A stretch of DNA of 64,000 nucleotides from Collibacillus ludicampi (GTDB lineage: Bacteria; Bacillota; Bacilli; Tumebacillales; BOQE01). The notes under the pieces were generated by a model. The model searched no databases, was not told where the DNA came from, and worked only from the letters and a program-made list of their open reading frames with translations. The position numbers and the translations under genes are program-made. The stretch spans positions 2,512,710 through 2,576,709 of the forward strand of contig NZ_BOQE01000001.1 of NCBI RefSeq assembly GCF_023705585.1, written 5' to 3'. This document shows, in pieces, positions 1 through 64,000 of the stretch; the first letter of the stretch is position 1; every line of letters begins with the position of its first letter.

Positions 1-178
1 TTTTTTATGGGCTGGAACAATTTTGCGAACTGCTCTAGGTAGCTCTTCGGAAAAGAGATTTAAATCTTAGCCTCGCATTCCATCTGTACAAGCAACGAAA
101 TGGGTAACATGGGACATGTAGAAGGAATAATGGAAGCGAGCAAAATGGAATTCAACAGTTTTCCTGTTTTGTTAGAAC

Positions 179-207
179 GGGACAAGTGCATACAAAACTG
201 ATATGAT
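179..207 (+). promoter_or_regulatory. Probable sigma-A promoter of the shikimate kinase paralogue
   Basis: A -35-like GGGACA (179-184) is followed by a 17-base spacer and a good -10, TATGAT (202-207). Transcription would begin near 214. An in-frame ATG at 203 lies inside this -10 box, which argues for the ATG at 254 as the true start. Confidence 0.45.
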
Positions 208-253
208 AAAGTCAAATATTTTTGAGATCTTCCAGGGAGAGAGTGAGTTTCGC

Positions 254-820
254 ATGTCAGAAAATATAGAAATCCCTATTCGCGAGAAAAATATTGTGTT
301 GATCGGATTTATGGGAGTGGGCAAAACGACGATTGGCAAACTGGTGGCGCAAAAACTTTACCGAGACTTTATTGATGTCGATGAAGAAATCGAAAAAATC
401 TATAAAATACCGATCACGCAAATTTTTAAGGAATTGGGTGAAAAAGAATTTCGTAAATTCGAAAAGGAATTCATTGTAAACACTTGCAGCCAGACGAAAC
501 TGAAGGTAATTTCTTTGGGGGGAGGAGCTTTCTTACATGAGGAAGTAAGAAATGTGTGTCTATCCAGATGTATCGTGATCTATCTTGATCTATCATGGGA
601 ATCCTGGAAAGAGAGGTTGCCTTTAATCATAGACAGTCGCCCGGTACTGCAAAACAAGACTTTGGAAGAGATCGAAGAGATTTTTTTTAAAAGAAGAGAG
701 GCATATGCCCTTCATAATTCAAAAATCTGCACGAATGATTTGCCACCTGAAACAGTGGCCGATTCAATCGTCGAATCCATAAAAATGGCTTGGGATCTTT
801 ACCAACCGCATCGTGAATAA
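254..820 (+). CDS. Shikimate kinase family protein (AroK-like paralogue)
   Basis: A P-loop kinase of the shikimate kinase family, 188 residues from the chosen start, close to the usual 165-190. Seen in the protein: Walker A GFMGVGKTTIGK near residue 18, the DVDEEIE substrate-binding stretch, the LGGGAF motif that contacts shikimate, and the lid-region RPVL motif. Family knowledge: it phosphorylates shikimate at the 3-OH in the cytoplasm. The start at 254 is preferred over the ATG at 203 because an AGGGAGAG-like ribosome site lies just upstream and 203 falls in a putative -10 box. It stands alone, with no other aro genes nearby, next to catabolic genes, so it may be a second copy or act on a related polyol acid. 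Family assignment is firm; the biological substrate is not. Confidence 0.8.
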   Translation: MSENIEIPIREKNIVLIGFMGVGKTTIGKLVAQKLYRDFIDVDEEIEKIYKIPITQIFKELGEKEFRKFEKEFIVNTCSQTKLKVISLGGGAFLHEEVRNVCLSRCIVIYLDLSWESWKERLPLIIDSRPVLQNKTLEEIEEIFFKRREAYALHNSKICTNDLPPETVADSIVESIKMAWDLYQPHRE

Positions 821-965
821 ATTTTGTGAAAAGCACCTCTCCGAGAGGCGACATGTGGCGGAATCCTTTCCATCAACAGCCCTTGATGGCTGTTTGAAAA
901 TGGCTCAGGAAACCGCCGCTTTCCGTTTCATGAGAAATTGTTGAAGTTCCTGAGTAATTCTTCGG

Positions 966-2318
966 TTATATGTTCAGGGAGAAGTGTAACCAATAGGCAA
1001 AGCTTATGCCGATTAACATATAAAACAGGGCAAATGCGATGTTCCATTGGGTTATTCGATACGGGTTGACTTTTATTTCACTGGATAAAAGTGAAACCGA
1101 TACATTATATGGGCTATACATAACTGTCGCCAAGCTGCAAGAGATCAATACCAAAGCAAAAGAAAGCGAAGAGACCTGACTGAGAACGGGAGACAGGATT
1201 TTCACGAATAAAGTTAGGGAGACCAGCGGGTGGAAGCCGGCCAGGGCTGTGATGAAAAAATATACGCCGATTATAAGATAGAAAATGAACTTATGATTTA
1301 TAAAATGGGCGAGAAAGGATTGCAGAATCGAGATCCACTCCATATGGGCGATCATGTCAACAAAAAATCCTGCAGTTAAAAACATAAAGAAATAGTTGGA
1401 CAGATTATGGGTTTGTCGTTTCCAATGTGGAATCGTGAAGATCATATACCGCTTCCATTTTTTCATGATAAAAGCGATTGTAATTGAGAATGGAAGAATC
1501 ACAAGGACAACGGAAAACAAAAAACCAAAGCCGGTCATTCGATTCATGAGAGAAACGATTACGATGAAGAGAATGAAAATACCTATTAACTGAAACATCT
1601 TTCTTTTGATCTTGTTTCTTTTGTTAAGATGAAGGTCTGAACATTGGATGGCTAAATGACTGGATGGATCCATAGAAAACAGCAATCTGTTTAGAATCAT
1701 AAAAACGATAGAAAGAAGAAAGGTAAAAGGAAAAATTTTGTAATATGTTTCGTTTGTCGTGTCAATCGAGATACTGACGAGGACTTCAAAAGGACTCCAG
1801 GTTAAAGCGAGTGCGTAAGCTCTCAGAAGGCTTCTTGAATAAAAACGTCGAGTCATATCATCCGGAAAAGGATGTAATGAGAGAGACAGGGATTGAACCA
1901 AAAGGGGAATGGTTGCTATATTCAGGAAGATACCGAGTAGTTGGGTCACAAAGGCACTTCTTGTATAGAGTTGGGACAATTGTTTGGTTTTAAGCGTCAA
2001 CAGTTGATTGAGTTGACGATCGAAATGTCCAATATGGATGATTGAACGAATAAACGGAAGCATAAAAAACAATGAAAGAAGTCCTAACATGGTTTCAAAG
2101 TGAAAAATAAAGGCATACCAAGGGGCATGAGAATAAAAAAAAAGGATCCAACCGGAAGACAGAAAAAAAAGCCCCGTTAAAAGATAAAGGCCAGAAGCTT
2201 TTCGAAAGGAAATCACAAGAGAAACGACAGCCAAAATTCCCATCGAATAGGAAAAGAGTTTCAGCGGAAAGAAATTTTTAACTATTTCCGGATGAGAAAG
2301 CCATCTTGATTGAACCAT
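966..2318 (-). CDS. Polytopic membrane protein, permease-like, N-terminus doubtful
   Basis: A very hydrophobic protein of up to 450 residues with about 11-12 predicted transmembrane stretches and short basic loops. Its general look resembles ion-transporter superfamily permeases, but I do not recognise a specific family. The first ~12 codons overlap the antisense of an alcohol dehydrogenase remnant, and neither the ATG at 2318 nor the next in-frame ATG (about 2243) has a convincing ribosome site. The original 5' end may therefore have been lost in the same rearrangement that cut the dehydrogenase. It is convergent with the shikimate kinase gene and divergent from the TPP-enzyme operon. Function unknown; transport of an organic anion would be a guess. 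Confidence 0.55.
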   Translation of the reverse strand: MVQSRWLSHPEIVKNFFPLKLFSYSMGILAVVSLVISFRKASGLYLLTGLFFLSSGWILFFYSHAPWYAFIFHFETMLGLLSLFFMLPFIRSIIHIGHFDRQLNQLLTLKTKQLSQLYTRSAFVTQLLGIFLNIATIPLLVQSLSLSLHPFPDDMTRRFYSRSLLRAYALALTWSPFEVLVSISIDTTNETYYKIFPFTFLLSIVFMILNRLLFSMDPSSHLAIQCSDLHLNKRNKIKRKMFQLIGIFILFIVIVSLMNRMTGFGFLFSVVLVILPFSITIAFIMKKWKRYMIFTIPHWKRQTHNLSNYFFMFLTAGFFVDMIAHMEWISILQSFLAHFINHKFIFYLIIGVYFFITALAGFHPLVSLTLFVKILSPVLSQVSSLSFALVLISCSLATVMYSPYNVSVSLLSSEIKVNPYRITQWNIAFALFYMLIGISFAYWLHFSLNI

Positions 2319-2881
2319 TTGCGGTTGTTGTCCATGCTTTTAAAAAGGTCGATATTAAACAAGATACCTCTGTAGCGATTATCGGTTGCGGAACGGAGGG
2401 TCTGTTATCTGCCGCATTTGCCAAATATTTGGGTGCCTGTGTAACGGCCATCGACATCAACGCTTCCAAGCTCGAATTGGTTGGGAGACTCGGTGATGTG
2501 AGAGCCGTTATGCCCCATGAAATACATGGAGAGACATTCGATGTCGTCATCGAAGCAGCCGGAACCAGGAAATCCTTTGAACAGGGATTACAACTCGTGA
2601 GTCCCGGCGGGGAAATGATTTTAATTGGAATGACGCAAGAAGCAACGATTCCCGTTTCTCAGTTTGTTAGAAACGAGCTCTCATTATATGGAAGTATTAT
2701 CTATAATTATCCTACCGATTTTGTACAAAGCATCGAGTATCTCAGAGATCCCAAGTTAAATGCACACCAGATCATCTCACAGATCGTTCCTTTTTCCAGA
2801 TTCAATGAGGCTTATGAGTTAGCCCTAACAGGCAATTATGGAAAGATCCTTTTAAATTTTAAGGAGGCCCGTAACGTATGA
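2282..2881 (+). pseudogene. C-terminal half of a zinc-type alcohol dehydrogenase (MDR family)
   Basis: Only the nucleotide-binding half of a medium-chain dehydrogenase remains. Homology begins abruptly at 2282 with LFPDEKAILIEPFAVVVHAF, the hinge motif normally found about 150 residues into a ~340-residue protein. It continues through the Rossmann fingerprint GCGTEGLLSAAFAKYLGA and the acidic cofactor residue in the AIDIN stretch. The GroES-like zinc-binding catalytic domain is absent and a stop codon lies at 2279-2281, so the fragment cannot be a normal enzyme. Translation could still start at TTG 2306. It overlaps the next gene by four bases (ATGA), so it was once the first gene of the TPP enzyme-cupin-CoA transferase operon. 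This is a truncation at a recombination junction, not a frameshift. Confidence 0.75.
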
Positions 2882-4641
2882 AAGAACTAATATCTCATCA
2901 ACTCGTAATGTATCTTGAAATGCGTGGAGTCGAACACATTTTTGGTCTTTGCGGGCATACCAATATCGCGGTATTGAGCGCATTGGAGAAAAGCAAGATC
3001 AAATTTATCAATGTCCGACATGAACAAATCGCCGCGCATATGGCGGATGGGTATGCCCGGGCGAAAAAGCAGACTTCGGTCGTTTTGACTCATTTGGGGC
3101 CCGGATTGACGAATGCCGCAACGGGGGTTGCCAACGCTGCGTTAGATTCGATCCCGATGGTGGTGATTGCCGGGGATGTTCCAAGTCATTTCTATGGAAA
3201 ACATCCGCATCAGGAAATCAATCTTCATTCGGATGCCTCGCAATATGAAATCTACCGCCCCTTTGTCAAACGTGCTTGGCGTGTGGATCGCCCGGAGCTG
3301 TTCCCGGAAATTATCGAAAAGGCATTCCAATTGGCCGAAAATGGCAGGCCAGGACCGGTTTTGGTATCCGTTCCTATGGACATTTTTTCGAAAGAAGTAG
3401 ATGTCTCTTTATTTGAACGGTTAAAACACCATACCAAAACATTGCACAAGCCATCGATCGATAACGAAACTGCCAAACTGATGATCGAGAGACTGATCAG
3501 CGCCAAAAATCCTGTGATCTATGTGGGAGGGGGCATTCTGTTAGCGGATGCCTCCAAGGAATTAAGAGATTTGGTCGATCATCTGGGCATTCCGGTTGCG
3601 TACTCTTTGATGGGGAAAGGCGCCATTTCGGATGATCATCCACTCGCTTTGGGGATGACAGGTTTTTGGGGGACTCAATTTATAAATGATACGTGTCGTA
3701 ACGCGGATCTCATTTTAGCTTTGGGGACTCGTTTTTCCGAGGCGGATTGCAGTTCCTGGGAACCGGAATACACGTTTAATTTTCCCACAACCAAACTGAT
3801 TCACATCGATATCGATCCGAATGAGATTGGCCGCAATTATCCGGTGGAAATCGGGGCTGTCGCTGATCTGAAACAGGCTCTTGAGGTTCTCACCCGCGTT
3901 GCTAAAGAGATGGTTCCCGAAGGTAGAGAAAATTTAAAATTTAAACAAATAATAGTCGAATATAAGGAAGAATTTAGAAAGAAAAATCTTGTGCACGTCC
4001 AGGACAACTCCTATCCGATGAGACCTGAACGCATATTACAAGAGGTTCGCGAAGTCTTGCCGAGAGATGCTTATATCACAACTGACGTGGGGTGGAATAA
4101 AAATGGAGTGGGACAACAGTTTCCAATCTATGAAGCTGGTACCATTCTTACCCCTGGCGGTTATGCAACGATGGGATTTGGAGCTCCGGCTGCTCTAGGA
4201 GCTAAGATCGCTCAACCGGATAAAGTGGTGGTTTCATTAGTGGGAGATGGTGGTTTTGGACAAAACCCTTCTGTATTAGCCACCGCTGCGGAAGAAAACA
4301 TACCAGTCATTTGGGTAATTATGAATAATTATGCATTTGGCACGATTGCAGGGCTGCAAAAAGCCCATTATGGAACAACCCATGGCACTGTGTTTCATAA
4401 AGAGGGTAAACCGTATTCGCCTGATTTTGCAGCCATAGCAAAAGCGTACGGGGTGGAAGGAATTAAGATTCAATCGGCAGATGAATTTAAGCCCGCCCTT
4501 AAACACGCCATAGAATCTAACAAGCCGTTTGTCATCGATGTAGCCATGTTAAATGAACCCGTTCCGACTGCTGGACATTGGAATATTATGGATATTTACT
4601 CTCCTAATAAGAAAGTTCATCACGTTGCATTAACAATTTAA
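2878..4641 (+). CDS. Thiamine pyrophosphate-dependent enzyme, acetolactate synthase/2-hydroxyacyl-CoA lyase superfamily
   Basis: A complete 587-residue TPP enzyme with the three-domain layout of the acetolactate synthase superfamily: N-terminal PYR domain (about 1-170, cofactor-activating Glu at 49 in NVRHEQIAAHMADGYAR), central domain (about 195-330) and C-terminal PP domain with the metal/TPP motif VGDGGFGQN (about 455) ending in NN about 27 residues later. Family knowledge: these enzymes cleave or join alpha-keto acids or 2-hydroxyacyl-CoAs. There is no IlvN-type regulatory subunit nearby, so biosynthetic acetolactate synthase is unlikely. The downstream cupin and CoA transferase suggest catabolism, possibly of a CoA thioester as in oxalyl-CoA decarboxylase or 2-hydroxyacyl-CoA lyase. 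The precise substrate is not deducible. Confidence 0.8.
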   Translation: MKELISHQLVMYLEMRGVEHIFGLCGHTNIAVLSALEKSKIKFINVRHEQIAAHMADGYARAKKQTSVVLTHLGPGLTNAATGVANAALDSIPMVVIAGDVPSHFYGKHPHQEINLHSDASQYEIYRPFVKRAWRVDRPELFPEIIEKAFQLAENGRPGPVLVSVPMDIFSKEVDVSLFERLKHHTKTLHKPSIDNETAKLMIERLISAKNPVIYVGGGILLADASKELRDLVDHLGIPVAYSLMGKGAISDDHPLALGMTGFWGTQFINDTCRNADLILALGTRFSEADCSSWEPEYTFNFPTTKLIHIDIDPNEIGRNYPVEIGAVADLKQALEVLTRVAKEMVPEGRENLKFKQIIVEYKEEFRKKNLVHVQDNSYPMRPERILQEVREVLPRDAYITTDVGWNKNGVGQQFPIYEAGTILTPGGYATMGFGAPAALGAKIAQPDKVVVSLVGDGGFGQNPSVLATAAEENIPVIWVIMNNYAFGTIAGLQKAHYGTTHGTVFHKEGKPYSPDFAAIAKAYGVEGIKIQSADEFKPALKHAIESNKPFVIDVAMLNEPVPTAGHWNIMDIYSPNKKVHHVALTI

Positions 4642-4690
4642 ATTTTATAAAGATCTTATAAAAAAACTAATCTTTTGGGAGGAAAATCAG

Positions 4691-5104
4691 ATGAGCAAAA
4701 AAATGACAGTGAAAGAGGAAATGAGGATTAAAGTTTTGGATCAATTCAAAGATGCAAAAACATTGTGGCTTGGATTGGATCAGCCGGAGTTAAATCAGAT
4801 CCGGAAAGTATTCCAACTCATAACTCCTGAAACCGTGGGGTCAAAACATATCATGGCAGGTATAACAATTTTTTCTCCCGGGGAAGCAAGTTCGCTTCAT
4901 AACCATCCTAGTTCAGAGGAAATGGATGTAGTCATTAAAGGTTCGGGGGAAGTCGTCGATGCGCAAGGCAATCGACGTCCATTTAAAGAAGGTGACTTCA
5001 TGTTTATTCCGGAAGGGGAATTTCACCAGCACGTCAATACCGGTAATGAACCACTTTGGTTACTATGGTGCTATAGTCCGCAAGGCTATTTACCAAAGGA
5101 TTAA
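4691..5104 (+). CDS. Small single-domain cupin protein
   Basis: A 137-residue cupin. The first cupin motif is visible as SLHNHPSSEEMDVVIKGSG (His70, His72 and Glu76/77 as likely metal ligands) and the second as GDFMFIPEGEFHQHVN (His112 or His114). Small cupins act as dioxygenases, isomerases or ligand-sensing proteins. Here the gene lies 49 bases after the TPP enzyme behind a good GGGAGGAAAA ribosome site, so it is probably part of the same operon and may act on the same pathway intermediate. No extra domain is present. Catalytic activity is plausible because the metal ligands are intact, but the reaction is unknown. Confidence 0.75.
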   Translation: MSKKMTVKEEMRIKVLDQFKDAKTLWLGLDQPELNQIRKVFQLITPETVGSKHIMAGITIFSPGEASSLHNHPSSEEMDVVIKGSGEVVDAQGNRRPFKEGDFMFIPEGEFHQHVNTGNEPLWLLWCYSPQGYLPKD

Positions 5105-5109
5105 TTGAA

Positions 5110-5127
5110 AAGGGGGGATATCCCCCC
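5110..5127. repeat. Perfect GC-rich palindrome between cupin and small ORF
   Basis: The 16-base perfect palindrome GGGGGGATATCCCCCC lies in the 47-base gap between the cupin and the 89-residue ORF. It can form a hairpin in RNA but has no T-run after it, so it is not a classical terminator. It could act as an mRNA stability or processing element. Confidence 0.5.
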
Positions 5128-5151
5128 GATTGAAACCAAGGAGATGGATCT

Positions 5152-5421
5152 ATGGAGTCAAAATTTAACGAACTATTTAGTTCCTTAGGATATGAAGCCT
5201 TAGAAGTAATTCTTGGTATTCATCCTCGTTCTATCCCAGAAACTGAGGTTATGAAACTTGTACACTTGATTTGTTTATCTGAAGAGAATGAATATTTGGA
5301 GTCGGAGATTCAAAGTATTATAGACGCATATCATGAAAATCCAGAATTGAAGTTAAAATTATTACTCAATCTTGTTTCTACCAAATTTAACATTCAACAA
5401 ACGAAAGAGGAAGGTCAATGA
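5152..5421 (+). CDS. Hypothetical protein, 89 residues, helical and acidic
   Basis: A small, mostly helical, acidic soluble protein that I do not recognise. It has an excellent ribosome site (AAGGAGATGG), and its stop codon overlaps the start of the CoA transferase gene by four bases (ATGA), so the two are very likely translationally coupled and functionally linked. No cysteines cluster and there is no membrane segment or signal peptide. It could be an accessory or regulatory subunit of the neighbouring CoA transferase or TPP enzyme; this is inferred from position only. Confidence 0.6.
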   Translation: MESKFNELFSSLGYEALEVILGIHPRSIPETEVMKLVHLICLSEENEYLESEIQSIIDAYHENPELKLKLLLNLVSTKFNIQQTKEEGQ

Positions 5422-6617
5422 GTAGATTAGCGTTAGAAGGTGTCAAGGTACTCGATGTATCTACCATGATTGCTGCACCGTTTGGTGCGGTATTGTTAGG
5501 GGACTTTGGTGCGGATGTCATCAAAATTGAAATGCCGGGTAAAGGAGATACTCTGCGGCATGTGGGACCTTTTTTAGATAAGGAGCCTTTACGCTGGCCT
5601 GGATTATCTAGAAATAAGAAATCTCTAACACTCGATTTGCATAAATCAGAGGGTGTTGAAATATTTAAAAAATTGGTTGAAAAGGTAGATATTTTAATTG
5701 AAAATTTCCGTCCTGGAACCTTGGAAAAATGGGGAATTGGATATGATGTTCTAAAGGAAATAAACCCTAATTTAGTTATGATTAGAGTGTCTGGATATGG
5801 GCAAACGGGCCCCTTTAAGGATAAGGCTGGATTTGGAACTCCTGCTACTGCCTTCAGCGGATTCACTTATCTTCAAGGTTATCCAGATAGGCCCCCTGTA
5901 AGCCCTTCTTTTTCTTTAACGGACTATATTACCGGTATTTATGTTGCTTTTGCGGCTGTCACTGCTATCTACTATAGGGACGTTAATCCGAAAGGTTCCG
6001 GCCAAATGGTAGATATTGCCCTTTATGAATCTGTTTTTCGAATGCTGGAATTCCTGATCGCCGAATATGACCAGTTGGGCAAGGTACGGGAAAGGTCGCC
6101 CGGATTAAGCGGTCATTCCAGTCCGGCAGGAACATTTATGACCAAGGATGGGCACTGGGTTGTATTGGTTACCAGTACAGACTCAACATTCGAAAGATTG
6201 GCAAAAGCCATGAATCGAGAGGATCTTATAACGAATGAGAAATTCTATACGAATGAAAGAAGGCTACAAAATCATGAAGAAACCAATGGAATTGTAGCTG
6301 ATTGGATACGGAGCCTGCCTAGAGACGAATTGTTGCAACGATTGGATGAATATGGGGTTCCGGTCAGTCCAATTTTAAGTATAAAAGATATTTTTGAACA
6401 TCATCATTATCAGGCGCGCGAAAATATTATTGAGGTCAAACATCCGCGTCTTGGCAAAATCAAAGTCCCGGGGTTTGTTCCCAAATTTGAAAAAACTCCG
6501 GGCTCTATTCGGAATATAGCGCCAGATCTTGGCCAACACAATGACGAGATTCTTGTCAATCTCCTAGGATTGTCGCCATCTACAGTAAAAGAGTTGAAAG
6601 AAAAGAAAATTATATAA
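5418..6617 (+). CDS. CaiB/BaiF family (class III) CoA transferase
   Basis: A full-length (399 residues) class III CoA transferase. Visible family features are the N-terminal LEGVKVLDVSTMIAAPFG stretch, GDFGADVIKIEMPGKGD, the RNKKSLTLDL loop, ENFRPGTLEKWGIGYD and SGYGQTGPF. The catalytic aspartate is Asp169 in SLTDYITG, the same number as in formyl-CoA transferase. Family knowledge: the enzyme moves CoA between carboxylic acids through aspartyl-CoA intermediates in the cytoplasm. It is the last intact gene of the TPP enzyme-cupin-small protein cluster, followed by a terminator-like repeat. It likely activates the acid that the TPP enzyme then cleaves; that link is inference from operon structure. 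Confidence 0.85.
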   Translation: MSRLALEGVKVLDVSTMIAAPFGAVLLGDFGADVIKIEMPGKGDTLRHVGPFLDKEPLRWPGLSRNKKSLTLDLHKSEGVEIFKKLVEKVDILIENFRPGTLEKWGIGYDVLKEINPNLVMIRVSGYGQTGPFKDKAGFGTPATAFSGFTYLQGYPDRPPVSPSFSLTDYITGIYVAFAAVTAIYYRDVNPKGSGQMVDIALYESVFRMLEFLIAEYDQLGKVRERSPGLSGHSSPAGTFMTKDGHWVVLVTSTDSTFERLAKAMNREDLITNEKFYTNERRLQNHEETNGIVADWIRSLPRDELLQRLDEYGVPVSPILSIKDIFEHHHYQARENIIEVKHPRLGKIKVPGFVPKFEKTPGSIRNIAPDLGQHNDEILVNLLGLSPSTVKELKEKKII

Positions 6618-6645
6618 TTTCTCTATGATAATACTTTTGCGAAAA

Positions 6646-6716
6646 AAAGAAAAGTACCTCCTGTTAACATACGAGGTGTCAAGCTGCAGCGATGACCCAG
6701 AGGAGGTGCTTTTTTA
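6646..6716 (+). repeat. Terminator-like palindromic repeat, family B copy 1
   Basis: A long hairpin with arms AAAAGTACCTCCT and AGGAGGTGCTTTTTT around a ~40-base loop, followed by a T-run, placed just after the CoA transferase gene. It probably terminates that operon. The left half (AAAGAAAAGTACCTCC, then TGTTAACATAC and GGTGTC) is nearly identical to the reverse complement of a second element at 30070-30143, showing this is a dispersed repeat and not a one-off terminator. Confidence 0.65.
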
Positions 6717-6910
6717 CAGCGATTCCTTGCTATTTACATGCGCCATGGTATGTAACGTGAATCACAAGTGTACTGGAGATCCAATGTGTGATCATACATT
6801 TTTTAACAAAAGGGGCCGTACTCCATGAAAACTACGTTTGAAACTTGAACACGAGAGAATTTAGGAGAAAACAAAAGAAATAATTATTTTATTGTGGGAG
6901 GCTATTAACA

Positions 6911-7910
6911 ATGAAAAATGTTAGGTTAGCAGTGATGGGTATGAATCACGGGTATAAGTTTGCCAGTGACGCATAAAAAATACCAGGGGTAGAGCTTGTG
7001 GCTGTGGCAGGAGATAACGAGTTATCGGTGAGAAGAGCCAAGGAACTGAATGTGCCTTTATACACAGATTACAAGGATCTCGTGAATGAATGCAGTTTGG
7101 ATGGTGTGATTATAGCCTTGCCCAACCGATTGCATAAAGAGGTAGCCGAGGTATGCGCTAACAAGGGATTGCATGTTCTTGTGGAGAAACCTATTGCTTC
7201 TTCTATTGAAGAAGGCGAAGCAATTATCCAAGCATGTGCGAGGAACAATGTCAAACTATTGGTGGGGCATCACCGCCGTTTTTCCAGTAAAATGACAAAG
7301 CTGAAAGAGATTATTTCATCGGGCAAGTTAGGAGAAATTGTAGGCGTAAACATGTTATGGGTACTTGCCAAAGATCGGTCATACTATTCAGAGAGCTGGA
7401 GAGTGGCTCAGGGTGGAGGCCCCTTGCTTATAAATGGCATTCACGATATTGACAACTTGAGATTTGCAACAGGTCTAAAAATAAAAAGCGTTTATGCTGT
7501 AGCGCGCAATAGCATTAGAGACAAGTGAAGGAGCAACCATCAATTATTTCGTATCTGACGGAATACCATCACCGTGGTCTTATGAATTTAATGTTAAAGA
7601 AAACCCTAAATATCACCGCTATAATGAAGATTGTTACTATTTCTTTGGTACAAAGGGAAGTCTATCTTTTCCAAGCTTTAACATGTATTCCTATGATGAA
7701 GAAAATTACGGATGGGAACACAAATTAATAATAGAAAAATATGAAGTCGAGGATAACGATCCGATGACTGCAGAGCTGTTGCATTTTGTCGATGTCTTGA
7801 GGGGAGAATCTGAACCCCTTGTGAGCGGGGAGGACGCACTTGAAACATTGAAAGTAATAAACGCAATCAGAGAGTCTGCCGATAAGGGGCAGAAGATTTA
7901 TATTAACTAA
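6911..7910 (+). pseudogene. Gfo/Idh/MocA-type NAD(P)-dependent oxidoreductase, broken twice
   Basis: The reading frame starts well (ATG 6911 behind GGGAGGC, MKNVRLAVMGMNHGYKFA) but meets an in-frame TAA at 6974, codon 22. The same frame then continues to 7528 with typical family motifs (ALPNRLHKEVAEVC, VLVEKPIA, VGHHRRF, GGGPLLINGIHDID), after which a one-base shift near 7520 is needed to read the rest (EGATINYFVSDGIPSPW and so on) to 7910. Intact members are about 330 residues and oxidise or isomerise sugars, inositols or related polyols. With both a nonsense and a frameshift mutation, this copy is very probably dead. It was followed by an MFS carrier, also truncated, suggesting a lost sugar-acid module. 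Confidence 0.8.
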
Positions 7911-8055
7911 ACTATAAATAACTTTACGAAAAAGGGAGCCGAGATTTATCTGCTGTTCTCGAATATCGTTCACATGTAATCTTGGAGGTAGTAATCGACA
8001 TAACTACGGTCAAACACATAGATGGCTTCCGAAGGTCAATTGAGGGAGGGTAAGC

Positions 8056-8727
8056 ATGAATAGTAAAGTTGGAAATGCACGCTGGATTATCGCGATGTTA
8101 CTTGGTATCGGTTGTGTTGTCAATGTATTCGACCGTACGAATATGTCGGTTGCAACAGCATCACTTATGCAGGAATACGGTTTATCAAAAGTACAAATGG
8201 GCATCATCTTATCGGCATTTTCATGGTCATACGCTCTGACTCAAATACCAATAGGCATTTTGTTAGATAGGATTGGGATCAAGTGGATCATGCGGATCGG
8301 AACATTGCTCTGGTCTGTTGCTACCTTAATGACAGCTATTGTGAGTGGAAAGGGACTCATCATACTTTCCCGCTTGATTCTTGGCGTTGCCGAAGCGCCA
8401 ATGTTTCCAAGTGCCTCAAAAGCGACAGGGTATTGGTTTCCAGTTAAGGAGCGTGGTCTTGCTACTGCTGCTTTCGACGCTGCAGTAAGGTTTTCCAATG
8501 TCATCGGTGTTCCTATAGTAGCTTGGTCTGTATCACAATGGGGGTGGCGTGGCGGTTTTTGGCTTACTGGCATATTAAGTTTGTTCTATGCGATTGTGTA
8601 CTGGATATTGTATCGTGATCCAACAGAGGCTCGGTTTTTATCTGATACTGAGCGTCAGTTTGGGAGCATTGAGAAAATCAAAACTTCATACGATGAGTAT
8701 GTCTCTCCCGTTAATGTTGTTAAGTAA
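8056..8727 (+). pseudogene. N-terminal half of an MFS transporter (anion:cation symporter type)
   Basis: The first 223 residues of a major facilitator protein with six transmembrane helices. The N-terminal motif NVFDRTNMSVA, the loop 2-3 motif ILLDRIGIKW and GVAEAPMFPSASKATGYWFP are typical of the anion:cation symporter (ACS) family that carries hexuronates, phthalate or similar organic anions. Family members have ~420-450 residues and twelve helices. Here the frame ends at TAA 8727 after a short hydrophilic tail, and no second half is seen downstream. A strong ribosome site (GAGGGAGGG) precedes the ATG. A six-helix half is unlikely to transport on its own, so I treat it as a truncated gene. 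Confidence 0.7.
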
Positions 8728-8920
8728 AAAATGATTGTTAACTAGATATGAAGTTTCCAAGCTGTAGAAGCTCAATTATATTATGGGGAACGCATTGGTT
8801 CAACCAAAATATAATAGAAAAGTATTAACATCCATTTAGTAGCATTCACAATTCAGTTACAGCTTGAAAAACAAAGATCAAAAAATCTGGTTCATCACCA
8901 CGAGTAAAGTGAGGATTATT

Positions 8921-10675
8921 ATGTCAAGTGGAATGTCGCTAAATCTGACGAAAAAACTACTTATTTTTTCGTTAGTTTTATTATTTATTCCAACTATTAT
9001 ATTAGGTTTAATTTGTTATTATAATGCGAAAAAGGAATTAGACATTTCTGGTGAGATTCGATTAAAAAACAATGTTGATGCTGCAATAGGAATGATTGGT
9101 GAATTGGACGAAAAAGTAAAAAACGGTAATCTTACACTGGATGAAGCCAAAAATATGGTAGTGACAACTTTCATAGGTAAGAAGGGGGGAGATGGAAAGA
9201 GAATTCCATTAAAAAAATTGGATCTTGGTAAAAATGGTTATATGTTTATAAATGATAAAAATGGTGTAACACTATATCATCCTTCATATGAAAAAGAAGG
9301 GAAGCCATCTTGGAATGACCAAGATAAAAATGGAAAGTTTACCACAAGACAAATAGTACAAAACGGGATACATGGAGGAGGCTTTACATATTATTACTGT
9401 ACAAAATTAGACAACCCCAATGAAGTAGCTGAAAAAATAGTCTATTCAGAACTTGACCCGCATTGGGGTTGGATTGTTTCAGCGGGTTCGTATACGGATG
9501 ATTTTAATCAAGGGGCCAATCATATACTTAATGTTTTATTTATTGTATTGGCAAGTGAATTATTCATTGGATCAATAATTGCAATTTTATTTGTCAAGCA
9601 TATATCAAGACCTATTATTTTAGTCTCACAAGCGATTGAAAATGTAGCGAATGGTAATCTGGATATAGAAAGAATAGTGATAAAAAATAAAGATGAAACC
9701 GGAACGCTTGCAAAATCATTCAATCAAATGATAGAGAATCTTCGAGAGTTAATAAAGTTAGTGAGTACGAATGCTGAATTTGTTGCTGCCTCCACAGAAG
9801 AACCATACGCTAGTGTTGTAAAAACCACACAAGCTACAAATCAGATTACACAAACAATTCAAGATATGGCGAACGGATCAGAGATGCAGGCAAATTATGT
9901 AGAAGACAATAAAAAATCTTTGCTAGAAATGACAGCAGGAATTCAACGTATCGCCGAATCGTCTAGTTTTGTATTTGAAACATCGGTCTTGGCTGCCAAA
10001 GAATCAGAACAAGGGAATGAATTCATTCAAAAAGTTGTTCAACAAATGGCATCAATCAATTATTCGGTAGATCAATCGGGAAAAGTAGTAAAGCTGTTAG
10101 AGGATCGATCGAAACAAATAGAGAAGATTACAGGAATGATTGCCGATATATCCCATAAGACTAATCTTTTGGCATTAAATACAGCAATTGAAGCCGCCAG
10201 GGCTGGAGAACATGGACGAGGCTTTACGGTGGTAGCCCATCAAGTTAGAAAACTTGCAGAGGAATCAAAACAATCAGCTGATCAAATAGCGAATTTGATA
10301 CGGGAGATCCAATATAATACGAGTCGAGCCGTTGAGGCTATGGATCAGAGTGCGAAAGAAGTAGAATCTGGAATGAATATTGTTCAAGAAGCAGGCAAAG
10401 CTTTTCAACGTATCTTGAAGGCAGTATATGATGTGTCAAGCCAAATTCAAGAAGTATCAGCAATCTCCGGACAAATAGCAACAAGTTCAAAGGAAGTTTC
10501 AATTTCAATTCAGGAAACTGCCCGAATTACGAAAGAATCGGCATCTAATTCTCAACTTGTGGCAACTGCAACCGAAGAACAATTAGCGCCTATGGAAGAA
10601 TTATCTTTATTAACAGAATCTTTGTCCAAAGTTGCAGAGCAAATGCAATTGTTAACCAAAAAATTTAAAGTATAA
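8921..10675 (+). CDS. Methyl-accepting chemotaxis protein with periplasmic-type Cache sensor
   Basis: A 584-residue chemoreceptor. Order of parts: cytoplasmic N-terminus, TM1 (about 13-34), extracellular single Cache-type sensor (about 35-200, with [19 protein letters not shown] and the [11 protein letters not shown] end motif), TM2 (about 205-230), HAMP (about 232-285) and a long coiled-coil signalling domain with the hairpin tip [16 protein letters not shown] near residue 425. It senses small extracellular ligands and controls CheA. The ATG at 8921 is chosen over upstream TTG 8864 because GTGAGG lies at the right distance. Two small oddities in conserved stretches, EEPYASVV and EEQLAPMEE, carry prolines where receptors usually have serine or methionine, which may weaken the coiled coil. 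Confidence 0.85.
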
Positions 10676-10697
10676 GTAGTTTATGCTGGACCCTTTG

Positions 10698-10970
10698 TTA
10701 CCCTATGCTATTTCTGGAGCCACAGCTTTTGTCATTGTGAATGTAGCTAACCATCTCAACATTCAGTTTTTGAGTAAATTCTTCCAAGCATACTGCAAAA
10801 GTCATGTTTGCGTTATTACCTAAAACATCAATTGTTCCCCAGGTATATTCTACTTCTTCAACCATGCGACTCACATCTCTCCAAACGAACATCGGACTGA
10901 ATGGCTATGGCTTCTCCGCCATCGTTGATGAATTAACGAACTACTTCATTGGCAAGGAGTTTCAAAATTT
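10698..10970 (-). pseudogene. Relic of a short-chain dehydrogenase/reductase (SDR)
   Basis: On the minus strand, pieces of a classical SDR can be read in two frames. LLANEVVR, a stop, then FINDGGEAIAIQSDVR comes first, followed after a frame change by DVSRMVEEVEYTWGTIDVLGNNAN, the usual DV...GxIDVLVNNA region. The N-terminal TGxxxGIG motif and the catalytic Tyr-Lys are missing. Normal SDRs have ~250 residues; only about 80 are recognisable. There is no usable start site. It is a decayed fragment, probably a former FabG-like or sugar-alcohol dehydrogenase of the neighbouring broken catabolic module. Confidence 0.6.
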
Positions 10971-11011
10971 AGAAATATAAGTCCAATATTACCTAAAGTC
11001 AGTAAGAAACT

Positions 11012-11227
11012 TTATAACCTGAGGCCGATCCTGTCAAGGGGAAGCTCCATGACAGAATCGGCACCAGCATATGGAGAGTAATTAAGAAAGCTAGCCGAAC
11101 GAGCAAGCAAGGTCAAAAAAATGAAAATGGCCTTGCCTAGTCTCTTATTGTCTTTTTTTAAGAAACACAACTTTTCTGTAAAGAGGGCTTGCATTTTTTC
11201 ATAATTGAGAGGATGGGGGTTAGTCAT
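11012..11227 (-). CDS. Hypothetical small ORF downstream of the YitT gene
   Basis: A 71-codon frame starting 20 bases after the YitT-family stop codon on the same strand. It is basic with one hydrophobic stretch (AIFIFLTLLARSASF). I do not recognise it. The purine-rich AAGGGG sits directly against the ATG, too close for a good ribosome site, so it may be a spurious frame or a relic at the edge of the decayed SDR region. Kept only as a low-confidence candidate because it follows the YitT gene closely. Confidence 0.2.
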   Translation of the reverse strand: MTNPHPLNYEKMQALFTEKLCFLKKDNKRLGKAIFIFLTLLARSASFLNYSPYAGADSVMELPLDRIGLRL

Positions 11228-11246
11228 CCCCTTCCACTCGATCTAT

Positions 11247-11882
11247 TCATTTTTCGAACATGATCATCGGTTCATGCAATGGCTGTGAATCATCTTTTTC
11301 GAACCGGATCGTCCAATTAATCACTTTCCCGGTAATGAAGACGGCCAAGATGGTATACAAGACTTTGTTCAGTGGAAGGAAAAACAAGGATAATCCCAAG
11401 ACGATTAAGTCCAGGATAAGAAACACGTTTCCGATGGATATCCCTGTATATTTGCTGGCGAAAATGCAAAGCAGGTCTTCGCCTCCCGTGGCGCCACCTG
11501 ATCGCAAAACGAGGCCTGCGCCCAAACCGGTAACCAGTCCAGACAGAATCGAAGCCACGATCATCGTATGGCTGAAGTCTAATACCAGCGGAGAAAACCA
11601 TTCAAACAATTTGTAGAACAAAGAGAAGGCAATAGCGCCCAAACTCATTCTCAGGATAAATTGGGGACTTTCCCTGAAAAACGCAAGGACGAAAAACGGG
11701 AGATCCAAGAAAAGCACCGAGATCGCAGGGGAAAAATTAAAGACATACTTCATCAAAAGCGAGAGGCCGATAAAGCCGCCATCAGACAAATCGTTTTGGA
11801 AGTTGATGTGGTAATAGCCAAAGGCCAAAATAAACGTACCCAATAAAATCATGATCATTGAGCGAATACTTTGTTTGCTCAT
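11247..11882 (-). CDS. YitT-family membrane protein without the DUF2179 domain
   Basis: A 211-residue integral membrane protein with about five transmembrane helices and the family signature GLVLRSGGATGGEDLL (around residue 125-140). Longer YitT proteins carry a C-terminal cytoplasmic DUF2179 domain of about 80 residues; this one stops soon after the last helix, so it is the short form. The function of the family is not established. Translation starts at ATG 11882 with AGAGG as ribosome site. That site is buried in an RNA hairpin preceded by a second, competing hairpin and a 16-codon leader ORF, so expression is likely controlled at translation. It is monocistronic or followed by a doubtful small ORF. 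Confidence 0.8.
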   Translation of the reverse strand: MSKQSIRSMIMILLGTFILAFGYYHINFQNDLSDGGFIGLSLLMKYVFNFSPAISVLFLDLPFFVLAFFRESPQFILRMSLGAIAFSLFYKLFEWFSPLVLDFSHTMIVASILSGLVTGLGAGLVLRSGGATGGEDLLCIFASKYTGISIGNVFLILDLIVLGLSLFFLPLNKVLYTILAVFITGKVINWTIRFEKDDSQPLHEPMIMFEK

Positions 11883-11890
11883 GTAGGTAA

Positions 11891-12010
11891 CCTCTTTCCG
11901 TAGTGTCTGTCATCAAACCAACTACGGTAGAGGGAAGATCGGTTGTTGAGATCGTATCATCTCTCTTGCCCGTAGTCGGTTGTGTTTTAACGGTTACAAC
12001 CACACTACGG
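11891..12010 (-). promoter_or_regulatory. Putative ermC-like translational attenuator in the YitT leader
   Basis: Read on the minus strand the leader has four complementary arms. Arm 1 (12010-11996, CCGTAGTGTGGTTGT) pairs with arm 2 (11983-11970, ACAACCGACTACGG). Arm 3 (about 11933-11914, including CCTCT and CCGTAGTTGGTTTG) pairs with arm 4 (about 11909-11891, CAGAC, ACTACGG, AGAGG). Arm 4 contains the ribosome site of the YitT gene, so the 3:4 hairpin hides it. Arm 2 can instead pair with arm 3 over about 12 bp (one G-U), which would free arm 4. A short leader ORF ends three bases before arm 1. This is the 1:2/3:4 versus 2:3 switch known from ermC-type attenuators. The pairing is seen in the sequence; function is inferred. 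Confidence 0.6.
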
Positions 12011-12012
12011 CG

Positions 12013-12063
12013 CTAGGTATATGAGAGATCAAATCGTTTCCATATCTGCCTTGAGGGCAACAT
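12013..12063 (-). CDS. Leader peptide of the YitT attenuator (16 codons)
   Basis: A 16-residue ORF, MLPSRQIWKRFDLSYT, with ATG at 12063 and stop TAG at 12015-12013. AAAGGA lies nine bases before the ATG, a good ribosome site. It sits between the promoter and the first hairpin, and its stop codon is three bases from arm 1. A ribosome held at the last codons would cover and melt the foot of hairpin 1:2. No match to a known leader peptide is recognised. It is too short for normal gene finders. Confidence 0.5.
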   Translation of the reverse strand: MLPSRQIWKRFDLSYT

Positions 12064-12092
12064 GGTTTCGAATCCTTTCTGTTATGGATTTA

Positions 12093-12098
12093 ATTATA
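12093..12098 (-). promoter_or_regulatory. -10 box of the YitT leader transcript
   Basis: A perfect TATAAT on the minus strand at 12098-12093. The -35 region is weak (no clear TTGACA at 16-18 bases). Transcription would begin near 12086, leaving about 23 bases before the leader peptide ATG, which fits the attenuator layout. Confidence 0.45.
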
Positions 12099-12232
12099 GT
12101 ATAACACAACGCGTAAAGAGGCGCTTGGTTTTTCGCAAATCAAGGGTCAGAGCCACAAAGATCACCTTTCGTTTATGTTCTTGAAGATTGGCACCATATT
12201 TTTGCTCACATACACACACTTTCATCGTAGAG

Positions 12233-12263
12233 ACATGACGGGATCATTCGTCATGTTTTTTTG
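12233..12263 (+). terminator. Intrinsic terminator upstream of the ROK gene
   Basis: CATGACG, an eight-base loop, CGTCATG and seven T residues form a compact plus-strand terminator. No plus-strand gene precedes it, so it may end a small RNA or antisense transcript across the YitT leader, or shield the ROK promoter from read-through. Confidence 0.6.
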
Positions 12264-12284
12264 TTGTGTCCGCGTTTCCCATTA

Positions 12285-12300
12285 AAAAAGTATACTTTTT
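12285..12300. promoter_or_regulatory. Perfect palindrome upstream of the ROK regulator, possible operator
   Basis: AAAAAGTATACTTTTT is a 16-base perfect palindrome about 140 bases before the ROK gene, at the start of its A/T-rich promoter region. Autoregulation by the ROK protein is a reasonable guess; the sequence alone does not show it. Confidence 0.35.
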
Positions 12301-12371
12301 GTAAAATTGAATAAAAGATATTGTAAAATTAGAGTGAATTTCATGTACATCCCCTTGAGGAGAGAAAACAT

Positions 12372-12446
12372 TTGATCAAAATGGTTATAAGTTTTATCAT
12401 TAAAAGAGTGAATAGCACGTGCATCGGGTTGGGGGATTTGACGTGA
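12372..12446 (+). CDS. Possible 24-codon ORF coupled to the ROK gene
   Basis: TTG at 12372 follows GAGGAGAG at a good distance and opens a 24-codon frame (MIKMVISFIIKRVNS...) whose TGA stop overlaps the GTG start of the ROK gene (GTGA). The arrangement suggests translational coupling or a leader peptide, but a short frame like this can occur by chance. Confidence 0.25.
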   Translation: MIKMVISFIIKRVNSTCIGLGDLT

Positions 12447-13651
12447 TCCATCGATTCCTGAAAAACTCATCCCATAAAAATGAAAACTTGAAACGAATCT
12501 ATCATCTCATACAAAAATATGGATCTGTTTCAAAGAGTACTTTAATTGAACGAACCGGTTTGAAACAGAGCACGTGTGCACGTCTGATCGAAGAACTCCT
12601 TGAGGCCGGATTGATTATTGAAAGCGGGTTCGGGGAATCGAGCGGAGGGCGCAAACCACTTATGTATCAGATTCAACCGGATCTTTATTATGTGATCGGG
12701 GTGGATATTTCGCGCACTCATACAAAAGTTCTACTCATGGATTTGAATCTCACAGTGAAAGAAGATGCAAAGCTTTCAATGGATCAGCAGAGCACACCGG
12801 GTGTGACGATGCGATTTATCGAAAATCAAATTGAAAACATGCTCGAACGGAAGCAGATTGACTTCTCGCGAATCTTGGGAATTGGCATTGGCGCGGTTGG
12901 CCCTCTTGATCGGGAGCACGGAATGATTATCAATCCGCTTCATTTTCCTGCTTTTGGGTGGGAAAACGTCCCTGTCTGCAGGATGCTGGCGGAAAAATTT
13001 CATACAACAGTGTTGTTGGATAACGGTGCGAATACGGCCGTCTTAGGGGAATACCGGAATGGGTTATGGAGAGAAGTAGACAGTCTTGTTTACAATCTCA
13101 CGGGTATAGGATTTCGCTGTGGTGTATTAACCCGCGGACAGGTGGTGCGAGGGCCAGTAGATATGGAGGGGGCTTTCGGACATGTAGTGGTTGATGTTCA
13201 CGGGCATAAGTGTACGTGCGGCGCTTACGGGTGTTTAGAAGCCTATGCGACAATTCTTGCAATCAGAGAAGAAGTTATTCGTCGTCTGAAGAGAGGAAAG
13301 CCTTCTCTCCTGTACGACAGAGTCTTGGATGCGGAACAGGTGGATTTCCAAGACATCTGTTGGGCGGTAAAGGAGAATGATCCGTTATGTTGCGATGTGA
13401 TTGCAGATGCCGCTTTTCATTACGGAATTGGATTATCGAATATGATCTATTTGATTCACCCCGAAATGATAATCTTGGGGGGAGCATTGGTCACGGAAAT
13501 GGATTTGTTTTACCGAGTGGCTACGGAAACCGCTATAAAGAGGGTGAAGCTGTACCCAGGGTATGATGTGAAATTCGGCCGAGGGAGTCTCGGTGAGAAC
13601 GCGGTTGCTGTCGGTGCGGGTTGTATGGTACTTGACTATTATTTACAGTGA
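12443..13651 (+). CDS. ROK-family transcriptional regulator (NagC/XylR type)
   Basis: About 402 residues: an N-terminal winged helix (about 10-75, KSTLIERTGLKQSTCARLIEELLEAGLI) followed by a sugar-kinase-like ROK domain with DISRTHTKVLLMDL, GIGIGAVGPLDRE, DNGANTAVLGE and the zinc motif CTCGAYGCLEAY. Such proteins bind DNA and release it on sensing a sugar or sugar phosphate. The start is GTG 12443, with GGGGGA six bases upstream; the earlier GTG at 12419 lacks a ribosome site. The gene is followed directly by two chromate-transporter halves in the same direction, so it probably controls them and itself. A ROK regulator next to ChrA is an unusual pairing. Confidence 0.85.
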   Translation: MIHRFLKNSSHKNENLKRIYHLIQKYGSVSKSTLIERTGLKQSTCARLIEELLEAGLIIESGFGESSGGRKPLMYQIQPDLYYVIGVDISRTHTKVLLMDLNLTVKEDAKLSMDQQSTPGVTMRFIENQIENMLERKQIDFSRILGIGIGAVGPLDREHGMIINPLHFPAFGWENVPVCRMLAEKFHTTVLLDNGANTAVLGEYRNGLWREVDSLVYNLTGIGFRCGVLTRGQVVRGPVDMEGAFGHVVVDVHGHKCTCGAYGCLEAYATILAIREEVIRRLKRGKPSLLYDRVLDAEQVDFQDICWAVKENDPLCCDVIADAAFHYGIGLSNMIYLIHPEMIILGGALVTEMDLFYRVATETAIKRVKLYPGYDVKFGRGSLGENAVAVGAGCMVLDYYLQ

Positions 13652-13663
13652 GGTATGGACGAA

Positions 13664-14236
13664 ATGGTTCGGACATATAAGGCGACACTTTTATGGAAGA
13701 TTTTCGTGATGTTCTTAAAAGTTAGTCCCATAACCTTTGGGGGAGGATATGCGATGATCCCGTTGTTGGAGAAAGCTGTTACCGAGCAGAAACATTGGCT
13801 AAACAGAGAGGAGATAATCGACGTGTTAGCCGTTTCGCAGATAGTCCCGGGATCAGTCGCTGTTAACGCTGCTACCTTTATCGGATACAAACTGGCTGGA
13901 ACCTCCGGTGCTCTTAGTGCGACATTAGGGATCATAACACCCACCTTCCTGATTGTCGTTCTGTTGGCAGCCTTGTTTTTGGGATACCAACAGAATCCCA
14001 TTATTCAAGCGGCTTTTTTGGGAATTCGACCGGCTGTTGTAGCCTTGATTTTATTTGCAGCGTTTAAGATGGGAAAATCGGCAATTTTAGATAAAACAAC
14101 GACTGTTCTCGCAGTAGCATCCTTAATCATCTTCTGGCTTGTACCTGTTAACCCGCTTGTCATCCTCTTGCTAGGCGGGGCGACTGGCATACTGATAAAG
14201 AGAAACGCGAAAAAACAAGAATCGAAGTCTTTTTAA
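13664..14236 (+). CDS. Chromate transporter family protein, first short subunit
   Basis: A 190-residue (from ATG 13664) member of the short CHR family with the motifs TFGGGYAMIPLLEK and SQIVPGSVAVNAATFIGYK and five to six hydrophobic segments. Short-chain ChrA proteins work as pairs encoded by adjacent genes; the partner begins 44 bases downstream. Known long-chain relatives export chromate by proton antiport. GAGGT nine bases before 13664 supports this start over ATG 13655. It begins 12 bases after the ROK regulator stop, so the three form one operon. Substrate could be chromate or another oxyanion or organic anion; the ROK neighbour makes a sugar-derived signal possible. Confidence 0.8.
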   Translation: MVRTYKATLLWKIFVMFLKVSPITFGGGYAMIPLLEKAVTEQKHWLNREEIIDVLAVSQIVPGSVAVNAATFIGYKLAGTSGALSATLGIITPTFLIVVLLAALFLGYQQNPIIQAAFLGIRPAVVALILFAAFKMGKSAILDKTTTVLAVASLIIFWLVPVNPLVILLLGGATGILIKRNAKKQESKSF

Positions 14237-14280
14237 GAAAGAGCATGTAAAGAAATTACCGAGTACGGGGAGAGGGAACT

Positions 14281-14817
14281 ATGTTATGGAGCTTGTTTGT
14301 ATCATTCCTTAAAATAGGTTGTATCTCCTTTGGTGGTGGTTATGCCATGATACCTGTGATGGAAAACGAGATCCAAAAGCATGGATGGTTAACCGCTCAA
14401 CAATTCACAGACGCAATCGCCATCGCCGGTATGTCCCCTGGCCCAATCGCACCGAATTGCGCCATTTTTGTCGGATACAAAATAGCAGGAATTCTTGGGG
14501 CGATCACTTCCCTATTCGCCATATCGCTTCCTTCACTTCTTCTCATCCTCTTGATCGCATTATTTTTCCGAAAAATACAGGATAAGCCTGTCGTGCAGTC
14601 AGCTTCTTACGGGTTGAGACCGGTGATCACCGGGTTCATCGGTTATGCCGCCATCCGTTTTGCCATTCAAAATCATCTGGTGGGTGGTGAACACTGGTTT
14701 GACGGACGTGGACTCCTCGTTATGTTTGCGGCTTTGGCCGTTCTTCTATTAACGAACATCCACCCCGTTTTGGTGATCTTGTTCTCTGGTGTTCTTGGAA
14801 TCGTAGTTTATCACTAA
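14281..14817 (+). CDS. Chromate transporter family protein, second short subunit
   Basis: A 178-residue partner of the preceding gene, with SFGGGYAMIPVMENE, the GMSPGPIAPNCAIFVGYK motif and about six membrane segments. The two proteins are related to each other and would insert in opposite orientation to form a transporter equivalent to the two-domain ChrA. A good ribosome site (GGGGAGAGGG) precedes the ATG. No terminator is obvious directly after the gene; the 185 bases up to the convergent toxin gene are A/T-rich. Confidence 0.8.
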   Translation: MLWSLFVSFLKIGCISFGGGYAMIPVMENEIQKHGWLTAQQFTDAIAIAGMSPGPIAPNCAIFVGYKIAGILGAITSLFAISLPSLLLILLIALFFRKIQDKPVVQSASYGLRPVITGFIGYAAIRFAIQNHLVGGEHWFDGRGLLVMFAALAVLLLTNIHPVLVILFSGVLGIVVYH

Positions 14818-14964
14818 AAGAGGGTGATGGAACAAAATGATTTGTATCTTTTCGTTACAAAAAAATTTGTAAATAAAATAAAGGGTTTCCGTACGTAATC
14901 TAGTCGATCCAGGAGCGTAACGATGATATTGGCTTAAGTGTCGGATTTCTTATTCATTTAATTG

Positions 14965-15000
14965 TAAAAAAATAAAAAACCCCAACTAAGTCAGAAGAGG
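14965..15000 (-). terminator. Terminator of the PIN toxin-antitoxin operon
   Basis: On the minus strand AAAACCTC, a 13-base loop and GGGGTTTTTTATTTTTTT form a short hairpin with a long T-rich tail just after the toxin gene. Confidence 0.45.
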
Positions 15001-15002
15001 TT

Positions 15003-15515
15003 TTAGGCAGGAAGTAAACCAGCATTGAATTTTTTCAAAAAAGTGAAAGGGTCGAAAAAATGGATATTCTCAAGGATTTGAAGTGCTTCATAGTTACCCA
15101 TCTCCAGATTGTACTCCTTGATTTTCTTTAAAGAGTAGTCATTGGAGATAACATATGATACAGAAGCGCTCAAAGCACATTCAACAAACATTCGATCATC
15201 CCTGTCGGTTATCCATTGTATCGGCCACTCATATTTAAGTTTGACGTGCTCAGAGTTAAAAGCAAAACTTATGAGCAATTTCCTTATATCACGACGACTC
15301 AATTTTTTAGTTTTGTATTTTCTGTGTTGCTTTGTTAATTCGATGTCAATGACTTCGTCTATTTCCAGAAACATTTCCTCAGACATGACAAGTTTTAAAT
15401 GACCTTCTACGACGAGATCTATAATTTGGGTACAAACTCGGGTCAATTGGTGATCGTGGTTGGAGCCTAACAAACCATCCACGAACGTATTTGTATCGAT
15501 GACAACCCGCATCAT
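15003..15515 (-). CDS. PIN-domain toxin (putative RNase), COG2402-like
   Basis: A 170-residue PIN-domain protein. Acidic metal-binding residues are visible in VVIDTNTFVDGLL near the N-terminus, in the EEMFLEIDE segment and in WITDRDDRMFVECAL; a fourth may be in ISNDYSLKK. Family knowledge: such proteins are Mg-dependent RNases, usually toxins of type II toxin-antitoxin systems. The upstream small gene ends in TAATG shared with this start, a one-base overlap typical of such pairs. The RNA target is unknown. Confidence 0.75.
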   Translation of the reverse strand: MMRVVIDTNTFVDGLLGSNHDHQLTRVCTQIIDLVVEGHLKLVMSEEMFLEIDEVIDIELTKQHRKYKTKKLSRRDIRKLLISFAFNSEHVKLKYEWPIQWITDRDDRMFVECALSASVSYVISNDYSLKKIKEYNLEMGNYEALQILENIHFFDPFTFLKKFNAGLLPA

Positions 15516-15730
15516 TAACGATTATTTCTTTTTGCCCTTGCTTGTATGACGGATTCGGCTACTGATTCTGAAGTCCGTTCTCCATTAGCAGCAATTTCAC
15601 GTCCAACTTCCCGAAATACTTCAAGGGCTTTCCTGAGTGACAAAGGTTGGGCACCCTGTTTTTTCAACTGATCCAATGTCATAGACATATCAAATTCCCC
15701 CATCTCGTCTCGATCATTTCCTTGTGTCAC
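15515..15730 (-). CDS. Putative antitoxin of the PIN-domain toxin
   Basis: A 71-residue, charged, helical protein starting at GTG 15730 behind AGGTGG. Its middle (SMTLDQLKKQGAQPLSLRKALEVFREVGREIA) is likely helical, and the basic tail SVIQARAKRNNR could contact the toxin active site. I do not recognise a named antitoxin family; the call rests on size and on the TAATG overlap with the toxin gene. Antitoxins of this kind usually repress their own promoter. Confidence 0.6.
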   Translation of the reverse strand: MTQGNDRDEMGEFDMSMTLDQLKKQGAQPLSLRKALEVFREVGREIAANGERTSESVAESVIQARAKRNNR

Positions 15731-15966
15731 TGTCTGTCACCACCTAGTTTATATTGGACCGGGGTAAACCGTCAATGATACATTTGCAACTAAATAGTAG
15801 TATCCGGTCGTGTACTAATTTTTTATACACCGTAGCTTACGGATAGACCAATTTTCTATTTGACAAGTAGTGTATAACAGAAAATTCACAATATAATTCG
15901 GGATATATTTCATACATACTCATTACAAGCAAAAGAGTTTATAATCATATATGATGAATGATATTT

Positions 15967-15978
15967 ATGGTATACGAT
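15967..15978. promoter_or_regulatory. Possible GntR operators upstream of the 4-HPA cluster regulator
   Basis: ATGGTATACGAT (centre GTATAC) resembles the dyad sites of FCD-type GntR regulators. A second perfect palindrome, ATCATATATGAT, lies at 15944-15955. Both are upstream of the GntR start chosen at 16029, which suggests autoregulation. Confidence 0.35.
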
Positions 15979-16028
15979 TTTTGAAAAAATTATTGAAAAT
16001 CATATATATTTTTGTGTATGATATAAGC

Positions 16029-16721
16029 ATGGAAAATCAAAAAAAAAACATCAGCAAAACACAGTATGCGTATGAAGTCATTCGTTCCCGAATTGTAGAT
16101 GGAATTTATGGGCCTGGTCATCGAGTCGTGATCGATCAAATCGCTAGAGAGTTGAAGTTAAGCGCTATTCCTGTACGAGAAGCCATACGACAACTGGAAT
16201 CAGATGGATTTATTCAATATAAACCGTACAGCGGAGCGATTGTGAGTAAGATTAACGAAGCAGAATACTTGGAAACGTTGACTGTTTTGGCGGTGCTCGA
16301 AGGATATGCAACAGCTCTCAGTTCGAAAACGATTGCGCAAGAAGATTTGAAGCGTCTTGAAATGGTTAATGAAGAAATGAATGAAGCCCTTTTTAACTTT
16401 GAGTTTGAGCAATTCGGGGAACTGAACCGCAAGTTTCATTCAATTATTTACGAACGCTGTGGCAATTCTCGTTTATTAGAAGAGATTCAGCAGGCCTGGC
16501 AACGAATGTCTCAAGTGCGTCAATTCGGCTTTACCTTCGTGCCACAACGTGCTCGTGAATCGGTCAAAGAGCATGCTCGCATCATCCAAATGATGAAAGA
16601 GCGAGCTCCTTTTGCCGAGATCGAAGAATTTGCAAGACAACATAAACTGAATACTGCAAAAGCCTTTCAGGAGCGAAAAGTGGAACCGAAAATAGAACAA
16701 AGTGTCACCAGATTTTTATAA
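16029..16721 (+). CDS. GntR-family regulator with FCD domain, probable regulator of 4-HPA catabolism
   Basis: About 230 residues: an N-terminal winged helix (about 10-75: TQYAYEVIRSRIVDGIYGPG, IPVREAIRQLESDGFI) and a C-terminal all-helical FCD ligand domain with the metal-binding pattern around ELNRKFHSIIYERCGN. Such regulators respond to carboxylic acids. It heads the DapA-HpaE-HpaB-HpaD-Liv block with the first structural gene 120 bases downstream, so control of 4-hydroxyphenylacetate use is likely. The ATG at 16029 is chosen because the domain begins right after it and the upstream frame (from 15951) contains operator-like palindromes. Its ribosome site is weak. Confidence 0.8.
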   Translation: MENQKKNISKTQYAYEVIRSRIVDGIYGPGHRVVIDQIARELKLSAIPVREAIRQLESDGFIQYKPYSGAIVSKINEAEYLETLTVLAVLEGYATALSSKTIAQEDLKRLEMVNEEMNEALFNFEFEQFGELNRKFHSIIYERCGNSRLLEEIQQAWQRMSQVRQFGFTFVPQRARESVKEHARIIQMMKERAPFAEIEEFARQHKLNTAKAFQERKVEPKIEQSVTRFL

Positions 16722-16840
16722 AAACACATAGAAAAAAGTCTAGAAAAACGATGTAGAAAGGAAGATCAATTATTTTTTTATTTAAAAATATCTAAAAATA
16801 AAATGTAGTAAAAATAATATTATTTTAAGGAGGTTTTTTT

Positions 16841-17764
16841 ATGTACCAAGAAGCCAAACAACGCTTGCGTGGATCGATCGCTCCGATTGTGACTCCATTT
16901 GATGAAAACATGAATGTGGATACAGAAGCGCTTAAAAAACTGATTGAATGGCATATTGAAAGCGGTACACATGGAATTTCCGTGACGGGGACTACTGGAG
17001 AACCCAGTTCATTAACCATTGAAGAGCGTGAATTGGTCATGGAGACGGCGATTAAGACTGCAGCAGGGCGTGTACCTGTTGTACCGGGAACGGGATCCAC
17101 CAATCATGCGGAAGCTTTACATTTAACCAAACGAGCGCAGGAAATGGGTGCTGATGCGGCTATGGTGATCGTTCCTTATTACAATCGCCCCAATCAGCAA
17201 GCATTGTATAACCACTTCAAAATTATTGCCGATTCGGTCGATATACCGATTATTATTTACAACATTCCTGGAAGAACCGCTACGAATTTGGAAGTCAAGA
17301 CGCTTGCTCGCCTGGCGGAAGATTGCAAAAACATCATCGGTGTCAAAGAATCGAATAAAGATTTTGAACATGTCAATCGAGTGTTGCTCAACTGTGGACG
17401 TGATTTTCTGCTTTATTCCGGTATTGAACTTCTCTGCTATCCTATGCTGGCAATCGGTGGAGCCGGTCATGTGAGTGCGACCGCGAACATTGTTCCGAAG
17501 GAAGTTGCCGATCTCTACAATTACTGGGTGGCAGGTGAAGTGGAGAAGGCGATTGAACTTCATTACAAACTGATGCCGTTAAACGACGTTTTATTTAAGG
17601 ATACCAACCCAGGTCCTTTGAAAACGGCGATGGGTATGATGGGCAAAATCAATCCGGCGCTTCGCTTGCCGATGGGTCCTCCTTCCGAACAGTTGCAGGA
17701 AGAAATTCGTCAAACGTTGATCGAATACGGCTTGTTAGATCAGCAAGTAGGGATGAAGAAATGA
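16841..17764 (+). CDS. DapA-family class I aldolase in a 4-HPA degradation cluster
   Basis: A 307-residue (beta/alpha)8 lyase of the DapA/NAL family. Visible are the TTGEPSSLT loop, the VPYYNRP tyrosine, the IIYNIPGRT arginine motif and the Schiff-base lysine in IGVKES. Automatic annotation would call it 4-hydroxy-tetrahydrodipicolinate synthase. Its place between a GntR regulator and hpaEBD argues for a catabolic role, probably pyruvate-forming aldol cleavage as done by HpaI elsewhere, since no hpaI is seen. The dapA-like motifs are intact, so lysine biosynthesis cannot be excluded from sequence alone. It has a strong AAGGAGG ribosome site. Confidence 0.75.
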   Translation: MYQEAKQRLRGSIAPIVTPFDENMNVDTEALKKLIEWHIESGTHGISVTGTTGEPSSLTIEERELVMETAIKTAAGRVPVVPGTGSTNHAEALHLTKRAQEMGADAAMVIVPYYNRPNQQALYNHFKIIADSVDIPIIIYNIPGRTATNLEVKTLARLAEDCKNIIGVKESNKDFEHVNRVLLNCGRDFLLYSGIELLCYPMLAIGGAGHVSATANIVPKEVADLYNYWVAGEVEKAIELHYKLMPLNDVLFKDTNPGPLKTAMGMMGKINPALRLPMGPPSEQLQEEIRQTLIEYGLLDQQVGMKK

Positions 17765-17872
17765 AACATGCTCGTTCGTGCATGAAGGACGAATGATTCA
17801 CGTGAATGGTGCAGGGGGAAGTCGTTGTCGATGAAACAGGAAGAACAGAGCAACCGGAGCGGAGGAGAATCC

Positions 17873-19390
17873 ATGAAACGATTCAAAGTCGATAAGGTTC
17901 TTCACTATATAAACGGTCATTTTGTGGAAGGTGTTGCGGGGCGTACGTTTCAAAATATCAACCCGTTCAACAATGAACCGATTAACGAAGTAGCGGAAGG
18001 TTTTAAGGAAGATATCGATTTGGCGGTAGCGGCCGCCCGCAAGGCTTTCGATGAAGGTCCCTGGCGTACGATGAGTGTGAACGAACGGATCAAGTATATT
18101 GTAAAGATTGCCGATTTGATTGAAGCAAACGCGGAGGAGATCTCATATTTGGAGTCTCTCGATACCGGTTTACCGGTCAGCCAAACCAAGAAGCAGGCGG
18201 CACGCGCGGCAGAAAACTTCCGCTTCTATGCGGAAATGGTCAAAAGCCGCATGGTAGGAGAAGCCTACCAGGTCGATCAATTTTTCATCAACTACACCAT
18301 CCATAAGCCTGTAGGGGTTGCCGGTCTCATTACACCGTGGAATGCACCTTTTATGCTGGAAACATGGAAAGTTGCGCCGGCTCTGGCTACAGGGAATACA
18401 GTCGTGCTGAAACCGGCGGAATGGTCGCCTCTGACCGCCAATAAGCTCGCACAAATCATCCATGAAGCAGGTTTGCCGGAAGGTGTGTTTAACGTCGTAC
18501 ATGGGTTTGGGGAAACTGCCGGTGCATCCCTGGTCGCGCATCCAGATGTACAACTGATTTCCTTCACAGGCGAGACGAAAACCGGTTCGGAAATTATGAA
18601 AAACGGCGCTGATACCTTGAAAAGATGTTCGATGGAACTGGGAGGCAAATCCCCAGCGATTATCTTTGAGGATGCAGATATGGAAAGCGCACTCGATGCG
18701 GTGGTCTGGGGGATCTTCTCCTTTAACGGGGAACGATGTACAGCGAATTCTCGCTTGTTCTTGCAGGAATCGATCTATGATCAATTTGTTGATGCTCTCA
18801 AAGAAAGGGTCGCCAATATCGTTGTTGGGGATCCCATGGATGAAAATACGGAAGTGGGTCCGCTGATTCACAGGAAGCATTGGGAGAATGTGATGAACTA
18901 TATTGAGATTGCCCGTGAAGAAGGCGCCGAAATCATAACGGGACATATTCCTGAGGCGTTTCGAAACGGGAACTTTGTAGCCCCCACACTTCTATTGAAC
19001 TGCACCAATGACATGCGTGTGTCACAGGAGGAAATCTTTGGTCCGGTCATGGTGGTGATACCGTTTAAAACGGAGGACGAAGTCTTGCGGATGGCGAATG
19101 ACGTGAAATACGGACTCGCTGCTTACATTTGGACGAGTGATATGAAGCGTGGGCACCGTTTGGCGCAGTCGGTAGAAAGCGGCATGGTATGGGTAAATTC
19201 ACAAAACGTAAGGGATTTGCGGATACCGTTTGGCGGTTCCAAATACAGCGGTATCGGTCGCGAAGGTGGACATTACAGCTTTGAATTTTACACGGAAACA
19301 CAGGTCATTCATGTGGCTATAGGGGATCACCACATACCTAAATTCGGAAAATCAAAGAAAACGGGGACAGTATCCGTCAGTCAGGCGTAA
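17873..19390 (+). CDS. hpaE: 5-carboxymethyl-2-hydroxymuconate-semialdehyde dehydrogenase
   Basis: A 505-residue NAD-dependent aldehyde dehydrogenase. The ELGGKSPAI segment carries the general-base glutamate and FNGERCTANSRL the catalytic cysteine; the cofactor-site motif TPWNAPFMLETWK is typical of the HpaE/betaine aldehyde dehydrogenase group. Family and context: it oxidises the ring-cleavage semialdehyde made by HpaD in homoprotocatechuate breakdown. ATG 17873 is preferred over ATG 17831 because GGAGGAG lies immediately upstream, and the protein then begins like relatives (VLHYINGHFVEG). It lies 108 bases after the DapA-like gene and before hpaB, same direction. Specific substrate is inferred from neighbours. 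Confidence 0.82.
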   Translation: MKRFKVDKVLHYINGHFVEGVAGRTFQNINPFNNEPINEVAEGFKEDIDLAVAAARKAFDEGPWRTMSVNERIKYIVKIADLIEANAEEISYLESLDTGLPVSQTKKQAARAAENFRFYAEMVKSRMVGEAYQVDQFFINYTIHKPVGVAGLITPWNAPFMLETWKVAPALATGNTVVLKPAEWSPLTANKLAQIIHEAGLPEGVFNVVHGFGETAGASLVAHPDVQLISFTGETKTGSEIMKNGADTLKRCSMELGGKSPAIIFEDADMESALDAVVWGIFSFNGERCTANSRLFLQESIYDQFVDALKERVANIVVGDPMDENTEVGPLIHRKHWENVMNYIEIAREEGAEIITGHIPEAFRNGNFVAPTLLLNCTNDMRVSQEEIFGPVMVVIPFKTEDEVLRMANDVKYGLAAYIWTSDMKRGHRLAQSVESGMVWVNSQNVRDLRIPFGGSKYSGIGREGGHYSFEFYTETQVIHVAIGDHHIPKFGKSKKTGTVSVSQA

Positions 19391-19447
19391 TTCCAAGATG
19401 CCTGTGATTGGGTAAAGTCTTTTCTAAAGATCCAAAGGGGGATTGAA

Positions 19448-20917
19448 ATGCCAGCGAAAACAGGAAAACAGTATATCGAACGAGTAGACAACGCCCATTC
19501 CGTTGTATGGATTCACGGGGAACAAGTGAAAGGGAAAATATCCGAACATCCGGCGTTTAAAGGTGTCATGCAAAGTCAGGCTGCGCTTTATGATATGCAA
19601 CATGATAAAGATAAACAAGATTATATGACATACATTTCACCGACAACGGGTGAACGTGTGGGAACATCGTTTTTGCAACCGAAAACGAAAGAAGACCTGG
19701 AAAAACGGCGTATGATGATCCAGGAATGGGCCAGGTTTAACGGAGGGATGATGGGGCGTTCCCCGGATTATATTAACTCCGGTTTAATGGCATATGGTGC
19801 AGCGGCGGAAATGTTTGGCGTGCAGGATCCGATATTTGCAGAAAATATGCGCAATTATTACGAATACTGCCGTGAGAACGATCTTTCATTGACACATACG
19901 TTGATTCAACCTCAGGTTAACCGAGCCGTCAATTCTGCGCAACTTCCGGATCCATATATTGCGGCCCGTATTGTCAAGAAAACTTCGGAAGGAGTTGTGA
20001 TCCGGGGGGCACGTTTACTCGCGACACAAGGAGGGATTACGGATGAGATCATGGTATTTCCCTCTACGTTACTAAAACAATCGGATGAAGAGAACCCCTA
20101 TGCTTTTGCATTCTGCATTCCAAATAATACGCCGGGGTTGAAATTTATCTGCAGGGAATCATTTGACTATGGTCGGACTCCGTTTGATCATCCTCTCGGC
20201 TCACGTTTTGAAGAAATGGATACCATCGTCGTGTTCGATGATGTAACCGTTCCGTGGAATCGTGTATTTGCCCTCGGGAATGCAGACATATGTAATCGCG
20301 CCTATGTAGAAAGTAATGCGCAGGTTCATATGACCCATCAAGTTGTGTCAAAGAATGTAGCAAAGACTGAATTTATTCTAGGAATTTTACAATTAATGGT
20401 TGAAACGATTAACATCGGGCAATTCCAACATGTGCAAGAGAAAATGGCTGAAGTCATCATTGTGCTGGAAACGATGAAAGCGCTTTTACTCGCATCGGAA
20501 GTCAATGCCAAAGTGGATCAATGGGGGATCATGACGCCAGACTTCAAACCGCTGAATGTGGCACGCAATTATTATCCGCGTATTTACCCGCGTTTGATCG
20601 AAATTATGCAATTACTTGGGGCCAGTGGGTTAATGGCGATTCCAACAGAAGAGGATTTTAACTCCGAGATTCGTCCGGATTTGGACAAATACTTGCAGGC
20701 AGCAAATAGCGATGCATATAACCGTGTGAGATTATATCGCCTCGCATGGGATGTGTGTATGAGTGCATTCGGATCTCGGCAAACGTTGTATGAACGCTTT
20801 TTCTTTGGTGATCCCGTACGTATGGCTGGCGCTTTATATCATTGGTATGACAAGCGGGAGTATGTAGAATACGTCAAAGAATTTTTAAAACAATCAGAAA
20901 AAATGGTGACTGTGTGA
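19448..20917 (+). CDS. hpaB: 4-hydroxyphenylacetate 3-monooxygenase, oxygenase component
   Basis: A full-length 489-residue FADH2-dependent hydroxylase of the HpaB/HpaH family. Characteristic stretches are GRSPDYINSGLMAYG, LIQPQVNR, GVVIRGARLLATQGGITDE, the HPLGSRFEEMDTIVVFDDVTVPW segment and a C-terminal region ending near RFFFGDPVRMAGALY. It converts 4-hydroxyphenylacetate to 3,4-dihydroxyphenylacetate in the cytoplasm using reduced flavin from a separate reductase (HpaC). No hpaC is present in the window, so a reductase must be encoded elsewhere. It has a good AAAGGGGG ribosome site and sits between hpaE and hpaD. Confidence 0.9.
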   Translation: MPAKTGKQYIERVDNAHSVVWIHGEQVKGKISEHPAFKGVMQSQAALYDMQHDKDKQDYMTYISPTTGERVGTSFLQPKTKEDLEKRRMMIQEWARFNGGMMGRSPDYINSGLMAYGAAAEMFGVQDPIFAENMRNYYEYCRENDLSLTHTLIQPQVNRAVNSAQLPDPYIAARIVKKTSEGVVIRGARLLATQGGITDEIMVFPSTLLKQSDEENPYAFAFCIPNNTPGLKFICRESFDYGRTPFDHPLGSRFEEMDTIVVFDDVTVPWNRVFALGNADICNRAYVESNAQVHMTHQVVSKNVAKTEFILGILQLMVETINIGQFQHVQEKMAEVIIVLETMKALLLASEVNAKVDQWGIMTPDFKPLNVARNYYPRIYPRLIEIMQLLGASGLMAIPTEEDFNSEIRPDLDKYLQAANSDAYNRVRLYRLAWDVCMSAFGSRQTLYERFFFGDPVRMAGALYHWYDKREYVEYVKEFLKQSEKMVTV

Positions 20918-21010
20918 TTGTAAGCGTTTTATGTTTTATTTCCGGAGCTCATCGGGATTGAAGTGCGATTCTGGCCCAGCCAACGAATGATTCATAGAGG
21001 GGGAGGTATC

Positions 21011-21994
21011 ATGGATTTCTCAATTATTCGTGTTGCCAGAGTGGTCATGAATGTTAAAGATCTGGACAGATCCAGAGATTTTTACGTGAACGCTTTAGGA
21101 TTTGTCGAGACAGAGAGCGATCATGAGCACATGTACCTTCGTGGATTGGAAGAACATTGTCATCACAGCTTGGTATTAAAAAAAGCGGAAAAACCGGGGG
21201 TTCATGCAATCGGATATAAAGTACGTGAAGAGAGTCATTTAGATACACTTGAGAAGCTTTTCCAGTCAAGAGGAATGAAAACAAAATGGATGGAAAAGGG
21301 GGGACAGAAGGCTTTAGGACGAACATTGCGAGTTCATGATATATCCGGGATTCCTTTGGAGTTTTTCTGTGAAATGGAGACGGTCGAAAGAATGCTCCAA
21401 AGATATGAAATGTACAGAGGGGCTAAAATTCAACGCATCGATCATGTGAACTGCATGGTTCCCGACGTGGAAAAAGCATACAATTTTTATGTAAATGAAT
21501 TAGGATTTGCTTGTTCCGAGTATACCGCAACTGAAGATGAAAGGATATGGGCAGCCTGGCTTCATCGGAAACAGACAGTACATGATCAAGCATTTATGAA
21601 CGGTGATGGCCCCAGACTTCATCATATTGGCTTCTGGTTATCAGAACCCTTAAGCATTATTCACGCCTGTGATGTTTTAGCATCAGTCGGATATGCAAGT
21701 GCGATAGAAAGGGGACCTGGTCGTCATGGACTCTCCAACGCATTCTTCTTGTATGTGAGGGATCCAGATGGTAATCGTGTTGAACTTTATACGGGAGACT
21801 ATTTAACTAGTGATCCCGATTTTAAGCCGATTCGCTGGGATCTCGATGATCCAAGACGACAAACTTTCTGGGGGCATAAGGCACCCGATAGTTGGTTTGA
21901 TGAAGCCACACCGTTTTTAGATATAGATACGGGAGAAGAAGTATCCATTCAAAATCCAACCTTACAAAGAAGGAAACCTGAGTTTGTCATATGA
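21011..21994 (+). CDS. hpaD: 3,4-dihydroxyphenylacetate 2,3-dioxygenase (extradiol)
   Basis: A 327-residue two-domain vicinal-oxygen-chelate dioxygenase from ATG 21011 (GGGGGAGG just upstream; the earlier in-frame start at 20963 has none). Iron/manganese ligands appear to be His145 (RIDHVNCMV), a His in the RLHHIGF motif (204 or 205) and Glu258 (NRVELYTGDY). The C-terminal tail after residue 270 matches homoprotocatechuate dioxygenases, which are longer than ordinary catechol dioxygenases. It opens the ring of 3,4-dihydroxyphenylacetate to the semialdehyde used by HpaE. It is followed by the Liv transporter genes without an obvious terminator. Confidence 0.85.
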   Translation: MDFSIIRVARVVMNVKDLDRSRDFYVNALGFVETESDHEHMYLRGLEEHCHHSLVLKKAEKPGVHAIGYKVREESHLDTLEKLFQSRGMKTKWMEKGGQKALGRTLRVHDISGIPLEFFCEMETVERMLQRYEMYRGAKIQRIDHVNCMVPDVEKAYNFYVNELGFACSEYTATEDERIWAAWLHRKQTVHDQAFMNGDGPRLHHIGFWLSEPLSIIHACDVLASVGYASAIERGPGRHGLSNAFFLYVRDPDGNRVELYTGDYLTSDPDFKPIRWDLDDPRRQTFWGHKAPDSWFDEATPFLDIDTGEEVSIQNPTLQRRKPEFVI

Positions 21995-22035
21995 ATTTTT
22001 GTAATATTCATTTTTAATCAATATGGGGGTCTCCA

Positions 22036-23211
22036 ATGAACAAGAAAATTCCTCTTCTTTTAATCAGTGTATTTATGGCTTCCTTTGTAACAGCGTGCGG
22101 AAATAACAGTTCACAATCAGTGTCTGCTCCATCGGGTGATAAGCCGATTAAAATCGGTGCTGTTTTCTCTGCATCAGGAGGTGCTTCTTCACTCGGCAAG
22201 CCGGAGATGGATACGTTAAAGATGATGGTTGATCAAACCAATGCAGAAGGTGGCATCAATGGACGTAAAATCGAACTGATCGCATATGACGACAAATCCG
22301 ATCAAAACGAAGCCGTACTTGATATGAAAAAATTGATCGAGCAAGATCAAGTGGTTGCTGTCATCGGGGGCACCACATCGGGTAACTCACTGGCCATGAT
22401 TCCTCTCGCGGAAAAATCCAAGATTCCGTTCATCTCGGTTGCAGCTAGCAAGAATATTAATAAACCTACCAAAAAATACGTTTTTAAAACCGCACAGGGT
22501 GATGATGTTGTCGTTCCTCGAGTCATTAAATACTTGAAAGACCATCAACTTACGAAAGTCGCCTGGTTAGGCGTCGACAATTCCTATGGTTCCAGCGGAA
22601 AAGAAGAATTTGACGCGTTAGCCAAACAAGCGGGTATTGAGACGGTAATTTCGGAATCATTTGAAGCTACAGTAAATGATGCGAAACCAATGCTAACCCG
22701 CGTGAAAAATGCGAATCCGCAAGCCATTGTGATTTGGGGGACGACACAGGAATCGTCCGTTGTCACAAAAAATGTCCGTGAATTAGGGATCACGGTGCCG
22801 ATCATCGAATCACACGGGATCGCGAGCCCGAAATTCATAGAGTTGGCCGGAGACGCTGCGAATGGAGTGATTTTGCCCGCAGGTCGTCTTCTGGTTGCTG
22901 ATCAGCTACCCGATGACAACAAACAAAAGAAAATTCTTGGGAATTATGCAAAGCAGTTTCAAGACAAGTATCATTATCCTCCAAGCACTTTTGGCGGTCA
23001 TGCTTGGGACGCTTACGAAATCTTGATCACTGCCATCAAATCTGCGGGAGATAATCCTGCCAAGATACGTGATGCTCTCGAAACCAATACGAAAGACTTT
23101 ACAGGGATCAGTGGGATTTTCAACATCTCACAGCAAGACCACAATGGATTGAACGCGGATGCGTTAGCGATTGTAGAAATCAAGAACGGAAAATGGACAT
23201 TGAAAGAGTAG
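22036..23211 (+). CDS. ABC transporter substrate-binding lipoprotein, Liv family
   Basis: A 391-residue extracellular binding protein of the branched-chain amino acid (LivK/LivJ) family. The lipoprotein signal peptide ends in the lipobox VTAC with the acylated Cys at 21, followed by a Ser/Asn linker. The mature part starts with the usual KIGAVFSASGG and contains VVAVIGGTTSGNS and FGGHAWDAYEIL. Related proteins bind amino acids, aromatic acids or amides. It directly follows the hpa genes, so 4-hydroxyphenylacetate or a related aromatic acid is a likely ligand (inference). GGGGG precedes the ATG. Confidence 0.85.
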   Translation: MNKKIPLLLISVFMASFVTACGNNSSQSVSAPSGDKPIKIGAVFSASGGASSLGKPEMDTLKMMVDQTNAEGGINGRKIELIAYDDKSDQNEAVLDMKKLIEQDQVVAVIGGTTSGNSLAMIPLAEKSKIPFISVAASKNINKPTKKYVFKTAQGDDVVVPRVIKYLKDHQLTKVAWLGVDNSYGSSGKEEFDALAKQAGIETVISESFEATVNDAKPMLTRVKNANPQAIVIWGTTQESSVVTKNVRELGITVPIIESHGIASPKFIELAGDAANGVILPAGRLLVADQLPDDNKQKKILGNYAKQFQDKYHYPPSTFGGHAWDAYEILITAIKSAGDNPAKIRDALETNTKDFTGISGIFNISQQDHNGLNADALAIVEIKNGKWTLKE

Positions 23212-23249
23212 ACATGCACAACGCTTGAAGCGGTGCAATCAGAGGGAAA

Positions 23250-23292
23250 AGTTCGGCGGGAATTCCGTTCTCCCGCCGGAAAACTTTTTTCG
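23250..23292 (+). terminator. Hairpin with T-run between the binding protein and livH, partial terminator
   Basis: AAAGTT-GGCGGGA, a short loop, TCCCGCC and AAAACTTTTTT form a GC-rich stem ended by six T residues. Placed after the binding-protein gene and before livH, it probably reduces read-through so that more binding protein than permease is made, as in many ABC operons. Confidence 0.6.
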
Positions 23293-23385
23293 GTTTTGCC
23301 GATACGTTCATTCCCGAGACGATAATCCTTCCAACGGACAAGAATCTGCACTGTGAAAAAGGCGAAGTCAAGAGGGGTGTAAAAA

Positions 23386-24267
23386 ATGGAACACCTGAGT
23401 CAATTCGTTCAACTCATATTCTCTGGGTTAACCATCGGAAGTATCTACGCGTTAATTGCCATTGGCTTTGTGATCACATATAACATTACGGGAGTTTTGA
23501 ATTTTGCACAAGGCGAATTTGCCATGTTGGGTGCAATGATCTGTATTTCCATGGTTTCCCTGGGTCTTTCCAAAATCTTAGCGGTATGGATCAGTGTTCT
23601 CTTTGTATTTATTATCGGTGCGCTTTTCGAACGTGTCACCATTTATCCCGCCCGTCATTCTTCCGTACCTACACTGATTATTATCACAATCGGTGTTTCG
23701 ATTGCCCTACGTGGAATCGCTTTGCTGATTTGGGGAACGGAACCTCGATCTTTATCGCCCTTCACGGAAGGAGGAGCATTGAACATCCTGGGGGCCGTCA
23801 TTCAACCACAGAGTTTATGGGCGATCGGCGTTTCTTTTTTGAGCTTGTTACTCATGTATCTCTTCTTTGAGAAAACCTTCACGGGAAAAGCCGTCACTGC
23901 TTGCGTGATCAATGGCTTCGCGTCCCGATTGATGGGAATACAACCGGAAAAAATGTCATTGATTTCTATTAGTATAAGTGCTGCACTTGGGGCCGTCGGG
24001 GGGATCATCATTGCGCCGATATCCGGAGCTTCTTACAATATGGGATTAATGTTAGGAATGAAGGCTTTTATTGCCGCTGTTATTGGAGGTTTATCCAATG
24101 CACCTGCCGCTATTGCCGGGGCAATGATCATTGGCATTTTGGAATCTTTTACAGAAGGTCTATGGACGAGTGGATACAAAGATGCGATCAGCTTCGCAGT
24201 GCTCTTACTGGTTCTATTTTTTCTTCCCAATGGAATTTTTGCGAAAATATCAGGAAAACGGGTGTAG
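23386..24267 (+). CDS. livH: ABC transporter permease, LivH type
   Basis: A 293-residue permease with about eight hydrophobic segments and the LivH signatures GSIYALIAIGFVITYNITGVLNFAQGE (split over the first helices) and GIQPEKMSLISISISAALGAVGG near residue 185-205, the loop that meets the ATPase. It would pair with LivM in the membrane. A good AGAGGGG ribosome site precedes it, and it lies 10-15 bases before livM. The substrate is set by the binding protein; the context suggests aromatic acids. Confidence 0.88.
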   Translation: MEHLSQFVQLIFSGLTIGSIYALIAIGFVITYNITGVLNFAQGEFAMLGAMICISMVSLGLSKILAVWISVLFVFIIGALFERVTIYPARHSSVPTLIIITIGVSIALRGIALLIWGTEPRSLSPFTEGGALNILGAVIQPQSLWAIGVSFLSLLLMYLFFEKTFTGKAVTACVINGFASRLMGIQPEKMSLISISISAALGAVGGIIIAPISGASYNMGLMLGMKAFIAAVIGGLSNAPAAIAGAMIIGILESFTEGLWTSGYKDAISFAVLLLVLFFLPNGIFAKISGKRV

Positions 24268-24279
24268 AGGGTGACTCCT

Positions 24280-25368
24280 ATGAGAGGAGAAGTACAAAAA
24301 ATTTACAATCGTAGCGTAAAAGGGATCATATTTTTCGCGATCATCGTTTTTCTGATACCGATATTGATTCCTTCTACGTATGTGACAAGTACATTGATCA
24401 TGATTGGATTATATACCCTGATCTGTACTGGATTAACGATGCTCATGGGTTATGCGGGTCAAATTTCTCTTGGTCATGCGGCTTTTTATGGGATTGGCGC
24501 TTATGCTTCCTCTTTCATCACCGTGAAACTTGGTTATCCAGGAATCGTAGGAATTCTAGTCGGCACTCTGTTCGCTGTACTCATCGCTTACATTGTAGGA
24601 ATACCCACTCTAAAATTAACAGGTCACTATTTGGCTCTAGCCACATTAGGATTCGGTGTCATTGTCTTTATCCTGTTCAAGCAATTGAAAAGTGTAACTG
24701 GTGGTCTGGAGGGAGTTTCCGGCATCCCTTCTCTAAATCTGTTCGGCTATGAATTTGACACGGATTTTAAGTACTATTACCTCATATGGATTCTTGCTTT
24801 GTTAGGTATATTGCTGGCACGAAATGTGATTCAATCACGAGTAGGTCGGGCGCTTCGTTCGATTCACGGGAGCGAAATTGCCTCAGATGCGATCGGAGTG
24901 GATATCAGGAAGTATAAACTGCAGGTTTTCATCATGAGCGCAATGTATGCATCGATAGCAGGAAGTATTTACGCTCACTATATATCATTTATTAACCCCA
25001 TGTTGTTTGATCCGACAACATCGATCAATTTCCTGATTATGTCTGTCGTCGGCGGGAGCGGAACCATTTGGGGAGGATTGGTGGGAAGTTTACTCTTTGT
25101 GCTACTGGGGGAAGTGTTAAAAGAAGTGATGCCTCTTCTCTTCACTCAAGCAAGTGATCAAGTACAAATCGTTTTCTTTGGTATTCTGCTGGTTATCTTG
25201 CTGATTTATATGCCACAAGGGTTAGCCCCAGGATTCGAAAAGCTATGGAATGGGATGATTCGAAGGATGAGGGGAAGGGATAACGACTCTTACAAGAAAA
25301 CGGTTACTGAGGGCGATCAGCGGGAGAAAAAGGAAATCCCCGCACAAGCTGCGGGAGGTGGGCAATGA
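24280..25368 (+). CDS. livM: ABC transporter permease, LivM type
   Basis: A 362-residue permease from ATG 24280 (GTAGAGGG upstream; GTG 24271 is also possible). Family signatures: LTMLMGYAGQISLGHAAFYGIGAYAS near the N-terminus and GVDIRKYKLQVFIMSAMYASIAGSIYAH in the ATPase-contact region, and GGSGTIWGGLVGS. About nine to ten membrane helices are followed by a hydrophilic C-terminal tail of ~35 residues. It partners LivH. Its stop overlaps the livG start (ATGA), showing tight operon coupling. Confidence 0.88.
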   Translation: MRGEVQKIYNRSVKGIIFFAIIVFLIPILIPSTYVTSTLIMIGLYTLICTGLTMLMGYAGQISLGHAAFYGIGAYASSFITVKLGYPGIVGILVGTLFAVLIAYIVGIPTLKLTGHYLALATLGFGVIVFILFKQLKSVTGGLEGVSGIPSLNLFGYEFDTDFKYYYLIWILALLGILLARNVIQSRVGRALRSIHGSEIASDAIGVDIRKYKLQVFIMSAMYASIAGSIYAHYISFINPMLFDPTTSINFLIMSVVGGSGTIWGGLVGSLLFVLLGEVLKEVMPLLFTQASDQVQIVFFGILLVILLIYMPQGLAPGFEKLWNGMIRRMRGRDNDSYKKTVTEGDQREKKEIPAQAAGGGQ

Positions 25369-26150
25369 TGGGCAAGAAAAAACCAGTATTGACAGTCTCC
25401 CACCTTACGAAAAGCTTTGGTGGAATAGTCGCGGTTCATGATGTATCATTTGAAGTCTTTCCTGGACAAATCGTTGCTGTTATCGGGCCCAACGGAGCGG
25501 GGAAGACAACTCTTTTTAATATGATCACGGCTGTTTTACCTCCAACGTCAGGAACCGTACATTTTCAAGGGATTGAAATAACAGGAAAAAGACCGTGCGA
25601 AATTGCGGAAATTGGTATCACAAGAACTTTCCAGAACCTTCAAATTTTCAAGAATATGAGTGTCATTGAGAATGTGATGACGGGCGCACATGTGCGTATG
25701 AAAACCGGTTTTTTGAAGGCTGCTTTACGATTTCCTTCGGTTCGAAAAGAAGAAGAAGCTGTCATGCAAAAAGCGAGAGAGCTGTTAAAGGAAGTCGGTC
25801 TGTTAGAATTGGCTTACGAAAATGCGGCAACCTTGCCTTATGGAAGTCAACGATTGCTAGAAATCGCACGCGCTGCCGCCTCTGAGCCCAAACTCATATT
25901 ATTGGATGAACCCATGGCAGGGTTAAATCCACAGGAATCGAGAGAACTGGTCGATATCATTCTTAACATGCGTAAACGGGGCATGACGTTCCTGTTTGTA
26001 GAACACGATATGGAAACAGTGATGTCGATTGCCGATAACATTATCGTTTTGGACTTTGGCAAAAAGATTGCGGAAGGTTCGCCGCAAGAAATTTATCAAA
26101 ATCCACGGGTTATCGCTGCCTATTTGGGAGATGAGGAGGTGGTCATGTGA
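25365..26150 (+). CDS. livG: ABC transporter ATP-binding protein, LivG type
   Basis: A 261-residue ATPase with Walker A GPNGAGKTT, Q-loop in FQNLQIFKNM, a signature motif in degenerate form LPYGSQRLLEIARA, Walker B LILLDEPMAGL and the switch His in FVEHDM. The LivG hallmark GITRTFQNLQIF and the extra helical insertion (about residues 105-130) are present. It couples ATP hydrolysis to LivHM. It overlaps livM by four bases at its start and is overlapped by livF at its end. Confidence 0.9.
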   Translation: MMGKKKPVLTVSHLTKSFGGIVAVHDVSFEVFPGQIVAVIGPNGAGKTTLFNMITAVLPPTSGTVHFQGIEITGKRPCEIAEIGITRTFQNLQIFKNMSVIENVMTGAHVRMKTGFLKAALRFPSVRKEEEAVMQKARELLKEVGLLELAYENAATLPYGSQRLLEIARAAASEPKLILLDEPMAGLNPQESRELVDIILNMRKRGMTFLFVEHDMETVMSIADNIIVLDFGKKIAEGSPQEIYQNPRVIAAYLGDEEVVM

Positions 26151-26905
26151 TGCTCGAGGTCTCGAACTTGCACACATACCACGGTTTTTTACACGCACTC
26201 AAAGGTGTCACATTTTCTTTGAATAAAGGAGAGATTTTGGCCATCGTCGGATCCAATGGAGCGGGGAAAAGTACGCTGTTGGGAACGATTGCGGGTATCT
26301 ATAAACCGAAAGAAGGTAAGATTTTGTTGGCAGGGGAGGACATTTCCGTTCTTCCAGTCGAAAAAGTGGTAGCGCGAGGGGTATGTCTTGTTCCGGAACG
26401 AAGACAAATTTTTGATTCACTTTCGGTAAGAGATAATCTATTATTAGGTTCCTATCATCGCTTTAGAAGAGAAAAGAAACAAGTGCAGAAGGATTACGAG
26501 AAAATCCTCGAACTGTTTCCTAAGCTTAAGACGATGCTTGACCGTCCCGGAGGCCTCTTAAGCGGAGGAGAGCAACAGATGTTGGCCATCGGCAGAGGAT
26601 TGATGGCAAATCCCAAATTAATGATGCTCGATGAGCCATCACTTGGTCTGGCACCACTGATTGTCAAAGATATTATGGAAATCTTCAAGCATTTAAAAAG
26701 GGAATTTGGGACTACGATTATTCTTGTTGAACAAAATGTTAAGGCTGCACTTCGAATCGCCGATTATGCTTGTGTGTTTGAACGGGGAGAGATCGTGATA
26801 TCTGGAACCGCCGAGGAAGTCATGCGTAACCCGGCTGTTCGTAATGCCTATCTCGGTAAAAGCAAGGAAGTCACCCATGCCGCAAGCGGCACCATTAGAG
26901 GATGA
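26147..26905 (+). CDS. livF: ABC transporter ATP-binding protein, LivF type
   Basis: A 252-residue ATPase, the second nucleotide-binding subunit of the Liv importer. Walker A GSNGAGKST, signature LLSGGEQQMLAIGRGL, Walker B LMMLDEPSLGLAP and switch His replaced by the typical Gln of LivF proteins in ILVEQNV. Start is GTG 26147 or the adjoining ATG 26150, both overlapping the livG stop. It is the last gene of the cluster that begins with the GntR regulator; downstream lies a large nested palindrome. Confidence 0.9.
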   Translation: MMLEVSNLHTYHGFLHALKGVTFSLNKGEILAIVGSNGAGKSTLLGTIAGIYKPKEGKILLAGEDISVLPVEKVVARGVCLVPERRQIFDSLSVRDNLLLGSYHRFRREKKQVQKDYEKILELFPKLKTMLDRPGGLLSGGEQQMLAIGRGLMANPKLMMLDEPSLGLAPLIVKDIMEIFKHLKREFGTTIILVEQNVKAALRIADYACVFERGEIVISGTAEEVMRNPAVRNAYLGKSKEVTHAASGTIRG

Positions 26906-26965
26906 AAAGATTCTTGTGCGGGAAGAGAGATTTAAGCTACCTAATGCAACGGAGTATCTTTTGTG

Positions 26966-27181
26966 TGGGTTGTATCGCTTTGCAGCGCAGAGGTGAGTTG
27001 AAGGTCGTTCCGCTTCCTTTAAACCGTTAAAAGGGCATATGCTTTGCGCGTATAATAGCGACTTTGAAGGTCGTCTCGCAACAAAGATAACTATTCATGC
27101 GAGACGACCTTCACGGAGCATGAGCGCAAAGCATATGCCCGCTGGACCTTCATCGACCCCAAGCGTAAAGCGATACACCCA
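26966..27181. repeat. Nested four-stem palindrome of about 216 bp
   Basis: Four inverted-repeat pairs are nested around one centre. The outer pair is 26966-26981 with 27167-27181 (one-base bulge). Next come GAAGGTC 27000-27006 with 27145-27151, a perfect 17-bp pair 27033-27049 with 27124-27140, and a perfect 15-bp pair 27066-27080 with 27098-27112. The whole region can fold into one long hairpin or cruciform. No ORF of note lies in it. It begins about 60 bases after livF. It may be a miniature mobile element or a structured RNA. Confidence 0.75.
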
Positions 27182-27208
27182 CCCAAGCACTAGTTTTCAA
27201 GGAACAGC
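27175..27208 (-). repeat. rRNA-spacer-like motif and short dispersed repeat, copy 1
   Basis: On the minus strand TGTTCCTTGAAAACTAG (27206-27190) matches the motif common in Bacillales 16S-23S rRNA spacers, yet no rRNA gene is near. The overlapping plus-strand segment 27175-27198 recurs at 33343-33367 with two substitutions and one extra T. Confidence 0.55.
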
Positions 27209-27356
27209 CCTCGATCTATTTACTTGGGTCTAGTTATGTGATATGATCAAATTAAATTAATACTATAGGAATTTCGGTATTTGTCCTCCGTAAAAACCGG
27301 AAGGCGAACAAGTGCAATTGTGCTTTTTCATTTTTGATATACCGATCAGTCAACTG

Positions 27357-27403
27357 AAGGTATCTAACTGCAGGTTGAAACGCAGTTAGGTACCTTTTTT
27401 TAT
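27357..27403 (+). terminator. Strong intrinsic terminator before the organosulfur patch
   Basis: GGTATCTAACTGC, a ten-base loop, GCAGTTAGGTACC and seven T residues form a long, nearly perfect terminator. It stands about 450 bases after livF and before the sfnG region. It might end the Liv operon or act as an attenuator in a leader, since about 110 A/T-rich bases precede it. Confidence 0.75.
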
Positions 27404-27430
27404 AGCTTGTACAAAAAGGAGTGAATGACA

Positions 27431-27454
27431 ATGGCTATAGTTTTGAAAACATAA
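27431..27454 (+). other. Start codon with ribosome site but only seven codons
   Basis: AAAAAGGAGTGAATGACA precedes ATG 27431, an excellent translation start, but the frame ends after seven codons (MAIVLKT, TAA). It may be the stub of a gene lost upstream of the sfn remnants, or a mini-leader. Confidence 0.3.
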
Positions 27455-27533
27455 CTTGATATGTTGCGGCAAAAAGGATGATCCATAAAAAATAATTCTC
27501 ATTCTTCCCTTTTTATGGAGGGAAGGAGAGTTT

Positions 27534-27833
27534 ATGTCCGTAAAGGAAACCGTGACTTTTGTTAATCAAGATGTAGTACATCAGCCGGACTATCAATTCG
27601 CTTCTTGGTGTCTGCGTCAATACGGGGTAAACAAAGGCATTTACAATACGATTGATGAACGACTTTTCAATCTCGGGTTGAAAGATATTGTTACTCGTCG
27701 TATGACGATTATCTCTTTTTTGGCTCAAGTGCAACAATCAAATCCTCATGATGATAACGGTAAAAAATTAAATTTGGGAAAGGACTTCTCATGGCTACAC
27801 TTACTCGGTTTCTATTTCAGGAAGCCGTCTTGA
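27534..27833 (+). CDS. Hypothetical protein, 99 residues, in the organosulfur patch
   Basis: A soluble 99-residue protein with a very good ribosome site (GGAAGGAGAG) before ATG 27534. I do not recognise it. The first ~65 residues look like a compact globular start (QDVVHQPDYQFASWCLRQYG...), while the tail after DDNGKKLN differs in character, so a frameshift or truncation is possible. It lies 87 bases before the frameshifted sfnG gene and may be a fragment of another member of that lost operon. Confidence 0.4.
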   Translation: MSVKETVTFVNQDVVHQPDYQFASWCLRQYGVNKGIYNTIDERLFNLGLKDIVTRRMTIISFLAQVQQSNPHDDNGKKLNLGKDFSWLHLLGFYFRKPS

Positions 27834-27919
27834 ACCGGTCAGCCAAGGGCGCCTCTTAGTATTTGGACAGCGCGAGTGAAAACTCTACTTATAAATAAAT
27901 TGAATGAGGTGAGTGAAAC

Positions 27920-28988
27920 ATGGCTTTAAAGTTTGCGTATTGGGTTCCGAATGTAAGCGGAGGATTGGTCATCTCCAAAATTCCTCAAAAAACGGACTGG
28001 TCTTTTGAAGCGAATGCGATGTATGCTCAGATCGCCGAACAGGTCGGCTTTGAATACGCCTTGTTACAGACCCGCTTTATTACCAGTTATGGTGCGGAAA
28101 ATCAATTGGAGGCGATCACCCTGGCGGCTGCTTTGGCAAGCGTAACAAAAAAGCTGAATCTCATTGCCGCGATCTTGCCCGGTTTATGGCACCCGGGAGT
28201 TGTCGCAAAGATCATTTCAACGCTTGATCACATCAGCCAGGGAAGAGCGGCGGTAAATATCGTCAGCGGTTGGTTTAAAGGGGAGTTTCACGGATATGGG
28301 GAACCATGGTTGGATCACGATGAACGGTATCGCCGTTCAGAGGAATTTATTAGAGTACTTAGAGAAATGTGGACGAATGAAGAAACGAATTTTCGGGTGG
28401 GATTTCTATCGGATAAACGGAGCACCACTCAAGCCAAAACCCATTTCCCAGCCCCCTATCTTTCAAGGCGGTAATTCCAAGGCGGCGAGACAAATGGCGG
28501 CGAGGGTGTCCGATTGGTACTTCATGAACGGAAACACCATCGATGGGTTGAAAGCACAGATTGATGAAATAAAAGCATTATCCGCGAAAGAAGGACGAGA
28601 GTTAAAGTTTGGCGTCAATGCATTTGTCATTGTGAGGGCTACAGAAGAAGAAGCGAAACAAGTGCTTCGTGATATTATCGACCATGCCGATGCCGAAGCA
28701 GTTGAAGGTTTTCGATCACAAGTTCGTTTTGCAGGCAAAGCTTCTCCGGAACGGGAGGGAATGTGGGCCAATTCGAAATTCGAGGATTTGGTCCAATATA
28801 ATGATGGGTTTAAAACAGGATTGATTGGTACGGCGGAGCAGGTGGCGGATCGAATCATTGAGCTGAAAAAAATTGGCGTTGATCTCATATTAACAGGATT
28901 TTTGCATTATGATGAAGATTTAAAATCATTCGGCGAAAAAGTGATTCCACTTGTACGTCAAAAAGAATCGCTTGTCGTGACGGTTTAA
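27920..28988 (+). pseudogene. sfnG: FMNH2-dependent dimethylsulfone monooxygenase, frameshifted
   Basis: Two overlapping frames together give a near full-length SfnG-type luciferase-like monooxygenase. Frame 1 (27920-about 28400) has KFAYWVPNVSGGLVISKI, FEYALLQTRF, VNIVSGWFKGEFHGYGEPWL and DHDERYRRSEEF. Frame 2 (about 28403-28988) continues FYRINGAPLKPKPI, PPIFQGGNSKAARQMA, VSDWYFMNGNT, DLVQYNDGFKTGLIGT and DLILTGFLHYDED. One insertion or deletion near 28400 breaks it. SfnG releases methanesulfinate from dimethylsulfone using reduced flavin, for sulfur supply. Apart from the shift both halves are well conserved, so the lesion is recent or a sequence error. Confidence 0.8.
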
Positions 28989-29029
28989 GGATGATCATAG
29001 GGGGAAAATTCAAATGAGTTTACATTTGT

Positions 29030-30031
29030 TTGGGTCATGTTGCATTTGCGATTGCCGCCGAAGAAATCGCGAAAGGATGCGCTTCAACCTCACTGGTTTA
29101 CGTAATGCATGTGGGTGCCGTACAAACGATTGCTCTCTATGGCAATGAAGATCAGAAAGAACGTTGGCTCAAACCGGTCCGACAAGGTTTGATCGGCACA
29201 TACTCTACAAGTGAGAAAGCTACCGGGGGTCACTGGAGGTATAACTTCAGCGAGGCAGCACGTCATGGCGAGGAGTATATTCTGAACGCTAAAAAGTCGT
29301 TCACCACAAGCGTAGGGCAGGCAGATTTATATGTTTTTCAAACTAAGTCGCCTGGAGCTCAAAAACCAACGGATATTAGCTTCTTCATCATTGACGGAAA
29401 ACTTTCCGGGATAACGCCGGGAGTATGGGATGCACTCGGTGTAAGGGGAAATCATAGCGGTCCCATCCGTTATGAAAACGTTAGAGTGCATTCTCGGGAT
29501 CAATTGGGTGAGGAAGGCCAAGGGAAGGAAATTTTGGAAAACGGTGTGTCGCCCATCTACTTAATTGGATTAGGATCCACCTGGCTCGGGGTAGCGGAGG
29601 CAGCCCTTGAAGCGGCAACACAGTATGCCAAAGGCACCATTCATCGAGATTTCAATAAACGGTTGGCGGATTATCAAGTCATTCGTCAACAATAAGCTGA
29701 AGTGAAGGTTTTAATCGAAAGTCTGAAGCCTTGGCAAATTCGTTTGGCGCAACAGCTAGATACTCTTCAAGAAGAGGGTCGACCTCAAGTGGAATTGTTG
29801 CTTCCGCTTGTAGAGTTTAAAATTCACGCTGCTGAGGTAGCGAATAAAGCAGCACGGGTAGCTCTGGACGTAAGCGGTGGATCTGGATATAAACGTGGGA
29901 TATTTGAACGTCTATACAGAGATGCTCGAGCAGGTATCGCCATGGGACCTTCCAATAATATTGCACGTGAATGGATCGGAAAATCATTGGTTGGATTGCC
30001 TTTAGAGTTATGGTATGAAGGCGGAGAATAG
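29030..30031 (+). pseudogene. Acyl-CoA dehydrogenase family protein (SfnB/DszC-like), broken
   Basis: A flavin-dependent acyl-CoA dehydrogenase relative that lacks its first ~60-80 residues (recognisable homology starts GHVAFAIAAEEIAKGCAST) and carries an in-frame TAA at 29693-29695 between QVIRQQ and the continuing AEVKVLIESLKPWQIR. The C-terminal part has the typical EVANKAARVALDVSGGSGYKRG and ERLYRDARAG motifs. Homologues beside sfnG act in desulfurisation of sulfones and related compounds. A ribosome site (AGGGGGAAAA) and ATG at 29014 exist but lead into the wrong frame. Clearly non-functional as one protein. Confidence 0.8.
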
Positions 30032-30069
30032 GCACCCATTTATTGTCTTGATAAAAACATAATACAATC

Positions 30070-30143
30070 AGTACCTCCTCTGTAATCAAGGGGCCACATA
30101 AACAACGGACACCCGGTATGTTAACAGGGAGGTACTTTTCTTT
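30070..30143 (-). repeat. Terminator-like palindromic repeat, family B copy 2
   Basis: A hairpin with arms AGTACCTCCTCTG and CAGGGAGGTACT around a ~45-base loop. Read on the minus strand it matches the copy at 6646-6716 from AAAGAAAAGTACCTCC through TGTTAACATAC and GGTGTC and again at AGAGGAGGT. It lies downstream of the broken acyl-CoA dehydrogenase and the convergent chemoreceptor gene and may terminate both. Confidence 0.65.
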
Positions 30144-30225
30144 ATTCAAAATGAAGCTTATTTTGTTACAGAAATACTTCCTTTCGTAGGTCAATCTTTT
30201 ACAAACAAATTTTCTATAAAGAAAT

Positions 30226-31881
30226 TTACGAAAGACGGTTCGAATTGTCAGCAGGAGTTTCGACATGAAACCGGGCAACGAGCGTCTGCAGGTTTTCCGC
30301 CATGTGCGTGAGGGTCGAAAAAGCGGATGTAATTTCATCCAACGCGGAAACATGTTCTTCCGTATCCGCCGAAATCGATTGGGTTATGGATGCTGTGTTG
30401 GCAACGACTTCCGCGATAAGATTCATGCTCTGCGAGACCTGTTCCGTCCCAGTGGCCATTTGTTGAACAGCGATGGAAACATCGGCGAACTGATCTGCAA
30501 CAGCTTGCACGGAGTTTTGTATCTTGGAAAAGGATTCCTCCGCGATATGAACCGTTTGCATGCCAGCCGATACCTCTTTGATGGTGATTCCGGTCGTAGA
30601 GATGGCCGATTCGGTGTCCCTTTGAATCGTAGAAATGATATCAATGATCTGTTTGGTAGAGTTCTCGGCCTGTTCTGCCAGTTTTCTCACTTCATCCGCT
30701 ACGATGGCAAAGCCCTTCCCTTGCTCTCCAGCCCGGGCCGCTTCAATGGCAGCATTGAGGGCTAACAGGTTGGTTTGGGCGGCAATGTCGGTGATCACCT
30801 GAACGATTTGACCGATAGAATGAGAACGTTCACCCAATTGACGAACCATGTTCGCCAGATCGGAAACGCTTTCTTGGATGGTTCTCATCTGTTGAATCGT
30901 GAGTTGGATCGACTCGCGCCCCTTCACCGCTAAGTCGGAAGCCAGTAAGGCGGTGGATGAGGCATGTTTCGCGTTGCTGGCGATCTGTTGTACGGTGCAG
31001 TTCATCTCCTGGATCGATGTGGTGATCTCATCCGTACTGCTGGCCTGCTTCTCTGAACCGGCCGCCAATTCATCGATCACCGTAACAATATGCTGGTTCG
31101 CCTGCCGCGTCTGTTCCACACTGGCGTAGAGCGATTGCACCGCTGCGTTCACCTGTTCGACGCTTGCGTGTACCTGACGCAGAATCGAGGACAAGCCTAG
31201 GGCTAACTTGTTCAGCTCGCAGTGCATTTGGCCAAACTCGTCCCGAGAAAGTGGAGGAAGACGGTGTTCCAGTTCTCCTTTGCCAAGGGTATGCAGAAAA
31301 TGGATCCATGATTGGTACGTGGAATGAAACTGTATGCGATCCCAGAGAAAGACCAGCAGAGCGAGGAGAAAGAATACTCCTGTAAGTATGTCGCGTTCCG
31401 CATTCTGTGGAAAGAAGCTGGCGATGCACCCTGCGATCTGAAACAGCAGGAAAGGAACACCAACCTTCACGTGACGGCTGATCCCAGGCAATAGCTGACC
31501 GGAGCGAAGGACAAATGCTTTTTTTCCATGAAGATATACAGGTGTGGAAACATCGATCAAATGTTCACCAGTATCTCGCAGATAGAAAAATGTAGTTGTT
31601 TGCGTAACAGCTGAACACTGCAATCCCAATGGGTCGTTAAAATATATACCTTCCCTCAGACGGTTGGTGTGAATTTCCCCATAACTGTCTTCCCGCACCA
31701 ATACAAAATATTCTAATCGATCCAAGTTATCATTCATAATGTTGCGAATTTCCGCTTTCGCATGTTCCGTCAGTCCGCCATATCTTTTCAACTCTTCTTC
31801 GATCTGGTTGGCAACGCTTTCAACCACGGCTTTTTGTTTTGCGACTAAACGTTTGGGCAAACGGCGTTTTTCTTTCATCAT
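30226..31881 (-). CDS. Methyl-accepting chemotaxis protein with unusual N-terminal topology
   Basis: A 551-residue chemoreceptor. Unlike standard receptors it has no N-terminal membrane helix: residues 1-135 are hydrophilic and resemble a sensor module ([20 protein letters not shown] ... [19 protein letters not shown]), followed by two closely spaced membrane helices (about 138-180), a short HAMP-like region and the signalling coiled coil with the tip [19 protein letters not shown] near residue 380. If both ends are cytoplasmic, the sensor would read an internal signal. It starts at ATG 31881 with GGTTGGTGAT upstream. It is a single gene between repeats, convergent with the broken acyl-CoA dehydrogenase. 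Confidence 0.8.
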
Positions 31882-32010
31882 CTATCACCAACCTTATGAT
31901 GAATCATGAGAATGTTAATTCGATCAATATTCGATATTTTCCTTCTTTTTTCGAGCGAGGTAAAAGGAGAGAGTTGAGTCTTAAATACTGTGTAAAAATG
32001 GACTCATCTT

Positions 32011-32095
32011 CAAAAAAATGAGCCATTTCATCCTCTTCGGCAGAATGAGGTTGTTCAGACCCAATCTACAAGGAGGTATGAAAGTGGCTCAAAAT
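32011..32095 (-). repeat. Palindromic repeat with T-run, family A copy 1
   Basis: Read on the minus strand: GAGCCACTTTCATACCTCC, then GTAGATTGG, a variable centre, ATTCTG, AAGAGGAT, GAAATGGCTCA and a run of seven T residues. It folds into a long hairpin. It aligns almost end to end with 46638-46721 on the plus strand. It lies between the nitrilase stop and the chemoreceptor start on the same strand and may terminate the nitrilase transcript. Confidence 0.7.
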
Positions 32096-32203
32096 CAGAT
32101 TACCTCTAAATGATGAAATAGTGCCTTGGCTCGCTTTACATGCTAGCCGTTCCCTTCCTCTATGTCCGTAAAACAGAATTTCCCGTTTTTTGATTTTATC
32201 TCC

Positions 32204-33154
32204 TCAGTCAGTGAACCATACGTTTTTCTGTTTTTGTTGATTCACTTTTAATGTAAAAATATCAGGGCGAGAATAATGACCGTTCACATCGAAATCGAAT
32301 CGGCTTTTTGGAATCATGCTCAGCTCGAGATCCGCAATCAAAATCTCCTCTCTTCCATAAACGGGTTCGACAATGTATTGTCCCAAAGGCCCGACAATTG
32401 CGCTGCCGCCATTGCTCATAATCTCTGGTTCCGATTCAAGTTCTTCATAACAAGCAAGGTCTTTAGGGTACATCTCCTTAGTGACAAATTGGTTACAGGA
32501 CAAGACAAAACACCGGCCTTCCAAGGCGATGTGACGGATCGTGGATTGCCAAACTTCCCTTGAGTCCGCTGTAGGTGCCAAATAGATACGTACCCCTTGG
32601 CTGTACAAGGCCATTCTGGCAAGCGGCATATAATTTTCCCAGCAAATTAATGCACCAATTTTTCCGAAAGGTGTATCGATGACGGGTAATGTGCTTCCAT
32701 CCCCTTCCCCCCAAATCACCCGTTCCAGAGCCGTTGGTTTTACTTTTCGGTGCTTACCAAGGAGGTTGCCATCAGGGCCAAAATACAAGACCGTGCAATA
32801 CAGCGTATCCGACTCGAGATCTCTTTCGGTAACACCGATTACCAGATACACATTGTGCTCGCGGGCGGTTTTGCCTAGTATCTCTGTCGTTGGGCCCGGG
32901 ATGGTTACGGAGTTGTTCCAATAGCGGTACCAATCCTCCCGTCCCCTTTCCGAACGGCTCCCGACTTTCACCCCAAATGTTAAGCCACGGGGATAGGCGG
33001 GGATAAAAGTTTCAGGAAATAAAACCAACTTAGCTCCCTGCTCCGCCGCCTGTGCGGTCAAGGAAACCGTTTTTTCAACGGTTGCTTCACGATCCATCAG
33101 CACGGGAGCAGCTTGAACGACCGCAACCCGAACAGAATTTTGTAAAAGAGTCAT
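32204..33154 (-). CDS. Nitrilase (carbon-nitrogen hydrolase superfamily)
   Basis: A 316-residue nitrilase-branch enzyme. The catalytic triad is visible: Glu48 in LFPETFIPAYP, Lys137 in GKHRKVKPTALER and Cys171 in GALICWENYMPL. The HRKxxPT and WGEGDGSTL patterns and CWEN are typical of true nitrilases (nitrile to acid plus ammonia) and not amidases. Length is normal (300-350). It probably forms spiral oligomers in the cytoplasm. It is transcribed alone; the nearest same-strand gene is the chemoreceptor. Aromatic nitriles such as phenylacetonitriles would feed the nearby aromatic-acid pathway, but that is speculation. Confidence 0.88.
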   Translation of the reverse strand: MTLLQNSVRVAVVQAAPVLMDREATVEKTVSLTAQAAEQGAKLVLFPETFIPAYPRGLTFGVKVGSRSERGREDWYRYWNNSVTIPGPTTEILGKTAREHNVYLVIGVTERDLESDTLYCTVLYFGPDGNLLGKHRKVKPTALERVIWGEGDGSTLPVIDTPFGKIGALICWENYMPLARMALYSQGVRIYLAPTADSREVWQSTIRHIALEGRCFVLSCNQFVTKEMYPKDLACYEELESEPEIMSNGGSAIVGPLGQYIVEPVYGREEILIADLELSMIPKSRFDFDVNGHYSRPDIFTLKVNQQKQKNVWFTD

Positions 33155-33342
33155 CGCGTTTCCCCCATTTTTTCCCTGCGCTTTTTTGAAAATTGATAGT
33201 AGAATTTATATTAATTTATCGCGGGTTCAGTTGCATCATATTTATGGGTCAAAATTCTATAAGAATATTTAATTATGAAAATAAAAAATAATTATTTATC
33301 ATAAGTGATGCCTAAACACGGTATATTCACGACATGCCAGTT

Positions 33343-33367
33343 ACATCCACCCAAGTACTAGTTTTTC
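33343..33367. repeat. Short dispersed repeat, copy 2 (rRNA-spacer-like flank)
   Basis: This 25-base segment (core CACCCAAGTACTAGTTTTT) matches 27175-27198 with two substitutions and one extra T. It lies in the intergenic region between the nitrilase and a GntR gene. The nested palindrome seen beside copy 1 is absent here. Confidence 0.5.
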
Positions 33368-33420
33368 TTGTTTAATAAAGGTTTCACCCAGTATAATAAC
33401 GATACATGAGGAGTGATACC

Positions 33421-34080
33421 ATGGAGCAATTCGGACAGTCATTACCGGAACAAATTGCAGAGCGAATCGCAACTCAAATTATTGAGGGGAATCTTGAGCC
33501 AGGATCCCGGCTGAAAGAAGAACTGCTGGCTGAAGAATTCGGCACGAGCCGTGCACCGATTCGAGAAGCATTGTATATCCTGACTTTACAGGGGTTAGTG
33601 GAACGTATTCCCCGAAAAGGTGCAGTGGTGAAAAGCTATACTAACAAAGAACTTACTCAATTATACCAGGTACGCAGCCATTTGGAAGAACTGGCGATCC
33701 AACAAATGCCGTTACCACTGTCAGAGCAGGGGAAACGTAAATATATGCGAATCATCGATGAAATGGAACAGGCGGTCACGAATAAAGATTTGAACAGATA
33801 TGCTCAATTAAATCTGGAATATCATCGTACCTTTTTTGAGTTGGCTGATAATATGATTTTGGCCAATTTGTATGAACAATTAGAAATTCCTTTGCAGTTC
33901 GTCTTGAAAGTATCCGTAGGGAATGAAGAAACACTGCGTGTATCCCTGCAGGAGCATAAACAAATTGTCAGCTTGTTGCTACAAGGCGAGAAAGAAGAGG
34001 CACTCGTTGCATTAAAACAGCATGATCTTGATAGTCTTTCACGTGTAGCCAAAAATTTAAACCGTGCAAAAAAGATTTAG
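33421..34080 (+). CDS. GntR-family regulator (FCD subfamily) of the enoyl-CoA hydratase/CoA-transferase operon
   Basis: A 219-residue regulator from ATG 33421 (GAGGAGTG just upstream; the ATG at 33406 overlaps that site). It has a winged helix (about 10-75: EQIAERIATQIIEGNLEPGSRLKE, SRAPIREALYILTLQGLVE) and an all-helical FCD ligand-binding domain with the usual NLEYHRTFFELADN metal-site helix. It sits 107 bases before an enoyl-CoA hydratase-like gene; two identical palindromes in that gap are probable binding sites. It likely responds to an acyl-carboxylate or its CoA ester. Repression is the usual mode in this subfamily. Confidence 0.85.
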   Translation: MEQFGQSLPEQIAERIATQIIEGNLEPGSRLKEELLAEEFGTSRAPIREALYILTLQGLVERIPRKGAVVKSYTNKELTQLYQVRSHLEELAIQQMPLPLSEQGKRKYMRIIDEMEQAVTNKDLNRYAQLNLEYHRTFFELADNMILANLYEQLEIPLQFVLKVSVGNEETLRVSLQEHKQIVSLLLQGEKEEALVALKQHDLDSLSRVAKNLNRAKKI

Positions 34081-34093
34081 CCCGTTTTTTACT

Positions 34094-34105
34094 ATTGTCG
34101 ACAAT
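34094..34105. promoter_or_regulatory. Operator 1 of the GntR-controlled operon
   Basis: ATTGTCGACAAT, a perfect 12-base palindrome, within the 17-base direct repeat TATTGTCGACAATCGAC (34093-34109). It fits the TNGTNNNACNA-like dyads of FCD GntR regulators and lies directly after such a gene. Confidence 0.65.
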
Positions 34106-34158
34106 CGACTAAATTCAGGCTATATTGATATTAGAAAATATTCAATAATCATCTTATT

Positions 34159-34170
34159 ATTGTCGACAAT
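34159..34170. promoter_or_regulatory. Operator 2 of the GntR-controlled operon
   Basis: Second exact copy of ATTGTCGACAAT, in the same orientation and the same 17-base context (34158-34174), 65 bases from the first, i.e. about six helical turns. It ends only a few bases before the ribosome site of the enoyl-CoA hydratase gene, where bound protein would block elongation or initiation. Confidence 0.65.
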
Positions 34171-34187
34171 CGACGGAGGTGAGAGGG

Positions 34188-34991
34188 ATGCAAGTGGTCA
34201 TTCATCGTATCCCCATGGATGGTTCTATACGCATGCAGTTAAGTCGCAGAATGGCTATTATTACTTTAAATCGAGCGAAAAAACACAATGCTCTGACACG
34301 TGAATTGTGGCAGCAATTATATGAAATGGTGGTTCACTTGAGCCGCTCCGGACAATCGGATGTACTGGTTATTCGCGGACAAGGCGACGCTTTTACAGCC
34401 GGATCCGATATTTATGAGTTCAGTCAGTTATCCTTACAGGAAGTTGATGAAGCTTTCGAAACGATGGAAAAGGCTGTATCTGCAGTAGAAAGCTTGCCCA
34501 TTCCTACAATTGGTGTGATTAACGGATTTGCGATGGGGGCCGGCTTTGAACTGGCACTGGCGTGTGATCTTCGCATCGGTTGTGAGAAAACAAAAATGGG
34601 CATACCTGTCGGACGCCTTGGCATCACACTCAGCCAAAAATTTGTCAAGCGAATCGTCGATCTGCTTGGTCCCAGTCGCGCAAAAGATTTAGTGTTTACC
34701 GGCCGTATATATTCTGGTGAAGAGGCGTATAGACTTGGTCTTTTAAACTACTATGTGAACTCCGATGATTTGAACAGTGCAGTGGTTGAGCTGGCAGACA
34801 AAGTACAGTCACAATCGCAGGCATCTCTCAGAGCCGTCAAGGAGTCAGTTGCCAGATGCGTTCAAACAACGGTTCCTGCGTGGAATGAACGCGGTTTTCC
34901 CTATTTCGTTGACAGCCGGGATTTTCCTGAAGGGGTGAAAGCATTCTTGGAAAAGAGGTCTCCCCAATTTAAACGCTGGAAACGGAGGTAA
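34188..34991 (+). CDS. Enoyl-CoA hydratase/isomerase family protein with one catalytic Glu missing
   Basis: A 267-residue crotonase-fold protein from ATG 34188 (GGAGGTGA upstream). It has the oxyanion-hole segments AFTAGSDIYEF and GFAMGAGFELALACDLRI. Glu121 corresponds to Glu144 of classical hydratase, but the position of Glu164 is Val141 (MGIPVGRLGI instead of QPEI), so simple syn-hydration is doubtful; relatives with such changes catalyse isomerisation, dehalogenation or thioester chemistry. Its stop overlaps the CoA transferase start by one base (TAATG), so the two act together. It is the first gene after the twin GntR operators. Confidence 0.8.
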   Translation: MQVVIHRIPMDGSIRMQLSRRMAIITLNRAKKHNALTRELWQQLYEMVVHLSRSGQSDVLVIRGQGDAFTAGSDIYEFSQLSLQEVDEAFETMEKAVSAVESLPIPTIGVINGFAMGAGFELALACDLRIGCEKTKMGIPVGRLGITLSQKFVKRIVDLLGPSRAKDLVFTGRIYSGEEAYRLGLLNYYVNSDDLNSAVVELADKVQSQSQASLRAVKESVARCVQTTVPAWNERGFPYFVDSRDFPEGVKAFLEKRSPQFKRWKRR

Positions 34992-36232
34992 TGGAACATA
35001 TGAAACCGCTACAGGGAATTAAAGTCGTCGATTTGACTCGCATATTAAGCGGACCTTTTTGCACGATGATCCTTGCCGACATGGGAGCCGATGTCATCAA
35101 AATCGAGCCGCCTCAAGGCGATGACACGCGTGGTTGGGGCCCTCCTTTTATAGAGACGGAGAGCAGTTATTTTCTGAGCGTGAATCGGAACAAGAGGAGT
35201 CTCGTGCTGAATTTGAAAACGTCTGAGGGAAGAGCGATCTTGCTCGATCTGGTGAAAACAGCCGATATCGTCGTGGAAAATTTCCGCCCCGGGACATTAG
35301 ATAAACTGGGTATAGGTTATGATGTGTTAAAACAGCGAAATGAACGGATCATCCTTGCTTCTATTTCCGGATTTGGTCAGACGGGGCCTTACGCGAAACG
35401 TCCGGGATATGATGTGATTGCTCAGGGAATGGGTGGCTTAATGGCTGCTACTGGAGAGCCCGATCGTCCTCCCGTCAAAGTTGGTTTTTCTGTAGCGGAT
35501 GTAGGCGCCGGCATGTGGGCAACCATCGGTATATTACTTGCCCTGCTGGCACGAAATCATACAGGTAAAGGACAATGGGTGGATGCATCGTTATTGGATA
35601 CGATGATTTCATGGCAGACGTACCTAGCGGGGAATTACTTTGCTACCGGTATGAATCCGAAGCCACTTGGCGGGGCACATCCCAATATCTGCCCATATCA
35701 AGTTTTCCCGGCGCAAGATGGGTATTTTAATGTGGCCGTAGGCAATGATTCCTTGTGGAAGACGTTCTGTAAAGTCATGGAACTTGATCTCGTCGACGAT
35801 CCTCGTTTCGACACAAATGCAAAACGGGTGGAAAATCGCGATCAGTTAGTTCCTTTGCTTGAAGAAATCTTTAAAACGAAACCGTGCAAACATTGGGTGG
35901 AACTGTTTGATCAGGCTGGTATTCCGGCAGGACCGGTATATGAACTCGCGGATCTGTATAAAGATCCACATGTCTTTGAACGGGACATGATCGTTACCAT
36001 GCAGCATCCTTCTGTGGGTGATATTAAGCAGATAGGGGTTCCGGTTAAACTCTCAGAGACACCGGGAGAGTTAATCACGCCGCCTCCCTTATTAGGTCAG
36101 CATTCATATGAAATCTTGCGTGAAATGGGTTTTTCGCATTCGATGATTACAGAATTTTATGAAAAAGGAGTTGCTTACGGGACATTTCCCGGTCAAGAGA
36201 GAGTAACTCAGACAAATCAAGGCGTTTCTTGA
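34991..36232 (+). CDS. CaiB/BaiF family (class III) CoA transferase
   Basis: A 413-residue class III CoA transferase with LQGIKVVDLTRILSGPFCTM, the RNKRSLVLNL loop, ENFRPGTLDKLGIGYD, SGFGQTGPY and the catalytic Asp170 in SVADVGAG. It would activate a carboxylic acid by taking CoA from a donor thioester. It is encoded with an enoyl-CoA hydratase relative under a GntR regulator, reminiscent of the carnitine (CaiB-CaiD) or related acid-activation pairs. It differs from the other CoA transferase of the window (5.4-6.6 kb), so it is not a recent duplicate. A likely terminator follows at about 36256-36286. Confidence 0.86.
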   Translation: MEHMKPLQGIKVVDLTRILSGPFCTMILADMGADVIKIEPPQGDDTRGWGPPFIETESSYFLSVNRNKRSLVLNLKTSEGRAILLDLVKTADIVVENFRPGTLDKLGIGYDVLKQRNERIILASISGFGQTGPYAKRPGYDVIAQGMGGLMAATGEPDRPPVKVGFSVADVGAGMWATIGILLALLARNHTGKGQWVDASLLDTMISWQTYLAGNYFATGMNPKPLGGAHPNICPYQVFPAQDGYFNVAVGNDSLWKTFCKVMELDLVDDPRFDTNAKRVENRDQLVPLLEEIFKTKPCKHWVELFDQAGIPAGPVYELADLYKDPHVFERDMIVTMQHPSVGDIKQIGVPVKLSETPGELITPPPLLGQHSYEILREMGFSHSMITEFYEKGVAYGTFPGQERVTQTNQGVS

Positions 36233-36376
36233 CATGACGCGTCGGATGGTTAACAACTGGCGGTGAGGATCGGTACCTCTTTTTTGATTATATCAGGGTG
36301 ATCATGAAATCATAAATGTATGGGTTACGGAAGGAAAAGCCCATCCTATAAGTGAGCGAATGATCAGGAGGTACAC

Positions 36377-36532
36377 ATGATGGAAGAGCGTAAACAAAAG
36401 AGGGAACTAAAACCTAACATCGCGCCAGGTTCGGAAAATTTGGAGGAGGATGCAACACCGGAGGAGGTCGTACAAGGGAATTATACACCAGTCACACGTT
36501 TGGTTTTTGATGAAATAGAGCCAAGCCCGTAA
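36377..36532 (+). CDS. Small hypothetical protein, 51 residues, acidic
   Basis: A 51-residue protein starting MMEERKQKRELKPNIAPGSE, preceded by a perfect AGGAGGT at the right spacing. It is hydrophilic with a basic start and acidic middle and end. I do not recognise the family. It is followed by a terminator hairpin at 36550-36569, supporting a real short transcript. No functional prediction can be made. Confidence 0.55.
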   Translation: MMEERKQKRELKPNIAPGSENLEEDATPEEVVQGNYTPVTRLVFDEIEPSP

Positions 36533-36549
36533 ATGGTGAAAGAGACTGA

Positions 36550-36569
36550 CCGCGCGTTGCGCGGTTTTT
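36550..36569 (+). terminator. Terminator after the 51-residue ORF
   Basis: CCGCGC, loop GTT, GCGCGG and five T residues. It separates the small ORF from the metallophosphatase gene, which starts only 15 bases later. Confidence 0.65.
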
Positions 36570-36583
36570 GCTATAATAAGGGT

Positions 36584-38002
36584 ATGAATATCCATTTGAT
36601 CCATACGAACGACGTTCATAGTCATTACGAGGAATTTCTGAAATTAGCCAGTTCCATTCGGGATTTACGAGACGAGTTGCAGGCCAGAGGAGAGATCGTC
36701 TTTTTATTTGACATCGGTGATCACGCGGATCGTTCGCGGGCCGAAACGGATGGAACGTTCGGGTTGACTAATGCCGCTTTGTTGCGAGAGCTGGGGTATG
36801 ACGGGTTTGTATTCGGCAACAATGAAGGCTTGACGTTACCGCAACAATCCTGGGAAGCATTTTGCCAGGAAGCTTCAATTCCCGTGCTCGTATCCAACCT
36901 GTTTAAACTGGAAGATGGAAGGCGGTATCCGTTTTTTCGCGAACACTCTCTGATTTACCGTGAAGGAGTTACACTGGGCGTGTTCGGCTTGACGGCCCCA
37001 TTTGCCACTTATTACGAGAGAGGAGGCGTGCAAGTCGTGAATCCGGAAGAGTGCGCGGTTGAACAAGTGCGCATTCTTCGGGAAAAGGGAGCAGATATCA
37101 TTGTGTTGCTTTCTCATTTGGGGTTAAAAGCAGACCGCCGAATCGCTGCAAATGTACCGGGAATCGACGTGATCCTAGGCGGCCATACGCATCATGTGTT
37201 GGAGCGACCGGAACGAGTGGGCGACACATGGATCGGTCAAGCGGGAAAGTATGCCGCGTATTACGGACATATGGTATTGGATTACGATCATATTTCCCGT
37301 AAGGTACGAGATGTTAGTGGCATCGTGATTCCAAATGAAGAAGAAAACGAGGTGGATGGAGAGCTCGCTCGAGTGTTCAGCGAGTGGCGCGAAGTTGCCC
37401 AACGTACTTTGTCCACCGTGGTGGCCGATCTGCCGTGCACGCTGTACAATCGCATTGATGGAGAGTCTCCGCTTGCGAATTTGTTAGCGGATGAATTGAG
37501 ACTTTTAACGGGGACGGAGATCGCATTTTTCAATACGGGAACGCTTTTATCATCGTTGGGACCGGGAGCCGTAACTAAAATGATGCTGCTCAATTGTTGT
37601 CCATCACCAATCATGCCGGTTACGGGCAAGTATACGGGTGCAGAATTAAAGCGCATATTTGCCAAGTCGCTATTGCCTGCTTACTTTGAAAAAATTGGTT
37701 TCGGTTTCGGATTTCGCGGTCGTGAGATCGGAACGATGGCTGTTTCCGGAGTCACGTGGGAAGTCGGTCATGACGGTGCTCTTCTCTCCGTTCGCGTTGG
37801 TGATCAGCCGTTACTTGATGATCATCTATATAGCTGTGCCACGATCGATTATCTGACGTTTTCCGGCGTCTATGAAGAAGTAAAACTCGGTCGCCATTTG
37901 CGTCACGAACCGATCTTCTTGCGCGAATTGCTGGAGCGGGCGTTGAAAGATCCGGGAGCGTTAGAGAGGGCATATGTGCCGCGGAGGATCCGAAAAGAAT
38001 GA
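36584..38002 (+). CDS. Bifunctional metallophosphatase/5'-nucleotidase
   Basis: A 472-residue protein without signal peptide. The N-terminal calcineurin-like metallophosphatase domain (1-about 250) has IHTNDVHSHYEEF, DIGDHADRS, GNNEGLT, LLSHLGLKADR and GGHTHHVLE; the C-terminal 5'-nucleotidase domain (about 290-470) has DGESPLANLLADELR and the substrate-binding aromatic FGFGFRGRE region. Cytoplasmic members resemble B. subtilis YunD. It hydrolyses nucleotides or related phosphoesters. ATG 36584 is chosen because the domain begins there. A TATAAT box at 36572-36577 would put transcription start on the ATG itself. Confidence 0.82.
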   Translation: MNIHLIHTNDVHSHYEEFLKLASSIRDLRDELQARGEIVFLFDIGDHADRSRAETDGTFGLTNAALLRELGYDGFVFGNNEGLTLPQQSWEAFCQEASIPVLVSNLFKLEDGRRYPFFREHSLIYREGVTLGVFGLTAPFATYYERGGVQVVNPEECAVEQVRILREKGADIIVLLSHLGLKADRRIAANVPGIDVILGGHTHHVLERPERVGDTWIGQAGKYAAYYGHMVLDYDHISRKVRDVSGIVIPNEEENEVDGELARVFSEWREVAQRTLSTVVADLPCTLYNRIDGESPLANLLADELRLLTGTEIAFFNTGTLLSSLGPGAVTKMMLLNCCPSPIMPVTGKYTGAELKRIFAKSLLPAYFEKIGFGFGFRGREIGTMAVSGVTWEVGHDGALLSVRVGDQPLLDDHLYSCATIDYLTFSGVYEEVKLGRHLRHEPIFLRELLERALKDPGALERAYVPRRIRKE

Positions 38003-38082
38003 CAGAACGTAAAACAGCCGGTTTCCTTCGAGAGTGTAAGCAACAAGCTTCTCAAAAGACCGACTGTCACTGAATTCAAACT

Positions 38083-38721
38083 TCATTTCAAACGTTTTTT
38101 TCCTTCCCTGCAGATGTCAGACAATGGACACGACTCACAGGCAGGCCTTTGTGCTTTGCAGTGATATCTGCCAAAGAAAATGAGCCTGTGATGCGTCTGT
38201 GTCCATTCTTCTTTTGGTACCAGCTTCATCAATGTCTTTTCCACTTCCAAAACGCTGTCATCCCACTTACATAAGCCCAAGCGTTTACTAACCCTTTCCA
38301 CGTGTGTGTCTACCGCGATTGCGGGAACACCGAATGCATTGGATACCACGACGTTGGCAGTCTTGCGACCGACACCGGCAAGCTTGGTCAATTCTTCAAG
38401 TGTTTGCGGGACTTCACCGTTATGTTCTTCAATCAGTGTTCTGCACAAAGCTTGAATATTTTTTGCTTTATTACGGTAGAGACCGATATGCTTGATATCA
38501 TGTTCCAGTTCTTCAAGCGGTACATGTACATAGTCTTGTGGGGTCTTGTACTTTCGAAACAATGTTTCTGTCACTTCATTCACTTTTTTATCGGTTGATT
38601 GGGCAGAAAGAACGACGGCGATAAGCAGTTCAAACGGATTCGAATGGTTCAGTTCGCAGTGTGCGTCAGGGAACATATCTTTCAATGTGTCAAGGATTCT
38701 TCGTACATTCTTTTTGTTCAT
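38083..38721 (-). CDS. nth: Endonuclease III
   Basis: A 212-residue DNA glycosylase/AP lyase. The helix-hairpin-helix with catalytic Lys is seen in LAGVGRKTANVVVSNAFG and the catalytic Asp in AVDTHVERVS. The C-terminal iron-sulfur motif C-x6-C-x2-C-x5-C is intact (CKAQRPACESCPLSDIC). It removes oxidised pyrimidines in base excision repair. The start is placed at ATG 38721 (MNKKNVRR) with GTGGTGA upstream; the longer frame adds twelve unlikely residues. It is convergent with the metallophosphatase gene, with only 80 bases between the stops. Confidence 0.92.
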   Translation of the reverse strand: MNKKNVRRILDTLKDMFPDAHCELNHSNPFELLIAVVLSAQSTDKKVNEVTETLFRKYKTPQDYVHVPLEELEHDIKHIGLYRNKAKNIQALCRTLIEEHNGEVPQTLEELTKLAGVGRKTANVVVSNAFGVPAIAVDTHVERVSKRLGLCKWDDSVLEVEKTLMKLVPKEEWTQTHHRLIFFGRYHCKAQRPACESCPLSDICREGKKRLK

Positions 38722-39023
38722 AGAATCACCACGTATCATTATAACGAAAAAAAGCACGCATGGAAGGGTTCCTAACTATTCCTTTCGCGATATTCACATT
38801 CAAGGAAGCTAGAAAGAAATTCTCTTTTACGAATTTGTAATAAATTTTAACAGTTCGTCAATAATTATCCATTGTTCGTGATTTATAATAGGCATGAAAC
38901 AATCTCTCGTTCTCAAGTGTCTTTCACGAATTATTCACAGTTCACCTCGAATGTTTGCTCCTCAATTTCGTAAGATCTTACTGTTTGGTATCAGTAAACG
39001 AGAACAAGGAGTGGTAGAGGAAA
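38722..39023. other. Intergenic region between nth and a small ORF
   Basis: About 300 A/T-rich bases. A TATAAT (about 38884-38889) on the plus strand may be part of the promoter of the downstream 95-residue ORF. No RNA gene, repeat or longer ORF was recognised. Confidence 0.4.
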
Positions 39024-39311
39024 ATGGATCGCTTGATTTTTATCGACTTCGACGGTTTTGCCGCTAAGTTGCTAAACGAAGAGGATAGGAAGGCACTCGA
39101 TGGATTAGAAATTGCTCTATTTATTGATACAGACAGTTATTCAATACATCGAGGGGTTTATTTAAACAAGGTTGTTTCAGACGAAAAAATATTAGAGCAA
39201 GAACAAATCATTCGCAAGTTTATGGAGTTGCTCTATGCAGATGTTGAAATTCAATCGTTAATGGGGAAAGCGGTACAAAAGAATTCGATGGAAAGTGTCG
39301 CATACGCTTGA
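39024..39311 (+). CDS. Hypothetical protein, 95 residues
   Basis: A small soluble acidic protein (MDRLIFIDFDGFAAKLLNEE...) with an AAGGAGTGG ribosome site ten bases before the ATG. The start superficially resembles a DxDG phosphatase motif, but the rest of a HAD domain is missing, so this is probably coincidence. Followed by a GC-rich terminator at 39373-39403. Not recognised as a named family. Confidence 0.5.
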   Translation: MDRLIFIDFDGFAAKLLNEEDRKALDGLEIALFIDTDSYSIHRGVYLNKVVSDEKILEQEQIIRKFMELLYADVEIQSLMGKAVQKNSMESVAYA

Positions 39312-39372
39312 ACAGTCGCAGTAAAATAGCCCCTTAGATATAAACTCATCCATCAAATCGAGCATGAATCGA

Positions 39373-39403
39373 ACAAGGTCGGAGAAACTCTCTCCGGCCT
39401 TTC
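39373..39403 (+). terminator. Terminator after the 95-residue ORF
   Basis: AAGGTCGGAGA, a five-base loop, TCTCCGGCCTT and T residues form a strong hairpin just downstream of the ORF. Confidence 0.6.
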
Positions 39404-39424
39404 TGCTTGGAGAATTACAGAACA

Positions 39425-39451
39425 TGAAAAAACCTAGCGGTCATCCGCTAG
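39425..39451 (-). terminator. Terminator of ygzB
   Basis: On the minus strand CTAGCGG, loop ATGA, CCGCTAG and six T residues directly follow the ygzB stop codon. Confidence 0.65.
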
Positions 39452-39463
39452 ATCAAACGTGTT

Positions 39464-39760
39464 TTAATACTGCATCCATTGTCCGTTTTCATCGAGACGA
39501 ATCGGTGTCCGACAATACATACATCCGTCTTCCCGTCCGATGACTTTCGTTGTGCGATTACAGCCGGGACACGTGATTTGAGGGATCTTCATCGAGATGA
39601 CCCCCATATGAAAATAAATGGAGACAGAAACTAGAAGACAAATCGTACCAAGAATAAAGAAAATGGGTAACAAGGATCTGACAAATACACCCATATACAT
39701 AATAAAAAAAGAAAATAAAATCAATCCCAAAGCAATGTTGCGTAGACGGTGAAGCTTCAT
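39464..39760 (-). CDS. ygzB: YgzB-family membrane protein with zinc ribbon
   Basis: A 98-residue protein with two transmembrane helices (about 10-28 and 31-52) and a cytoplasmic C-terminal zinc-ribbon of the pattern CPGC-x13-CMYC (ITCPGCNRTTKVIGREDGCMYC). This layout matches the YgzB/DUF2614 family found throughout Bacillales; its function is unknown. It is a single gene with a terminator on its 3' side. The ribosome site GGAGTTCTCTAC lies before ATG 39760. Confidence 0.8.
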   Translation of the reverse strand: MKLHRLRNIALGLILFSFFIMYMGVFVRSLLPIFFILGTICLLVSVSIYFHMGVISMKIPQITCPGCNRTTKVIGREDGCMYCRTPIRLDENGQWMQY

Positions 39761-40284
39761 AATGTAGAGAACTCCTTTCCGATTCTTCTTCAGTGCCGAT
39801 ATAGTTCAAGGCACCATGTAACGTTTCGAAGGCTTTACATCACACGGAAGACGAGTATACTTATATTCGCCGGGATAATGAGAATTGTTAACAATTTTAA
39901 CTCGTGATTGATCGCGGCATCATGATAAGAGAACACGATTGTTCGCATGGCACTGATTCCTTAACGATTGCGATTGCGACAGATGTACTAAAAATTATAT
40001 TTTCTTCTGTCGCAGGTATAACTTTGATGACATGCGATCGTTATACGATGAAAAGCCGATCGATTATGTGCTTGCTTCGCATTTTGCGGGTTCGATTCAG
40101 GGGGGTGAATCTTCACCGTCGCGAACGATTGGTCTTCATACACGATTACAAGTATGCGCAGATCATGACGAGCAAGCTGCATGTAATTCTCGCGATTATT
40201 AAGGAAATGAGGCGCAAAATCACGCATATTCGTACGCGTGAAACATAAAAAATACTTTTGTATGAATTTGTTTGCAGACTCTCA
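39761..40284. other. Intergenic region before rnpB; only doubtful small ORFs
   Basis: About 520 bases without a convincing gene. Overlapping frames exist on both strands (for example 39904-40248 plus and 39988-40227 minus) and a 56-codon plus-strand frame at 40032-40202 (MRSLYDEKPIDYVLASH...), the most protein-like of them but without a ribosome site. Two inverted repeats, TGCGACAGA/TCTGTCGCA (about 39975-40014) and GTATAAC/GTTATAC, are present. Confidence 0.35.
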
Positions 40285-40313
40285 TTGAGTCGGAGATCAT
40301 TCTGTGATAAGAT
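40285..40313 (+). promoter_or_regulatory. Promoter of the RNase P RNA gene
   Basis: TTGAGT (40285-40290), a 17-base spacer and TAAGAT (40308-40313), placing the transcription start near 40320, just before the RNase P RNA. Confidence 0.6.
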
Positions 40314-40319
40314 TGAGTC

Positions 40320-40820
40320 TGTCGCCGCTCAAACGGCAAAGTGGTTATTGCAGAAAAGCGGGCAACCGCGCCGTTTCTGTAAACGGTGAGGAAAGTCCAC
40401 GCTCGCCCAGGCTGAGATGCCCGGAGTTCGGATGCCTGACGAATTCATAAGTCAGGGCAGCTCGTGTAGAGCTGACGGCGGAGAAAGGAGCTACGTCCAC
40501 AAGGATATGCTCCGATTATCCTGAAAGTGCCACAGTGACGTAGCATCTCTGGAAACGGAGATGGTGGAACGAGGTAAACCCCATCTGCGAGAAACCCAAA
40601 TTATGGTAGGGGAACTGCCGGGAGGGAACAGGAACCAATCGGCGGATCGGTGAAAACCGATAGATAGATGGTTGCCACCGAGTAGTGCAAGGCTTGCAAC
40701 CGCAGCACGAAAGGTACAAAACGTGGCTTACAGCTTTTCTGCAGTGCAGATAACCTGACGGATACGAAAGAGCTCAAGAAGGATGAACGGGGACTCGTAG
40801 TTCTTGGAGCGGCGTATGAC
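40320..40820 (+). ncRNA. rnpB: RNase P RNA, type B (Bacillus class)
   Basis: The catalytic RNA of RNase P, which matures tRNA 5' ends. Diagnostic conserved blocks: GAGGAAAGTCCACGCTCGCC near 40390, GTAGGGGAACTGCCGGGAG near 40600 and AAACGTGGCTTACAG near 40720. Helix P2 pairs GCAGAAAAGC (about 40351) with GCTTTTCTGC (about 40733), and P1 pairs GGTTAT with ATAACC, so the core spans about 40340-40757. An additional outer helix (TGTCGCCGCTC at about 40319 with GAGCGGCG at 40807-40814) suggests a longer precursor or extended P1. The exact mature ends cannot be set from sequence alone. Confidence 0.93.
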
Positions 40821-40856
40821 AAATCGACTAAGTAAATGTATGAACAACCTCGATAA

Positions 40857-40889
40857 AAGGGATCGAGCGAACAGCTCGATCCCTTTTTG
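40857..40889 (+). terminator. Terminator of rnpB
   Basis: AAGGGATCGAGC, loop GAACA, GCTCGATCCCTT and five T residues form a near-perfect terminator about 40 bases after the RNase P RNA outer helix. Confidence 0.85.
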
Positions 40890-40982
40890 TATTCTGCGAA
40901 ATATAAGCTTGATTGCATTCATGATTTTGGTTGAATCGGGCAATCTATGGCTACATACAGTTTTTCTGGAAGGAGGTTTCCT

Positions 40983-42869
40983 ATGTCATTTTGGTCGAGA
41001 GTGTCCCGGATATTTACAGTTGATGATTCGATTCTCGACGAACGCTTCAGTCTGGGGGATCGCGATGAAGATGATGACAGAGAAGAGCGGGAAGAGCAAG
41101 CGGCTGACGATCAGGGACATCAATCTGTCGACGATAAAGAAAATGAGCAGGAAAAACGTTCAAACCCAAGAGATAAAAAAACTTTTGTGAAACCGATTCC
41201 CTTGCAAGAATTGAAACAACAAGAACTGGACAAAAAGGTGAAGAAACGGGAAAAAGAAAGACAGAGAACGAATGAGGACGAAGATTCGCACATACCGGAG
41301 GAACTGTACTGTAATCTTCAGGAAAATCGGAAAACCATTGAGGCCATTTTCCGTCTACCACGCAATAAAGATGTTGTTGTCCGAGAATTTACGATTGCTT
41401 CAGGATCGATTCGCTGTTTTGCCGTCTTTGTGGACGGATTATCCGATAAAAAGGTCATAAACTTCCATCTATTGGAACCTTTAATGGTATTGTCAAACAT
41501 CGCAGAGGAATCAAGTGCGGAAGACAAATTCAAAAGGGTCAAAGAGGAACTCCTTCCCAGCAATCAGGTGTCAGAATCCTCGAAATGGGTGGACGTTAAA
41601 AATGGAATCCTTGCCGGATCAACTGCTGTGTTTATCGATGGGGTCAACAAAGCTATCGTAATGGAAACAAAAGGGTGGGAACACCGCAGTGTCAGCCAAG
41701 CGCGCACAGAATCAGTGGTGATAGGACCGCAGGATGCGTTTACTGAAAATTTTCGTGCAAATACGGGACTTGTCCGTGCGCGTCTTCGTTCAGAGCGATT
41801 GGTGACTGAGATGATGCAAGTGGGCAAGCTTGGCATTACCGATGTGGCGATCATGTATATTGACGGTTTGACAAATCCGAAGCTGGTTCGGGAAGTCAAA
41901 CGGAGAATAAAGGCCATCGATGTGGACTTCATACAAGACAGTGGAATACTCGGACAATTCATCGAAGATTCGCCGATCAATATCGTCCCCAAAATCATGT
42001 TAACAGAGCGGCCCGATCGAGTGGCCTCTTTTCTTGTTGAAGGACATGTAGCGATTTTCGTTGGACAAAGCCCGTTCGTTCTCATCGTTCCTGTATTATT
42101 CTGGTCCATGTTACATACTTCTGAAGATGCTTTTATACGTTGGCCTTTAGGGACGTTTAGCCGCTTGATCCGCTTCGTATCACTTGTGTTTGCACTTCTT
42201 TTGCCAAGTTTCTATATCGCTCTAACCAACTACCATCCAGAGATGATTCCCACCGACTTGATGCTAGCGATTTCCGCATCTCGCGAACGTGTACCGTTTC
42301 CCGTTGTTTTTGAAGTTGTACTGATGGAGTTATCACTAGAATTCATCCGCGAAGCGGGTATCCGGATTCCTTCAGTGATTGGTCCAACGATCGGTATCGT
42401 CGGGGCTTTGATTTTAGGACAAGCGGCTGTTCAAGCGGGAATTATTTCACCGCTACTGGTGGTTGCCGTTGCGGTCACTGCATTGGCTTCCTTTACCATT
42501 CCTAATCAAATTTTTGCTTTTTCGGTTCGTGTATTACGTTTCTTGTACCTCATGTTAGCCGCCGTTTACGGATTTTACGGGGTTGCTCTCGGAGTCATGG
42601 TCTCGGTGATGTTTTTATCGACCATCTATTCATTTGGAGTTCCGTATCTATCGCCTATAACTCCATATCGACGCTCTTCAGCGGATGTAGTCATTCGTGG
42701 AAAGGTGATGGATCAGAAGACGAGAAATTGGGCCTTGCGACCGCTTGATACGAGACGTCAAGGGGAATACTCACGTCCTTGGGATCCGATGGAACATGAT
42801 TCAAAAGAGGCACGGCGGGCCAGTGAGAAAAAAAATACGCCTAACCGGAACCAGGGGGATGAATCATGA
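40983..42869 (+). CDS. Spore germination receptor subunit A (GerA family)
   Basis: A 628-residue GerAA-type protein from ATG 40983 (AAGGAGG upstream). The first ~95 residues are very charged (runs of Asp/Glu and Lys/Arg), then comes the conserved soluble GerA core (NRKTIEAIFRLPRNKDVVVREF ... GWEHRSVSQARTESVVIGPQDAFTE, ESPINIVPKIMLTERPDRV-like region) and a C-terminal membrane domain of four to six helices. Together with subunits B and C it forms a nutrient receptor in the inner spore membrane. The gene overlaps gerB by four bases. Expression in the forespore under sigma-G is expected from the family; no sigma-G site was confirmed. The nutrient sensed is unknown. Confidence 0.9.
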   Translation: MSFWSRVSRIFTVDDSILDERFSLGDRDEDDDREEREEQAADDQGHQSVDDKENEQEKRSNPRDKKTFVKPIPLQELKQQELDKKVKKREKERQRTNEDEDSHIPEELYCNLQENRKTIEAIFRLPRNKDVVVREFTIASGSIRCFAVFVDGLSDKKVINFHLLEPLMVLSNIAEESSAEDKFKRVKEELLPSNQVSESSKWVDVKNGILAGSTAVFIDGVNKAIVMETKGWEHRSVSQARTESVVIGPQDAFTENFRANTGLVRARLRSERLVTEMMQVGKLGITDVAIMYIDGLTNPKLVREVKRRIKAIDVDFIQDSGILGQFIEDSPINIVPKIMLTERPDRVASFLVEGHVAIFVGQSPFVLIVPVLFWSMLHTSEDAFIRWPLGTFSRLIRFVSLVFALLLPSFYIALTNYHPEMIPTDLMLAISASRERVPFPVVFEVVLMELSLEFIREAGIRIPSVIGPTIGIVGALILGQAAVQAGIISPLLVVAVAVTALASFTIPNQIFAFSVRVLRFLYLMLAAVYGFYGVALGVMVSVMFLSTIYSFGVPYLSPITPYRRSSADVVIRGKVMDQKTRNWALRPLDTRRQGEYSRPWDPMEHDSKEARRASEKKNTPNRNQGDES

Positions 42870-43987
42870 TTCGAACAGGACATGTGGGAAAAGTAGAAAT
42901 GATTGCATTGGTTACGATATTTTCTGCTACTGATATTTTCTTAAGTTATCCGCAACAATTGGCGGCTAGAGGCGGGGAGGCCGGATGGATGATCCCTCTG
43001 CTTTCGATGATGTTCGCATTCATTTTCTTCAAGATATGTGGGAGGGTGATCAATCGATATGGGCTTGAAAGCCTTCTTATTCTCGGACAGAAAGAGTTAG
43101 GGTGGGGGATTGGGGGAATTGTCGGTTCTCTCTATGCGATTTTCTTAGTATTGACAACAGCGAGTGAGATGCGTCAGTTTACGGAAACGGTAGTTACGAC
43201 TGTACTGCCAAAGTCTCCGGTAGGGTTTGTCGCATTGCCGTTTTTACTCGTGATTTTCTATTTTGCCTATATGGGAATTGAAGGTTTGACGCGTGTCGCA
43301 TGGTTTGTTGGCCCTTGGATCCTCTTGGGGACTGTCCTATTACTGGTGTTTAACCTGAACTGGGCACAACCCGAATATTTGCTTCCTTTGTGGGGATATG
43401 GATTGGAACAAACGGTTTTCCAAAGTATCCAATTTGGCAGCGTATTTACAAACATATTCGCTTTGAGTGTTTTGGCGCCTCTCTTACGGAAAAAGGAAGA
43501 CTTTGTAACAGTCGGATTTTGGAGTATCCTGCTGGTTTCACTGCTTTATACCGGAGTGATGCTCATGTTACTCATGGTTTTTCCAGCGGAAACAGCGGAG
43601 AAAATGCCATTTCCGATGTATCAGTTTGCTCGATTGATTTATCTGGGAAGATTTTTTCAGAGGCTGGAATCCGCGTTTGTTTTTATTTGGGTGGCGTGTG
43701 CCGTCATTAAAATGGCGACAGGTCTTTGGCTCATTTCATATATAACGGCTACCGTTTGGAAGATGCCCGTTTATCGCCCATTGGTTATTGCTTTTACGCT
43801 GATCATTTATTCCCTTTCATTTATGCCGAAAAGCTTTCCTGAAACCTTGCATTATGACGTCACTTATTTATTCAACTGGGGGTGGATCATTGTACTTGTT
43901 TTACCCGCTCTTGTTGCAGTGGTAGTGGACATTCGCAGAAGAAAGGGGGATGGCACTCGTGAGAACAAAACGAGGCCTGCTTCTTAA
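42866..43987 (+). CDS. Spore germination receptor subunit B (GerAB, APC-superfamily)
   Basis: A 373-residue integral membrane protein with about ten helices, related to amino acid permeases (APC fold), as all GerAB proteins. Recognisable are VEMIALVTIFSATDIFLSYP at the start and the conserved proline-rich helix breaks (TTVLPKSPVGFVALPF). In the receptor, this subunit is thought to bind the germinant. ATGA overlap with subunit A and 38-base overlap with subunit C show tight coupling. Length is as expected (360-370). Confidence 0.9.
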   Translation: MIRTGHVGKVEMIALVTIFSATDIFLSYPQQLAARGGEAGWMIPLLSMMFAFIFFKICGRVINRYGLESLLILGQKELGWGIGGIVGSLYAIFLVLTTASEMRQFTETVVTTVLPKSPVGFVALPFLLVIFYFAYMGIEGLTRVAWFVGPWILLGTVLLLVFNLNWAQPEYLLPLWGYGLEQTVFQSIQFGSVFTNIFALSVLAPLLRKKEDFVTVGFWSILLVSLLYTGVMLMLLMVFPAETAEKMPFPMYQFARLIYLGRFFQRLESAFVFIWVACAVIKMATGLWLISYITATVWKMPVYRPLVIAFTLIIYSLSFMPKSFPETLHYDVTYLFNWGWIIVLVLPALVAVVVDIRRRKGDGTRENKTRPAS

Positions 43988-45332
43988 TCTCTTGCTCATA
44001 CTGATTCTGCTATGTCCTCTGCTAAGCGGATGTTATGACCGTGTAGAACTTGAGGAGATGGCATTCGTCGTTTCGATGGGGTTTGATAAAGGACCTGGCG
44101 ATACAATCGATGTGACTGCTCGTGTGGCTGTTCCCCGTAAACTAACGGGTGGAGGTAGCGGCGGAGGGGGCGGTGGCGCCGGCGGTGGAGAAGAGGTCGG
44201 CGGGGCGAAAGCGATTACCATTCGTGCACATACTGTGGAAGAAGCGTTAAACCTTTTAAATACGAGCGTGGAGCGGCGCGTATCATTGATTCAATTGTCC
44301 ATTGTAGTTTTCGGGGAAGATCTGGCCAGAAGAGGTATTCTACCGTATATAAGACCGCTTGTCCGCTCTCGTGAGTTTCGGAGAACGATTTTTGTATCAG
44401 TCGTTAAGGGAAAGGCGAAAGAGGCGTTCGATGCCAACAAACCCATACTTGAAAATACGGTCACAAGGTATAACGAGGATGTTAGGCAAGTAGGCAGACA
44501 TACTGGACTAAGCACCACGATCATGCTGCACGATTTTGTAACTGCGGTCGAGTCGGTTCATGAAGATCCGTATACGGGTGTTTTTGCAGTAAACGAAGAT
44601 GTTAAGGTACAAGCGGAAGAAGAAAAGAAAAAGAACAAGAGCAAGGGAGACGGAAAAGGTGGCGATGAGGGTACGGAGGGAGAAACGGGAGGGAAAGGAG
44701 CCAAACAAGAATCGGGAGAAAAAATCAAAATTAAAGGACAAGACATCTCTTTTGAACCTGGACAAGTTAAGCGACAGGGGGGCAATCCGCTTGAGTTTAT
44801 AGGTATGGCCGTGTTTCAAAAAGACAAGCTGGTAACGATCCTGGATGGAATTGATACCCGTATGCTGTTGTCCCTTCGCGGTGAATTAAATCGAACGCAA
44901 GCGATCTTTGCGAACCCTTATTCGAAGAATGATTACATAACGGTTGAGATCAAACAGGCGCGCCCCCCTCAATTTGAGGTCATACCGTTGAAGGAACCGC
45001 TTCAGATACGTATTCATCTCAGTCTTGAAGGAGATCTGTTGGGTGAGATGGCCGGAACAGATTTTACAAAAGAAGGGAAGGCAGATCTGGTGGAAAAAAT
45101 CGTAGCGGATAAGGTTCGGGCAAGAATTCTTTCTCTCCTCAACACACTCTATCACAAGTATCAAGCGGATCCAGTCGGCATCGTCAATCATATACGAGGA
45201 CAGTTTTTAACGATGCAAGACCTTAAGGCGTACGATTGGAGAGAAAAATTAAAGACTGCCGATATTGATGTCGATGTGAATTTCAAGTTACGGCGCGTGG
45301 GTGTACAATTGGCACCGCCCATTTCTCAATAG
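43950..45332 (+). CDS. Spore germination receptor subunit C, lipoprotein (Ger(x)C)
   Basis: A 460-residue lipoprotein, longer than the usual ~370-400. The signal peptide ends in LSGC with acylated Cys28, followed by YDRVELEEMAFVVSMGFDK, the standard GerC opening. Two low-complexity insertions account for the extra length: a glycine-rich stretch at about 67-80 and a Lys/Glu/Gly-rich stretch at about 216-262. The C-terminal domain (LNTLYHKYQADPVGIVNHIRG) is conserved. It is anchored outside the inner spore membrane and required for receptor assembly. ATG 43950 with AAAGGGGG upstream; GTG 43959 is an alternative. Confidence 0.88.
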   Translation: MALVRTKRGLLLNLLLILILLCPLLSGCYDRVELEEMAFVVSMGFDKGPGDTIDVTARVAVPRKLTGGGSGGGGGGAGGGEEVGGAKAITIRAHTVEEALNLLNTSVERRVSLIQLSIVVFGEDLARRGILPYIRPLVRSREFRRTIFVSVVKGKAKEAFDANKPILENTVTRYNEDVRQVGRHTGLSTTIMLHDFVTAVESVHEDPYTGVFAVNEDVKVQAEEEKKKNKSKGDGKGGDEGTEGETGGKGAKQESGEKIKIKGQDISFEPGQVKRQGGNPLEFIGMAVFQKDKLVTILDGIDTRMLLSLRGELNRTQAIFANPYSKNDYITVEIKQARPPQFEVIPLKEPLQIRIHLSLEGDLLGEMAGTDFTKEGKADLVEKIVADKVRARILSLLNTLYHKYQADPVGIVNHIRGQFLTMQDLKAYDWREKLKTADIDVDVNFKLRRVGVQLAPPISQ

Positions 45333-45347
45333 GAAAGGAGAATCTCA

Positions 45348-45530
45348 GTGGGTGCTGTGTTTAATTTCATGATTTTAATGTTAGTTCCTACTGGTGTAAC
45401 AATCTATGTTATAAATTTTGCTCGTTGGATGAGGAGAAGAGGTCATCATACGGGTGCGGTCGGGGCGTACTTGATCGCGGTTCTCACATTTTTTATCGCT
45501 GCGGTTATTGTTTTTAAAAGCATCAGTTGA
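45348..45530 (+). CDS. Small two-helix membrane protein of the germination operon (D-type subunit candidate)
   Basis: A 60-residue protein starting at GTG 45348 (AAAGGAGAA upstream), 15 bases after the subunit C stop. Two membrane helices (about 6-24 and 38-57) are separated by a short basic loop (ARWMRRRGHH). Some gerA-family operons in Bacillales carry a fourth gene for a two-helix D protein that modulates germination; size and topology fit. No named homologue can be assigned with certainty. Confidence 0.6.
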   Translation: MGAVFNFMILMLVPTGVTIYVINFARWMRRRGHHTGAVGAYLIAVLTFFIAAVIVFKSIS

Positions 45531-45538
45531 TTCCATAC

Positions 45539-45583
45539 AAAGGGGCTGTCCCAAAAGTCTAATGACTGAGGGACATCCCCCTT
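45539..45583 (+). terminator. Terminator-like hairpin with insertion-sequence-like arms
   Basis: GGGGCTGTCCC, then AGTC-TAAT-GACT, then GGGACATCCCC form a nested hairpin right after the germination operon, followed by a weak T-rich stretch. The left end resembles inverted repeats common in Firmicutes insertion sequences, so it may be a transposon footprint now serving as terminator. Confidence 0.5.
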
Positions 45584-45989
45584 GGTTTTCTGAAAAAATA
45601 ATAGAAGAGATCGCGTTCGTAAGGCCGATGAAATGGTTGACCGTGTACGCAAGCAAGTGGATGTTTCCCTTCACGACGTACAGGCGGAATTTATAAGCAG
45701 CGAGCCTACAGATATGGGAATGCCAAACACTTCCACAATTGAATCATTTAAATATTTTGATTTAAAAAGAAGGTTTTTGAGATTTTATGTAGAAACCATA
45801 TATATACTTATAAGTAAAAAAATGAGGATTTTATTGAAGAAATAAGATAGTATAAAACGAGATTTGATCCAACATTTTATTTTAATGGTAAAAATATACT
45901 TTCACCTACTTCTATTTCACAAGGTGGAAGGTAGTCTTTTCGAATGAAAGAGGGAGCCACGTTTTTATAATGAAAAAAAAAAAGAATCT
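45584..45989. other. Intergenic region after the germination operon
   Basis: About 400 bases. A short open stretch (about 45600-45750) encodes the repeat-like sequence DRVRKADEMVDRVRKQVDVS without a usable start and may be a gene relic. The rest is A/T-rich, with a hairpin at about 45900-45940 (CACCTACTTC/GGAAGGTAG-like). Confidence 0.3.
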
Positions 45990-46442
45990 TTGGGATCAAT
46001 AATTATAATCATAACAAGTATAGTTGTTTTTTCATTGGTTTTATTATTCTCAGCATTCATTTTACTAATGAAAATCCTGCAGTATACGAATGTATTTGGA
46101 GTACGTATTGACTCATGGCTTTCTGCAGTAGAATTTATTGTTTCAGTACTTATATTCCTGGTGGCTATAGATTTTCCTATCATGTTGATCGAAGCAATAA
46201 TAGAGACAAAGTACAGAAAATTTAATAAGCACAAGGGTTTTTTCTTATTTTTATTGCAATTCATTCTTCTTTTTCTGCTTATACATGTTGTGGATGAATA
46301 TATAAGTGGGGTTACTTTTTCTACGTATGTATCAGAGATTGCAATTACGTGTGTGTTTTACATTGTTTTTGAAATAGTGCAAATATTCGATAGATATGTA
46401 CAGAAAAAAGACACAGAGCAGAAAGATCAGCAGACTAAATGA
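45990..46442 (+). CDS. YrvL-like membrane protein, start altered by an A-tract
   Basis: About 150 residues with four membrane helices and a hydrophilic Lys/Gln-rich tail. Size, helix pattern and the ..VDEYISGVTFSTYVSEIAIT.. region resemble the YrvL family (B. subtilis YrvL is reported to act on the sigma-O system), but identity looks low. The frame opens at TTG 45990. A more natural ATG at 45970 is followed by eleven A residues and is one base out of frame with the rest, so the gene is either frameshifted, read through slippage, or started at TTG. Codon use is A/T-rich compared with neighbours. Confidence 0.45.
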   Translation: MGSIIIIITSIVVFSLVLLFSAFILLMKILQYTNVFGVRIDSWLSAVEFIVSVLIFLVAIDFPIMLIEAIIETKYRKFNKHKGFFLFLLQFILLFLLIHVVDEYISGVTFSTYVSEIAITCVFYIVFEIVQIFDRYVQKKDTEQKDQQTK

Positions 46443-46637
46443 TTCTTAAGAGATGTTCTACCATAACATTTTCATTCTCTTATGATAACCGGCCAATAAT
46501 CGTTATATAAGGCTCATTTGCCGAGAAATGTGGTTATTCGAATTCTGAATCATGCCACTGGGAAGGACCTTCCTCGCTCGAGCGGAGAGAGTATGAGGGA
46601 GTGTCTACCGCTTGATCCCTCTGAAATAGACCTCGCA

Positions 46638-46721
46638 AATTGAGCCATTTTCCATTCCTCCTAAGTAGATTGGTCGGCAAACTTATTCTACTAAAGAGGA
46701 AGCGAAATGGCTCAATTTTTG
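46638..46721 (+). repeat. Palindromic repeat with T-run, family A copy 2
   Basis: Arms ATTGAGCCATTTT / GAAATGGCTCAAT with inner CCATTCCTC / GAGGAAGCG and AGTAGA / TCTACT; ends in five T residues. It aligns over its whole length with the reverse complement of 32011-32095. It lies between the YrvL-like gene and the convergent aminotransferase gene, where it may terminate transcription. Confidence 0.7.
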
Positions 46722-46790
46722 TTAGTTGCCTGAATCATTTTTATAAAGGATATCGGACTCAAATCATGTGGAACGCTCTACGTTTTTAAA

Positions 46791-47975
46791 CTATGATGTT
46801 CGCCACTTTGTAATCGCTTCACAGAGCCTGTCAATCCCTTTGACCACGTTCTCGTACGCGGTGGTTAATGAAAGGCGCACAAATCCCTCACCCGTTTGGC
46901 CAAACGCGTTGCCCGGAGCGACGACCACCCTGTATTCATCTAACAGCTTGTTGGCAAAATCGAGTGAAGTCATCCCTTGCGGAACAGGGACCCAAAGGTA
47001 AACGGTCGCATCCGGCTTATGTACATCCCAACCGATCGAGCGGAACTTATCCATCGCGTAATCACGCCGGCGCTGGTATTCCTTGCGGTTCGTTTCGGGA
47101 AAATCGGTGTGCCAAACCTGTTCGAGTGCAGTCACACCAGCGAATTGGATGGGGGAGAACACACCTGAATTGATATGGCTTTGCACGACGAGTAGGGAAT
47201 TGATGATTTCCTCGTTTCCGAAAGCGGCCCCCAATCGCCAACCGGCCATGTTAAACGTTTTTGAGAAAGTGATAAACTCAACGCCTACATCCTTTCCTCC
47301 TTCAAACTCCAGAAAACTTCTCGGTTTCTTTCCGTCATAATAAATTTCACAGTATGCATGGTCATAACAGACGATGATCCGGTTCTCTTGCGCGAAACGA
47401 ATGACTTCTTGAATATACGTATCGGGCGCGAGTACACCGGTAGGGTTATTCGGGTAATTGAGAAACATCAATTGGGTTCGTTTTTTTATTTCTTCGGGGA
47501 TGCTCTGAAGATCCGGCAGGTAATGATTTTCCCTGGTAAGTTTCATCCGATATGTCTCGCCCCCCGCAAAGAAAACTCCGTCATTGTAAGCGGGGAACGA
47601 GGGGTCGGGCACGAGTCCCACATCCCCTTGTTGCAAATAGGCGAGTGAGATGTGAAAAAGTCCCTCTTTTGAACCGATGAGTGCGATGACTTCTTTTTCC
47701 GGATCCACGTTTACACCGAAGCGTTCCTTGTACCATTTTGCAATATGTTCACGAAAGAAAAGGGAGCCGCGAAACGCCGGATAGTGATGATTTTCCGGAT
47801 CGGCTGCTGTTTCCTGTAATCGTTTCACGACAGCATCCGGTGTCGGATGATCGGGATCCGCTTTGCCCAGATCGACGATATCTTTGACGCCTGATTCTCT
47901 TAACCGATACACTTTCTCATCCAGTTGAGCGAAAATATACGGGGGTAGTCCCGCTAATTTTTCCGCTTTACGCAT
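46791..47975 (-). CDS. Class I/II aminotransferase, LL-diaminopimelate aminotransferase-like
   Basis: A 394-residue fold-type I PLP enzyme with DLGKADPDHPTPDAVV near the N-terminus, FLNYPNNPTGVLAP, CYDHAYCEIYYDG, the PLP lysine in FSKTFNMAGWRLG and the carboxylate-binding Arg in GFVRLSLTT. The pattern is closest to DapL/AlaT-like aminotransferases of Bacilli. It may act in lysine or aspartate-family metabolism, but Bacilli normally use the acetylated DAP route, so a broader amino acid specificity is possible. Single gene, divergent from rnhA; GGAGGGTAAACAT precedes the ATG. Confidence 0.75.
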   Translation of the reverse strand: MRKAEKLAGLPPYIFAQLDEKVYRLRESGVKDIVDLGKADPDHPTPDAVVKRLQETAADPENHHYPAFRGSLFFREHIAKWYKERFGVNVDPEKEVIALIGSKEGLFHISLAYLQQGDVGLVPDPSFPAYNDGVFFAGGETYRMKLTRENHYLPDLQSIPEEIKKRTQLMFLNYPNNPTGVLAPDTYIQEVIRFAQENRIIVCYDHAYCEIYYDGKKPRSFLEFEGGKDVGVEFITFSKTFNMAGWRLGAAFGNEEIINSLLVVQSHINSGVFSPIQFAGVTALEQVWHTDFPETNRKEYQRRRDYAMDKFRSIGWDVHKPDATVYLWVPVPQGMTSLDFANKLLDEYRVVVAPGNAFGQTGEGFVRLSLTTAYENVVKGIDRLCEAITKWRTS

Positions 47976-48075
47976 ATGTTTACCCTCCTTTACATCCCCG
48001 CTATTATTCCCTAAAAACAGGAGGGATTATCAATCCCATGATATAATCAAGCTACAAGTGGACGGAGGGATAGGA

Positions 48076-48516
48076 ATGAAGGAAGTATTGATCTATACGG
48101 ACGGTGCATGTTCAGGGAACCCGGGGCCGGGAGGATGGGCCGCCGTCCTACTTTATGGCGAGAATAAGAAAGAAATCTCCGGTGGGGAACGCGTTACGAC
48201 CAATCAGAAAATGGAACTCCAAGCGGCGATCGAAGCGCTAAAATTGCTGAAAGAACCATGCAAAGTAAAATTGCACAGCGATTCCGCTTATCTCATCAAC
48301 TGTTTCTCGCAAAAGTGGTACGTGGGCTGGAAAAAACGCGGATGGAAAAACGCTAAAGGGGAGCCCGTTGCCAACCGGGAGCGTTGGGAAGAACTGTTGC
48401 AACTCTGTGCGATTCATGACGTGGAATGGGTCAAGGTTAAGGGCCATGCAGGGGAGTTTTGGAACGAGCGTTGTGATGAATTGGCTCGGGAAGCCGCCGC
48501 ACAGCAGGAAGCCTAG
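48076..48516 (+). CDS. rnhA: Ribonuclease HI
   Basis: A 146-residue RNase HI from ATG 48076 (GGAGGGATAGGA upstream). All four catalytic acids are visible: Asp in IYTDGACSGNPGPGGWA, Glu in KMELQAAIEAL, Asp in LHSDSAYLIN and Asp in NERCDELAREAA; the catalytic His is in KGHAGEFWN. The basic protrusion WKKRGWKNAKGEPV is present. It degrades the RNA strand of RNA-DNA hybrids. It lies 169 bases before queG. Confidence 0.93.
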   Translation: MKEVLIYTDGACSGNPGPGGWAAVLLYGENKKEISGGERVTTNQKMELQAAIEALKLLKEPCKVKLHSDSAYLINCFSQKWYVGWKKRGWKNAKGEPVANRERWEELLQLCAIHDVEWVKVKGHAGEFWNERCDELAREAAAQQEA

Positions 48517-48684
48517 TCGGGATGGCCAACGGTACAGAGCATGCTGTCGTCACGCTTCCGAGTGAATCGTTAACGGTATAAACCCATGTTCTCCAGGGAG
48601 TATGAACGCATACAACTCCCGATCGAGAAAACTGCCGAAGTCACATTCGAATATAGGATGACTGTGGGGGAGGAGGTGACTCCA

Positions 48685-49857
48685 ATGGAATACGAACTCA
48701 GCATCAGAGATATGGAAGAGATACGCCAACAACTCGATATTGACCTACTAGGGGTGACAACGTCCGAACCATTCTGCGGGTTAACGGAACGGCTTACGGA
48801 ACATAGGGAGAAAGGGTATGAATCCGGATTTGAGCATCCGATCATTGAAGAGCGTGTCGATCCGTCCCGGCTTGTGCCCGATGCGAAATCGATCGTCGCC
48901 ATCGGTATGGCTTATTATACCGATCACCATCATACACTCAGGAGACCGAAGGGAACGAGAGGCGTCTTATCGAAATACGCGTGGGGGAACGATTACCATC
49001 CGATCTTGCGGAAGAAACTGGAGGAACTCGCCCATGCGATCGAAAGAAAATTAGGTCGGGCGATCGCTTGGCATGCTTCCGTAGATACCGGACCACTGGT
49101 TGACCGCGCAGTGGCAGAAAGAGCAGGAATTGGTTGGTTCGGAAAAAACTGCAATATTATCACCGAACAGTTTGGTTCTTGGGTGTTCTTAGGGCAGCTT
49201 GTAACAGATGTAAAAATCGAACCGTATCGGCCTTTTGAGGGTTCTCGTTGTGGCGATTGTGACTTATGCATGCGCGCTTGTCCAACGGGAGCGATCATCT
49301 CTCCTTTTACCATCGATTCGTCAAAATGTCTTGCATACATCACGCAGATGAAAGGGATAATTCCCCGAGAGTTTCGCAGCAAAATGGGGACGAGAATTTG
49401 GGGATGTGACACTTGTCAAGTCGTTTGCCCCAGCAATAAAGGGATCACTTTCTCCGGGCATGCGGATTTCGTGCCGGAACCCGAATTGTCTTTCCCTGAA
49501 TTGATCGAGCTGCTCCACATGAGCAATAAGCAATTCAAGCGCAGGTACGGGCACACGGCGGCTGCATGGAGAGGGCTTACCGTGATCAAACGAAATGCGA
49601 TTATTGCGCTTGGAAATATACGAGAAAAAAGGGCTGTTCCTCAACTGCTCCCGTTTTTGAAAGATGAGCGCCCTGAATTGAGAGGGACAACCGTTTGGGC
49701 TCTTGGTAAAATAGGAACAGATGAAGCCGTGAAGGCGATCCGGGAAGCGCGAATGAACGAAAAGGATCCGCTTGTCCTGCAAGAAATGGAGGATGTTCTG
49801 GGCAAGAATGGGCATCCAGGAAATGAATCGATCAAAGCGGATGATGAAAAGGAATGA
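48685..49857 (+). CDS. queG: Epoxyqueuosine reductase QueG
   Basis: A 390-residue cobalamin- and iron-sulfur-dependent enzyme making the last step of tRNA queuosine. Features: EKGYESGFEHP, the catalytic region SVDTGPLVDRAVAERAGIGWFGKNCN, two 4Fe-4S motifs (CGDCDLCMRACPTGAI and CDTCQVVCPSNK) and a C-terminal HEAT-like repeat (AVPQLLPFLKDERPELRGT). ATG 48685 is chosen because GGAGGTGA lies just upstream and the homologous N-terminus begins there. Its B12 need fits the cobalamin genes at the window end. Followed at once by a carbonic anhydrase relic. Confidence 0.92.
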   Translation: MEYELSIRDMEEIRQQLDIDLLGVTTSEPFCGLTERLTEHREKGYESGFEHPIIEERVDPSRLVPDAKSIVAIGMAYYTDHHHTLRRPKGTRGVLSKYAWGNDYHPILRKKLEELAHAIERKLGRAIAWHASVDTGPLVDRAVAERAGIGWFGKNCNIITEQFGSWVFLGQLVTDVKIEPYRPFEGSRCGDCDLCMRACPTGAIISPFTIDSSKCLAYITQMKGIIPREFRSKMGTRIWGCDTCQVVCPSNKGITFSGHADFVPEPELSFPELIELLHMSNKQFKRRYGHTAAAWRGLTVIKRNAIIALGNIREKRAVPQLLPFLKDERPELRGTTVWALGKIGTDEAVKAIREARMNEKDPLVLQEMEDVLGKNGHPGNESIKADDEKE

Positions 49858-49860
49858 GAA

Positions 49861-50166
49861 CAAGAATTTATATCAAGTGTGGGGCATCATGATTGCGGGA
49901 TGCAAACCGTTAATCATGAGGTATTCGTACAAAATCTCATGGAAGAAGGTATCTCACAAAAGACCGTCCAGAATGATCGAATATGCGGGCATCGATCTCG
50001 CTGATTGGTTAAAACCGTTTGAAAACATCTTTCGACAGTGTCCGTCATACCGTGTCCATGATTAAAAACCATCCATTTATCTCGGAAGCGAATATTCCTG
50101 TTCACGGCTTGGTGGTTGACCCGCGAACAGGAAAACTGGATCTTGTAGTCGACGGATATGATCTTG
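49861..50166 (+). pseudogene. Relic of a beta-class carbonic anhydrase
   Basis: Pieces of a beta-carbonic anhydrase are spread over three frames directly after queG. SSVGHHDCGMQTVNHEVFVQ (zinc ligands His and Cys) comes first, then IEYAGIDLADWLKPFENIF, then SMIKNHPFISEANIPVHGL with DPRTGKLDLVVDGYDLVRH to the TAA. The N-terminal CxDSR zinc-binding part is absent and at least two frameshifts are needed. It has no start site. Its end is a few bases from the convergent CotS-like gene. Confidence 0.75.
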
Positions 50167-50173
50167 TCAGACA

Positions 50174-51610
50174 TTAATCGATATACCTTTGTACTTGTTG
50201 CTCGAAGGTCTGCAGAAAAGCGCGTTTTTTTTCTTCGAGCGCATGCAATTGTTGGAGATATCCGAGTGAATGACCGTTCGCTTGCAACGTGTAGTGAGCA
50301 TAAGCGATATGCCAGAAACGGTGCGGGAATGTGAGCAACGCGTAGATCAGTAAATATTCGTCACGCGAGATTTTTTTGACACTGTTTACATTGACGAGAC
50401 ACACGAGCGAGACTTCACGTGCCCACCCTGTTTTCTGCATACTTCGGCGCATCAGATGGGCGATATCCAAGGCGCGCGGAGCAAATGTCATGAAATCCAA
50501 ATCGATCAGATGGACGTGATGCTTCGTGTTATAAATGAGGTTGCGCGGTGTGACGTCGAGATGACAGAGGCCAGGATTCTTTGCATCGCGTGACAAGAAA
50601 TTTTTTACGCTCGGATCTGATACGATCAAGATCGCTTTTTGCGCTTGTTTCTGATACTCGTCGATATGTTCCAAGAAAAATTTATCCATTGCGTCCAATT
50701 TGCTCTTGATACGGATTTTCTTTTTAAAGGCCGCCAAGTCTTTGCTGCGTTGTTGAAACATTTCCAATATATGAAAAGAAGTGGGGGGAATCATTGCACT
50801 CGGTTCAAACCCAATCGATGCGAGATGGAAATGGGCGAGGGTCTGCGCAGCTTCGGCGAGATGAACCATCGATGTAAAATCGCAGTCCTGTCCTGTTACC
50901 CAATCACTCATGTAATATACATTCCCGCCGGCGATCGCATATGGGGTTTTCTTCTTGGTTAGCGCGAACGGAGCGATGCGTGTGAACCCGCGCTTCATGA
51001 CGTGACGAACCGCTTGATCCATAAACTCGATGCGCTCAGGGGGAAGGTGTGTGCGTTTGATCGCCTTCCACCCATCAGACGTTTGTAAGCGAATAATCGA
51101 GCCGAACGGTTCAGCTTTATAGACAGAAAAAGGGTATCGCTCGATCACTTGAGGGTGATACCCCTGGCGGATGAACACATCTTCGATCTCACGTCTCTCC
51201 TGCGGAACGTTGACCCAAAGGGATTCGCTTTGTGTGTATAAAGGATCATGGTGTGAAGCGATGTTTCTTTGCGTCGATTGAAGATTCGGATGAACCGAGT
51301 AAGAGGGTGTCTTGTTGGTGCGTTTAACTGATTTTCCTTTTTTTTTGCGTGTATTCGCTACCCTGGCTTTCGTTTTCGCTTTTTTCCTCTTTTCGATCAC
51401 AGGGGAAATGGACCACGACGACCACCAGGACGGGCGGTCGTCGTCATCCTCTACATGTTCCTCTTTTTTCCGCTTCTCATGTGATGAATGGGTATCCGAT
51501 TTTTCTTTGTTCGCATTTTTTTTATTGGGTTGAGGAACGAAGTGCGGTGGGGTGGTGAGTTCCTTCCAAAGCTGTTTAAGCCAATCAGGAATCTGGCCTT
51601 TATTCGCCAT
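50174..51610 (-). CDS. CotS-family spore coat protein (aminoglycoside phosphotransferase-like)
   Basis: A 478-residue protein. The first ~125 residues are low-complexity and strongly charged (Lys/Arg-rich with an Asp cluster EEHVEDDDDRPSWW), followed by a kinase-like domain with the loop LCHLDVTPRNLIYN and the metal motif LIDLDFMTF, typical of CotS/CotI/YutH-like coat proteins. The N-lobe shows EPFGSIIRLQTSDGWKAIK. It would be incorporated in the spore coat or assembly machinery. Start ATG 51610 is chosen because GGAGGTGAGCGGC lies right upstream. The charged extension is unusual and may mediate coat binding. Confidence 0.8.
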   Translation of the reverse strand: MANKGQIPDWLKQLWKELTTPPHFVPQPNKKNANKEKSDTHSSHEKRKKEEHVEDDDDRPSWWSSWSISPVIEKRKKAKTKARVANTRKKKGKSVKRTNKTPSYSVHPNLQSTQRNIASHHDPLYTQSESLWVNVPQERREIEDVFIRQGYHPQVIERYPFSVYKAEPFGSIIRLQTSDGWKAIKRTHLPPERIEFMDQAVRHVMKRGFTRIAPFALTKKKTPYAIAGGNVYYMSDWVTGQDCDFTSMVHLAEAAQTLAHFHLASIGFEPSAMIPPTSFHILEMFQQRSKDLAAFKKKIRIKSKLDAMDKFFLEHIDEYQKQAQKAILIVSDPSVKNFLSRDAKNPGLCHLDVTPRNLIYNTKHHVHLIDLDFMTFAPRALDIAHLMRRSMQKTGWAREVSLVCLVNVNSVKKISRDEYLLIYALLTFPHRFWHIAYAHYTLQANGHSLGYLQQLHALEEKKRAFLQTFEQQVQRYID

Positions 51611-51683
51611 GCCGCTCACCTCCACAGATCCCAGGGTGCAGAATGGTCTCTTCTATCAGGATATGTGAGAAATCGTTGAAACG

Positions 51684-52393
51684 TTATTTGTTTTTTAGAT
51701 GGATGGAGGCCCTGTACGCCTGGTCTGCTTCTGTTTGTGAGATATCGCCGGTTTCGACCATGTTATCGAGGATTTCCTTTTGTCTTGACTTCGCGAGTGT
51801 AAATGATTGATATGGATCATAATCTTGGGCGCGTTCGGTAAACCGGCCAGCAGTGACCATTCGGGCAAGGACAAAGAAGTTAGAGGTTTTCCAAAATAGA
51901 CGTTTGCCGCCTGTGCGGCTCCATACGCGCCGTGACCGAAGTATACGTCATTGAGATACAGTTCAAGGATTTCTCTTTTTTCCATGTTTTGTTCCAATGC
52001 GACGGCAAAAACGATCTCTTTTGCTTTACGCGAAAGTGTCTTCGTTTGTGAAAGTAATGTGTCACGCACGAGTTGCTGAGTGATCGTACTTCCTCCTTCA
52101 ATCGGTTTGCGGGCAGAAAGATCAACGAAAATGGAACGGGCGATTCCGAGCAAATCGATACCAAAATGTTGGTAAAATCGACGATCCTCCGTATCGATGA
52201 CCGCTTTTTGAAAAAGAAGAGGAATCTGGTCGATCGTCGAATAGGTACTTTCATGTTCCGTGACAGATATGTGTACCGCCTGACGTACGTTTGCGGCAAT
52301 CGGAAATACTTCTGTGAAATAGAAGGAACATGTTGCGAAGAAGCCGATTACAAGGATAACGAAAACGATGAGTCGTTTGAGCGTTTTCCACAT
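51684..52393 (-). pseudogene. Monofunctional peptidoglycan glycosyltransferase (GT51), C-terminally frameshifted
   Basis: The first ~190 codons encode a GT51 glycosyltransferase: membrane anchor (about 8-28), the first catalytic Glu in AVIDTEDRRFYQHFGIDLLG, GGSTITQQLVRD, KAKEIVFAVALEQNMEKREILELYLNDVYFG and GAYGAAQAANVYFGK. At about 51826 the frame shifts: PNAP is followed by KIMIHINHLH, while the +1 frame reads QDYDPYQSFTLAKSRQKE and on to VETGDISQTEADQAY, the expected domain end, stopping at 51684. One C lost from a C-run explains it. The full enzyme polymerises lipid II glycan chains. Either a recent pseudogene or a sequence error. Confidence 0.75.
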
Positions 52394-52630
52394 ACGATGT
52401 CTCCTTGATTATAAGAGATTTCTTTCCCCAGAGTATCTTTTGTGCTCGTGTTCTGCAACTCAGTCAGGAGTCCAACGATTTTTCAACCAAGTTTGTTTTT
52501 AGGGCTGAACTGGGAGAACGAACTTCCCATTCTTTTTAACGTATCCGGAACATGCAGTCGATTTTAACGGCAGCGATTGCACGGGCGGAAATCTGCGGAA
52601 AGCGTTTCATCTATGGTTCAGTGATAAGCG

Positions 52631-52663
52631 GGTCTTCAGAAGACCTGAAACGTTTGGTATGAT
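52631..52663 (+). promoter_or_regulatory. lutABC promoter with overlapping palindrome
   Basis: TTCAGA (52635-52640), a 17-base spacer and TATGAT (52658-52663) form a plausible promoter about 30 bases before lutA. The -35 lies inside the inverted repeat GGTCTTCAGAAGACC (7-1-7, 52631-52645), a probable repressor site. Confidence 0.5.
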
Positions 52664-52696
52664 GAAAGTACGAATAGTCAGGAAGGAGTTGCGGAA

Positions 52697-53425
52697 TTGA
52701 AAGTATCGCTCTTTATTACTTGTCTTGCAGACAGTATGTTTCCCGAAGTTGGTGAAAGCGTTGTACGTATTTTACATCGGCTCGGGTGCAAGATCGACTT
52801 TCCCGAAGCGCAGACGTGTTGCGGTCAACCGGCATACAATTCCGGTTATCTTCGGGAAACGCGCGACGTTGCTCTCACTTTGCTCGATGCGTTTGAAGAA
52901 AGCGAATATGTGGTCACCCCTTCGGGGTCTTGTGCAGGTATGATTCGCCATGCATATCCCGATTTATTCGCGCATGATCCCGTACTATCGTCTCGTGTCG
53001 TACGGTTGGCCGAAAAGACATTTGAATTTTCCCAGTTTCTCGTTGACGTACTGGGTGTGACCGATCTGGGTGCCGAATTGCATGCGCGGGTGACCTATCA
53101 TCCTTCTTGTCACGCGATGCGGCTGACGGGTGTGCAGGAACAGCCGGAGATTCTCTTGAAGCACGTGAAAGGACTGGTATATACCGAATTACCGAATAAA
53201 ATGGAATGTTGCGGATTCGGGGGCACTTTCTCTGTGAAAATGGGTGACATATCCGCCGCGATGGTCACTGATAAAGTCAACCAAGTCGTTCAGACCCAAG
53301 CGGATATTCTGACGGGGACGGACATGGGATGTTTAATGAACATCCAAGGGCGATTGCGGCGTGAAGGACATGCGATTGAGGTCATGCATCTGGCACAATT
53401 GCTGGCAAAGGGGATGAAACTGTGA
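52697..53425 (+). CDS. lutA: Lactate utilization protein A
   Basis: A 242-residue protein with two CCG domains (CCGQPAYNSGYLRETR and CCGFGGTFSVKMG), which coordinate iron-sulfur clusters in LutA and glycolate oxidase/heterodisulfide reductase relatives. LutABC together oxidise L-lactate to pyruvate in Bacilli and pass electrons to the quinone pool. The start is TTG 52697 with AAGGAG upstream. The GTGA overlap with lutB shows coupling. Confidence 0.92.
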   Translation: MKVSLFITCLADSMFPEVGESVVRILHRLGCKIDFPEAQTCCGQPAYNSGYLRETRDVALTLLDAFEESEYVVTPSGSCAGMIRHAYPDLFAHDPVLSSRVVRLAEKTFEFSQFLVDVLGVTDLGAELHARVTYHPSCHAMRLTGVQEQPEILLKHVKGLVYTELPNKMECCGFGGTFSVKMGDISAAMVTDKVNQVVQTQADILTGTDMGCLMNIQGRLRREGHAIEVMHLAQLLAKGMKL

Positions 53426-54855
53426 GCGCAGAACGGTCGACCATTAAGGAGAGAGCAAAAGAAGCGTTGAAGGACGATTATCTCAGAGGAGCGGTCAAGA
53501 GTACGACTGACCGTTTGCGTACAAACAAACTGGCTTCCCAGGAAGCGTTGGGCAATTGGGAATGGTGGAGAGAACGCGGACGGCAGATTCGAGCGCATGT
53601 CGTCGCCAACCTCGACTATTATCTTTCACAACTGGCAGAAAACGTACGCCAAAACGGTGGACATATCTATTTCTGTGAAACGGGCCATGAGGCTGTAAAA
53701 CAGGTGATTGAAATCGCGAAACGTGTAAAGGCAAGATCGGTGGTCAAATCCAAATCGATGGTTTCCGAAGAACTGCATCTTAACCACGCTCTGGAACAGG
53801 AAGGAATCGAAGCGGTAGAAACCGATTTGGGGGAATATATCATCCAATTGGCTAAAGAGGGACCCTCGCATATCATCGCTCCATCCATTCATAAAAATCG
53901 TCATCAAGTGGCTGAACTTTTTGCAGAAACGGATGGGAAAGAATTTATCCCTTCCGATACACAGACATTAACCGCTTTTGCCAGAGCGAAATTAAGAGAA
54001 AAGTTTATGACAGGTGAGATCGGTGTGACGGGATGTAATTTTGCCATCGCCGAAACCGGATCGGTATGTCTGTTTACCAATGAGGGAAATGGTCGAATGG
54101 TCACGAGCTTGCCCAAGGTACATATCGCCATTATGGGGATGGAGCGAATCCTTCCGACCGTCGAAGATCTGGAAGTGATGATGAACCTGCTTCCACGTGC
54201 TGGAACGGGACAGAAGTTGACCAGTTATGTATCTATCATTACTGGACCTCGTAAATCGGGTGAAGTGGATGGACCGGAAGAATTTCATCTGCTTGTGGTG
54301 GACAATGGACGCAGCGAGATACTCGAAGATGAGGACTTTCGCCAAGTACTGCATTGTATCCGTTGCGGAGCTTGTCTGAACGTGTGTCCAGTGTATCGCC
54401 AGATCGGCGGTCATGCATACGGCTGGGTATATCCAGGACCGATCGGTGCGGTGATCACTCCGCTCTTGAACGAAAGGAATGATCAATATCAAGACCTTCC
54501 TTATGCTTCCAGTCTTTGTGCCGCTTGTTACGAAGCATGTCCGGTGAAAATTCCTTTGCATGATCTGCTGGTGAAACTGCGTGCACGCAATGTGGAAAAA
54601 GGGCGAACGTCCCGCTGGGAGAAGCTTTCATTTCGTATGTACCGCCATGCGTTTCGTTCGCCGAAGAGGTACAGGGTGGCGATCCGTCTCGCTTCACGCT
54701 TACAGAAACCGTTTCTTCGCCACGGATTCATTCAAGCTCAATTGCCTATATTGAATGGTTGGACGGGGGCGCGCGATTTGAGGGGATTCTCTGGAGAGAG
54801 TTTCCGCGATCGCTGGAAGACACTACAAAATGTATTGGAAAAGGATAAGGGGTGA
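53422..54855 (+). CDS. lutB: Lactate utilization protein B, iron-sulfur
   Basis: A 477-residue LutB with the N-terminal DUF162/LUD domain (GHIYFCETGHEAVKQVIEIAK, KSKSMVSEELHLNHALE) and two ferredoxin-like cluster motifs, CIRCGACLNVCPVY and CAACYEACPVKIPL. It is the electron-transferring subunit of the lactate-oxidising complex. GTG 53422 overlaps the lutA stop (GTGA), and the gene is followed by lutC after five bases. Confidence 0.93.
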   Translation: MSAERSTIKERAKEALKDDYLRGAVKSTTDRLRTNKLASQEALGNWEWWRERGRQIRAHVVANLDYYLSQLAENVRQNGGHIYFCETGHEAVKQVIEIAKRVKARSVVKSKSMVSEELHLNHALEQEGIEAVETDLGEYIIQLAKEGPSHIIAPSIHKNRHQVAELFAETDGKEFIPSDTQTLTAFARAKLREKFMTGEIGVTGCNFAIAETGSVCLFTNEGNGRMVTSLPKVHIAIMGMERILPTVEDLEVMMNLLPRAGTGQKLTSYVSIITGPRKSGEVDGPEEFHLLVVDNGRSEILEDEDFRQVLHCIRCGACLNVCPVYRQIGGHAYGWVYPGPIGAVITPLLNERNDQYQDLPYASSLCAACYEACPVKIPLHDLLVKLRARNVEKGRTSRWEKLSFRMYRHAFRSPKRYRVAIRLASRLQKPFLRHGFIQAQLPILNGWTGARDLRGFSGESFRDRWKTLQNVLEKDKG

Positions 54856-54860
54856 TAGAC

Positions 54861-55541
54861 ATGCAGAAATCGCAAGAAGCGGCTTTTATCGAACGAATTT
54901 CACGAAAATTAGGCCGCCCGTTCCCGAAAGAAAAGCCAGAACAGCCTGTTCGCGGTGTGCCGTCCGAATGGATGCCAGACACGTTTGATACGGAACAAGC
55001 TTGCGCCGCTTTTATCGCCAATTGGACGGCGCTTACCGGAAAAGCTGTGTTGTTGACTCCAGACGAGCTGTCACAACAATTGCAAGAAGTGATCGGTCAT
55101 CATCAGGCGCAACAGGTGATTCGCTGGGATGATGACTTTCTTGAAGAGATGAACATCGACGAAACTGTGCGGCGGACGGGTGCGGAGATACGCTCGTGGA
55201 AGGAAGGAGATCGCCGTGAATTGCTTGCGTATGCGGAGCGTTGTCAAGTCGGGATTACCTCAGCCGATTTCGCCATTGGCGAGACAGGGACTTTGGCACT
55301 GTTTGCCGGAAGGGGCAAAGGACGTTCCGTAAGTCTTCTCCCGCCCGTCCATATTGCCGTATTTCCGATTGAGCGGTTGGTTCCGCGGATGACCTATGTG
55401 CTTACATATGCAGCAAAACATGGGATGTCATCTTCATTGAACTTTATCACAGGTCCCAGTCGTACCGGGGATATTGAGGGGGATCTTTCCATCGGTGTGC
55501 ATGGTCCCGCATATGTATATGCCTTCATTGTAAAAAAATAA
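54861..55541 (+). CDS. lutC: Lactate utilization protein C
   Basis: A 226-residue LutC of the LUD family. The conserved VGITSADFAIGETGTLALFAGRGKGRSVSLLPPVHIAV and the C-terminal ITGPSRTGDIEGDLSIGVHGP motif are present, the latter common to LutB and LutC. ATG 54861 follows AAGGGGTGA, which overlaps the lutB stop. It completes the lutABC operon. No lctP-type lactate permease lies beside it in this window. Confidence 0.92.
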   Translation: MQKSQEAAFIERISRKLGRPFPKEKPEQPVRGVPSEWMPDTFDTEQACAAFIANWTALTGKAVLLTPDELSQQLQEVIGHHQAQQVIRWDDDFLEEMNIDETVRRTGAEIRSWKEGDRRELLAYAERCQVGITSADFAIGETGTLALFAGRGKGRSVSLLPPVHIAVFPIERLVPRMTYVLTYAAKHGMSSSLNFITGPSRTGDIEGDLSIGVHGPAYVYAFIVKK

Positions 55542-55610
55542 TCGACGAGAGAATAAAATCACTCGATGTTCCGGTGGGTACACGGATAAGGAAATGGGGA
55601 TGAGTTTGTT

Positions 55611-57275
55611 TTGTATTCGGAATTCATCATAACCATCCACGATGTATTAAAAAGACCACTCTTTCGGAAAGCACGAGTCATTGCGGGAGCCAATGGTTTA
55701 CACCGTCGGGTTCGCTGGGTTCATATCTTGGAAATTTCATCTTTTGAAACCTTGATTCATGGAGAGGAAATGATTCTCTCAACCGGTATCGGTTTTCGAT
55801 CAGACATGACCTCTCCTACCTCTTTTTTAAAAAAGTTGATCCAACAGAACGTTTCCTGTTTATGTCTCGAAATCGGGCCTTACTTCGATTCTGTTCCGGA
55901 GGAAATGATAGAAATTGCAAACCGTCATGATTTTCCCTTGATCATTTTTCCCGAAACGGTTCGTTTTATCGATATCACACAGGACATACATTCGTTGATC
56001 ATCAATCGGCATCACAAAATGCTTCAAGATCTGGAGAGAATCTCAAGGGAATTCCGTCGGGCTACTCTCACAACGCAAGGGACTTCGACTATTTTAAAAT
56101 TACTTCACAAAAATACAAATGCTCAAGTCATTTATGTACCCATTCAGGGTCAACCGAGTTTTATTCCCAGTATGAACGTTCATGAACAAAACGAATTTCT
56201 TGATACAATAAACCAATATCTAACTGAGTTACCGCTGGAAACCAACTCTTCCCCCTACCAACGGGAGTTTAAAGGGAACAAACTGCTTTTGCAACCGATA
56301 GGGGCGATGGGGCAAACATGGGCGTTTCTCGTTATGATGTACAAGCAGGAACCGCAGGAGTACGATACACTTGTTTTAGACTCGGCCTCCCTTTCCATCG
56401 CACAGGATTTACTTCGAAAACGTTATATCGAAGAACGGAAGATTTATACGGAGAATATTTGGGTGGACGACTTATTGCACAACCGAATGAAAGATGAAGA
56501 GCAGATGAAGTTGCTGCTCGGCTCTTCTTACAAAGAATTAAACGAAACCACATATCGGGTTTGCTTGATCGATATCGAGAACCGAAATGAGGCGGAATTA
56601 TGCATCACGGAAGATGGGCAAGATTCCATACGTTTTCACTTCTCCTTGATGCTTCGCTCCACATTCGAACAATTTGCTTTTCGTCCGTTTATTACGATGA
56701 AAAATAACCGTTTCATGGTGATTGCACTTGATCTGCCTGCAAAAAGGTCAATGAGAGAAAGAATTCGTCAAGTGTTTGAAACATTACAGAAGTTATGTGC
56801 AGATGAAAGAATGGGCCATTTCGAATTGCGCGCGGGGATAGGACAAGCATACAGTCGTCTCAAGAATGCTCATCTCAGCTATCAGGAAGCGTTGCGAGCC
56901 CTGTCTCTGTATTCTTGTTATCAAAAACCGTTTCTCTTTTATGAGGAGCTCGGTGTATTCCAGTTATTGCTCAGTATGAATGACGGGAAGACATTACAAT
57001 CTTTTATTCAAAATTATCTGGGTCCTTTAATCGAACATGATCGAACGAAAGGGAGTGAACTGCTGCGAACCCTTAAAGTGTATCTCGATCACGACGGTTC
57101 CAAACAGCTCGCCGCACAAAAACTTTTTATTGTCAGACAGTCCCTTTATTACAGGTTGGAAAAAATCAAAGAACTGCTGGGAGAAGATTTCATGTCTCCC
57201 GACAAACGACTCGCCCTTCAAGTGGCTTTGCGGGCATACCAATTGTTGTATCCGGAACAACTTCGTGAACGTTAG
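55611..57275 (+). CDS. PucR-family transcriptional regulator
   Basis: A 554-residue PucR-type regulator. Order of parts: N-terminal PucR domain (about 8-125: IHDVLKRPLFRKARVIAGAN, RRVRWVHILEI, GEEMILSTGIGF), a central GGDEF-like/GAF-like region, and a C-terminal helix-turn-helix (about 500-550: LKVYLDHDGSKQLAAQKLFIVRQSLYYRLEKI). PucR proteins usually activate purine, pyrimidine or amino acid breakdown operons. It lies just before, and in line with, mmsA and a class III transaminase, so it likely controls beta-alanine use. Start is TTG 55611 with GGGGATGAG upstream. Confidence 0.85.
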   Translation: MYSEFIITIHDVLKRPLFRKARVIAGANGLHRRVRWVHILEISSFETLIHGEEMILSTGIGFRSDMTSPTSFLKKLIQQNVSCLCLEIGPYFDSVPEEMIEIANRHDFPLIIFPETVRFIDITQDIHSLIINRHHKMLQDLERISREFRRATLTTQGTSTILKLLHKNTNAQVIYVPIQGQPSFIPSMNVHEQNEFLDTINQYLTELPLETNSSPYQREFKGNKLLLQPIGAMGQTWAFLVMMYKQEPQEYDTLVLDSASLSIAQDLLRKRYIEERKIYTENIWVDDLLHNRMKDEEQMKLLLGSSYKELNETTYRVCLIDIENRNEAELCITEDGQDSIRFHFSLMLRSTFEQFAFRPFITMKNNRFMVIALDLPAKRSMRERIRQVFETLQKLCADERMGHFELRAGIGQAYSRLKNAHLSYQEALRALSLYSCYQKPFLFYEELGVFQLLLSMNDGKTLQSFIQNYLGPLIEHDRTKGSELLRTLKVYLDHDGSKQLAAQKLFIVRQSLYYRLEKIKELLGEDFMSPDKRLALQVALRAYQLLYPEQLRER

Positions 57276-57347
57276 AATACTCGCGGAAATCGCCCTTGAT
57301 TGTACATGGATGCTCCCTGAAAAGGGGGCTATTTTTCATATGCACCA

Positions 57348-57369
57348 TACGGGAGCAAAAATTCCCGTG
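57348..57369 (+). terminator. Weak terminator after the PucR gene
   Basis: ACGGGA, a loop of about eight bases, TCCCGT and an A/T-rich tail ending in five T residues. A second weak hairpin (GCTCCC/GGGGGC with T-run) lies at 57311-57334. Together they probably separate the regulator from mmsA. Confidence 0.45.
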
Positions 57370-57430
57370 AATATTTTTATCATTCTGTCTAATGTATTTT
57401 AGTTTTCATGTTTGTATATTGAAAACATTG

Positions 57431-57440
57431 GAACATGTTC
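57431..57440. promoter_or_regulatory. Palindrome GAACATGTTC before mmsA, possible PucR site
   Basis: A perfect ten-base palindrome 33 bases upstream of the mmsA start and downstream of the divergent-looking A/T-rich promoter area. It is a candidate operator for the adjacent PucR regulator. Confidence 0.35.
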
Positions 57441-57473
57441 TGTGAAGAATCCGATATAAGAAGGAGTGTTATC

Positions 57474-58937
57474 ATGGCAGGAACAGCTGTTGAGAAAAAA
57501 ATATTAAAAAATTTCATCAACGGAAAATGGATAGAAGCGAATTCATCCCGATACGAAGAAGTCATGAATCCGGCAACAGGCGAAGTCATCGCAAAGGTTC
57601 CCCTATCGAATCGCGAAGATTTAGATCAGGCGGTTGACGCTGCACAACAGGCGTTTTGTACGTGGAAAAAAACCCCGGTTCCCAGGCGTGCACGGATTCT
57701 TTTCCGCTATCAACAACTGTTAGTGGATCATTGGGAGGAACTGGCTCGCCTCGTGACGATCGAAAACGGAAAGAGCTACGAAGAAGCGTACGGTGAAGTG
57801 CAACGTGGGATCGAATGTGTAGAATTCGCTGCGGGTGCACCCACATTGATGATGGGCCAACAACTTCCGGATATCGCGACGGGAATCGAGTCAGGGATGT
57901 ACCGGTATCCTCTCGGTGTAGTAGGAGGAATCACACCGTTTAACTTTCCAATGATGGTTCCCTGCTGGATGTTTCCGCTGGCGATCGCTTGCGGAAATAC
58001 ATTTATCCTCAAACCATCTGAACGCACGCCGATTCTTGCGAACCGTCTGGCGGAATTGATCACGGAAGCGGGCCTCCCGGACGGGGTGTTGAATATCGTG
58101 CATGGTGCACATGACGTGGTCAATGGCCTTCTCGAACATGAAGGAGTGAAAGCGATTTCGTTTGTCGGATCACAACCGGTGGCCGAATATGTTTACAAAA
58201 CGGCTGCTTCAAATGGCAAAAGAGTACAAGCGCTATCCGGCGCCAAAAATCATACCATCGTGATGCCGGATGCCGATTTGGATAGTGCAGTTGCCAATAT
58301 CATCAGTGCGGCTTTCGGATCGGCGGGTGAACGTTGCATGGCTTGTTCGGTGGTGGTGGCTGTAGGGGATATCGCGGATGAATTGGTGGAACGGCTTGTC
58401 AAAGCGGCCGATGATATCAAGATTGGAAATGGTTTGGATGAAGGGGTGTTCCTGGGTCCAGTCATCCGTGAATCCAATAAAGAACGCACTTTGAAATATA
58501 TAGAGATCGGTGAAAACGAAGGTGCACTTCTCTTACGAGACGGAAGAAAGGACGCGGCTACAAGTGCAGAAGGTTATTTCGTCGGTCCAACCATTTTTGA
58601 TCAGGTGAAACCCGGAATGAAAATCTGGGCGGATGAAATTTTTGCACCGGTTTTATCGATTGTACGCGCTAAGGATTTAGAGGAAGCGATTGAGATTGCA
58701 AACCGTTCCGAGTTTGCGAACGGTGCATGCCTTTTCACCAATAGTGCGAAAGCGATCCGTCAATTCCGTGAAGAGATTGATGCGGGTATGCTCGGAATCA
58801 ATCTAGGGGTTCCCGCGCCGATGGCGTTTTTCCCATTTTCGGGTTATAAGAAATCTTTTTACGGGGATTTGCACGCCAACGGTCGTGACGGAGTCGAGTT
58901 TTATACACGTAAGAAGATGGTAACCGCACGTTACTAA
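57474..58937 (+). CDS. mmsA: CoA-acylating methylmalonate-semialdehyde dehydrogenase
   Basis: A 487-residue aldehyde dehydrogenase of the MmsA/IolA group. Group hallmarks: [71 protein letters not shown] and the catalytic Cys in [14 protein letters not shown]. It converts malonate or methylmalonate semialdehyde with CoA to acetyl- or propionyl-CoA and CO2. ATG 57474 follows AAGGAG. The transaminase 22 bases downstream would supply malonate semialdehyde from beta-alanine; no valine-degradation or inositol genes are nearby. Confidence 0.9.
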
Positions 58938-58959
58938 TGCATGAGAAGGGGGTGAGAAT

Positions 58960-60315
58960 ATGGCTCTTTTAGAAAGTACGAGGAATGATGTGATTGAGAA
59001 AGATCGCAGGTATGTATGGCATCATATCTCCCCATACAATGATCAGGTGCCTCCCATGGTCGCTACGGAGGCCAAGGGATCTTGGGTCACAGATATTGAC
59101 GGAAATCGATACCTTGATGCGATGTCAGGGTTATGGTGTGTAAATGTGGGATACGGCAGGGAAGAGCTTGCCGCGGCTGCCTACGAACAACTAAAAATTC
59201 TCCCCTACTTTCCGTTGACACAAAGCCATCTCCCCGCCATTCAATTAGCAGAGAAATTGAATGAGTGGCTCAAAGGCGAGTATGTGATCTTCTTCTCCAA
59301 TAGCGGCTCTGACGCGAATGAGGTGGCTTTTAAAATCGCCAGACAGTATCACCAACAGAAAGGGCAGCACAGCCGTTACAAATTTATCTCCCGGTATCGC
59401 GCGTATCACGGGAATTCCATGGGAGCATTAGCGGCAACAGGGCAAGCTCAAAGAAAATACAAATATGAACCGTTGGGTACAGGATTTTTACATGTATGTC
59501 CACCCGACAGCTATCGTCGTCCTGATGGTGTGACAGTAGAGGAATTCAATCTCCAATGTGCACAGGCGATCGAGAATGCCATCATATGGGAAGGAAAGGA
59601 AACCATCGCAGGTGTTATTATGGAACCCGCGATCACAGGTGGTGGAGTGATCGTCCCGCATCCCGTCTATATGGAAAAAGTACAGGAAATCTGTCAGAAA
59701 TACGGGGTTCTGCTGATCATCGATGAAGTGATCTGTGGGTTCGGCCGCACGGGGAAGGAATTCGGTCACATGCACTTCGGAGTGAAACCGGATATTGTGA
59801 CGATGGCCAAGGGATTGACAAGTGCCTACCTTCCTCTTTCAGCGACAGCCGTTCGCAAAGAGATTTATGAAGCATTCAAAAACTCTGCCGAATACAGTCA
59901 CTTCCGTCATGTGAATACGTTTGGCGGAAATCCTGCCGCATGCGCCCTGGCCATAAAGAATCTGGAGATCATGGAAAGAGAAGGTCTCATAGAACGCGCG
60001 AGGATTCTCGGAGAGCGTCTGAGAGAAGAAATGATGGAACTCTTGGAACATCCCCTTGTTGGCGATATTCGCAGTCTTGGTTTTCTCATGGGAATTGAGT
60101 TAGTGGAAAGCAAAAAAACGAAAGAGCCCGTTTCATTGGAGACCATAGGAAAGATCATTTCTGCCTGCAAGAAAAAAGGTTTGATTATTGGGAAAAATGG
60201 GGATACGGTTGCCGGATTTAATAACGTTTTAACATTATCACCGCCATTATCCTCCACCGATGAGGATTTGGATTTTATCGTGAATACATTGAAAACCGTC
60301 ATGCGGCAGTTTTGA
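58960..60315 (+). CDS. Class III aminotransferase, beta-alanine:pyruvate type
   Basis: A 451-residue class III (omega-amino acid) aminotransferase with RYVWHHISPYNDQVPPMVATEAKGSW, DAMSGLWCVNVGYGREELA, SNSGSDANEVAFKIARQY, IIDEVICGFGRTGKEF and the PLP lysine in IVTMAKGLTSAYLPLSA. It moves the amino group of beta-alanine or similar omega-amino acids to pyruvate. Encoded right after mmsA under a PucR-type regulator, it completes a two-step route from beta-alanine to acetyl-CoA. Exact amino donor is inferred from context. Confidence 0.85.
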   Translation: MALLESTRNDVIEKDRRYVWHHISPYNDQVPPMVATEAKGSWVTDIDGNRYLDAMSGLWCVNVGYGREELAAAAYEQLKILPYFPLTQSHLPAIQLAEKLNEWLKGEYVIFFSNSGSDANEVAFKIARQYHQQKGQHSRYKFISRYRAYHGNSMGALAATGQAQRKYKYEPLGTGFLHVCPPDSYRRPDGVTVEEFNLQCAQAIENAIIWEGKETIAGVIMEPAITGGGVIVPHPVYMEKVQEICQKYGVLLIIDEVICGFGRTGKEFGHMHFGVKPDIVTMAKGLTSAYLPLSATAVRKEIYEAFKNSAEYSHFRHVNTFGGNPAACALAIKNLEIMEREGLIERARILGERLREEMMELLEHPLVGDIRSLGFLMGIELVESKKTKEPVSLETIGKIISACKKKGLIIGKNGDTVAGFNNVLTLSPPLSSTDEDLDFIVNTLKTVMRQF

Positions 60316-60361
60316 GTGAATAACAGCAAGCATTGAGATTATCAAAAATTTAAAAAAGGAC

Positions 60362-60391
60362 TAGACAAAGCTTTAAAGAAACATGTATGCT
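60362..60391 (+). promoter_or_regulatory. Probable promoter of the cobalamin operon leader
   Basis: TAGACA, an 18-base spacer and TATGCT lie about 70 bases upstream of the riboswitch core, giving a fitting transcription start near 60398. Confidence 0.4.
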
Positions 60392-60454
60392 GGACTCAGA
60401 CAGATTCGTATCAACGGAACATGCTACATGTTTTGAAAATTTCATAGAGGAACG

Positions 60455-60655
60455 CAACGGGGTGCCCTTTAAAGAGGTTATGCGAGCTTTTTCGAACAAC
60501 CTCTGATCATAAGGGGTAACAGGGAATCGGGTGAAAATCCCGAGCGGTCCCGCCACTGTAACCGGGGAATGTGCTTCCACTCATGTCACTCGATCACGAG
60601 ATCGGGGAAGACGGAAGCACGTGATGATCCGGAAGCCAGGAGACCTACCTCGTTG
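60455..60655 (+). promoter_or_regulatory. Cobalamin (AdoCbl) riboswitch
   Basis: Conserved blocks of the B12 riboswitch appear in order: GGTGCCC near 60462, AAGGGGTAACAGGGAATC near 60510, GGTGAAAATCCCGAGCGGTC, CCGCCACTGTAACCGGGGA (the B12 box region), GGGGAAGACGGAAGC and GGAAGCCAGGAGACCTACC. It binds adenosylcobalamin and shuts off the cbi genes downstream. Two terminators follow before cbiC, so control is probably by transcription termination. Confidence 0.93.
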
Positions 60656-60754
60656 TTCACACTGGTATTGCCTTCGCGGAAAGGGTATCGTGTAGATGGA
60701 TTCTGAGGTAAAGGTATGCCTTCTTAGGTATTCCTTTGGTCTTGAGTGGTGCAC

Positions 60755-60789
60755 AAAACCTCCTGCGTGGTGTAGGAGGTTTTCGTTTT
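60755..60789 (+). terminator. First terminator in the cobalamin leader
   Basis: AAAACCTCCT, a nine-base loop, AGGAGGTTTT and CGTTTTA. It is the likely expression-platform terminator of the riboswitch, about 100 bases after the aptamer. Confidence 0.7.
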
Positions 60790-60820
60790 ATAGGCATCGC
60801 TGTATGCGTATCGTTCTTCT

Positions 60821-60850
60821 ACTCCCTGTCCATGCGGGCAGGGAGTTTTT
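60821..60850 (+). terminator. Second terminator in the cobalamin leader
   Basis: ACTCCCTG, a ten-base loop, CAGGGAGT and five T residues, only 32 bases after the first terminator and 100 bases before cbiC. Confidence 0.65.
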
Positions 60851-60949
60851 CGGTGATTCGCAGGCTTGGTGGTTCTCGCAAGCTTGACGAGTAAAAGTAT
60901 GGCGAGCAATCCCATCCTGTCAGACAAGCAAAAGAGGAGGTTTGTACAT

Positions 60950-61600
60950 ATGGATTTCCATACCGCATTTCGGCCAGAAACCGTGCAACCGCAAGAGATC
61001 GAGTCCCGTTCGTTCGAGATCATCACCGAGGAATTGGGGGAACACTCCTTTACACCCGAACAGTTTGCGATCGTACAACGCGTGATCCATGCTTCAGCAG
61101 ACTTTGAACTCGGAAGAAGCCTTCGGTTTCACAAAGATGCGATCGTCAGCGGCATCAAAGCCATCCGTGAAGGAAAGGGAGTCGTCGCGGATGTGCAGAT
61201 GGTGCAAGTAGGGATTTCAAAACCGCGGATTCAAAAATATGGCGGGGATGTACACGTGTTTATCTCCGATCCGGATGTCATTGAAGAAGCCAAACGGTTG
61301 AATACCACCAGAGCAATCGTTTCGATGCGCAAAGCGGCTGCAGTCGCGGACGGAGCGATCTACGCGATCGGCAATGCTCCCACAGCATTGTTGGAGTTGA
61401 TTCGTCTTGTCAAAGAAGGAATCGCTCGCCCGAGCCTCATCATCGGCGTTCCCGTCGGTTTTGTTTCGGCGGCAGAATCAAAGGAAGAATTATTGAAACT
61501 TGATGTGCCGTTCATTACGAACATCGGGCGCAAAGGAGGAAGCCCTGTCGCGGTTGCTGCTGTGAACGCTCTTTCGCTCCTCGCGGAAAAAATGGGGTGA
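60950..61600 (+). CDS. cbiC: Cobalt-precorrin-8 methylmutase
   Basis: A 216-residue CbiC/CobH from ATG 60950 (GAGGAGG upstream; the longer frame from 60866 has no ribosome site and runs into the leader). Conserved parts: QEIESRSFEIITEELGEH, VIHASADFELGRSLRFH, the VVADVQMVQVGISKPR stretch and GNAPTALLELIRLV. It moves a methyl group from C-11 to C-12 to form cobyrinic acid. First gene of the riboswitch-controlled cbi operon, nine bases before cbiD. Confidence 0.93.
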   Translation: MDFHTAFRPETVQPQEIESRSFEIITEELGEHSFTPEQFAIVQRVIHASADFELGRSLRFHKDAIVSGIKAIREGKGVVADVQMVQVGISKPRIQKYGGDVHVFISDPDVIEEAKRLNTTRAIVSMRKAAAVADGAIYAIGNAPTALLELIRLVKEGIARPSLIIGVPVGFVSAAESKEELLKLDVPFITNIGRKGGSPVAVAAVNALSLLAEKMG

Positions 61601-61609
61601 TCTTTGTCC

Positions 61610-62701
61610 ATGGAGGAGAAGCCTTTACGTCATGGTTATACCACGGGTGCAACTGCCACGGCGGCCACGCGGGCAGCCTTGGTCGGATTGATCGAAGGGA
61701 AGATTCCGCACGAAGTAACGATCCAAATTCCTACTGGAGATCTAGTGCGTTTTGAAGTGGTGGACGGCTCAGTAGAGCCTCATTCTGCTTCGGCCGTTTG
61801 TATCAAGGATGGCGGAGATGATCCGGATGCCACCCACGGTGCGCGTATCGTATCGACCGTTTCCTTTCAGCGAGAAGGAATTACACTTGACGGCGGAATC
61901 GGAGTAGGACGTGTCACCAAACCGGGTCTTCCTGTGCCTATTGGTGAGGCTGCGATCAATCCTGTACCGAGAAAGATGATTCGCGAAGTCGCCCAGGAAA
62001 CACTGCAGGAGTATGGCGTCTCTCGGGGAGTCCATATCATCATCTCCGTCCCCGATGGGGAAGAGATTGCCAAAAAAACGTTAAACCCGCGATTAGGCAT
62101 TATTGGCGGGATTTCCATTCTGGGGACACGCGGAATCGTCGTTCCTTTTTCCACTGCGGCTTACAAGGCATCGATCGTGCAAGCGATGAATGTAGCGCGC
62201 CTCGCTGGGCATAAGCAGATTGTCTTGACCACCGGGGGACGCAGTGAGAAATACGCGATGCGTATGTTTCCGGAGTTCGCGGAAGAGGTTTTTGTCGAAA
62301 TGGGGGATTTCGTCGGTTTTTCACTGAAAGAGGCAAAGCGTCAACAGTTTGAAAAGGTATTTCTCGTCGGCATGATGGGCAAGTTTTCGAAAGTGGCGCA
62401 AGGCGTGATGATGGTACATGCCAAGAGCGCACCGGTCGATTTTCACTTCCTCGCCGAAGTCGCTCGGGAAGCGGGGGCGGATGAAAGGCTGCTTGAGGAA
62501 ATCCGCGGGGCAAACACCGCATCGCAAGTGGGCGATATGATGCGGGAACAGGGATTGATGGGATTTTTCGACCGTCTGGCTTACTATTGCTGTAAAAAAG
62601 GACTCGAGCATGTGAACGGCGGTCTTGCGATCGAAACACGTTTGACAACATTGCAGGGTGAGTTCCTGGGGATGGCTACGATAGAGAGGGGATCCTTATG
62701 A
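61610..62701 (+). CDS. cbiD: Cobalt-precorrin-5B C1-methyltransferase
   Basis: A 363-residue CbiD, hallmark of the anaerobic (early cobalt insertion) B12 pathway. The signature RHGYTTGATATAATRAAL opens the protein; KDGGDDPDATHGARIVS, GITLDGGIGVGRVTKPGL and GISILGTRGIVVPFS follow. It methylates C-1 with S-adenosylmethionine. ATG 61610 or TTG 61604; GGGGTGAT lies upstream, overlapping the cbiC stop. It overlaps cbiET by four bases (ATGA). Confidence 0.93.
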   Translation: MEEKPLRHGYTTGATATAATRAALVGLIEGKIPHEVTIQIPTGDLVRFEVVDGSVEPHSASAVCIKDGGDDPDATHGARIVSTVSFQREGITLDGGIGVGRVTKPGLPVPIGEAAINPVPRKMIREVAQETLQEYGVSRGVHIIISVPDGEEIAKKTLNPRLGIIGGISILGTRGIVVPFSTAAYKASIVQAMNVARLAGHKQIVLTTGGRSEKYAMRMFPEFAEEVFVEMGDFVGFSLKEAKRQQFEKVFLVGMMGKFSKVAQGVMMVHAKSAPVDFHFLAEVAREAGADERLLEEIRGANTASQVGDMMREQGLMGFFDRLAYYCCKKGLEHVNGGLAIETRLTTLQGEFLGMATIERGSL

Positions 62702-63921
62702 TTCGAATCATTGGTGTGGGTGATGACGGACACGCTTCATTACCTGCTGCATATTGGGATTATATCCAATCCGCAGATATTCTTGTGGGCGGAGAACGTC
62801 AACTTGCAAGCGTTCCTGCATCGAATGCGGAAAGGATTGTTTTGAAAAGCGGGATCAAAGCGACGATCGAATCGTTGCTCCCGCGGCGGAACGAAAACAT
62901 CGTCGTGCTCGCCTCGGGCGATCCGCTATTTTACGGGGTAGCCGGATTGGTAGCGAAAGTGGCAGGAAAAGATCATGTTCAGGTACTTCCCAATCTGTCA
63001 AGTATTCAACTCGCATTTGCACGCATCAAGGAATCGTGGCAGGATGCCAAATTATTGAGCTTACACGGAAGAAGCATAAAAGGATTCGCCCAACAGATCG
63101 ATGGTGTGAAGAAGGCCGCGATCCTAACTGACGAGGAGAATTCTCCTGACCGTATCGCGCGCTACCTGCTTGACTTTGGCTTCACAGAATACGAAGCGAC
63201 CGTTCTCGAACATCTTGGCGGGAAAAAAGAGCGCATTCTCTCAGGTTCTCTGACAGAAATCGCAGAGCAAAGGTTCGCATCGCTCAACGTGATGATTTTG
63301 ATGCGAAAGGGCAGCAGTCCGTACTATCCTCTCGGCATTCCGGACGATTTGTTCGCACAAAGGAAGCCTGACCGGGGATTGATCACGAAAAGAGAAGTGA
63401 GGACTGTCTCTCTCTCCTCGCTCGCATTGCGGGAAGACAGCATCGTTTGGGACATTGGAGCTGGAACCGGTTCTGTCGGCATCGAGGCTGCACGTATTGC
63501 TCGCAAAGGTGCCGTGTACGCGATCGAAAAGAATGAGGGCGATGTGCAAAATATTCTTGAAAATATGAAGCGTTTTCGAACCGATATCACCGTCGTTCAT
63601 GGAAAGGCACCTGACGGTCTTGATCAATGGCCGGATCCGGATGCAGTTTTTATCGGAGGATCGGGTGGTGAATTGAGGGAATTGATTTCCCTGTTGGCGA
63701 AACGGCTGAAGCCCGACGGGCGCATCGTCATCAATGCGGCTACGATCGAGAATTTGCATACCGCATATACCGGTTTAAAAGAAGAAGGATTCTCGGTCGA
63801 TGTGACCCAGATCCAGATCAATCGTTCCAAACCGATACTCGACATGACTCGTTTCGAGGCACATAATCCCGTGTATATCTTGACAGCGTTTCGTACAAAT
63901 GATGAGAGTCACGATTCATGA
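62698..63921 (+). CDS. cbiET: Fused cobalt-precorrin-7 C5-methyltransferase / precorrin-6B C15-methyltransferase (decarboxylating)
   Basis: A 407-residue fusion. The N-terminal CbiE part (1-about 205) is a tetrapyrrole methylase with IRIIGVGDDGHASLP, GGERQLASVP and VVLASGDPLFYGVAG. The C-terminal CbiT part (about 210-400) is a class I SAM methyltransferase with the loop VWDIGAGTGSVGIEAAR. Together they methylate C-5 and C-15 and decarboxylate the acetate side chain. The fusion is common in Bacilli. The stop at 63921 overlaps the next ORF. Confidence 0.93.
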   Translation: MIRIIGVGDDGHASLPAAYWDYIQSADILVGGERQLASVPASNAERIVLKSGIKATIESLLPRRNENIVVLASGDPLFYGVAGLVAKVAGKDHVQVLPNLSSIQLAFARIKESWQDAKLLSLHGRSIKGFAQQIDGVKKAAILTDEENSPDRIARYLLDFGFTEYEATVLEHLGGKKERILSGSLTEIAEQRFASLNVMILMRKGSSPYYPLGIPDDLFAQRKPDRGLITKREVRTVSLSSLALREDSIVWDIGAGTGSVGIEAARIARKGAVYAIEKNEGDVQNILENMKRFRTDITVVHGKAPDGLDQWPDPDAVFIGGSGGELRELISLLAKRLKPDGRIVINAATIENLHTAYTGLKEEGFSVDVTQIQINRSKPILDMTRFEAHNPVYILTAFRTNDESHDS

Positions 63922-64000
63922 TACATGCATCGCCTGCCGCCGTTGTTATGTGTACTATCCGGAGGTGTTTATCCGTGACCGGAATGGATACGCACACCCA
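63902..64000 (+). CDS. Ferredoxin-like protein, cut by the window end
   Basis: A frame starting at ATG 63902, overlapping the cbiET stop by 20 bases, reads MRVTIHDTCIACRRCYVYYP and onward to the window edge. The C-x2-C-x2-C spacing followed by YPEVF resembles single-cluster ferredoxins, with Tyr-Pro replacing the usual Cys-Pro region residue order, so only three cysteines are seen before the end. In Bacilli cbi operons, small iron-sulfur proteins (for example CbiW) and CbiX-type chelatases occur, so this may belong to the B12 operon. Incomplete; identity uncertain. Confidence 0.5.
   Translation, partial: MRVTIHDTCIACRRCYVYYPEVFIRDRNGYAHP

Follow-up and report, generated by a model that had tools for sequence, protein, structure and literature searches.

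Upstream of a short yitT gene of Collibacillus ludicampi, which encodes a YitT-family membrane protein, lie a small leader ORF and four RNA arms, and judging from sequence comparison this arrangement is likely to be a translational attenuator that operates through arrest of the ribosome at the termination step of the leader. The leader peptide is conserved, the arm pairings 1:2 and 3:4 covary, and so does the pairing 2:3 that excludes both; together, these features point to translational attenuation with the layout known from ermC. The locus is situated on the minus strand of the window, that is, the whole stretch of 64,000 nt analyzed here (positions 2,512,710 to 2,576,709 of contig NZ_BOQE01000001.1), in the order leader ORF MLPSRQIWKRFDLSYT-UAG, four arms, and yitT (Table 1). 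The −10 box, the 16-codon ORF and its ribosome-binding site, all named in an original prediction that had been made from this sequence, are indeed present there.

Table 1. Features of the leader-yitT locus, in window positions.
Feature	Position	Strand	Basis
Extended −10 promoter element TGTTATACT	12098–12106	minus	read from the sequence by the author
Leader ribosome-binding site GAAAGGA	12073–12079	minus	read from the sequence
Leader ORF MLPSRQIWKRFDLSYT, 16 codons, stop UAG followed by C; putative arrest peptide	12013–12063	minus	conserved peptide
Arm 1, 5' side of stem P1	11996–12013	minus	folding and covariation
Arm 2, 3' side of P1; arm 3 as alternative partner	11968–11983	minus	folding and covariation
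Possible second small ORF (uORF2) MIRSQQPIFPLP	11922–11960	minus	weak SD here (−2.5)
Arm 3, anti-SD CCTCT and 5' side of stem P2	11914–11933	minus	folding and covariation
Arm 4, with the yitT ribosome-binding site AGAGG at 11891–11895	11891–11909	minus	folding; SD pairing in relatives
yitT, 211-aa YitT-family membrane protein (PF02588)	11247–11882	minus	140.9 bits

Of the 120 leaders checked, 74 have an element resembling TGnTA(T/C)nnT ahead of the start codon, 42–52 nt before it among the 12 matches listed, and a consensus scan upstream of the leader did not find a full sigma-70 promoter pair. No site resembling an intrinsic terminator was found in the region 11850–12250; transcriptional attenuation was rejected on this ground, and control is assumed to act on translation, as it does in ermC. 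A known cis-regulatory RNA from Rfam was likewise rejected because no family reached the gathering score in the region 11882–12063. The only Rfam matches in the window lie elsewhere, namely, a class B RNase P RNA at 40354–40735 and a cobalamin riboswitch at 60485–60666.

To assess the conservation of the leader, named genomes were scanned for relatives of the window YitT, and the best 80 of 111 were kept. In all of these best 80 loci, the leader peptide is present upstream of the short yitT gene; the loci belong to Aneurinibacillus, Brevibacillus, Paenibacillus and Fontibacillus, plus one Paenibacillaceae record, with Aneurinibacillus thermoaerophilus as the best relative found (71% over the best segment). 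The constant part of the peptide is the C-terminus, IWKRxDLSY[T/I], and the N-terminus is variable (e.g., MCPRRTIPQR... or MRPHR...). A pattern search that fixed W, D and S and left both the stop codon and the next base free missed none of the 80 loci, and the leaders retrieved, of the form W[K/R]xxDxSx(T/I/V), all end in TAG (80/80) followed by C (80/80), with T as the last residue in 60 cases, I in 19 and V in one. Also in a separate search with the stop codon left free, it was TAG in 90 of 90 cases. For comparison, among the stops of 260 ORFs of at least 180 codons that were found mechanically in the same loci, 39 are TAG and 15 are TAG-C. Among 37 distinct cores, R was present in 34, L in 36, S in 37 and Y in 36; only these positions are informative in that table because the regular expression behind it demanded W, K, D and TAG, which were not counted from it. 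The pairwise differences within the last 11 leader codons fall on third positions in 70% of the cases, and the codon differences in the core comprise 2219 synonymous and 1120 nonsynonymous ones, with the reservation that the leaders share kinship and these counts are not independent events. The gene is thus preceded by a short ORF with its own SD, the arrangement typical of ermC-type control, and the conserved C-terminal residues stand directly before a constant stop codon, as is characteristic of termination-arrest peptides. A different origin of the constant UAG-C is conceivable, such as its location at the edge of the stem.

Two further observations concern many of the Paenibacillus and Brevibacillus loci. 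The region around the leader start (GAAAGGATCAGGATACCATG) is apparently more constant than an SD requires, and AGGA motifs recur in both the leader and uORF2. The protein suggested by these motifs might be a GGA-binding one such as CsrA.

The distribution of the leader follows one subclade of YitT. In a sample of 398 Bacilli genomes that were searched with the window YitT (the bit-score tiers were counted by hand), 69 genomes contain a YitT of at least 185 bits, 37 genomes of one family, denoted f20, fall at 158–179 bits, and the matches that follow lie below 147 bits. All 69 genomes of the first tier possess the leader, 65 by pattern and four by reading. Altogether, the leader pattern matched 66 of the 398 genomes, with one match each. 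According to their coordinates, 65 of these matches, all among the 69 genomes, share contig and strand with yitT, and the remaining one (G332, locus L116) was discarded as a chance match in unrelated sequence. Of the four genomes that were read, three (G082, G116 and G146) have the variant ...FDLSDT-UAG. The fourth, G372 (L153), harbors a tandem pair of complete leaders on the reverse strand, MFPQSIWKRQDLSYT and MFPHFIWKRHDLSYT, with starts 106 nt apart; each consists of IWKRxDLSYT-UAG-C and a hairpin, and the hairpin of the first leader adjoins the SD of the second. By eye, no such leader was seen at the paralogue in the window genome (L005) or at two further short yitT loci (L150 and L151). 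In 13 other genomes of the order to which the window belongs, the leader pattern is absent and the YitT search gave no match at E 1e-30; therefore, the window copy may have been acquired laterally, or losses may have occurred elsewhere in the order.

The RNA arms of the window fold largely as had been predicted. Arms 1 and 2 form 16 pairs with −21.1 kcal/mol (13 bp had been proposed), arms 3 and 4 form 17 pairs with −19.4 kcal/mol that include the yitT SD AGAGG, in agreement with the proposed stem of about 17 bp, and the alternative duplex of arm 2 with arm 3 has an energy of −20.4 kcal/mol. The proximity of the leader stop to arm 1 was also confirmed, as the contiguous part of arm 1 begins 2 nt past the stop, at position 12010. 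The leader and arms as a whole fold better than 200 of 200 shuffles (z = −3.99). In a non-redundant set of 29 leaders (<80% identity), from which at least L007, L042, L048 and L111 were not removed in spite of automatic arm calls that look wrong, the mean duplex energies with the own and with a swapped partner were −18.4 and −13.1 for 1:2, −18.4 and −14.0 for 3:4, and −21.9 and −14.5 for 2:3, the strongest gain. The gain was smaller for 1:4 (−13.5 and −11.5), and the control pairings 1:3 (−8.5 and −8.3) and 2:4 (−6.2 and −5.9) did not differ between own and swapped partners.

Covariation was scored by column in two hand-chosen alignments, A1 with 20 rows and A2 with 25 rows; L037, which ends in V, was missed by the selection pattern, and A2 omits L014, L012 and L076 because their divergence was too great. 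In A1, the score was 0.174 for 1:2 plus 3:4, versus 0.053–0.104 for slid structures, and 0.271 for 2:3, versus 0.074–0.155; the corresponding values in A2 were 0.240 versus 0.079–0.158 and 0.281 versus 0.039–0.165, all obtained with structures of single members, a choice that favors the unslid structure. These structures were used instead of the RNAalifold consensus on the wide alignments, from which P2 was absent in A1 and in which it was poor in A2, a failure that we attribute to misalignment of the diverged arms by MAFFT. The numbers of doubly changed pairs in A1 were not clearly above those in shuffles, with 11 compared to 10.0 for 1:2 plus 3:4 (185 of 500 shuffles as high) and 4 compared to 2.2 for 2:3 (66 of 500 as high). 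The 72 nt that follow the stop were also inspected in 101 distinct leaders. In all 101, at least 13 of the first 22 nt past the stop open a pair, versus 23% of the shuffles; P1 pairing begins 0–4 nt past the stop in all 101 as well, which is weak evidence on its own since 63% of the shuffles do likewise. When the last 85 nt were folded, the MFE structure had at least 75% of the yitT SD in pairs for 88 of 101 relatives, versus 51% when the upstream sequence was shuffled. Accordingly, as in ermC-type systems, the target SD is sequestered in the distal 3:4 stem, and, in the main group, there is an apparently selected 2:3 alternative that is exclusive with both 1:2 and 3:4. Both mutually exclusive folds thus appear to be under selection, which is the defining trait of an attenuator switch. 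The original prediction had been made dependent on conservation and covariation of the arms in related genomes, and both were found.

Between arms 2 and 3 there is the start of a second small ORF, uORF2, which, like the membership of the leader in a conserved family, was absent from the original prediction. An ATG just 3' of P1 was found in 27 of the 29 non-redundant leaders. Its SD energy is −4 or better in 24/29, versus 26% of shuffled single 14-mers, a count that is inflated because the best ATG was taken wherever several were available, and in 22/29 at least 40% of the SD window lies within P1. The sequence ATGCGAAGG occurs at the uORF2 start in 40 of 122 loci, and ATGCGAAGGA is invariant across the 25 hand-chosen rows of A2, in which the surrounding arms vary. 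Neither the peptide nor the length of uORF2 is conserved, and codons 4–11 lack clear coding constraint, so that the relevant element would seem to be the start and not the product. A relay is possible, in which the leader ribosome uncovers the start of uORF2 and the ribosomes translating uORF2 open P2.

The f20 family has the same gene in a similar layout with an unrelated peptide. The leader MDTER..LFxLPDF-UAG-C, together with a stem over the yitT SD, was observed in 13 of 13 loci read (L016–L020 and L156–L163, representing 13 of the 37 genomes), and a second ORF, beginning with MNTQTG or MEQMEP, was recognized by eye. In the one case in which it was computed (L156), P2 did not open when the stop and 10 nt beyond it were masked; for this reason, a relay via uORF2 would fit f20.

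In the main group, the effect of masking on the predicted accessibility of the yitT SD was mixed. Averaged over the 29 leaders, accessibility was 0.22 with P1 forced and 0.39 with the 13 nt past the stop masked, compared to 0.19 in a control with 10 nt of the P1 loop masked. A recount from the table yielded increases of at least 0.05 in 16/29 leaders, nearly unchanged values in 10 and lower ones in 3, with a more than twofold increase in 10/29; it is preferred over the scripted count of 23/29, which includes trivial rises. For the window (L004), the values were 0.02 with P1 forced and 0.42 without constraint; masks of 10 and 13 nt gave 0.11 and 0.44, respectively. Apparently, equilibrium folding alone separates the states poorly, and the switch, if it works, must depend on the order of folding.

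The protein encoded by the window yitT matches PF02588 with 140.9 bits (cut-off 24.3). This was the only family detected at E 0.001; DUF2179 is absent and the protein ends at 211 aa, so that it does not belong to the class of long YitT proteins with PF02588 and a C-terminal DUF2179. A Borrelia YitT protein with DUF2179 emerged, according to the accessible part of its source, from a screen for ROS resistance. The window genome contains five PF02588 matches. A confident AlphaFold2 model of the window protein (pLDDT 85.7) had no Foldseek match at E 0.001, and none of the PDB sequences matched the YitT profile at E 1. The S components of ECF transporters 3p5n_A (Z 5.2, rmsd 4.4, 121 aligned residues) and 4dve_A (Z 5.0, rmsd 4.5, 131 aligned residues) gave scores in a range that is uninformative for helical proteins. 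A flavohemoprotein-like motif occurs in 25 of the 80 loci (L038, L039, L041 and 22 more), upstream and on the minus strand among the 6 matches listed; a role of YitT in stress was not adopted since most loci lack this motif.

From these features, the following sequence of events can be proposed. Without the signal, the leader ribosome would terminate rapidly at UAG, 1:2 would re-form, 3:4 would form, and YitT would be off. With the signal, the nascent IWKRxDLSYT in the exit tunnel would slow release at UAG, through an inhibition that depends on the nascent chain and presumably concerns RF1, the factor that reads UAG. It is known from toeprints that a ribosome with a stop codon in the A site covers nucleotides downstream. 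With the conserved residues before the stop and arm 1 after it, a ribosome parked at UAG would cover about 10 nt past the stop and thus much of arm 1; arm 2 could then pair with arm 3, arm 4 would be freed, and YitT would be translated. The pause is probably at termination because arm 1 begins right after the stop. Slow termination had already been named as a possible trigger in the original prediction, and this is compatible with conserved residues that run up to the stop, a constant UAG and an arm 1 that follows directly. In many lineages, opening of arm 1 would also expose the SD of the second small ORF, which extends as far as arms 3 and 4 or in their direction and could hold them open as a relay. 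As the inducer, we favor a physiological signal tied to the cargo of YitT over a ribosome-targeting drug. A more far-reaching version, which is possible although we would rate it somewhat short of probable, is that the leaders form a new class of ligand-sensing arrest peptides in Bacilli: IWKRxDLSY[T/I] (and LFxLPDF) would sense a small molecule in the exit tunnel and block RF1-mediated release at UAG-C, and a two-step relay of RNA and small ORF would switch on the YitT that handles this molecule.

Several other explanations have to be weighed against termination arrest. That the inverted repeats arose by chance or are non-functional is barely credible: 63% of the shuffles pair close to the stop and 51% pair the SD, but the conservation of the peptide, the covariation of mutually exclusive stems, the preference for the own partner and the z-score are at odds with chance hairpins, which were therefore rejected. 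It is somewhat unlikely that translational coupling is the core of the switch, with exposure of the uORF2 SD in arm 2 as the key event and 2:3 as secondary. The frequent ATG behind P1 with its strong SD partly inside the stem, the invariant motif at the start amid varying arms, the first hairpin of G372 next to the SD of the second leader, and the second ORF of f20, together with the closed P2 of L156, all agree with such a relay; yet the covariation of 2:3 is no weaker than that of the other stems, although a pure relay could do without it, the uORF2 peptide and length are not conserved, the start was picked from several ATGs, and in the window itself the uORF2 SD is weak. A slow termination that is constitutive, or set by the supply of RF1 or ribosomes, so that the leader reports the state of translation and not a ligand, is quite improbable. 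It would account for the UAG-C shared by 80/80 main leaders and 13/13 f20 leaders with an unrelated peptide, UAG being decoded by RF1, but would not need the C-terminal residues that are also conserved in the main group.

The original prediction had placed YitT in a response to translation inhibitors. Its structural part, according to which YitT is preceded by a leader peptide and a four-arm translational attenuator organized as in ermC, is borne out by conservation and covariation, but the proposed response is not supported. We consider it unlikely that a ribosome-targeting drug stalls the leader near its stop and that YitT is an efflux or stress protein. The layout does match that of ermC as described in the accessible text of PMC9782665, and, according to the accessible text of PMC10314930, MsrDL provides an example of a drug that acts exactly at the stop codon of a leader. 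Mutations in YitT-family genes have been listed, beside others, for macrolide-selected Mycoplasma pneumoniae and for one pristinamycin-selected mutant of M. genitalium, as far as the accessible parts of these sources go, but this evidence is weak. However, each positive genome has a single match to the leader pattern (65 of the 69 genomes with this YitT, the other four having the leader by reading). A tblastn search of plasmids and phages with the 21-residue leader gave no match up to E 10, with the limited sensitivity that such short queries have; the DNA pattern of the leader was not matched in viral contigs, and no resistance gene was recognized among the neighbors in 14 loci, judged from the N-terminal 70 residues of the encoded proteins. 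A mobile resistance element was rejected on the basis of the plasmid, phage and viral searches, within the sensitivity of a short query. One match per genome, in nearly all genomes with this YitT, and the lack of a mobile match fit a housekeeping gene better.

To our knowledge, there are few conserved arrest peptides, and among attenuators with the ermC layout the best known are those of resistance genes. Here, the leader guards a membrane protein that is an orphan with respect to function, across several families of Bacilli, and finding the agent that stalls the leader would directly suggest the role of YitT; if a ligand is indeed sensed, the leader would open a way towards identifying what the YitT family takes as substrate. 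The constant UAG-C that is combined with two unrelated peptides is a sharp, testable case for RF1-specific arrest. The original prediction had stated that no such control was described for YitT, and in the literature searched, which largely excluded subscription papers, we likewise found no report of a YitT with a leader peptide, translation attenuation or a riboswitch, nor of the peptide itself; the accessible texts of papers that mention both YitT and a leader peptide do not connect them.

In ermC, the downstream SD is located in stem 3:4 and is freed by pairing of 2:3, and ermA has two leader peptides. The leader-yitT locus resembles ermC in its leader peptide, the four arms, the SD in 3:4 and the proposed release via 2:3. 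In contrast to ermC and cat, its peptide is different, arm 1 follows directly after the stop, the controlled gene encodes a YitT protein, and the arrangement spans whole genera among the genomes sampled. No sequence likeness of the leader to the peptides TnaC and SpeFL is apparent. For ermC, the accessible text of PMC9782665 describes attenuation of translation by the structures of four inverted repeats, along with a leader peptide. The accessible text of PMC8429421 reports that release is inhibited at UGA through RF2 by TnaC and through RF1 by SpeFL, and that TnaC acts on Rho-dependent transcription termination; as far as this text goes, inhibition of release at the leader stop would be common to these systems and leader-yitT, and the reliance on SD sequestration distinguishes the latter from TnaC. 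In MsrDL, the ribosome is arrested at the leader stop, release factors are blocked, and UAA is the prevalent stop (PMC10314930, accessible text), so that one prevalent stop codon, UAA there and UAG in leader-yitT, is a shared feature; the MYLIFM peptide, the transcriptional attenuation and the macrolide-resistance operon are differences. What looks new in leader-yitT, from the comparisons made here, is the joining of an ermC-like RNA logic with an apparent termination-arrest peptide, a constant UAG-C and a possible relay ORF, along with tandem leaders in one genome, the unrelated peptide of f20, and a ribosome-binding site of the second start that often overlaps arm 2.
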